Shown here piece by piece: positions 1 to 33,920 of a DNA stretch of 33,920 nucleotides (position 1 is the stretch's first letter; each line of letters starts with the position of its first letter). The notes below the pieces were generated by a model that saw nothing but the letters and a program-made list of their open reading frames with translations, had not been told where the DNA came from and made no database searches. The position numbers were made by a program, and so were the translations under genes. This DNA comes from Luminiphilus sp. (GTDB taxonomy: Bacteria; Pseudomonadota; Gammaproteobacteria; Pseudomonadales; Halieaceae), in assembly GCA_016779445.1 (NCBI GenBank), contig JADHNP010000020.1:1-33920 (forward strand). The letters run 5' to 3'.

Positions 1-22
1 TGTGACACCCGTTTTGCAGGCC

Positions 23-310
23 TTATTTTTCACGCTGCTTGGCGACCCATTCGAAATGGCGAGCAAGTGTCTCATCCTTTAACAGAGCCTCAGGCGTGTT
101 GTAGCGCGTCGCGAGGACCATCTCGTCATACTGCTGATGAATGCCCCGATGACAAAGCCGACAAACGTTAATGCCGCCCCGCAACGCTGATTTATCGTAG
201 TGCTTCTTGAAATGTGCACGTCGATGTACCTTTTTTGGGATGAGATGGTGAAACGTCAGGGGCACATTACGTTTGCAGCATCGGCAGGTGTTCCCGCTGC
301 GAGCTGTCAA
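23..310 (-). CDS. Small HNH-type (zinc-ribbon) nuclease-like protein
   Basis: A 95-residue protein with the layout of a compact HNH fold. A cysteine cluster sits at 9-12 (CRCC), a His-His pair at 21-22 (HHLIPKK), and a second zinc knuckle with histidines at 48-58 (NVCRLCHRGIH). Cys9/Cys12 and Cys50/Cys53 could hold a structural zinc, while His22, Asn48 and His54/His58 fit the HNH signature. HNH proteins cut or nick nucleic acid; the substrate here cannot be told. The start is a TTG two bases after the peroxidase stop, so it is probably the last gene of the four-gene operon and translated by coupling. I see no partner methylase or toxin/antitoxin signature. Family assignment is fairly safe; function is unknown. 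Confidence 0.7.
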   Translation of the reverse strand: MTARSGNTCRCCKRNVPLTFHHLIPKKVHRRAHFKKHYDKSALRGGINVCRLCHRGIHQQYDEMVLATRYNTPEALLKDETLARHFEWVAKQREK

Positions 311-312
311 CG

Positions 313-858
313 TTACGGTGAAGGCAGTGCTTCCTCTATTGCTGCCGTCATTTCCTCGCTGTCTGGCGTGACGCCGCTTCCAAAATGCGCGAGCACTTCA
401 CCATTTGGTGAAACCAGATATTTGTTGAAGTTCCATCGTGGATAGCCAGCGGCCTCACCCAGGCCGCGGAATATCGGGTTAGCATCTTTACCTTTGATAG
501 CGGAGGTGGCCATCACGGGAAAAGATACGCTGTATTTTTCGAAGCACACCTCCGCGGCGTCTTCCTCATCATTGTCCTCTTGCCAAAAATCATCACTAGA
601 AAATCCTAGAACAGCTAATCCCTTGTTTTCATATGTTTGGTGGAGTTGCTCCAAACCTTCAAATTGAGGGGTGTAGCCGCAATAACTGGCGGTATTGACG
701 ATGAGTAACGCTTTGCCATCATACGCCTCGCAGAATTGGATCCTCTCAGTTGATCCCAGCGCTCGCATGGAATGATTTAAGAACTCCGGACATGCCACCA
801 AGAATCCTGAAAATGAAATACAGGTTAGCAGCATCACAAACGTTGTCGAGTGTTTCAT
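313..858 (-). CDS. Exported two-cysteine glutathione peroxidase (thioredoxin-dependent type)
   Basis: A 181-residue glutathione-peroxidase fold. The peroxidatic Cys60 lies in NTASYCGYTPQFEGL and the conserved Trp142 in RWNFNKYLV. Cys105 (VCFEKYSVSFPV) sits where two-cysteine GPx enzymes carry their resolving cysteine. This predicts a thioredoxin-like reductant rather than glutathione and reduction of hydroperoxides, possibly lipid hydroperoxides. The usual Gln-containing loop is replaced by GFSSDDFWQED, so the catalytic Gln is shifted or altered. Residues 1-22 form a signal peptide. LVAC at 20-23 could pass for a lipobox, but Cys23 and Cys43 could instead pair in a disulfide, so periplasmic versus lipoprotein is undecided. 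The ATG at 858 follows the hydrolase stop by 30 bp, consistent with one operon. Confidence 0.88.
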   Translation of the reverse strand: MKHSTTFVMLLTCISFSGFLVACPEFLNHSMRALGSTERIQFCEAYDGKALLIVNTASYCGYTPQFEGLEQLHQTYENKGLAVLGFSSDDFWQEDNDEEDAAEVCFEKYSVSFPVMATSAIKGKDANPIFRGLGEAAGYPRWNFNKYLVSPNGEVLAHFGSGVTPDSEEMTAAIEEALPSP

Positions 859-888
859 TTTTTAAAGGCCCCCATCAGATTGGGGTAT

Positions 889-1872
889 TTACGTTGATAC
901 CGGCCTTTCAGATGAGCGGGGTATAGATGGTGGAAAAATCGACTCGATAAACTGCCTAATGGTGCGCCGGGTCCAGTCCGGGTGGCAGGGGAGTGCTGCA
1001 ACATGAGTTCCCCAGGCGCCTTTGTTGTCGAGACAGGGGTCGCTTTTGTCGATCCGAGGAACGCGCTGGAGCCTGACGTTGGCGTTAATCTCTTGCAAGC
1101 TTCTGGCAAACGCCGAGCGCGTCACGGGATCATCCCAGTCTTGTATCAACAGTATGGGTAAGGAAAGTTTTACAGCCATAGAGAGTGGCTTTCGCTCGCC
1201 GCTTGGTAATCCGTATCGCCAGATGGCGATACGCGTCGCCAAGCTAAAAATCCATGCGGGGAGCCCGGTAGAGACTTGAGCGCCGCGCGACAAGCTATCA
1301 AAGATATTCAGCTGGGGATCTAATAAAATCAGTCCATCTGCCTGAAGTCCGTGATGCAGCGCATGGATTGCAGCACTGCCGCCCATCGAGGCACCAAGAA
1401 CATACCGCGGTAGTTGGCTCGGATGGTTTTGTTTAAGCCAGTCGGCCGCAGCAATGACATCTGGCCATTCTGTTGCGCCCATGCGAATCGTTGCGTCTGT
1501 GATCGGTGAGTTGCCGTGATTACGCAGGTCCATTGTGACGACGGATACACCCAGATCATGAAGCATACGGTAGAAATCGAGAGATCCAACGAACTTGGAC
1601 GTTCTGTTGGAGCCAGCACCGTGGACAAAGATCAACTGGGCGATAGGGTTAGGCGCCGGCAGCCACCATCCCGCCAGCCCAACCTTGTTGCTGCGAATAG
1701 TGATGTCTTCGAAGGGCTGTCCGCGGCTGTCAGGGCTCTGGGTCACGGGTAAGTGAGTGATGGCCACCATGTAGGAGGGGATTAAAAATACCGAGAGTAA
1801 CGCCCAGCAGATTGCTGCGCCCAAGCAAAGAAGTAAAAAGTATCTCGGTGGTCTGCCAGTGATTGTGATCAT
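889..1872 (-). CDS. Membrane-anchored alpha/beta hydrolase
   Basis: A 327-residue serine hydrolase. An N-terminal hydrophobic segment (about 11-33) should anchor it in the inner membrane with the catalytic domain outside the cytoplasm. The oxyanion-hole motif FVHGAGSNR is near 84, the nucleophile elbow GASMGG places Ser at about 162, the acid is in the DWDD stretch near 245, and the likely catalytic His is in GTHVA near 290. The fold resembles the broad esterase/lipase-like COG1073 group; the substrate is unknown. I chose the ATG at 1872, 7 bp after the acyltransferase stop. A longer frame reaching 1953 would run back into that gene and adds an unlikely Cys-rich extension. Co-transcription with an acyltransferase and a peroxidase hints at lipid substrates (inference). 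Confidence 0.8.
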   Translation of the reverse strand: MITITGRPPRYFLLLCLGAAICWALLSVFLIPSYMVAITHLPVTQSPDSRGQPFEDITIRSNKVGLAGWWLPAPNPIAQLIFVHGAGSNRTSKFVGSLDFYRMLHDLGVSVVTMDLRNHGNSPITDATIRMGATEWPDVIAAADWLKQNHPSQLPRYVLGASMGGSAAIHALHHGLQADGLILLDPQLNIFDSLSRGAQVSTGLPAWIFSLATRIAIWRYGLPSGERKPLSMAVKLSLPILLIQDWDDPVTRSAFARSLQEINANVRLQRVPRIDKSDPCLDNKGAWGTHVAALPCHPDWTRRTIRQFIESIFPPSIPRSSERPVST

Positions 1873-1879
1873 GTGGAGC

Positions 1880-2746
1880 CTAGACAGATAGAATGCGCCG
1901 CAACCAGCCGTCGCGATGCCGTTCTTGCTCGCGCAGGAGCAACAGGTCTCCAATTTCGCCTTCGATTGCCTTGGCTATCTTGCGTCGCAACGTTCCCAGT
2001 TGTCGAGCGGTCAAGCTTTGTCCTTTGTACTGAGCCAGTGAGATTGGTTTACCAATCGCGAAGTAGGTTGTCTTTGGCTTGGGTAGCAGGCTCCCCCATA
2101 CCCCCGTGGGAATCGGAGGCACCAAATCAGCGCGGAGGTCTGCGGGGATCATCCCCAATTTCATCAAGTACCTTACCAGCGGAGAATGCAGCAAGGCTTC
2201 GGATGATATGGCGTGGTCGTAGTATTCGTCGGGGCCCACGGATGCGACGGGCACGATCGTATATCCCGCTGCCGCGGCGAGTCGCACAAATCCGTACCGT
2301 GTTTTCCACTGGAGTTGGTACCGTGCCTCAGGTGGTTTAATCGATTCATATGCACCCCCTGGATACAGCAATAAGTCCTTGCCGCGGTCCATCAGGCGCT
2401 CCACAATCTGGGCCTGCCCTGAAACGCCACCCATGGCATGAGCGATCGCGGCATAGCGCGCATTGGCAAAGAGCGTTTTATCTCCCAGACCTTTAACATA
2501 ACGGCCGTGGTCATAATAAAGGTAGAGATGAAAGAGTGCCGCATCAATGGCCATAAATGCGTGGTTACCGATGAACAAAGCGGGCCCATCGGGCAGATTT
2601 TCGAGGCCCACAAATCTCGGTTTGAACCAAGCTCTGGCCAGTCCTGCGGCTGCCGCCACCTGTGGGCCGGTCGGTACCGTAAACTGCTCGATGTAGTCGA
2701 CGTAGCTGTCGGGATCGGCACTGGGACAGGGCGCGTGCTCAACCAT
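1880..2746 (-). CDS. TMEM68/DGAT-like lysophospholipid-type acyltransferase
   Basis: A 288-residue acyltransferase. The catalytic box GNHAFMAID has His62 and Asp68 separated by five residues, as in TMEM68/plant phytyl-ester-synthase-type enzymes, rather than the four of PlsC. A glycerophosphate-binding-like YPGGAYESI follows at about 128. Such proteins transfer acyl groups from acyl-CoA/ACP to lipid alcohols at the membrane. Substrate choice (diacylglycerol, fatty alcohol, lysolipid) cannot be read from sequence. The ATG at 2746 is preceded by a strong AGGAG with good spacing; a 40-residue upstream extension in the same frame lacks such a signal and is rejected. It heads the leftward operon with the hydrolase, peroxidase and HNH gene, and is divergent from the EamA transporter. 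Confidence 0.85.
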   Translation of the reverse strand: MVEHAPCPSADPDSYVDYIEQFTVPTGPQVAAAAGLARAWFKPRFVGLENLPDGPALFIGNHAFMAIDAALFHLYLYYDHGRYVKGLGDKTLFANARYAAIAHAMGGVSGQAQIVERLMDRGKDLLLYPGGAYESIKPPEARYQLQWKTRYGFVRLAAAAGYTIVPVASVGPDEYYDHAISSEALLHSPLVRYLMKLGMIPADLRADLVPPIPTGVWGSLLPKPKTTYFAIGKPISLAQYKGQSLTARQLGTLRRKIAKAIEGEIGDLLLLREQERHRDGWLRRILSV

Positions 2747-2772
2747 TGCGTTCTCCTGTAAAAGAGTCGAGA

Positions 2773-2792
2773 GCTTAGCAAAACTTAAGCTA
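2773..2792. promoter_or_regulatory. Inverted repeat in divergent promoter region
   Basis: AGCTTA (2773-2778) and TAAGCT (2787-2792) form a perfect 6-bp inverted repeat with an 8-bp spacer. It sits in the 100-bp gap between the leftward acyltransferase gene and the rightward transporter gene, beside an AT-rich stretch (2791-2800). The size and place suit an operator for a dimeric repressor, but no regulator is adjacent and no family can be named. Confidence 0.35.
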
Positions 2793-2846
2793 TATTTTAG
2801 CGGCACTATTGCCTCCTCCGGTTCTTTGTTGGGCTTTACGATAGAT

Positions 2847-3734
2847 ATGTCCCAGTCGCTTCCCAAACATGGGTTTTTGCTCGGTTACCTCGTCCTCGTT
2901 TGGGGATTTGCTTTCGCTTTGATTGCGATCGCTCTCGACACGATTCATCCGCTTTTTATTGTCTGGAGCCGTCTGTGGATGGGCGCCGCGGTAATGTGGA
3001 TGGTGTGGCGGTGGCGCGAGGGAATATGGGATGTGGGGCGCGAGTGGTGGACGCGCTTCGCCTTGCTGAGTATGACAGGCAACGTCATCCCGTTTTCGCT
3101 GATTGCATGGGCTGAGCAAACGGTGCCGTCGGCAGAGGTGGGCATTCTCATGGCATTGATGCCCATTGCGACGCTTCTGCTCGCGCATTGGCTGCTGGAC
3201 GACGAGGCGCTGACTACTGGGCGAGTGGCAGGTGTAATAGCCGGTTTTGTCGGTGTCGGACTGTTGGTGGGCGACGATCTGCTACTGTCGAGCGGTAACG
3301 GGCAGCTACCGGGCCAACTGGCAACGCTGCTGGCCACACTGAGCTACGCTTTTAACGGAGTCTATGCAAAGCGACTCTCTCCTATTGACCCCGTGGTCTT
3401 GTCTTTGGGGACACTTTCCACAGGCGCGCTATTTTTGGCCTTCCCGGCTATTGCGTTGCAAGGTGCTCAATTTGGTTGGGCGATACCCTTTCAGGACTGG
3501 GCCGCAGTAATGGTATTGGGGGTAATGGGTACAGGCCTCGCTACCTGGAGCTACTTTGTCGTGGTAGCGGAGCGTGGCCCGGGATTTTTGTCGACGATCA
3601 ATTATTTGATTCCTGCGGTGGCGTTTCTGGCCGGCACGCTGTGGCTCTCAGAGCCATGGTCAGTAAAGCATCTGATTGCGTTGGCGCTGATTCTGATGGG
3701 TGTTGGGTTAATTCAGGCGCGCCGGGCGGACTGA
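2847..3734 (+). CDS. EamA-family (DMT superfamily) inner-membrane transporter
   Basis: A 295-residue, very hydrophobic protein with about ten predicted membrane helices arranged as two homologous halves, the hallmark of EamA/RhaT-type drug/metabolite transporters. Helix 1 begins with GFLLGYLVLVWGFAFALI, and the second half carries the usual GTGLATWSYF and NYLIPAVAFLAG segments. Members export amino acids, metabolites or drugs; the cargo here cannot be deduced. I chose the ATG at 2847 because the first helix follows directly; an upstream TTG would add seven unsupported residues. The ribosome-binding site is weak. It is a single gene, divergent from the acyltransferase operon and convergent with the HAD phosphatase. 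Confidence 0.88.
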   Translation: MSQSLPKHGFLLGYLVLVWGFAFALIAIALDTIHPLFIVWSRLWMGAAVMWMVWRWREGIWDVGREWWTRFALLSMTGNVIPFSLIAWAEQTVPSAEVGILMALMPIATLLLAHWLLDDEALTTGRVAGVIAGFVGVGLLVGDDLLLSSGNGQLPGQLATLLATLSYAFNGVYAKRLSPIDPVVLSLGTLSTGALFLAFPAIALQGAQFGWAIPFQDWAAVMVLGVMGTGLATWSYFVVVAERGPGFLSTINYLIPAVAFLAGTLWLSEPWSVKHLIALALILMGVGLIQARRAD

Positions 3735-3788
3735 GAGAGCGGTGGGTCGCGGCGCTCCGATACGATGAGTAAATTCAGTTTCCCTACG

Positions 3789-4643
3789 CTAATTGAGATC
3801 GAATCGTTCTCGCAGAAAATGCGCTACGCCGTCTTCGTCGTGGTGCCCGATGATCTTGTCCGCGATGTCTAAAAGCGCCGGGTCGGCGTTTTGGGGAGCG
3901 TATCCTTCATCAGCACACTGAAACATGCTTAGGTCGTTGTCGCCGTCCCCAAAGGCAATCACATGGTCTATCTCCAGTTCAGAACGGAGATGATTGATTG
4001 CATTTCCTTTGCTGCCCTTGCTGTGATGGATATCGATCCAGTGCAGGGCATGGTCTTTTGTCGAGCGCCCGCCGAGCTCCGGTTCATGTATGGCGACCCC
4101 TGAGTAGGCGACCAAATGAGATTCCCCGGAAATGCTGGCCCTAACGCGATCCACTGCGGTAAGGGTTCCTAATGAGAAAACGTTGATGACACGGACTTCT
4201 TCCGGGAGTTTGCTCAGAGGCTCCAATGGGAGACTGCGCTCGGCCTCAAAAAGCTCCGCCAGCTTTTCCTCGCTGCGGCTTCTGAGGGGGCCGTGATAGA
4301 GGGCATGCCGGTATCCGTCATCAAGTGCAAATACAAAGGGTGTGAGTTCATTGAGGGTGAAGGCTGCTAATACATGCCATACCTCCTGGCGCGTCAGCAG
4401 GTGATGGTGGCTGTAGCGCGCTTCCTCCGGGGACCAGATGATTGCACCGTTTTTAAGAATCATTGGCAGCACGAAGTGATGGTGCGTTAGGGGGCCGACC
4501 GCCGCCTGTAGCGTACGCCCCGTCGCAACGGTATAGCGAATATTACGCGCTCGCATCATCTCTAAGGTGTCAGCGGTGAATGATGAGATGCGCGACTGTT
4601 TATTCAGTAATGTCCCATCAAGATCAAATACCACCAAAGTCAT
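3789..4643 (-). CDS. Cof-type HAD-superfamily sugar-phosphate/flavin phosphatase
   Basis: A 284-residue HAD hydrolase of subclass IIB (Cof/YbiV/SupH group). Motif I VVFDLDGTLL gives nucleophile Asp7 and acid Asp9. The lysine of motif III lies in SKGNAI near 212, and motif IV is GDGDNDLSMF near 232. The middle region is the C2-type cap that decides substrate. Such enzymes dephosphorylate sugar phosphates, PLP or FMN, often with broad specificity. The ATG at 4643 starts immediately before motif I; a longer frame would overlap the DUF3501 gene. It lies 49 bp after DUF3501 on the same strand, so it may be the last gene of that operon, though a functional link is not evident. Confidence 0.88.
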   Translation of the reverse strand: MTLVVFDLDGTLLNKQSRISSFTADTLEMMRARNIRYTVATGRTLQAAVGPLTHHHFVLPMILKNGAIIWSPEEARYSHHHLLTRQEVWHVLAAFTLNELTPFVFALDDGYRHALYHGPLRSRSEEKLAELFEAERSLPLEPLSKLPEEVRVINVFSLGTLTAVDRVRASISGESHLVAYSGVAIHEPELGGRSTKDHALHWIDIHHSKGSKGNAINHLRSELEIDHVIAFGDGDNDLSMFQCADEGYAPQNADPALLDIADKIIGHHDEDGVAHFLRERFDLN

Positions 4644-4692
4644 AGCGGATCCAACTTTGTCATGGATCTGGTAACGGTGCGCGTGACGGGGA

Positions 4693-5289
4693 TCAATGCT
4701 CTGTGACAACCAAATCGGCGGTGAGAGATTCTCTTATCGAGTCAGCCACTGCATGCCGCGCCACCTGATGACTAGGATGATCAATGCCCGCATACAGCGG
4801 AGCGCCATCCTTTAGCGCATTGATTTGCTCCGGCGTCACTTCGAAACGTAAAAAGTGTACTGAGGCGGTTTTATCGGCCGTGGTTCTGTCGAGATCTTCA
4901 TCTGCAATCGGGACAATCCGATCTAGTTCACCCACCTGCAACCACACTTGATCTTCAATGCCAATCATCTCTCCCAGACGAATAGCGCGCTGTGCTGGGT
5001 CTGGGATTTCGATCATGAAAGTCGCCTTCCAATTCTGCCCGTCTGGTATGAGCGGGTTGTAGGCGCTCAGCTCTTCCTCGATACCCTCTGGTTCAAAAAC
5101 CCGCTCAATACGCAGCATTTCCTGAATTTGGTAGCGAATGGTGGTGGCGTCTTCGAAGTACAAACGCGCGTGCTCCCCCAGAGCAAGCTGTCGGTTTTTC
5201 TTATGCGCCATTACCTCAGCACGAAAATCCGCTCGTCGGGTCGCATATTCCTCGAGGCTCCAGAGGTCATTTCTCGTCAATTGTGTCAT
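4693..5289 (-). CDS. DUF3501 family protein
   Basis: A 198-residue soluble protein that I recognise as DUF3501 from its opening (TQLTRNDLWSLEEYATRR) and its body (GEHARLYFEDATTIRYQIQE). It has no cysteine, no signal peptide and no membrane segment; it is acidic and mixed alpha/beta in look. The biochemical function of the family is not known to me. From memory, these genes often sit beside a rubrerythrin and a GlpC-like Fe-S protein, exactly the arrangement here. The ATG at 5289 has a strong AAGGAG six bases upstream; an alternative start 78 bases earlier lacks support. A role as accessory or regulatory partner of the Fe-S protein is inference. Confidence 0.85.
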   Translation of the reverse strand: MTQLTRNDLWSLEEYATRRADFRAEVMAHKKNRQLALGEHARLYFEDATTIRYQIQEMLRIERVFEPEGIEEELSAYNPLIPDGQNWKATFMIEIPDPAQRAIRLGEMIGIEDQVWLQVGELDRIVPIADEDLDRTTADKTASVHFLRFEVTPEQINALKDGAPLYAGIDHPSHQVARHAVADSIRESLTADLVVTEH

Positions 5290-5347
5290 GTTGGTCTCCT
5301 TGAATACACTTCTGCGCCGTGCCTTATACGATGGCGCGCTCAAACAT

Positions 5348-6670
5348 TTATAGGCCATAGGCCTCACGTAACAACGTCATCGGGTGCTCTGCGCGATCTA
5401 CCTTTTCCGATAAGTGGGCAATGTGCTCGCCGGCCATAGGGCAGTCGCTGATAAACCGATCTGGCGCTTGCTCATCTACTTTCCTTACGGTCGGTCGAGC
5501 AATCTTTACAGATTTATCCCGCGTTTCCTTTTTAACCGCATAGGTCCCGTCGTGTCCCGAGCAGCGCTCATAGGGCGTGATGTCGCTGCCACTGATCAAA
5601 TTGAGAACGTCGCGTGTCTTAAGGCCAATATTCTGTACGCGTTGATGGCACGCTACCTGATAAGCAACGCTCCCCAGCATGGTCTGGAAGTCCGTGTTCA
5701 GTGCATCACCGCGGTGCCGCGCCCAAAGATACTCGAAGGGGTCATAGAAGGCCTGCTGCACTTTGAGCACGTCAGGATCTTCTGGGTACATGAGCGGGAG
5801 CTCCTGCTTGTACATCAAGACGCAGGAGGGAATCGGTGCCGTAAGGTCATACCCTTCATCAACGAGTTTGGCTAGCACGGGAATATTGGCTCGTTTGAGG
5901 GCATCAACACTATCGAGGTCGCCCAATTCAAATTTAGGCATACCGCAGCATTGCTCCTTCGGGACAATGTCGATGTGTATGTCGTTGTGCTGAAACACCT
6001 TTACGAAATCCTCTCCCAAGCTGGGGCTGTTGTAGTTTCCGTAGCAAGTTGCGTAGAGCGCTACTTTACCTGTCGTGTTGCCAACCGGTGTGGGCGCAAT
6101 GTCCTTGATTAACGGTTTGACTCGTTTACGCAAAGTTTTGCTGTGTAATTTTGGCAGTGGCGCTTCATGGTGTATGTCGAGCCCGGCTGATAAGGCTTTG
6201 CGGAAAACACCGGTCTGATTAAGAGCATTCACTGTAACGTCGACCAAGGGGATGGAGGTTGCGGAAAGGAGTCGGTCGGTGCTGGTTAGCGTCCTATCGC
6301 GCAAAGACGCTCCGTTTTCTTTGAAGCGTTGAGCTTTGGCTCTTAGCATCAAATGCGGAAAGTCGACATTGAATTCGTGTGGTGGTACGTAAGGGCACTT
6401 GGTCAGGTAGCAGAGATCACACATGTAGCATTGCTCTGCGACGTTTTGGTAATCCGATTTATTAACACCGTCAACCTCCATGGTTTCTGACTCATCGATC
6501 AGATCAAATAATGTCGGGAACGCATCGCACAGGCTGACGCAGCGGCGACAGCCATGGCAGACATCAAACACGCGCTCGAGCTCGTCATTCAAGGCGTCCT
6601 TGTTCCAAAAACTATCGTCTTGCCAGCCCAGCGGATGCCGGGTTGGGGCGTCGATGCTGCCTTCTCTCAT
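5348..6670 (-). CDS. GlpC/HdrD-like Fe-S oxidoreductase with two 4Fe-4S clusters and CCG domains
   Basis: A 440-residue protein related to heterodisulfide-reductase/GlpC electron-transfer subunits. Two ferredoxin-like clusters are visible: Cys38/41/44/48 (CHGCRRCVSLC) and Cys81/84/87/92 (CYMCDLCYLTKCP, with one extra residue in the last gap). A CCG-type domain follows: Cys209, Cys241-Cys242 (QCCGMPKFELGD), Cys283. A degenerate second one has Cys341, Cys370 and Cys410, where the first Cys of the CC pair is replaced by Arg369. No membrane segment is seen. It should pass electrons between a donor and a disulfide-like or di-iron centre. Annotation as glycerol-3-phosphate dehydrogenase subunit C would be misleading, since no glpA/glpB is present. 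Donating electrons to the rubrerythrin is my inference. Confidence 0.85.
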   Translation of the reverse strand: MREGSIDAPTRHPLGWQDDSFWNKDALNDELERVFDVCHGCRRCVSLCDAFPTLFDLIDESETMEVDGVNKSDYQNVAEQCYMCDLCYLTKCPYVPPHEFNVDFPHLMLRAKAQRFKENGASLRDRTLTSTDRLLSATSIPLVDVTVNALNQTGVFRKALSAGLDIHHEAPLPKLHSKTLRKRVKPLIKDIAPTPVGNTTGKVALYATCYGNYNSPSLGEDFVKVFQHNDIHIDIVPKEQCCGMPKFELGDLDSVDALKRANIPVLAKLVDEGYDLTAPIPSCVLMYKQELPLMYPEDPDVLKVQQAFYDPFEYLWARHRGDALNTDFQTMLGSVAYQVACHQRVQNIGLKTRDVLNLISGSDITPYERCSGHDGTYAVKKETRDKSVKIARPTVRKVDEQAPDRFISDCPMAGEHIAHLSEKVDRAEHPMTLLREAYGL

Positions 6671-6751
6671 TGCAATTGACTCTCGCTAATTGGCAAGGCT
6701 TTACCCGGTATAAAGCTGTCGCCTTTACCGGAGCCGAAATATGCTTAGGTG

Positions 6752-6787
6752 AAAAAACAAGGGGAGCACTTTCTGCTCCCCTTGTTT
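6752..6787 (-). terminator. Rho-independent terminator after rubrerythrin
   Basis: A 14-bp perfect stem (6755-6768 with 6774-6787) and a 5-base loop, read on the minus strand, is followed by a run of T. It lies 30 bp beyond the rubrerythrin stop. It should end most rubrerythrin transcripts before the Fe-S gene, so that gene needs its own promoter or read-through. On the plus strand there is no comparable T run. Confidence 0.9.
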
Positions 6788-6816
6788 ATCGGTTGAGCTG
6801 ATCGCTCGATGCCTTA

Positions 6817-7236
6817 TCAGGCGTCGAGGGTGTCTAACGCTTTTTGGAAACGGTTGGCGTGGCTACGCTCGGCCTTGGCCAAGGTTTCGAACCAGTCCGC
6901 TATCTCGTCAAAACCCTCGTCGCGGGCAGCTTTTGCCATGCCGGGGTACATGTCCGTGTACTCGTGGGTTTCGCCTGCGATTGATGCCTCCAGGTTTTTC
7001 TTAGTGTCGCCCATAGGCAGCCCAGTAGCCGGATCACCAACCTCCTCTAGGTATTCCAGGTGTCCGTGGGCGTGCCCTGTCTCACCCTCGGCAGTTGAAC
7101 GGAACACGGCCGCAACATCATTGTAGCCTTCGACGTCTGCCTTTGAGGCGAAGTAGAGATAGCGGCGGTTAGCTTGCGATTCGCCAGCAAACGCGTCCTT
7201 GAGATTTTGTTCAGTTGCACTTCCTTTCAATTCCAT
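6817..7236 (-). CDS. Rubrerythrin-family di-iron protein lacking the rubredoxin domain
   Basis: A 139-residue ferritin-like four-helix protein with all expected di-iron ligands: Glu19 ([11 protein letters not shown]), Glu52/His55 ([11 protein letters not shown]), a glutamate near 92 ([11 protein letters not shown]) and Glu123/His126 ([10 protein letters not shown]). Rubrerythrins reduce hydrogen peroxide to water at the di-iron site. The usual C-terminal rubredoxin domain with its Cys4 iron site is absent and the protein has no cysteine at all, as in sulerythrin-like members, so electrons must come from a separate protein. The ATG at 7236 follows a good AGGAG. A strong sigma70-like promoter lies upstream and a terminator downstream, so it is likely an abundant single-gene transcript. 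Its divergent neighbour is oxyR. Confidence 0.92.
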
Positions 7237-7282
7237 TTCTCACTCCTGTTATGGCCTGAATCGCACCGATGTGGCGGCATCA

Positions 7283-7311
7283 CTTATACATATACCGCAC
7301 TAACTACTCAA
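7283..7311 (-). promoter_or_regulatory. Predicted sigma70 promoter of rubrerythrin gene
   Basis: Read on the minus strand, a -35 element TTGAGT (7306-7311) is separated by exactly 17 bp from a -10 element TATAAG (7283-7288). This places the start of transcription near 7276 and gives a leader of about 40 bases. The repeated ATATACCG at 7290-7297 and 7311-7318 (21 bp apart, two helical turns) overlaps the spacer and the -35, and could be an operator. Confidence 0.6.
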
Positions 7312-7358
7312 TATACCGATGTGATTGCCAATTGGCTTACTGAAAATATAAAAAAATT

Positions 7359-7377
7359 TAATCGAAAAAACCGATTA
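7359..7377. promoter_or_regulatory. LysR-type (OxyR candidate) binding site
   Basis: TAATCG (7359-7364) and CGATTA (7372-7377) form a perfect inverted repeat around a 7-bp spacer. It contains ATC-N9-GAT, the T-N11-A core typical of LysR-family regulators. It lies in a very AT-rich stretch (7341-7377) of the 280-bp gap between the rubrerythrin gene and oxyR, where OxyR would be expected to bind. It does not closely match the longer four-part OxyR consensus, so it may be only part of a site. The rest of the gap (7378-7506) shows nothing clear. Confidence 0.45.
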
Positions 7378-7516
7378 TGCTTGCGTCACCACTTTTAGAG
7401 ACCGGACCGCACCCGCCAGGCAGTATCTGTGACCGAACAGCATTGCGCTTGGCATTTCGTTTAATGTGCGCGGGCCCTATATCTCTGGAGAGTAATTGAA
7501 CTGCTAAGGAGGGCGT

Positions 7517-8416
7517 GTGAGACAGCCGACACTAAAACAACTTCGCTACTTGTGCGCGGTCGCCGACCACCAGCATTTTGGTCAGGCTGCGGCTGCCTCT
7601 CATGTGAGCCAGAGCACTTTGAGTGCCGGCATTCTTGAACTGGAGGAAACACTGGGTGTGAGCTTGGTGGAGCGAAATAACCGCAAAGTGATTCTGACTC
7701 CCATAGGCGACGAGGCGGTCGATCGAGCACGGGAGTTGCTGGTCGGTATCGAAGACATGGTTTCGGTTTGTGCGGGAGCAGGAAAGCCGTTTCATGGAAA
7801 AATGCGACTGGGCGTTATCCCCACGATCGCGCCTTATCTGCTGCCGGGGCTTTTGAAACAGATTCGCCATCGATATCCGGAATTCCAGCTTTTTATAAGA
7901 GAGGATCTCAGCCAACCCCTGGTCGACGCTCTTCAGGCGGGGGAGTTGGACGTGTTGCTCCTGGCGCTGCCTTTTCCTGCCGAGCAGGTAGAAACCATGT
8001 CGCTGTTTGAGGATGAGTTTCTGTTGGCCTTTCCGAAATCTCACGCGCTGGCGACCCGAGGAACGCTTCGAATCGCAGATCTCAAGGGAGAGGCGCTGCT
8101 GCTATTAGAGGAGGGACATTGCTTGCGGGATCACGCCTTGGAGGCCTGTAAGTTGCGTGATTCGCAAATTACGGTCCCTTATCAGGCGACCAGTCTTACT
8201 ACTATTGTGCAAATGGTGGCGAACGGCATCGGAATCACACTGCTGCCCCAAATGGCAGTAGGGGCGGGAATAGCCAGCAGCACAGACTTGGTGATTAAGC
8301 CGTTCAAGCAGGCGAAGGTCACGCGTAGGATTGGACTGATGTGGCGTAAAAAGACGCCGAGAACCGTAGAGTTCCGGCAGCTCGGCGATGTCATCAGTGG
8401 ATTGATCGCGGTGTGA
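7517..8416 (+). CDS. oxyR: Hydrogen-peroxide-sensing transcriptional regulator OxyR
   Basis: A 299-residue LysR-type regulator. An N-terminal winged helix-turn-helix (about 1-62, TLKQLRYLCAVADHQHFGQA) binds DNA, and a periplasmic-binding-like domain follows. The redox pair that defines OxyR is intact: Cys202 and Cys211 in GHCLRDHALEAC, nine residues apart as in E. coli Cys199/Cys208. Peroxide oxidises the pair to a disulfide and switches the tetramer to activate catalase, peroxiredoxin and related genes. The start is a GTG preceded by a near-perfect AAGGAGGG. It is transcribed divergently from the rubrerythrin gene and may control it from the shared gap. It ends 10 bp from the convergent ygiQ stop. 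Confidence 0.95.
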   Translation: MRQPTLKQLRYLCAVADHQHFGQAAAASHVSQSTLSAGILELEETLGVSLVERNNRKVILTPIGDEAVDRARELLVGIEDMVSVCAGAGKPFHGKMRLGVIPTIAPYLLPGLLKQIRHRYPEFQLFIREDLSQPLVDALQAGELDVLLLALPFPAEQVETMSLFEDEFLLAFPKSHALATRGTLRIADLKGEALLLLEEGHCLRDHALEACKLRDSQITVPYQATSLTTIVQMVANGIGITLLPQMAVGAGIASSTDLVIKPFKQAKVTRRIGLMWRKKTPRTVEFRQLGDVISGLIAV

Positions 8417-8426
8417 TGCTGCCCGG

Positions 8427-10544
8427 CTAGCGGCGTTTGCCTTTCCGGGAGGATTGTCCCTGAGTATGTTGTGTGCGGAACGGTTTCCCGTCAGCAGGCA
8501 CGACACGGTGACGTTTCGGTGGCTGCCGGGGCGGAATTAAATGCATAACGCCATTGCCAATCAGATCGCGCCGTCCCATTTGTTTCAACGTTTTCCTCAG
8601 CAGGGGCCAGTTGTCGGGGTCGTGATACCGCAAAAACGCCTTATGTAGACGGCGCTGACTGAGTTTTCTTACCGTGCTCAGGGTCTCACTTTCTCTCCTG
8701 ACCGGCTTTAGAGGATTGCGCCCGGTGTGATACATCGCCGTCGCGGTCGCCATTGGCGAGGGGTAAAAAGTTTGTACTTGGTCAGCTTTAAACCGGTGCT
8801 GTTTCAGCCACAGTGCTAGCGAAACCATGTCTTCGTCTGTGGTGCCGGGATGGGCAGCAATAAAGTAAGGGATTAAATACTGCTTTTTACCGGCGTCTCT
8901 TGAGAATCGCTCAAACATGGCGGCAAACCGATCATAGCTCCCAATGCCCGGCTTCATCATTTTAGAGAGCGGACCGGTTTCGGTATGTTCCGGCGCAATT
9001 TTCAAGTATCCGCCTACATGGTGCGTCACAAGTTCTTTTACGTACTCTGGGCTCTCCACAGCCAAGTCGTATCGTAGCCCAGAGGCAATCAGTACTTTTT
9101 TTACGCCTTTGGTCTCCCGTGCTCTGCGGTAAAGGTTGATGAGAGGGGTCTGATCGGTGTTGAGGTTTTTACAAATGCCCGGATAAACGCAACTTAGCTT
9201 TCTACAGGCGGCTTCTGTTTCTTTATCTTTACATGCGAGGCGCCACATATTTGCAGTTGGCCCCCCTAAATCAGAGATGACCCCGGTAAAAGCCGGGCTA
9301 GTATCGCGTATTCGCTCAACCTCTCTGATCACAGAGTCTTCCGACCGACTTTGGATAATTCTGCCCTCGTGCTCGGTAATGGAGCAAAAGGTGCACCCGC
9401 CAAAACAGCCCCGCATGATATTGACAGAGTGCTGGATCATTTCCATTGCGGGTACTGCAGCACCATCATAGGAAGGGTGGGGTAGCCTTTGATACGGCAG
9501 CTCGAATACCCAGTCCAGCTCTTCGGTTTCCAGCGGAATCGGCGGTGGATTAAGCCATACGTCGCGATCACCGTGTGCTTGGACGAGAGGGAGTGCGTTG
9601 TGGGGATTGGTTTCCTTATGGAAGACCCGTGAGGCGTGGGCGTACAGCACAGGGTCCTCGGTGACCGCTTCTGCAGAGGGGAGTCGTATGGCATGGGTTT
9701 CGGAGTTTGGACTGGCCAGCAGTCGCACGGGTTCAGTAGCAGGGGTCGGGCTGTCAGAGGCGGTTGCACTGCAGGGCTCCGGCTCCATTCCTTCATAGGG
9801 GTTGGGGTGATGTGTGACAGGCCCGGGTTGGTCCACTGCTGAGGAATCGATGATAGTGCGTTGCCCGGGGAGCGTGGTTGTGACGTACGCGGTTCCCCGG
9901 ATATCACGAAGGTTGTCGATACCTTCGCTGTCTGCAAGGCGATGAGCGATTGAAACAATCGCGCGCTCAGCATTGCCGAAGACGAGCAGATCGGCGCGAC
10001 TGTCAAGCAAGACGGAACGTTTCACCCTGTCACTCCAATAGTCATAGTGGGCGATTCGCCGAAGACTGGCCTCAATACCGCCAATGACGATCGGGGTATC
10101 TCGGTAGGCTTCCCGTAATCGCTGGCTATATACGGTGACGGCGCGATCTGGGCGCCTCCCCGGGGCATTCCCGGGAGTATAGGCATCGTCATTGCGACGC
10201 TTTCGATCCGCGGTGTAATGATTGATCATCGAATCCATGTTGCCTGCTGTGACACCGAAAAAGAGATTTGGGCGACCCAGCGCCGTGAAGGGTTCAACCG
10301 ACCGCCAATCTGGCTGCGCGATCATGCCCACTCGGAATCCCTGCGCCTCCAAAACACGACCAATCACAGCCATGCCAAAGCTGGGATGATCAACGTAACC
10401 GTCTCCCGAAACGATGATGATGTCGCAGCTATCCCAGCCAAGCTGGTCCATTTCCTCTCGGGACATGGGTAACCATGGGGCTGGGCCCAGACATTCAGCC
10501 CAATATTTCCGATAGTCATAAAGCGCCTTGGGGTTATCCGGCAT
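8427..10544 (-). CDS. ygiQ: YgiQ-family radical SAM protein
   Basis: A 705-residue protein of the UPF0313/YgiQ family. The radical-SAM cluster motif is CFGGCTFC with Cys380, Cys384 and Cys387, binding a 4Fe-4S cluster that cleaves S-adenosylmethionine. The large N-terminal part resembles the B12-binding-like region found before radical-SAM cores. Residues 230-285 are a Pro/Ser/Thr-rich linker, variable in the family. The C-terminal tail is basic. The physiological substrate of YgiQ is not established. The start ATG at 10544 overlaps the end of the channel gene by 11 bp, so translation is probably coupled within a tesA-channel-ygiQ operon. Confidence 0.93.
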
Positions 10545-11439
10545 GGGTCACCGCCTGTGTTCTCACGTCCTTGGGAACGTCTAGTTCGGAACCGCAGTAT
10601 TGGCAAAACGCTGCCTCGAGACTGTGCCCTGATTTAGCGCAGACCGGACAGTTCCAGTTTAACGTCGGATGGGAGTCTTGCCGTTCATTGATGCGCTCCC
10701 AGAGCTCTCGCGTGATGATGGCAGTGGGCACGGCGATAATGCTGTAGCCCACCAGCATGCCAAAACCGGCAATAAATCTGCCTGGCGGGGTCTGCGGGAC
10801 TAGATCACCATAGCCGACGGTTGTAATCGTCACGACCGCCCAGTAGATACTCATGGGGATGCTATCGAAACCGTTTTCAGGCCCTTCTATGACGTAGATA
10901 ATGCAGGCAAACACCACGACGACAATCATGACTATGATCAGAAAAACAAAAATAGAGCGTGCGGTATTTTTCAGTACCGTAAGGATCTCATTGAGCTCGG
11001 TGAAAAGCGCCATGAGCTTGAGCACCCTGAAGACTCGCACTACCCGTAACAGCCTGACCACAACCAAGGGCGCGGTTTGAGGCAGAAAAAATGCGATATA
11101 GGTGGGTAATATGGCGAGGAGATCCACAATGCCCCAGACACTGCCAAGGTACGCTCGCCTATGCTGTGTGCACCATATGCGCACGAGGTATTCGAGCGTA
11201 AATATCGCGGTGAAGCCCAGTTCTAGTTGCCACAACAGGTCGCCGTGATCGCGATGGATATGAGGAACAGAGTCAATCATGACCGTCAGGACACTAGCGA
11301 GAATGACTACCAGGAGTGCAATATCAAAAGTGCGTCCCGCTGGTGTGTCCGTCCCAAAAATGATGACTTCTACTTGCCGTCGCAGGCCATTGGAAATATT
11401 CGCGGCCAGATTATTGGTCGTGTCTGAGTCAATCGTCAC
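10534..11439 (-). CDS. Voltage-gated potassium channel with C-terminal zinc ribbon
   Basis: A 301-residue six-helix Kv-type channel in the inner membrane. The S4 voltage sensor has positive charges every third residue: Arg129, 132, 135, 138 and Lys141 ([14 protein letters not shown]). The pore filter is TTVGYGD (206-212), the potassium signature. The cytoplasmic tail carries CPVC (264-267) and CQYC (279-282), a predicted zinc ribbon in place of the more usual RCK or cyclic-nucleotide domain. I chose the GTG at 11439: its codon overlaps the tesA stop by 4 bp and a GGAG lies eight bases upstream. A TTG at 11463 would add eight residues inside tesA. Its role may be membrane-potential control. 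Confidence 0.9.
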
Positions 11440-12086
11440 AGTATAGACTCCAAAACTTGCCAAACACTCTCCATGATAAGAGGTTGTGCGTCGGCAGTGG
11501 GGTGAATGCCGTCTGCTTGCATCAAAGTTGGGTTGAGTGCCACTGACTCAAGCGGAAAGTCTCCAACGTGGGCGTCGGTATTTTCGGCAGCTTTTGCAAA
11601 GCTGTTACGGAAGGCATCTGTGTAAAATTTTCCAAGGTTGGGCGGAATTTCCATTGGCAGAATGACGGCAATAGCCCCCACTGATTCGGACAATTGGATC
11701 ATGCGTTGCAGATTTTGTGTGAGTTGGCTGATGGGGTATCCGCGGAGCCCGTCATTACCGCCCAACTCGATAACGACGATGCGAGGAGTGTGTGCAGCGA
11801 GTAACGCGGGTAGTCTTCGCAAGCCGCCCGCAGAGGTGTCGCCTGATATACTTGCATTAACGACAGTGTAGGAGACTCCCTCGGCCTGCAATCTATTTTG
11901 CAGTAACGCGACCCAGCCCTCTTCCAGTGACATGCCGTAGGCGGCGCTGATACTGTCACCCAAGACAAGAATGGATTGCAGCGATGCTTGAGAAACAGTT
12001 GGAGTCGAAGTGCCGGCTAGCAGCAATCCGACCCACGCAAGCGCTCGTAAGCGTCGGCTGAGGTAACGCAGAATGATCAAAGTCAA
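11436..12086 (-). CDS. tesA: Periplasmic GDSL/SGNH acyl-CoA thioesterase/lysophospholipase TesA-like
   Basis: A 216-residue SGNH hydrolase with every catalytic block: block I GDSISAAYG (Ser45), Gly82, block III GGND (Asn111) and block V DGIHP (Asp192, His195). An N-terminal signal sequence (about 10-34) directs it to the periplasm. E. coli TesA hydrolyses acyl-CoA thioesters, lysophospholipids and esters. No in-frame ATG exists near the start. TTG at 12086 or 12080 are the options, both just after AAGGAG (spacings of about 4 and 10), so the first six bases are uncertain. Divergence from an ABC transporter of the YbbAP type is the classical arrangement. It heads the tesA-channel-ygiQ run. Confidence 0.93.
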   Translation of the reverse strand: MTLIILRYLSRRLRALAWVGLLLAGTSTPTVSQASLQSILVLGDSISAAYGMSLEEGWVALLQNRLQAEGVSYTVVNASISGDTSAGGLRRLPALLAAHTPRIVVIELGGNDGLRGYPISQLTQNLQRMIQLSESVGAIAVILPMEIPPNLGKFYTDAFRNSFAKAAENTDAHVGDFPLESVALNPTLMQADGIHPTADAQPLIMESVWQVLESIL

Positions 12087-12741
12087 TCAACTCCTTAAAA
12101 CGGTGTCCACTGCCGATGGCGACCTGGACATACTCCGCGGTATCGATCTCGAGATCGCCGCAGGCACTTCAGCGGCCATCGTGGGCGCTTCTGGCTCGGG
12201 TAAGTCTACCCTGCTGGGGCTGCTAGCGGGTATGGATGTGGCCTCGGGTGGTGAGATCATGCTGGATGGAGAGCAGCTCGGTAATCTTGATGAAGATCAG
12301 CGAGCAAGGGTGCGAGCGGAAAAAGTTGGATTTGTTTTTCAGAGTTTTCAGCTTCTACCCGCCCTGACAGCACGTGAGAACGTGATGCTCCCTCTTGAAT
12401 TATCGGGAAGGAAAGACGCTGGTGACGTCGCAAATCGTTTGCTTGGAGAGGTAGGTCTGGCCGGGCGTCTCGATCATTATCCCACCACGTTATCGGGTGG
12501 AGAGCAGCAGCGGGTTGCGATTGCCAGAGCCTTTGTCAGCGAACCCAAAATCCTTTTCGCGGATGAGCCTACTGGTAATCTGGATACTCGAACCGGCGAA
12601 CGAATCATCGATTTGCTCTTTCGGCTTAATGCGGGCGCTGGAACAACATTGGTGTTGGTGACACATGACGAGCGTTTAGCGCGGCGCTGTGATGTGCGGT
12701 TCGCTATGGATGCGGGCGAGTTACGCTCCCTCGGCGCTTAA
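12073..12741 (+). CDS. ybbA: ABC transporter ATP-binding protein YbbA
   Basis: A 222-residue LolD/MacB-type ATPase. Walker A is GASGSGKST (38-46), the signature LSGGEQQR starts at 140, and Walker B ILFADEP starts at 160. It pairs with the FtsX-like permease encoded 4 bp downstream. YbbA-YbbP pairs are thought to move hydrophobic or lipid-like compounds across the envelope in concert with TesA; the cargo is not established. The ATG at 12073 has GAGG eight bases upstream. The start region overlaps the divergent tesA start by 14 bp, so the two promoters must lie within each other's coding sequence. Confidence 0.94.
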   Translation: MIKVNQLLKTVSTADGDLDILRGIDLEIAAGTSAAIVGASGSGKSTLLGLLAGMDVASGGEIMLDGEQLGNLDEDQRARVRAEKVGFVFQSFQLLPALTARENVMLPLELSGRKDAGDVANRLLGEVGLAGRLDHYPTTLSGGEQQRVAIARAFVSEPKILFADEPTGNLDTRTGERIIDLLFRLNAGAGTTLVLVTHDERLARRCDVRFAMDAGELRSLGA

Positions 12742-12745
12742 GCTC

Positions 12746-15229
12746 ATGACCCGGACATTGACCTGGAAGTTCTTATTGCGAGATTGGCGCAGTGGCGAGC
12801 TGAGCATTCTATTGATGGCGCTGGTGTTGGCTGTTTGTGTTGTCGTGGGCATCAGCGGTTTTGTTTCCCGGTTGCAGGTTGCACTCCTCTCAGAAAGTGC
12901 ACGTTTTTTAGCGGCCGATGCTGTGATCGTCAGTCGCACCGAGTTGCCCGAAGCGTGGACAAACGAGGCAGAGAGGCTGGGGTTGAAGACATCCGCATCT
13001 CTGGGCTTTCCTTCGATGGCTGTTGCGGACATCGAAAGAATGACTTTGGTATCCGTAAAAGCCGTGTCAGCGGGATACCCGTTAAAGGGCAATTTGCAAT
13101 GGTCTGGTGATCCGTATGGCGCCGTTCAGAGTGATGGGGCTATCCCCTTACCCGGGCAGATCTGGCTGGCGCCAAGACTATTTTCGTTGCTCGAGGTAAC
13201 GTCCGGAGAAACCATCACTGTCGGGGAGCGACAGCTAACTATATCTGGGGCGGTGCGAGGTGAGCCTGACGCCACCACGGCTGTATTTGGGTTTGGTCCT
13301 CGGCTTTTGATGCACGTAGCTGATATCCCCTCAACCGGGGTCGTGCAACCCGGTAGTCGGGTCGAGTATCGTTTATTGCTCGGTGGAGAGGCCGATGTCA
13401 TAGGCGCATTTCTGGAATGGCTCACGCCACAGCTCGGTCAGGGGCAGCGTGTGGATTCTGTTACCACCTCCCAGCCTCGAATTGGCGATACATTAGATCG
13501 GGCTCAGGGCTTTTTGTTACTCGCTGGCAGTCTTGCGGTGGTGCTCGCGACGGCTGCAATATTGTTAGCGAGCCGTCGATTTGGCGAGCGCCACACGCAA
13601 TATGTTGCGATCCTCAAGAGTCTGGGGGCTCAATCTCAAGAAATCAGTCGGTTGTATGGGAGCTTTCTACTTGTACTGGGTTGCCTGGCAATCCTGCTGG
13701 GCTGCACGGTTGGCTGGGCAATTCAGGCGGGATTCATATGGGCGTTGGGTTCTTTGTTGCCTACGACGCCGGGACCCGCAGGGTGGGAGCCTCTAATGAT
13801 GGGCGCAGTAACGGCGCTGGTCTGCCTGCTTTTTTTTGCTTGGCCTCCCTTGAGTCGTTTGGCGGACGCATCTCCACTCCATGTTTTGCGCGCGGAAGTG
13901 GATATCGCGAGAATGCAAAGAGTGCGCGATTTAGTTCTCGGTGGGGCCGCTGTCGTCGGTTTAATGTGGTGGTACAGCGGTAGTGCCATGGTTACCTTTG
14001 CAGTCGTCGCGGGGCTGATGGTGGTCACCCTTTTAGGGATGATGATCGGCCGCACTCTGTTGGCCGGGGGACATTCATTTGGCGGCTTTGCAGGCAGTAT
14101 TTGGCGGGTGGCCTTGGCGGGACTGCAGCGCCGCCGTCGCGCTAATTCGCTACAAATGGTCATTTTCGCCATCGCGATTATGCTGATGTTGATGCTGACC
14201 GTAGTGCGCTCTTCGTTGATCTCTCAGTGGCAAGCGCAATTGCCGCCCGACGTACCCAATCATTTTTTGCTCAATCTGGCGCCCGAGCAGCGCGGGCAAT
14301 TGCAGACCTTCTTTGCCCAGCGTGACCTGCAAACCGAGACACTGTATCCCATGACACGCGGTCGGGTGATGGAGCTCAATGGTGCGGCCTTACCACGCTG
14401 GGAAGAAGCGGAGACGGAGACCGCACCTCGGCAGCGTGAAGCCAATTTCACTTGGTCCGACACGCAGCCTGCGGGCAATCAACTGACCGCCGGAGAGTGG
14501 TGGCCCGCAGACGCCACAGAGGCTTGGGTTTCGGTGGAGGAGGGTTTTGCTCGCGATATCGGCGCCTCTTTAGGTGACCAGCTTACGCTCCGTATTGGTG
14601 CAGATAGCTTCACCGTGGCCGTTAGAAATATCCGTCGTGTTGATTGGCAGTCGATGCGCCCCAATTTCTTCATGGTTTTTCCACGCTCGGTGCTGGCCGC
14701 ATATCCAGGGATGTATATGACCAGCTTTCTGCTCACGCCGGACCGAAAAAATCTATTAAATGAGCTGGTGCGAGAGTTACCCACAGTAACGGTGATTGAG
14801 CTGGATATTGTGATTAAAGAAATGCGTGCGGTTGTAGACCAGGTCGCCCGGGCATTGGAATTGGTGCTGGGTGTTATCCTCTTGGCCGGGGCTCTGGTTC
14901 TGGTGGCGGGTGTGCAATCTAGTTTGGATGGCAGGCTCCGGGAAGCGGCGCTGCTTAGAGCGCTCGGTGCAAGTAGGGGATTATTGCTCGGCACTTTATG
15001 GATTGAGTTTTTGGTGCTGGGGGGGCTGGCCGGTGGCCTCGCTGGGGTGGGTGCGGAGGCAGCCACTTACGCTCTACAAACCCGGGTGTTCGATATGACC
15101 TGGACCCCGACACCATTGATGTGGTGGCTGGGGCCCGTTATCGGGGCAGTGGTTGTAGGGTGCCTGGGCGTCTGGTCATGTCGACACGTTGTGCGTACCC
15201 CACCCGTTGTGTTGCTTCGAGAGACTTAA
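12746..15229 (+). CDS. ybbP: ABC transporter permease YbbP (FtsX-like)
   Basis: An 827-residue membrane protein with an N-terminal helix (about 20-40), a large extracytoplasmic domain, and then clusters of helices forming two FtsX domains (about 250-390 and 700-820). A further hydrophobic block and a second outside domain lie between. This is the YbbP plan of a duplicated MacB-like permease. It works with YbbA. I selected the ATG at 12746, 4 bp after the ybbA stop, because the protein then opens with a short amphipathic lead and a helix. An upstream in-frame ATG at 12689 lies inside ybbA and adds unrelated residues. It converges on the malate dehydrogenase gene. Confidence 0.92.
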   Translation: MTRTLTWKFLLRDWRSGELSILLMALVLAVCVVVGISGFVSRLQVALLSESARFLAADAVIVSRTELPEAWTNEAERLGLKTSASLGFPSMAVADIERMTLVSVKAVSAGYPLKGNLQWSGDPYGAVQSDGAIPLPGQIWLAPRLFSLLEVTSGETITVGERQLTISGAVRGEPDATTAVFGFGPRLLMHVADIPSTGVVQPGSRVEYRLLLGGEADVIGAFLEWLTPQLGQGQRVDSVTTSQPRIGDTLDRAQGFLLLAGSLAVVLATAAILLASRRFGERHTQYVAILKSLGAQSQEISRLYGSFLLVLGCLAILLGCTVGWAIQAGFIWALGSLLPTTPGPAGWEPLMMGAVTALVCLLFFAWPPLSRLADASPLHVLRAEVDIARMQRVRDLVLGGAAVVGLMWWYSGSAMVTFAVVAGLMVVTLLGMMIGRTLLAGGHSFGGFAGSIWRVALAGLQRRRRANSLQMVIFAIAIMLMLMLTVVRSSLISQWQAQLPPDVPNHFLLNLAPEQRGQLQTFFAQRDLQTETLYPMTRGRVMELNGAALPRWEEAETETAPRQREANFTWSDTQPAGNQLTAGEWWPADATEAWVSVEEGFARDIGASLGDQLTLRIGADSFTVAVRNIRRVDWQSMRPNFFMVFPRSVLAAYPGMYMTSFLLTPDRKNLLNELVRELPTVTVIELDIVIKEMRAVVDQVARALELVLGVILLAGALVLVAGVQSSLDGRLREAALLRALGASRGLLLGTLWIEFLVLGGLAGGLAGVGAEAATYALQTRVFDMTWTPTPLMWWLGPVIGAVVVGCLGVWSCRHVVRTPPVVLLRET

Positions 15230-15267
15230 TATTCACACCGCTAGCGGAGTGCCTTCTCGGCAAGCAC

Positions 15268-16248
15268 TTAGCCTAGCAAATGGGCAACAGCATCTCGTTC
15301 TTCGGTGAGCTCTGTGGCAGAAGCCTCCATTTTTTGCCGGCTGAACTCGTTAATCTCCAGATTTTGTATGATCTCCCATTGGCCGTTTTGACACCGGCAT
15401 GGGAATGAGTAAATGAGCCCCGGCGCGATACCGTAAGATCCATCTGAGAGAACGCCCATAGAGACCCAATCATCTGAGGGAGTGCCTAGCGCCCAGCTTC
15501 GCATGTGATCAACCGCTGCATTGGCGGCTGACGCTGCAGAAGACGCGCCGCGGGCCGCGATGATCGCTGCCCCGCGCTGTTGCACAGTCGGAATGAACTC
15601 ACTTTCATACCAGTCCGTGTCGATCTGCGACATCGCCGAATCGCCCTTGACCAGAGCGTGATGAAGATCTGGATATTGGGTTGCAGAGTGGTTCCCCCAG
15701 ATTGTCATTTGCTGAATATCATTAACGGTGGTGCTCGTTCGCTGTGCCAACTGTGTGACGGCGCGGTTATGGTCGAGCCGGGTCATGGCAGTAAACTGGC
15801 GTGGGTCAATGTCGGGCGCGTTACGCTGGGTGATCAGTGCATTGGTATTTGCAGGGTTGCCAACCACCAGCACTTTGATAGCTCTGCTGGCAACAGAATT
15901 GATGGCCTTGCCCTGAACGCCGAAGATGGCGGCATTGGCCTCGAGCAGGTCCTTCCTCTCCATGCCCGGACCCCTGGGGCGCGCACCGACCAGCAATGCA
16001 AAGTCGCAATCTTTGAAGGCAACCTCCGGGTCATCGGTGCAAATGACATTTGTCAGTAGAGGAAACGCACAGTCATCCAGCTCCATTTTGACGCCATTCA
16101 ATGCTTCCATCGCGGGAGTGATGTCCAGTAATTGCAGAATGATCGGTTGGTCGTGGCCCAGCATTGACCCAGATGCGATCCGAAAAAGGAGCGCGTACCC
16201 AATTTGCCCAGCTGCTCCAGTGACTGTGACGCGGACAGGTGATTTCAT
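15268..16248 (-). CDS. mdh: NAD-dependent malate dehydrogenase
   Basis: A 326-residue enzyme of the MDH type 2 group, interconverting malate and oxaloacetate in the TCA cycle. The nucleotide-binding loop is TGAAGQIG (10-17). Asp42 at the end of strand two predicts NAD rather than NADP. The substrate arginines are in [13 protein letters not shown] (Arg92, Arg98). The catalytic pair is Asp159 (TRLDHNRA) and His187 (IWGNHS). All are intact. The ATG at 16248 follows a good AGGGA. It is a single gene, divergent from ttcA across a 214-bp gap (16249-16462) in which I see no confident promoter or operator. Confidence 0.96.
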
Positions 16249-16462
16249 CGACTATTCCCTCGTTAATGCGTTGGTCGTGGCTCAAAGCGATGCGGATTGT
16301 CCTTGCAGGAGCTGGAAAAGACAAGTGTCGGGGCGAGCAGTGGACTGGGACATGTCACCGCCATTGAGCAATCCCGTTTCGATAATGGCTTTTGACTTTT
16401 GCGTGTCGACGCGGTGTCTCCTATTATCGCGGGCAGCAAGGTGGAGCGGATGGGCGGCGACT

Positions 16463-17332
16463 GTGCTTGAAACAAGTCAAGATGAATCGGGACGAGCAGA
16501 TCCACGCAAGGGTCGGCTTGAGTTCAACAAATTGAGAAAGCGTCTGCGGCGCCAGGTGGGTAAAGCAATCGCTGACTTCGAGCTGATTGAACCCGGCGAT
16601 CGTGTCATGGTCTGTATTTCTGGCGGGAAGGATTCCCATGCGATGCTGGAGATCCTGATGGCACTGCGCGACAGTGCGCCGATTGATTTTGAGATTGTGG
16701 CGGTCACTCTTGATCAGAAACAGCCGGGGTATCCCGAGGAAGTACTGCCGGGGTATCTGGAAACGCTCAATATTCCTTTTTATATTCTCGAGAGAGATAC
16801 ATATAGTGTCGTGCGGTCGGTGATTCCCGAAGGGAAAACGACTTGTGGACTGTGCTCTCGACTGCGGCGGGGCACACTCTATGGCTTTGCCGATCAAATT
16901 GGCGCGAGTAAGATCGCGCTCGGTCATCATCGGGACGATATCGTGGAAACGTTGTTCCTGAATCTCTTTTTTGGCGGAAAGCTGAAGGCGATGCCTGCCA
17001 AACTGAAAAGTGACGATGGCAGACACATCGTGATTCGACCGCTGGCTTATTGCAAAGAGTCTGATCTTGAGCGGTACGCGAGCGATATGCAGTTTCCGAT
17101 TATTCCCTGCAACCTATGCGGTACTCAGGAAAATCTGCAGCGTCAGGAGATAAAGAAAATGCTCCGGGAGTGGGAGCGAGGTTACCCAGGGCGCACGGAG
17201 ACAATATTTCGGGCGCTTGGGAATGTTGCTCCGTCGCATTTGCTGGACCGCGCTTTGTTTGATTTCGAGGGGCTGGCAGTCGAAGTGGACGCCAGTTTGG
17301 GGCTGCCGGAAATCGGTGTTGTGAACCTCTGA
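16463..17332 (+). CDS. ttcA: tRNA 2-thiocytidine(32) synthetase TtcA
   Basis: A 289-residue tRNA-modifying enzyme that adds sulfur to cytidine 32. The ATP-binding PP-loop is SGGKDS (53-58). Two CxxC pairs, Cys128/131 ([10 protein letters not shown]) and Cys216/219 (CNLCG), supply the catalytic ligands, three of which hold a 4Fe-4S cluster in this family. No ATG is suitably placed. A GTG at 16463 gives an N-terminus about the length of E. coli TtcA, whereas the open frame upstream runs antisense to mdh and is not real. An ATG at 16385 is the less likely alternative. The stop codon overlaps the ccmA start (TGATG), tying it to the cytochrome c maturation operon. Confidence 0.93.
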
Positions 17333-17928
17333 TGAGCCTGCTGGATGCAAAGGATGTTGCGATTGAAAGAGGAGACCGCTCGCTATTGCGGGGCATATCC
17401 CTGAGCGTCGAGGCGGGCGAGTTGTGGCAGCTCATTGGGCCAAATGGTGTCGGTAAAAGCAGTTTGATACGCGCCTTAGCGGGGCTGGCGCGTTTGGGCG
17501 TAGACGGCGATATCTGTCGCTCCGCCGCGGCGCTATACATTGGCCACAGTTCTGCGCTCAAGCGTGCATTAACACCGGTTGACAATTTGCGCTGTCATCC
17601 CGCATGTGACGTCACGGTGGGAGATGAGCAGATCGCACAGGCTTTGCAATCTGTGAGTCTAGCGGGTTACGAATCAGTACCGGTTGGCGCCTTGTCTGCG
17701 GGGCAGCAGCGGCGAGTGGCGCTGGCAAGATTGCTCCTTAGTGATGCGCGCTTATGGTTTTTGGATGAGCCGTTTACAGCGCTGGATGCTATGGGTTGTG
17801 AGTGGTTGGAGCAGCAGATTGCAGAGCACATTCAGCTTGGTGGCGCGGTGCTATTTACCAGCCATCAGCAAAGTCGCTTTGGCGCGCAACAACACAACCT
17901 TGACCTCTCGTTATATGTCAGTGCCTGA
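17332..17928 (+). CDS. ccmA: Haem exporter ATP-binding protein CcmA
   Basis: A 198-residue ABC ATPase with Walker A GPNGVGKS (36-43), a family-typical variant signature LSAGQQRR (from 121) and Walker B WFLDEP (from 142). In System I it uses ATP to release haem-loaded CcmE from the CcmC complex. Its start codon shares a base with the ttcA stop, and its end overlaps ccmB by 14 bp. Confidence 0.95.
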   Translation: MSLLDAKDVAIERGDRSLLRGISLSVEAGELWQLIGPNGVGKSSLIRALAGLARLGVDGDICRSAAALYIGHSSALKRALTPVDNLRCHPACDVTVGDEQIAQALQSVSLAGYESVPVGALSAGQQRRVALARLLLSDARLWFLDEPFTALDAMGCEWLEQQIAEHIQLGGAVLFTSHQQSRFGAQQHNLDLSLYVSA

Positions 17929-18619
17929 TTCCGATAGCCTGTCTTTGGGAGCCGCTTTCTATCGGCAGTTTCTCCGGCATGGCAAAGCCTTGATCTCCAG
18001 TCCCGCCGATTTGGTCAATCCACTGCTGTTTTTTTTCATGGTGATTACCTTGTTCCCCTTGGGTCTGGGTCCAGACCCTGAGCGGCTGTCGCAGATGGCA
18101 CCGGGGATCTTGTGGGTAGTTGCTTTACTTGCCAGTTTAATGGTCAGCGGCAAGCTCTTCGCCTCAGATTTTGAGGATGGCAGCCTCGAGCAACTGTGCC
18201 TTGCGCCTCAGCCACTCGCAATTTTGGCTCTTGCGGAAGTGCTGGCGCATTGGCTTGGCACGGGGTTTTTACTGTCCATGGTTTCCCCCCTTTTTGCCGT
18301 ACTGGTGGGGTTACCCACTCAGGCGCTACCCGTATTGTTTATGAGTCTATTACTCGGATCTTTGTGCCTCACGCTGATTGGCGCCGTGGGCAGTGCGCTG
18401 ACTGTCAGCATCCGGCGCGGAGGAGTGCTGCTCTCGGTGATCATCATTCCACTTCACGTACCTGTTTTGTTATTTGGCAGCACGGCGGTAGTAGAGGCTG
18501 CTCGAGATGGTAATCCTGTGAGCTGGTTGGCGTTGCTCGCAGCACTCGTCCTGATGTCTTTGGCGCTGGCGCCGCTGGCAATAGGGGCGGCCTTGCGAAT
18601 CTCGCTTGATAATGGCTGA
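17915..18619 (+). CDS. ccmB: Haem exporter permease CcmB
   Basis: A 234-residue inner-membrane protein with about six helices and the CcmB features: the segment YRQFLRHGKALISSPADLVNP near the start, FASDFEDGSLEQL in the middle, and LLSVIIIPLHVPVLLFG in the second half. It partners CcmA. The likely start is the ATG at 17915, which overlaps ccmA by 14 bp; a GTG at 17921 would also serve. The frame extends upstream through ccmA but that part is out of register with CcmB. An 80-bp gap follows, the only sizeable one in the ccm run. Confidence 0.93.
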   Translation: MSVPDSDSLSLGAAFYRQFLRHGKALISSPADLVNPLLFFFMVITLFPLGLGPDPERLSQMAPGILWVVALLASLMVSGKLFASDFEDGSLEQLCLAPQPLAILALAEVLAHWLGTGFLLSMVSPLFAVLVGLPTQALPVLFMSLLLGSLCLTLIGAVGSALTVSIRRGGVLLSVIIIPLHVPVLLFGSTAVVEAARDGNPVSWLALLAALVLMSLALAPLAIGAALRISLDNG

Positions 18620-18665
18620 CCACTGTCAGGGACTTAATGCAATCAGCCCAGCGATGGGAGGGCGA

Positions 18666-18693
18666 TTCAACAAGTCTACTTAGGCGCTATACT
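18666..18693 (+). promoter_or_regulatory. Possible internal promoter before ccmC
   Basis: In the 80-bp ccmB-ccmC gap, TATACT (18688-18693) is a good -10, with a poor -35 TTCAAC (18666-18671) at 16 bp. Transcription would begin at about the ccmC ATG (18700), implying a leaderless message, so this may be chance. Confidence 0.25.
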
Positions 18694-18699
18694 TGAGTT

Positions 18700-19437
18700 A
18701 TGTGGTCATTTATTCACAAGCTGGGTTCTCCCCCCTGGTTCTTCCGCTTCAGTGGCAACGTGGTGAAATGGTTGCTGCCGGTGACCATCGCTGTGCTCTT
18801 CGTTGGCGCCTTCTGGGGCTTGTTGGTGGCTCCGCCTGATTACCGTCAGGGCAACTCCTATCGCATCATCTACATACATGTGCCTGCGGCGGTTGTCTCG
18901 CTGGCGGGTTATTACGTAATGGCTCTGGCGGGCGCCATCAGTCTCATTTGGCGGATAAAGATGGCGGATATCGCGATGAAAGCGGCAGCCCCCGTCGGCG
19001 CGGTGCTGACCGGCATTGCGCTCGTAACGGGTGCTATATGGGGGAAGCCCACCTGGGGTACTTGGTGGGTGTGGGACGCTCGTATTACGTCGATGTTGAT
19101 TCTGTTTTTTTTGTATCTCGGGGTGGTGGCGTTGTTTGAGGCTTACGAGAACAAGGCGGCTGCGGCCAAAGCCTGTGCCGTCTTGAGCCTCGTGGGGACG
19201 GTCAATATTCCTATCATCTATAAGTCAGTCGACTGGTGGTACTCCCTGCATCAACCTGCATCGATTAAATTTACGGGCGAGTCGGCGATTGATGCGAGCA
19301 TGTTGTACCCTTTGCTCCTCATGATTACGGCGTTTTATGGCTTGTTTGCACTGGTGGTCATGATGAACATGCGTGCTGACTTGGTTTGGCATCACCGACA
19401 ATCTTCTTGGGTAAGGCAGTGGGCGGGATTTGAGTGA
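18700..19437 (+). CDS. ccmC: Haem-handling protein CcmC
   Basis: A 245-residue, six-helix inner-membrane protein that loads haem onto CcmE. The tryptophan-rich haem motif WGTWWVWDAR is at 119-128. The two axial haem histidines align at His60 (YIHVPAA) and His184 (SLHQPAS), numbers that match the E. coli protein. The start ATG is weakly supported by an upstream TTGAG. The stop overlaps the ccmD start as TGATG. Confidence 0.96.
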   Translation: MWSFIHKLGSPPWFFRFSGNVVKWLLPVTIAVLFVGAFWGLLVAPPDYRQGNSYRIIYIHVPAAVVSLAGYYVMALAGAISLIWRIKMADIAMKAAAPVGAVLTGIALVTGAIWGKPTWGTWWVWDARITSMLILFFLYLGVVALFEAYENKAAAAKACAVLSLVGTVNIPIIYKSVDWWYSLHQPASIKFTGESAIDASMLYPLLLMITAFYGLFALVVMMNMRADLVWHHRQSSWVRQWAGFE

Positions 19438-19691
19438 TGTATTTTGATTCCCTAACAGCGGTCGCGCACATGGATGGCCATGGCATTTATGTCTGGCTGG
19501 CCTATGCCATCACGATGGTGCTGCTGTCTTGGTTGCTGTGGTCTCCGTCGCGCGAGTTGCGCAAGCGAAAACTGTGGATTGTCGCAGAAGCACGCAGGCG
19601 CGCCGCATCGACCAACGCTACCCCGGAAGCGGAAACGCAAAGTGAGCAGGCAATGTCAACAGACCGTGCGCAAATGGAGACTCAGGGCTGA
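19437..19691 (+). CDS. ccmD: Haem exporter small subunit CcmD (long form)
   Basis: An 84-residue single-helix protein with the CcmD pattern of a short outside lead (MDGHGIYVWLAYAITMV) followed by a basic cytoplasmic segment RELRKRK. CcmD holds CcmE in the CcmABC complex. It is longer than many CcmD proteins because of an acidic, Ser/Thr-rich tail (about 55-84). The ATG at 19437 overlaps the ccmC stop; a GTG one codon earlier is possible. The stop overlaps the ccmE start (TGATG). Confidence 0.88.
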   Translation: MYFDSLTAVAHMDGHGIYVWLAYAITMVLLSWLLWSPSRELRKRKLWIVAEARRRAASTNATPEAETQSEQAMSTDRAQMETQG

Positions 19692-20143
19692 TGCATCCGC
19701 TCCGCAAACAGAGGTTGTACGGGGTGAGTCTGATCGTTTTGCTCTCAAGCGCAGCCATTGGACTGGTCGCTTTTGCATTGAGAGACAATATCAATTTGTT
19801 CTACCCCCCCTCCGAAGTTGCTGCAGGCAATGCGCCAGCTGACAGAAATATTCGCTTGGGTGGTATGGTGGTCGAAGGGAGTATTGAGCGCAGCGAGACC
19901 AGCTTGGCAACCCAGTTTTTGGTTACCGACTACGAGGCTTCCGTATCGGTACGCTATACAGGAATCCTTCCCGATCTTTTCGCCGAGGGTCAAGGAGTGG
20001 TCGCTGAAGGGCGGTTGAATGCATCGAGAGAATTGATTGCTACGCAGATATTGGCGAAGCACGACGAGAATTACATGCCTCCTGAGGTGGCCGCAGCACT
20101 GGAAGGCAAGAGCAGCGCACCGGCGGACTCGCTACTGCCATGA
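19691..20143 (+). CDS. ccmE: Periplasmic haem chaperone CcmE
   Basis: A 150-residue protein anchored by one N-terminal helix (about 10-30) with a periplasmic OB-fold domain. The haem-binding motif HDENYMPPEV is intact: His124 attaches covalently to a haem vinyl group and Tyr128 is an axial ligand. It receives haem from CcmC and delivers it to CcmF/CcmH. Its start overlaps the ccmD stop, and its own stop overlaps ccmF by 4 bp (ATGA). Confidence 0.96.
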   Translation: MHPLRKQRLYGVSLIVLLSSAAIGLVAFALRDNINLFYPPSEVAAGNAPADRNIRLGGMVVEGSIERSETSLATQFLVTDYEASVSVRYTGILPDLFAEGQGVVAEGRLNASRELIATQILAKHDENYMPPEVAAALEGKSSAPADSLLP

Positions 20144-22125
20144 TCCCAGAACTCGGTCATATCTCGCTGATTATTGCTTTCGTACTCGCTATTGGCCTGA
20201 CAGTGATCCCTTTTTGGGGCAGCTTCAGGACTAACGTCGCCGCAATGAATCTTGCGCCATCTCTGGCGGTGGGCATTTTGGTGTTTACTGCGACGGCCTT
20301 TGGGCTGCTCGCAACCAGCTTTTTGCAGGACGATTTTTCGGTCGCGGTGGTGGCGGCCAACTCAAACAGCCTGCTGCCACCTATTTTTAAATTTTCCGCG
20401 TTGTGGGGGAATCACGAGGGGTCTTTGCTCCTATGGGTGTTGATCCTTTCCACTTGGATGACGGCCGTCGCTTTTTTGTGTCGTGTTTTGCCGCTGACGA
20501 TGATCGCTCGTGTGTTGAGTGTCATGGGTTTAATAGCGGTTGGGTTTCTGGCCTTCTCGCTCCTCACTTCCAACCCATTTGAGAGGCTGTTGCCCAATAC
20601 GCCGCTTGATGGCAGCGATCTCAATCCACTATTACAAGATCCCGGCCTTATTATTCATCCGCCACTGCTCTACATGGGATATGTCGGACTATCCGTTCCC
20701 TTTGCCTTTGCCATTGCTGCGCTCATCGGCGGACGGTTGGACGCTTCCTGGGCACGTTGGTCGAGACCATGGACCAACGTCGCTTGGGGGTTTCTCACGC
20801 TTGGGATCATGCTGGGTAGTTGGTGGGCTTACTACGAATTAGGGTGGGGAGGCTGGTGGTTTTGGGACCCGGTAGAGAACGCCTCATTTATGCCCTGGCT
20901 GATGGGTACAGCGCTCGTGCATAGTTTAGCGGTAACCGAAAAGCGTGGCGTGTTCCGATCGTGGACTGTCCTTTTGGCTATCTTCGCCTTCTCCTTATCG
21001 TTGCTGGGAACCTTCCTTGTTCGATCAGGCGTGCTGACCAGCGTTCACGCATTTGCCGCCGATCCAGAGCGAGGCCTGTTCATTCTGGTGTTTCTGGCTC
21101 TCGTAGTCGGCGGATCTCTGCTCTTGTACGCACTGAGGGCGCCCGCGGTGGCCAGTCGGGTCGAATACAACGTGATCTCCCGAGAGTCGCTTTTAATGGT
21201 TAATAATTTGGTGTTCACCGTCGCGGCGACGATTGTCCTCTTGGGCACGCTGTTCCCGCTAGTGATGGACGCCTTCTCGCTGGGTAAATATTCTGTGGGC
21301 CCCCCCTATTTCAATGCAGTATTTGTGCCGTTGATGGCATTGCTGATGCCATTTATGAGTATCGGGCCCATTTCACGATGGCGCCAGGATTCCCCCAGAC
21401 GCTGGCTGCATGAGCTGCTGGTTCCCGCAATCGCTATGGCAGCCCTCGCGCCGCTGTTGTCCATGATGCTGTTTGACTTCAATCTGTGGGTTGCTCTGGC
21501 TGTGTTACTGGCCGGCTGGGTAACCTTGGGTGTTCTACGCGATGTTTGGCGTCGGCTTGCTGTGGGCGGATCCGGAGGCTTGCAATGGCAGAGGCTGTCT
21601 CCCAGCTTCCTTGGGATGACCTTTGCGCATATTGGTTTTGCGGCCGTGGTGCTGGGGGCGGTCGTTGTGACTCAGCACTCGGAGGAGCAAGATCTGAGGA
21701 TGACTGAGGGTCAGAGCGCAGAGTTGGGGGGATATCGCTTCGAGATGACACACATTAGTCAGGAGCCTGGCGCCAATTACGTTGCAGATCAGGCCACTTT
21801 TGTAGTCAGCTATGACGATAAAATAATCGCGACGTTGGTTCCGGAGAAGCGACGTTATCTGGCCAGTGGTCAAGTGATGACTGAGGCGGCCATCGACGCA
21901 GGAATTCTGCGCGATCTCTACATCGCGTTGGGAGAACCTATTGGAGAGCGCGCATGGGCGGTGCGACTGCAATATAAACCCATGGTGCGGTGGCTTTGGA
22001 TAGGGGCTTTCCTGATCGGTTTTGGTGCGCTGCTAACGTCATTGGATCGGCGTTACCGGGTGCAGGTCGTCAGCGGGCAAGAGCCCAGTCCTGTCAAGGG
22101 CCAGGGCCTTGGATTTGCACGCTAG
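20140..22125 (+). CDS. ccmF: Cytochrome c haem lyase subunit CcmF
   Basis: A 661-residue polytopic inner-membrane protein, the haem ligation core of System I. The WWD haem motif WGGWWFWDPVENASF lies at 236-250. The conserved periplasmic and membrane histidines are represented by His173 (IIHPPLLYMGY) and His261 (LVHSLAV), among others. A large periplasmic domain occupies about 505-610 before the last helix. It takes haem from CcmE and joins it to the apocytochrome CxxCH presented by CcmH/CcmI. The length is normal for the family. The 3' end overlaps ccmG. Confidence 0.97.
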   Translation: MIPELGHISLIIAFVLAIGLTVIPFWGSFRTNVAAMNLAPSLAVGILVFTATAFGLLATSFLQDDFSVAVVAANSNSLLPPIFKFSALWGNHEGSLLLWVLILSTWMTAVAFLCRVLPLTMIARVLSVMGLIAVGFLAFSLLTSNPFERLLPNTPLDGSDLNPLLQDPGLIIHPPLLYMGYVGLSVPFAFAIAALIGGRLDASWARWSRPWTNVAWGFLTLGIMLGSWWAYYELGWGGWWFWDPVENASFMPWLMGTALVHSLAVTEKRGVFRSWTVLLAIFAFSLSLLGTFLVRSGVLTSVHAFAADPERGLFILVFLALVVGGSLLLYALRAPAVASRVEYNVISRESLLMVNNLVFTVAATIVLLGTLFPLVMDAFSLGKYSVGPPYFNAVFVPLMALLMPFMSIGPISRWRQDSPRRWLHELLVPAIAMAALAPLLSMMLFDFNLWVALAVLLAGWVTLGVLRDVWRRLAVGGSGGLQWQRLSPSFLGMTFAHIGFAAVVLGAVVVTQHSEEQDLRMTEGQSAELGGYRFEMTHISQEPGANYVADQATFVVSYDDKIIATLVPEKRRYLASGQVMTEAAIDAGILRDLYIALGEPIGERAWAVRLQYKPMVRWLWIGAFLIGFGALLTSLDRRYRVQVVSGQEPSPVKGQGLGFAR

Positions 22126-22675
22126 GCGCTTTATTCCTCTGCTGGGGTTTGTATTGCTGTCGGTGCTGTTGTTCCGGGGCTTGTCGCTGGATCCCACTTC
22201 ATTGCCGGCGGCCAGATTGGGACAGATATTTCCCGAGTTTGCAAAACTGGAGTTGCAATCCGGTGACGTAATATCAGTTGTGGATTTGAATCAGCGTCCT
22301 GCCCTCGTCAATGTTTGGGCAACCTGGTGTTATTCCTGCCGCATCGAACACCCTTATTTATTGGAATTAGCGAAATCGGGGGTGCCTATTTACGGCCTTA
22401 ACTATAAAGATGACCCGGTGAAAGCGAGAGGGTGGTTGGCCCAGTTGGGTGATCCCTATCGGTTAAACATCGTCGATGATGAGGGGTCTCTTGGATTGGA
22501 TCTGGGGGTTTATGGAGCGCCGGAGACCTATGTAATCGATAGGGATGGCAAAATTGTCCATCGGCATGTCGGCATTCTTGATCAAAGTGTTTTCCGCGCC
22601 GATTTTAGTGCATGGTTTCCCGCTTTGATGGATGCGCAAGCGCCTGTTGCGCAGCGCGCTTTGGAGGGAAAATGA
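22109..22675 (+). CDS. ccmG: Thiol:disulfide reductase CcmG (DsbE)
   Basis: A 188-residue thioredoxin-fold protein tethered by an N-terminal helix (about 8-25). The active site is WCYSC (Cys74, Cys77); the Tyr-Ser pair between the cysteines differs from the more common Pro-containing CcmG sites. The cis-proline loop GAPETYVID and the family acidic region (LNYKDDPVKARGWL) are present. It reduces the apocytochrome CxxCH before haem attachment. No ATG is available: TTG at 22109 or 22115, each with a purine-rich AGGG-type signal upstream, must be used, within the end of ccmF. The stop overlaps ccmH by 4 bp (ATGA). Confidence 0.95.
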   Translation: MDLHARRFIPLLGFVLLSVLLFRGLSLDPTSLPAARLGQIFPEFAKLELQSGDVISVVDLNQRPALVNVWATWCYSCRIEHPYLLELAKSGVPIYGLNYKDDPVKARGWLAQLGDPYRLNIVDDEGSLGLDLGVYGAPETYVIDRDGKIVHRHVGILDQSVFRADFSAWFPALMDAQAPVAQRALEGK

Positions 22676-23166
22676 CGGCGAGTCGAGTTGTACTAGCGAG
22701 ACACGGCCGTATCAGCTTCGCATGGTCACTGTTGTTGTGGGCCCTTACTCCGGTTGCTCACGCATTGATCGAAACCTATGAATTTTCTTCGCCTGCTTTG
22801 GAGCAGAGGTACCAAGTGCTGAGTCAAGAGTTACGGTGCCCTAAATGTCAAAATCAGAACATTGCTGACTCGAATGCGCCCATCGCCCGCGATCTTCGTG
22901 TCGTGCTCGTTGAGCAATTGGAAGCAGGTCAGACCGACGAGCAGATTTTGGCGTTCATGGTGGCGCGCTACGGGGAGTTTGTTCGCTATCGACCAACGGT
23001 TGATCGCAACACAGCCTTGCTCTGGTGGGCACCTGGTTTATTGATCGGCGCAGGATTCGTTGCACTGGCGTTCCATTTTAAAGGACGCCGCCGAGTGGCC
23101 GCACCCGCACTAACCGCTACCGAAGCCGCTCAGTTAAAGAAGCTCATGGAAAACGATTCTCTATGA
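22672..23166 (+). CDS. ccmH: Apocytochrome thiol oxidoreductase CcmH
   Basis: A 164-residue protein with a signal peptide (about 1-31), a short three-helix periplasmic domain bearing LRCPKCQNQNIADSNAP (Cys56, Cys59), and one C-terminal helix (about 119-137). This is the short CcmH/CcmL type that forms a mixed disulfide with apocytochrome c after reduction by CcmG. The ATG at 22672 has GGAGGG just upstream and overlaps the ccmG stop; a longer frame lies inside ccmG. The stop overlaps ccmI by 4 bp. Confidence 0.95.
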   Translation: MTASRVVLARHGRISFAWSLLLWALTPVAHALIETYEFSSPALEQRYQVLSQELRCPKCQNQNIADSNAPIARDLRVVLVEQLEAGQTDEQILAFMVARYGEFVRYRPTVDRNTALLWWAPGLLIGAGFVALAFHFKGRRRVAAPALTATEAAQLKKLMENDSL

Positions 23167-24332
23167 ATTCGTATTTTTGGGTGTTTTCGGCCCTGCTACT
23201 GACTGTCGCGACGGTCTTCGTCGTGATGTTGCCGAAGCGCTGGGAACGCCGAGCAGCACCCGAAAATAATGCCGACTGGTTGCGGCTTAGACAGCGAGAG
23301 TTGTTGGATAGCGCCCCCGAACTTCGGGAAGAAGCAGCGCTTAGGGTCATTGAGGATGGGTTTATCTCGGACGCGCCAGCGGTCGCGCTGCCAGCACACT
23401 ATTCGACAAAACGTCAGCTCTTGGGTGTAACCGCACTCTTTATTTTGGTCGCCGGTCTCTATGTGAAACTGGGAAGTTTTGAAGATGTGGTGATTACAGA
23501 GGCGCTTGATGGGCTAGACAGCGCCAGCCCCGCAGATATCTCGGCACTGATAGAACGGATTGGGCGTCGCGCTGACGTGCGGCCAAAGAACGCCGATTAC
23601 TCGCTGCTATTGGCTGAGTACCACTTATCGACCAATGAGCCTTTACTCGCCTTAGGCTATTTCGACAGGCTTATTGAGGGCGGTGCGACATCGCCTGAAA
23701 TACTGGGTAAGGCGGCTCAAGCCGAGTTCTTATCTGCTGATCGCCAGCTCAGTGAACGTGCTCGATCGCGAGCTCAACAGGCGCTGGCTCTCGATCCTAT
23801 GGCTTCAGCTGCGCTGGCCACGCTGGGGATGGCGGCTTTCGAGGCTGCGGATTTCGCAGCAGCGATTCGTTATTGGGAGACACTGCGATCTTTGGAGCCC
23901 GAGGGTTCCCCCGGCCATCAGATGCTGGGTCAGGTGATCGAGCGCGCCCGCAGCGAAATGGCCGACTCCAACACACTTCCCGAGGTTCCGGTGGGGCTCG
24001 TGGTTCGAGCTACTCTCCCTGATGCCTTTGAGGTTGACCCTGAGGCGACGGTATACGTCTTGGCGCGACCAGAACAGCAGCAAGGCGGTATGCCGATTGC
24101 GGTTGTCAGGATAAGGGCGGAAGAGTGGCCGCTGGTGGTTCCACTGGACGACGGGCACTCTATGGCCGGTCAGAAGCTCTCGAACTTCAATACCGTTGCC
24201 GTAGAGGTGCAGGTCTCGGTAAATGGACAGCCCGGCAGAGACAACAGCATCGCCTGGGGGGTAGTGAATTCGGCGACGGTCGGTGCTTCTGAGCCAGTTG
24301 CTGTGGTGCTTGAACCGACAGGCTCACGTTAA
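23163..24332 (+). CDS. ccmI: Apocytochrome c chaperone CcmI
   Basis: A 389-residue protein with two N-terminal helices (about 4-23 and 82-100) flanking a cytoplasmic loop, a periplasmic TPR region (about 130-260) and a C-terminal beta-rich domain (about 275-389) containing the typical VYVLARPEQQQGGMPIAVV. The TPR domain binds the C-terminal helix of apocytochrome c and hands it to CcmH/CcmF. Its ATG overlaps the ccmH stop. It ends the ccm run; 116 bp of non-coding DNA before smc show no clear terminator. Confidence 0.94.
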   Translation: MNSYFWVFSALLLTVATVFVVMLPKRWERRAAPENNADWLRLRQRELLDSAPELREEAALRVIEDGFISDAPAVALPAHYSTKRQLLGVTALFILVAGLYVKLGSFEDVVITEALDGLDSASPADISALIERIGRRADVRPKNADYSLLLAEYHLSTNEPLLALGYFDRLIEGGATSPEILGKAAQAEFLSADRQLSERARSRAQQALALDPMASAALATLGMAAFEAADFAAAIRYWETLRSLEPEGSPGHQMLGQVIERARSEMADSNTLPEVPVGLVVRATLPDAFEVDPEATVYVLARPEQQQGGMPIAVVRIRAEEWPLVVPLDDGHSMAGQKLSNFNTVAVEVQVSVNGQPGRDNSIAWGVVNSATVGASEPVAVVLEPTGSR

Positions 24333-24448
24333 TTAGCATCCAAACATAGTGTTGTCGGGCCGAAGCAGATACACTACATGTTGTGTTTTAGTGTTGCTAG
24401 CCGTCCCTTAGCGATGCTAGAGAACTCGACGGGTACACGGATACCATA

Positions 24449-27400
24449 ATGCGCCTCAAATCCATAAAGCTGGCGGGCTTCAAGTCTTTTGTGGACCCCA
24501 CGACAGTCCCATTCCCGGGCAATATGTGCGCGGTAGTCGGCCCCAACGGTTGCGGAAAGTCCAATATTATCGATGCTGTGCGTTGGGTTATGGGCGAGAG
24601 CTCAGCCAAGACCCTCCGCGGCGAGTCGATGACCGACGTCATTTTCAATGGCACTACCAGTCGTCAGCCAGTCAGTCAGGCGTCCATCGAACTTGTTTTT
24701 GACAACACACAAGGCAAGGTTGCTGGGGAGTTTGCTGCCTACAGCGAAATTTCTGTGCGCCGTGTTGTTACCCGTGAGGCGCAGTCAGAGTACTACCTTA
24801 ATAGCGCAAAGTGTCGCCGGCGCGATATCACGGATCTGTTTTTGGGCACGGGTCTGGGGCCTCGCAGCTACGCGATTATCGAGCAGGGCGTCGTATCGCG
24901 CCTGATCGAGTCCAAGCCTGAAGAGTTGCGGGTGTTCATCGAAGAGGCAGCGGGGATCTCCAAGTATAAGGAGCGTCGGCGCGAAACCGAGAGTCGCATG
25001 CGCCGCACGACCGAGAATCTGGAGCGGTTGACTGATCTTCGCGACGAACTGCAGCGCAACCTCGCGCATCTTGAGAGACAGGCGAGAGCCGCCGAAAGAT
25101 ACGCGGACTTTAAGGCAGAGGAGCGCATAACTCAGAGTGAGCTTTATGCGATTCAATGGCGTGAACTCAACGCGGATCGGAGCGAAGTAGCGGGGGAGCT
25201 TGCCGCGCTGGATATCAAGCGCGAAGCCGCCAAAGCTGATGTTGCACATACGCTCTCCGGTATCGAGACAACGCGCGCAAAACAGGTTGTCGTTGCGGAC
25301 GCCCTGAGTGCGGCGCAGGAAAATTTTTACACCGTGGGGGGGGAGGTTACCCGAGTTGAGCAGGCCTTGCGGTTTGCTCAGGAGCGGCGCGGTGAGTTGC
25401 AGCGGGATCTAGACCAGACGAGGGCTTCTCTGGACCAAACCCGAGATCATCTTGAGGCCGATCGGAAGCAGTTGCAGGAGTGGGAGGCTAATCTCAACCG
25501 ATTAGAGCCAGCGCTGTCTGACCACAGAACTCACGCCGCAGAGGCGGCCAAGGCGCTCTCGGAGATTGATCGGACTTTTGAGCAGTGGTCGCAAACCTGG
25601 GACAGCTTTAATGAAGGTGCACAGATTGCTAGTAAAGCGGCAGAGGTGCAGCAGAGCCGAATTGTTTATCTGGAGCAGGTGCTCAGTAAGTTACAGGAGC
25701 GCAGGCAGCAGCTGCAGGAAGAGCAGGCATCCCTCGACACTTCGGTTGATGCCAACGAAAATCCCTTTGCATCGGATATCGAGAAAGCAGATCGGCATAT
25801 TTCGGAGCTCGAATCGCAGATTATAGATCTTCAGCGCCAGTTGACTGAGTCTCAAGCATCGATAGAGCAGGCTCGGGGCGAGCAAGATGACGTGCGTGCT
25901 TCGATCCAAGAAATTCGTGGACAGGTGGCCTCTCTTACCGCACTCCAACAGGCGACAGCGGACGACCGAGAACGAATCGCGCTGGATGATTGGGTTCTCG
26001 AATCTGCACTAAAATCTCTTGGGGGGCTTTACACCGCAATTGAAGTGGAGCCGGACTGGGACTCTGCAGTAGAGCAGGTGCTGGCAGAGAAGCTCTCCGC
26101 GCTGCTGATAGCGGATGCCGACGTCAATAATCTATCGCACATGGAAGGTGTACCTGCCGGGGCGATTTTGCTGGATGCCGGTGGGGTCGCCCCTGAGCAC
26201 GTCGCGGGAACACTGGCAAATCATGTGAAGGGGCCGCCAACCGTTATGCAATGGCTATCTTCTGTGAGAACAGCGGCTGATCTGGGTGCGGCGCGAGCTT
26301 TGCTTGCGGAGCTTGAAGCGCATCAGTCAGTGGTGACTCGAGATGGACACTGGTTGGGGCGGGGATGGTACCGGCGCCACTCTGATGCAGACCCTGCGGC
26401 GGGAGTAATCGCGCGGCAAGTGCAGTTAGACGCGTTCAACGAGCAGCTCGAGCGCAGCCGCAGTGAGGCGGACCGAGTAACGGACGTGATCAGTGGTTTG
26501 CTACTGCAGCGAGCAGAGCTTGAAAAATCATTGACCCGTGCCCAGCAAGCGCTGCAGGCGGGTGTGAACGATAGGGCTGAATGGGTAGCTGAGCAAAGAG
26601 CACAGACAACTAAGCGAGAGCAACAAATCCAGCGCTTAAAAAGGCTGAAGGACGATATCTCCGAGGGTGAGCGGCAGTATGATCAGGAGCAGAGCAACCT
26701 CGCAGAGGCGCGGTCGCAGCTATCCGCTGCGCTGGATCAAATGGAGCTGGATCGGATCGAGAGAGACCGACTTCAAAGTGAGCGTGAGCGTTTGGCTTCA
26801 GCGCAGGCTAACCAGCGAGAGGCATCTCGCTTGGCCGCCGATGAGCTGATGCGCGGTGAGTTGCAGGGTCAGAGCATTTCTACACAGGCCGCCACGATGA
26901 GAGAAACGATCTCTCGTATGGAAGCGCAGCTCAAAACGCTTGAGTCTCGCGAGACTGAACTCCACCACACCCTGCCATCGGGGGGAGACCCTGACGCAGA
27001 AAACAAAGCTAAGTTGACGGAGCTGCTCGAGCAGCGGATAGCAGCTGAGTCCGAACTCAATAGCCAGCGCACTCTAGCCGGTGAAGTCGATGCGACATTG
27101 CGCGTGTATGACACTCAGCGGCTGGCTCAGGAGCAGTCTGTGAGTACGGTGCAAAGTGAAATGGAGCGACTTCGTCTGCGGGAGGCAGAAAGTGCAGTGC
27201 GGCTCCAGACCCTTGAGGAGGAGATTGTCAAACGCGACGCCGTGTTGCAAGAAGTGGTGTCGTCGTTGCCTGAGGGAGCCGATGAAGCCGAGTGGCTCAC
27301 CCGAGTTGAGCGCGTCGCTAATCGCATTAATCGTCTTGGCCCCATCAATTTAGCAGCGATTGACGAACACGCGAAGGCCGCTGAGAGAAAGCATTACCTC

Positions 27401-27949
27401 GATGCCCAGAACGCGGATCTCGAAGCGGCTTTGGAGACACTGAAAACCGCCATTCGGAAGATAGACAAGGAAACACGGCAGCGATTCAAAGACACCTTTG
27501 ATCAGATTAATGCGGGGTTCGCGGAGCTTTTTCCCCGGGTTTTCGGGGGTGGCACTGCTTCTTTGGAGATGACGGGTGACGACTTGCTCGACACAGGTGT
27601 TGCCATATTTGCCAGGCCACCGGGCAAGAAAAATTCGACGATTCATTTACTTTCGGGTGGTGAAAAAGCAATGACGGCGATTGCGCTGGTTTTTTCCATA
27701 TTTCAACTCAATCCCGCTCCATTTTGTATGCTCGACGAGGTCGACGCGCCACTGGATGATGCCAATGTTGGTCGATATGCGAGACTGGTCCGGGAAATGT
27801 CAGAAAAAGTACAGTTTGTCTTCATCACTCATAACAAGATCACGATGGAGGCAGCTGACCAATTAATGGGGGTGACCATGCAGGAGCCCGGCGTATCTCG
27901 CCTTGTCAGCGTTGATGTTGAGGAAGCTGCGCAACTTGCAGCGAGTTAG
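24449..27949 (+). CDS. smc: Chromosome partition protein Smc
   Basis: A 1166-residue SMC ATPase of normal length. Walker A GPNGCGKSN is at 31-39. Long coiled-coil arms occupy about 170-500 and 650-1000, rich in Glu, Gln and Arg. The hinge is at about 510-640. The C-terminal half carries the signature LLSGGEKAMTA (from 1067) and Walker B FCMLDEVDAP (from 1092). With ScpA/ScpB, which are not in this window, it condenses and segregates the chromosome. Its presence rather than MukB marks a non-enteric gammaproteobacterium. The ATG at 24449 opens directly with the conserved MRLKSIKLAGFKSF. zipA follows after 11 bp. Confidence 0.97.
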   Translation: MRLKSIKLAGFKSFVDPTTVPFPGNMCAVVGPNGCGKSNIIDAVRWVMGESSAKTLRGESMTDVIFNGTTSRQPVSQASIELVFDNTQGKVAGEFAAYSEISVRRVVTREAQSEYYLNSAKCRRRDITDLFLGTGLGPRSYAIIEQGVVSRLIESKPEELRVFIEEAAGISKYKERRRETESRMRRTTENLERLTDLRDELQRNLAHLERQARAAERYADFKAEERITQSELYAIQWRELNADRSEVAGELAALDIKREAAKADVAHTLSGIETTRAKQVVVADALSAAQENFYTVGGEVTRVEQALRFAQERRGELQRDLDQTRASLDQTRDHLEADRKQLQEWEANLNRLEPALSDHRTHAAEAAKALSEIDRTFEQWSQTWDSFNEGAQIASKAAEVQQSRIVYLEQVLSKLQERRQQLQEEQASLDTSVDANENPFASDIEKADRHISELESQIIDLQRQLTESQASIEQARGEQDDVRASIQEIRGQVASLTALQQATADDRERIALDDWVLESALKSLGGLYTAIEVEPDWDSAVEQVLAEKLSALLIADADVNNLSHMEGVPAGAILLDAGGVAPEHVAGTLANHVKGPPTVMQWLSSVRTAADLGAARALLAELEAHQSVVTRDGHWLGRGWYRRHSDADPAAGVIARQVQLDAFNEQLERSRSEADRVTDVISGLLLQRAELEKSLTRAQQALQAGVNDRAEWVAEQRAQTTKREQQIQRLKRLKDDISEGERQYDQEQSNLAEARSQLSAALDQMELDRIERDRLQSERERLASAQANQREASRLAADELMRGELQGQSISTQAATMRETISRMEAQLKTLESRETELHHTLPSGGDPDAENKAKLTELLEQRIAAESELNSQRTLAGEVDATLRVYDTQRLAQEQSVSTVQSEMERLRLREAESAVRLQTLEEEIVKRDAVLQEVVSSLPEGADEAEWLTRVERVANRINRLGPINLAAIDEHAKAAERKHYLDAQNADLEAALETLKTAIRKIDKETRQRFKDTFDQINAGFAELFPRVFGGGTASLEMTGDDLLDTGVAIFARPPGKKNSTIHLLSGGEKAMTAIALVFSIFQLNPAPFCMLDEVDAPLDDANVGRYARLVREMSEKVQFVFITHNKITMEAADQLMGVTMQEPGVSRLVSVDVEEAAQLAAS

Positions 27950-27960
27950 AGGTTCGATTA

Positions 27961-31689
<3,729 letters not shown>

Positions 31690-31711
31690 TATAAGGCCAA
31701 GTCGCGCTCGG

Positions 31712-31729
31712 ATGTCATCGTAATGTCAT
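31712..31729 (+). promoter_or_regulatory. Pho box upstream of phoB
   Basis: Two direct 7-mers ATGTCAT (31712-31718 and 31723-31729) separated by CGTA match the Pho box plan of CTGTCAT-N4-CTGTCAT in 12 of the 14 repeat positions. A -10-like TGTAAT lies at 31738-31743, the usual distance for a PhoB-activated promoter lacking a -35. It predicts autoactivation of phoBR under phosphate limitation. Confidence 0.88.
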
Positions 31730-31777
31730 ATTGCCCATGTAATAAAGGCACCACGCCGGACTGAGGACGTTTAACCC

Positions 31778-32488
31778 ATGACCAGAAAGACAGTATTGAT
31801 GGTCGATGACGAATCTAGCATTCGAGAGATGCTCAGACTTGCGTTAGAGATGTCAGATTTTGAATGCTTGGAGGCTGGTGATATTCATCAAGCCCATCAT
31901 CTGTTGGCTGAGACGCATCCTGACATCATACTGCTTGACTGGATGCTGCCCGGTGGTAGCGGTATTGATTTTTTAAAGCGTCTCAAGAAGGAGGAGTCCA
32001 CCCAAGACATACCTGTGATTATGCTGACTGCCAAAACCCATGAGGATAATGTTATCCAAGGGTTAGACGTCGGGGCAGATGATTACATTACCAAGCCTTT
32101 TGCACCAAAAGAGCTGATAGCACGAATGCGCGCGATATTGCGGCGGTTATCTGACAGTGAGTCCTCGAACACGCTGACGGTAGGAGAGCTGGTCCTTGAG
32201 GTAGATAGCCATCGGGTCACCTTGGGATCTAGGGCGTTGGATATGGGCCCCACTGAATTCAAAATGCTACACTTTTTCATGGCACACCCCGAGCGGGCTT
32301 ACACCCGGGCTCAAGTGTTAGATCGCGTTTGGGGGACTAATGTGTACGTGGAGGAGCGTACTGTCGATGTTCACATAAGGCGTCTGCGAAAGGTAATCCA
32401 CCAGGTGGATCCTGCCTATAGTGACCTAATTCAGACTGTGCGTGGCACAGGCTATCGATTTTCTCCAAGAGATCTAGTGGTGTCGTGA
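31778..32488 (+). CDS. phoB: Phosphate regulon response regulator PhoB
   Basis: A 236-residue OmpR-type regulator. The receiver domain has the acidic pocket Asp10/Asp11, phospho-acceptor Asp54 (LLDWMLPG), Thr84 and Lys106 (ITKPF). The winged-helix output domain (about 130-230) ends with the typical VEERTVDVHIRRLRK and VRGTGYRFS. Phosphorylated by PhoR, it binds Pho boxes to induce phosphate uptake genes. A GAGGA about ten bases upstream supports the ATG. A Pho box precedes it. phoR overlaps its stop by 4 bp (GTGA). Confidence 0.96.
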   Translation: MTRKTVLMVDDESSIREMLRLALEMSDFECLEAGDIHQAHHLLAETHPDIILLDWMLPGGSGIDFLKRLKKEESTQDIPVIMLTAKTHEDNVIQGLDVGADDYITKPFAPKELIARMRAILRRLSDSESSNTLTVGELVLEVDSHRVTLGSRALDMGPTEFKMLHFFMAHPERAYTRAQVLDRVWGTNVYVEERTVDVHIRRLRKVIHQVDPAYSDLIQTVRGTGYRFSPRDLVVS

Positions 32489-33777
32489 CCCACACTGGTC
32501 TCCTCGCGCTGGAATTCCGTCGTGTCTTACTGTCAATGGCGGTGGGCGTGGCGTGCTGGATCGCCATGGGGAATCCTTATATAGGGGCGGCGGCCGCCCT
32601 GTTAATGTTGCTGAGCTTGTGGGGGTGGCAGTTGTCTCGCCTCTATCGCTGGTTTGCCAATCCAGATGAAATGCCGCCGTTGGGCGATGCGGCTGTCCGG
32701 GGGATACTAAGGGATGTCTACCTTCTGAGAAGCCGCGGATTAGCTCAAGAAACCGTTACGCCGGATTCTCGGGGTTATCGAGATGACTCTATCGGCTCGC
32801 TGCGAGAGGCCGCGATGATTGTCAATTCTCGCAGTGAATTGCTCTGGTGTAATGACGCTGCGGAATATTTATTGAATATAGAATTAGCAGAAGAGGAGGG
32901 CAACCGCCTCTCAAATTTGCTTCCTGGAAAGGCCCTTACCAAGTACATGCGGAAAGAAAACTTCCAAAAACCCCTGAGGTTCAGGCCTGGCTCAGACCCT
33001 GAGTACTGTCTCCAGTTTGAGTTTTCGCGTTTTGGGGCCAGCGACCGCCTCGTTTTTATTAAAGATGTATCGGAGCAGGACAAATTGGAGCGTATGCGCC
33101 GTGATTTTGTCGGGAACGTATCACATGAGTTGCGCACGCCTCTTACCGTGATAAAGGGGTATATCGAGACCTTGCCCTCTTTGATGTCGGAGCGCGACGC
33201 TAGGCTACAAAAACCGCTTGCTTCTATGGAGACGCAGGTGACCCGAATGGAGAATTTGATTGCTGACTTGCTTTGGTTGGCTCAGATCGAGACGGTGGAG
33301 GGTGAGCGTAAGGAGGATCTGGTAGATGTATGTGCGCTACTCTCCTCGGTGGCGGCGGAGCTGCGTTCTGCATGGCCTGACCGTGATATTGCATTGCATT
33401 TGATTTCAGTGAGACGGCTCCTTGGTGATGAACGTGAGTTACACAGCGCAATCAGTAACTTGGTTGTTAACGCTCTGAAATACAGTGTGACAGGTCCAGT
33501 AAGTGTTAAGTGGCTGGACTCGGCTGTCGGGCCAGTACTGATTGTGGAGGATGAGGGGCTGGGTATTGCGGCTAAACATATTCCGCGACTGACAGAACGG
33601 TTCTACCGTGTGGACACGAGTCGAAGCCAGGAGGTTGGCGGTACCGGGCTAGGACTAGCGATTGTCAAGCACGTAGCCGTATCTCACGAGGCTAAGCTGT
33701 TCGTTGAAAGCCAGCTGGGCGAGGGAAGTTGTTTTAGGGTGGTTTTCCCCAGCTCCCGATGCGCTGACCCTGATTAG
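32485..33777 (+). CDS. phoR: Phosphate regulon sensor histidine kinase PhoR
   Basis: A 430-residue kinase with a short membrane hairpin (about 13-50), little periplasmic part, a PAS domain (about 105-200), dimerisation/phospho-acceptor His214 in FVGNVSHELRTPL, and an ATPase domain with an N-box near 325 (NLVVNALKYS), DEGLGIA and GGTGLGLAIVKH. The lack of a periplasmic sensor fits PhoR, which reads phosphate through the Pst transporter and PhoU rather than directly. The GTG start overlaps the phoB stop. About 96 bp with no clear terminator follow before the next start codon. Confidence 0.95.
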   Translation: MTHTGLLALEFRRVLLSMAVGVACWIAMGNPYIGAAAALLMLLSLWGWQLSRLYRWFANPDEMPPLGDAAVRGILRDVYLLRSRGLAQETVTPDSRGYRDDSIGSLREAAMIVNSRSELLWCNDAAEYLLNIELAEEEGNRLSNLLPGKALTKYMRKENFQKPLRFRPGSDPEYCLQFEFSRFGASDRLVFIKDVSEQDKLERMRRDFVGNVSHELRTPLTVIKGYIETLPSLMSERDARLQKPLASMETQVTRMENLIADLLWLAQIETVEGERKEDLVDVCALLSSVAAELRSAWPDRDIALHLISVRRLLGDERELHSAISNLVVNALKYSVTGPVSVKWLDSAVGPVLIVEDEGLGIAAKHIPRLTERFYRVDTSRSQEVGGTGLGLAIVKHVAVSHEAKLFVESQLGEGSCFRVVFPSSRCADPD

Positions 33778-33873
33778 TAAGAAAGGGGTTCCCCAGACGC
33801 TGATTTTTGATTGCCGCACTGACATTGGCTACGGCAGCGGTTAGCATGTGCGCCGCAACGTCGGAATTCTTCT

Positions 33874-33920
33874 ATGAGTCGTTTTTGGGTAGACAGTGTT
33901 TCTTCTCTGAATCCTTATGT
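33874..33920 (+). CDS. hisC: Start of histidinol-phosphate aminotransferase-like gene (partial)
   Basis: Only fifteen complete codons are in the window. They read MSRFWVDSVSSLNPY and the next codon begins GT. This matches the usual opening of HisC proteins (M-S-x-F-W ... L-x-P-Y-V), which use PLP to transaminate imidazole acetol phosphate in histidine synthesis. The 3' part is cut off by the window edge, so HisC versus a related aminotransferase cannot be settled. No strong ribosome-binding site is visible. Confidence 0.6.
   Translation, partial: MSRFWVDSVSSLNPY

Follow-up and report, generated by a model that had tools for sequence, protein, structure and literature searches.

A rubrerythrin, an Fe-S protein and a DUF3501 protein encoded beside oxyR in Luminiphilus: a probable OxyR-controlled peroxide-reduction module

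Results

The window, that is, the whole 33,920-nt stretch of Luminiphilus sp. DNA, was analysed through its ORFs and Pfam, and four genes were found at the locus: rbr, rfo (encoding the Fe-S protein RFO), a DUF3501 gene and a divergent oxyR (Table 1). All four genes pointed out by the initial annotation were thereby identified. The gene order of the trio was conserved in the loci of genus relatives. A PADLOC scan did not find any system.

Table 1. Genes and candidate regulatory features of the locus
Feature	Position	Strand	Evidence
rbr, encoding a 139-aa aerobic-type rubrerythrin free of cysteine and without a rubredoxin domain	6817..7236	-	PF02915 E 1.3e-30
RFO, GlpC-like Fe-S protein, 440 aa	5348..6670	-	CCG domain PF02754 E 2.7e-12; 15 invariant cysteines
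DUF3501 protein, 198 aa from likely ATG, no cysteine	4693..5289	-	PF12007 E 3.4e-70; 3fjv E 1.3e-54
oxyR, divergent from rbr, redox cysteine pair present	7517..8416	+	NF008361 231.8 bits
ATCG-N7-CGAT, candidate OxyR half-site at rbr promoter	7361..7375		Conservation in genus loci
TATATT, candidate -10 for rbr, at a set distance from the OxyR site	7310..7315	-	Alignment
Intrinsic terminator in the rbr/rfo gap, 14-bp stem, U run	6755..6787	-	-27.6 kcal/mol, z -7.0

The rbr product matched the solved rubrerythrins 9onm, 4di0 and 8fuh (E down to 4.2e-75), sulerythrin 1j30 (E 1.6e-51) and also PF00210. Residues E19, E52, H55, E89, E92, E123 and H126, which we take to be the di-iron ligands, were invariant in the alignment (13/13 rubrerythrins), as expected from the initial description of a full ligand set in a protein with neither rubredoxin domain nor cysteine. 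It is therefore not a classical rubrerythrin, which carries a C-terminal rubredoxin domain; a rubredoxin-less rubrerythrin with conserved ligand positions, together with adjacent DUF3501 and RFO genes, is what characterizes the aerobic-type module.

Fifteen cysteines were invariant in the aligned RFO proteins (25/25): C38/41/44/48, C81/84/87/92, C209/241/242/283 and C341/370/410. The Fer4_8 match was below its cut-off (21.8 vs. 27 bits), but the first two sets, the second of them spaced CX2CX2CX4CP, support two 4Fe-4S motifs. The complete form of the HdrB-type CCG motif ends in CxxC. RFO does not have two such motifs, since C209/C241/C242/C283 and C341/C370-S371/C410 lack CxxC and the second motif is degenerate (CSG, C370-S371). 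Thus, of the two 4Fe-4S clusters plus CCG domains initially annotated, the former held, whereas the latter must be qualified in its second half. The CCG-domain fold of the HdrB/LutA type was nevertheless found, by PF02754 and by comparison of the RFO model with LutA 9a6l (Z 23.9, 2.2 A, 227 residues aligned), EtfD 9ojn (Z 21.7, 3.4 A, 362 residues) and HdrB 8rvu (Z 19.8, 2.6 A, 231 residues); no solved chain matched RFO by sequence search at E 0.01. GlpC, LutA, EtfD and HdrB, like RFO, combine Fe-S motifs with CCG-type halves. Identity with GlpC was rejected: both GlpC models scored under their cut-offs (209.1 vs. 278 and 131.3 vs. 279.9 bits) and the context is also against it. Unlike GlpC-type systems, RFO has no dehydrogenase partner in the window, where a Pfam scan of 26 proteins revealed no glycerol-3-phosphate dehydrogenase, and its second CCG motif is degenerate. 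The initial annotation warned that the gene is easily mislabelled as glpC; such mislabelling is already in print for Sulfolobus (excerpts of PMC2739297). A search for RFO in viral contigs found none.

The DUF3501 ORF was listed as 4693-5367 on the minus strand with a GTG start at 5367, although the ATG at 5289 is the likely start. The family assignment made initially agrees with the PF12007 match. In the fold comparison 3fjv alone stood out; CrdA was not taken as a relative, since its Z of 6.2 is a value that unrelated folds also reach. DUF3501-RFO fusions, which have been reported in print, were not found among eight candidate loci (three frames >600 aa and five others), as 8/8 carry separate genes.

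All three trio genes were present in 99 of the 105 genomes holding any one of them, among 232 genomes of the class; this number was counted by eye from three lists and measures presence per genome, not adjacency. The co-occurrence survey suggested with the initial annotation thus gave a positive outcome, and the conserved order within the genus together with the co-occurrence over the class suggests that the arrangement is more than chance. DUF3501 matches were found in 31/36 genus relatives, two of them weak (G020 and G021), and the five genomes without a match were all under 90% complete.

The best NCBIfam model for the product of 7517-8416 was OxyR NF008361, under its cut-off of 329 bits, which this model exceeded in 1/14 control genomes. 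The redox cysteine pair aligned within GHCLRDHALEAC. Among solved structures the best match likewise bears the name OxyR (7l4s, E 6.5e-70), in agreement with the divergent OxyR initially proposed. It was the sole match with both cysteines in its own, incomplete assembly. In Luminiphilus-like OxyRs the helix reads SQSTLSA..ELE, vs. SQPTLS..KLE in the OxyRs of loci with ATAG sites; the gene of L044 is split over frames. Outside the genus, 87 loci were studied (best-scoring RFO relatives, 8 same-order loci, and 8 chosen by frame length or divergence). An OxyR-like gene lay within 3 kb of the trio in 20/87, in varied geometries, and was absent nearby in 67/87; these 20 linkages are not independent events, because some loci are near-copies (L118, L132 and L133), and they include one weak match without cysteines (L154) and two without the second cysteine (L075 and L157).

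The sequence ATCG-N7-CGAT was found upstream of rbr in 28/28 genus loci examined (0.18 expected), the genus loci being by selection those carrying the trio, and upstream of the catalase-peroxidase gene katG in 18/20, among the 20 best katG matches only. With another start rule the katG count was 17/18 (0.15 expected), L176 and L178 being unparsed and L174 being the locus without a site inside the limit. An 8-base string containing TATATT started 57-59 nt past the motif's first base in 27/28 loci. In 73 loci of other lineages the exact half-site was missing from most, and the classical ATAG-N7-CTAT was found upstream of rbr in 14 (0.19 expected); the operator counts leave out one genus locus (L042) and about 14/87 others (start pattern unmatched or <150 nt upstream). 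The half-site of E. coli OxyR has the ATAG form, unlike ATCG-N7-CGAT, which keeps the 15-bp T-N11-A layout of OxyR half-sites. Luminiphilus OxyR therefore shares cysteine pair and half-site layout with E. coli-type regulation and differs from it in operator and helix. It must be noted that the motif is not rare by itself: the genus loci, 443,443 bases in total, contain 60 perfect matches, and in 30 of these the core is A/T-rich. The own genome contains the A/T-core form at 8 places, two being rbr/oxyR and katG, vs. 1 for a reversed control pattern; the other six look unrelated, judging from translations rather than Pfam. No four-tetrad OxyR site with up to 3 mismatches was found in the window, nor did a sigma-70 promoter scan of it reveal anything. 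In L066 the motif is retained with no adjacent OxyR. ATCG sites with an ordinary helix occur in L103 and L143 and may be due to chance.

In 30/36 genus and order loci an intrinsic terminator lies in the gap between rbr and rfo-DUF3501. The automated terminator scan missed the hairpin of the window, which was noticed by eye in the sequence and subsequently tested against shuffles with an in-house script (Table 1). Hairpins are lacking in the rfo-DUF3501 control gaps, but this is partly trivial given their small size (medians 21.5 and 17.5 nt).

Discussion

The trio is the already known aerobic-type rubrerythrin/RFO/DUF3501 module, described by Cardenas, Quatrini and Holmes in 2016, who proposed that RFO compensates for the lost rubredoxin domain (excerpts of PMC5114695). 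The same three genes, with a rubredoxin-less rubrerythrin and a GlpC-related Fe-S protein, form both modules, to which our analysis adds the OxyR sites and the terminator between rbr and rfo. Those authors also reported Thermoproteales with rbr and DUF3501 yet no RFO. Ferriperoxin of Hydrogenobacter thermophilus is likewise a rubredoxin-less rubrerythrin; it acts as a peroxidase in vitro when ferredoxin:NADPH reductase (FNR) and NADPH supply the electrons, and its disruptant did not grow aerobically (excerpts of PMC3317640); it differs in this donor and in that the RFO gene of H. thermophilus lies apart from the other two (PMC5114695). In Burkholderia pseudomallei the trio, bpss1837-1839, is sigma-E dependent, and its genes were co-induced by 3.3-3.4 log units when measured 10 min after addition of 100 uM H2O2 (PMC4175613). 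According to the excerpts of PMC2739297, the Sulfolobus solfataricus 'glpC' beside rubrerythrin rose 5.2-fold after H2O2, while two protein spots of rubrerythrin decreased 3.1- to 3.8-fold. It has been suggested that the mitochondrion of the last common ancestor of eukaryotes had the trio (excerpts of PMC7050145). Taken with the OxyR-type sites, the B. pseudomallei induction and the ferriperoxin activity favour the peroxide-reduction role advanced in the initial annotation.

We consider an OxyR-controlled peroxide-reduction module, with RFO as donor and DUF3501 most likely as helper, to be the probable reading. Peroxide would oxidise OxyR at its cysteine pair, and OxyR would bind ATCG-N7-CGAT upstream of the rbr promoter and switch on rbr and, given the shared conserved sites, katG. 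The terminator behind rbr would stop part of the transcripts, leaving more rubrerythrin than RFO and DUF3501. The di-iron site would then reduce peroxide, as shown for ferriperoxin. RFO belongs with the Fe-S carriers of the GlpC/LutA/EtfD class, its model resembles electron-transfer proteins in fold, and it would most likely be the electron source replacing rubredoxin, a plausible step identical to the published hypothesis (excerpts of PMC5114695), and DUF3501, to judge from its association, may bring RFO and rubrerythrin together. The last two steps are the weakest. Against RFO as donor stand ferriperoxin with FNR, the RFO-less Thermoproteales and a rubredoxin-rubredoxin reductase fusion encoded in the own genome.

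It is possible, though somewhat unlikely, that the rubrerythrin is a peroxidase fed by a general reductase (FNR or the fusion), with RFO and DUF3501 otherwise employed, e.g., in di-iron upkeep or in passing electrons to quinone. Such a division of labour would suit the fusion, the terminator that sets rbr apart from rfo, and the likeness of RFO over most of its length to EtfD, which hands electrons to quinone. FNR is a broad-acting reductase, so that its action on ferriperoxin in vitro may not be physiological. That activity with FNR and NADPH, which needed no RFO in vitro (excerpts of PMC3317640), counts for a general reductase; the near-strict co-occurrence of RFO with rubredoxin-less rubrerythrin counts against it.

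OxyR control of rbr, inferred in the initial annotation, is well supported by the operator sequence, a variant half-site. In this regard, the mismatch to the ATAG form, the sigma-E dependence in B. pseudomallei (PMC4175613), the falling S. solfataricus spots, the lack of a four-tetrad site in the window, the many non-genus loci with no OxyR gene nearby or no exact half-site, and L066 are points against an OxyR module, and the first two would fit a motif owned by another regulator beside an incidental OxyR. We regard this as very unlikely, given the identical 15-bp layout, the motif at katG, the recurrence of OxyR linkage in different geometries and the ATAG sites of other lineages. A trio chiefly for oxygen or iron handling would agree with the PF00210 match and the place of rubrerythrins in the ferritin-like superfamily, but peroxide induction in B. 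pseudomallei (PMC4175613), ferriperoxin activity (excerpts of PMC3317640) and the OxyR-type sites make it extremely unlikely. More speculatively, and with considerable doubt, in the Luminiphilus-like clade the OxyR recognition helix (SQPTLS..KLE to SQSTLSA..ELE) and the operator (ATAG-N7-CTAT to ATCG-N7-CGAT) may have changed together, one re-specified OxyR running katG and the trio, and an EtfD-like RFO drawing on the quinone/ETF pool would make the peroxidase respiration-coupled rather than NAD(P)H-coupled.

The sequence evidence for control of the trio by OxyR alongside katG, and for the rbr/rfo terminator, looks new, neither having been found in print in a limited literature search; the main text of Cardenas et al. 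never mentions OxyR (PMC5114695). From the terminator one would expect more rubrerythrin than RFO, which would fit RFO acting as a catalytic reductase or having some other task. Trios of this kind are widespread, and the site common to rbr and katG makes control by OxyR directly testable.

Gene set and published record

Contig C24, from an 86.8% complete assembly of 2.47 Mb, carries a genuine gene group of a published kind (Table). The trio formed by rbr (a cysteine-free rubrerythrin without rubredoxin domain), rfo (RFO, a GlpC-like Fe-S protein) and the DUF3501 gene was described by Cardenas et al. (2016; PMC5114695), who named RFO and put it forward as compensating for the missing rubredoxin domain; of 4461 genomes, 185 had all three genes together. 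It was also reported in eukaryotes as a mitochondrial system (PMC7050145) and in Acidihalobacter (PMC7760498). In 2009 a Sulfolobus 'glpC' adjoining rubrerythrin was considered to have probably another function (PMC2739297). The additions made here are the OxyR site, its link to katG and the rbr-rfo terminator. The initial annotation described the group well overall, except that the DUF3501 gene probably starts at the ATG at 5289 and that RFO has a degenerate second CCG motif. The nearest named locus, from a Luminiphilus MAG (L071; RFO identity 78%), shows matching gene order (OxyR, rbr, rfo, DUF3501, HAD), which makes a Luminiphilus-like marine gammaproteobacterium the probable host.

Features of the window
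Feature	Positions	Strand	Remarks
Glutathione-peroxidase family gene	313-858	minus	PF00255, E 3.3e-22; about 4 kb from the trio
DUF3501 gene	4693-5289	minus	
rfo	5348-6670	minus	
rbr	6817-7236	minus	
Candidate operator	7361-7375		ATCG-N7-CGAT
oxyR	7517-8416	plus	divergent from rbr
Cytochrome c maturation cluster	17332-24332	plus	ABC transporter, CcmB, CcmC-like, CcmF, redoxin, CcmH, CycH

The RFO model (pLDDT 88) matched the CCG-type Fe-S proteins LutA (Z 23.9, 2.2 A, 227 residues), EtfD (Z 21.7, 3.4 A, 362 residues, most of RFO's length) and HdrB (Z 19.8, 2.6 A, 231 residues). That of DUF3501 (pLDDT 93) matched 3fjv of B. pseudomallei, a solved structure of unexplained function (Z 27.5, 1.5 A, 192 residues). 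The DUF3501 protein of the window lacks cysteine altogether and is therefore unlikely to hold Fe-S clusters of its own.

Conservation of the trio

Co-occurrence of the three genes was counted in 232 genomes spread evenly over the class (at least 95% complete, except our own): 99 had all three genes, 105 any and 127 none, with single counts of 102 (DUF3501), 103 (RFO) and 101 (strong rubrerythrin matches, E < 1e-70). The exceptions were G107 (without RFO), G209 and G263 (without rbr, RFO partial), G146 and G226 (only RFO) and G083 (only rbr). Of 80 genome_contigs loci picked by RFO, 76 had DUF3501 and 72 had rbr; several of the absences fall at contig ends. DUF3501 matches were present in 31 of 36 genus relatives (2 of the 31 weak). 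In the available stretches of L077 and L078 neither rbr nor DUF3501 was found beside the RFO gene, and L075 had rbr, RFO and an OxyR-like gene without DUF3501. Genus genomes G022 (C7), G035 (C22), G012 (C148) and G021 (C12) had a second, divergent match of DUF3501 type (E 1e-16 to 1e-20), which in the first three lay apart from the trio.

OxyR and the candidate operator

In the genus, OxyR was divergent from rbr in 27/29 loci; in L041 just 350 bases are visible upstream, and in L066 OxyR was absent from 5.5 kb upstream, the ATCG-N7-CGAT motif being retained there nonetheless. Among 87 other loci, 20 had an OxyR-like gene no more than 3 kb from rbr (one, L154, doubtful), as against one in the rest of their flanks (about 656 kb). 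Its geometry was divergent, co-directional or downstream, which argues for a functional link rather than a single inherited arrangement, despite the close kinship of several of these loci.

The aligned rbr promoters of the genus have the palindrome and the -10 in common. ATCG-N7-CGAT was upstream of rbr in all 28 loci examined (0.18 expected from shuffles), and in 27 of them an 8-base string containing the -10 starts 57-59 nt from the motif start. Its 15-bp length and T-N11-A layout are those of an OxyR half-site. The motif also preceded katG in 18/20 genus loci, or 17/18 under another start rule (0.15 expected). In our own genome its A/T-core form occurs at 8 places, including rbr/oxyR and katG, and the reversed pattern at 1. 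Outside the genus, ATCG-N7-CGAT was found in 6/73 loci (0.40 expected) and the classical ATAG-N7-CTAT in 14/73 (0.19 expected); in L075, L088, L089 and L114 a second, related palindrome follows after a further 22 bp. OxyRs adjoining ATCG sites (window clade, L043, L074) have the recognition helix SQSTLSA..ELE, whereas SQPTLS..KLE is found in the OxyRs of ATAG-site loci. This pairing may reflect a single historical change and so serves as a lead rather than a test.

Terminator between rbr and rfo

A 14-bp hairpin with a U run lies behind rbr (-27.6 kcal/mol, z -7.0). By one fixed rule, terminators were called in 30/36 rbr-rfo gaps of genus and order (0.4 expected) and 22/79 others (0.6 expected), compared with 0/26 and 1/50, respectively, of the short rfo-DUF3501 control gaps. 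More rbr than rfo message is therefore predicted.

Peroxide function and electron path

Ten minutes after 100 uM H2O2, B. pseudomallei bpss1837, 1838 and 1839 (annotated as hypothetical, ferredoxin and rubrerythrin) had risen jointly by 3.3-3.4 log units, with katG at 3.64 (PMC4175613); their names and order suggest that these genes correspond to DUF3501, RFO and rbr. Their listing as sigma-E dependent in the same table argues against control by OxyR alone in that species. In S. solfataricus, 'glpC' (SSO2643) and SSO2644 were reported up 5.2- and 6.7-fold after H2O2, and two rubrerythrin protein spots down (PMC2739297).

Activity and phenotype of a rubredoxin-less rubrerythrin are reported for ferriperoxin, whose donor in vitro was FNR/NADPH (PMC3317640). 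A 458 aa fusion of rubredoxin to rubredoxin reductase (a pyridine-nucleotide oxidoreductase with rubredoxin-binding domain), on contig C107 of our own genome (L189), could be a rival donor to RFO. As the genome holds this fusion and katG (contig C75), RFO is not the sole possible donor nor the trio the sole scavenger. The glutathione-peroxidase family protein of the window is possibly another peroxide enzyme. The gene group is most probably an OxyR-controlled peroxidase module.
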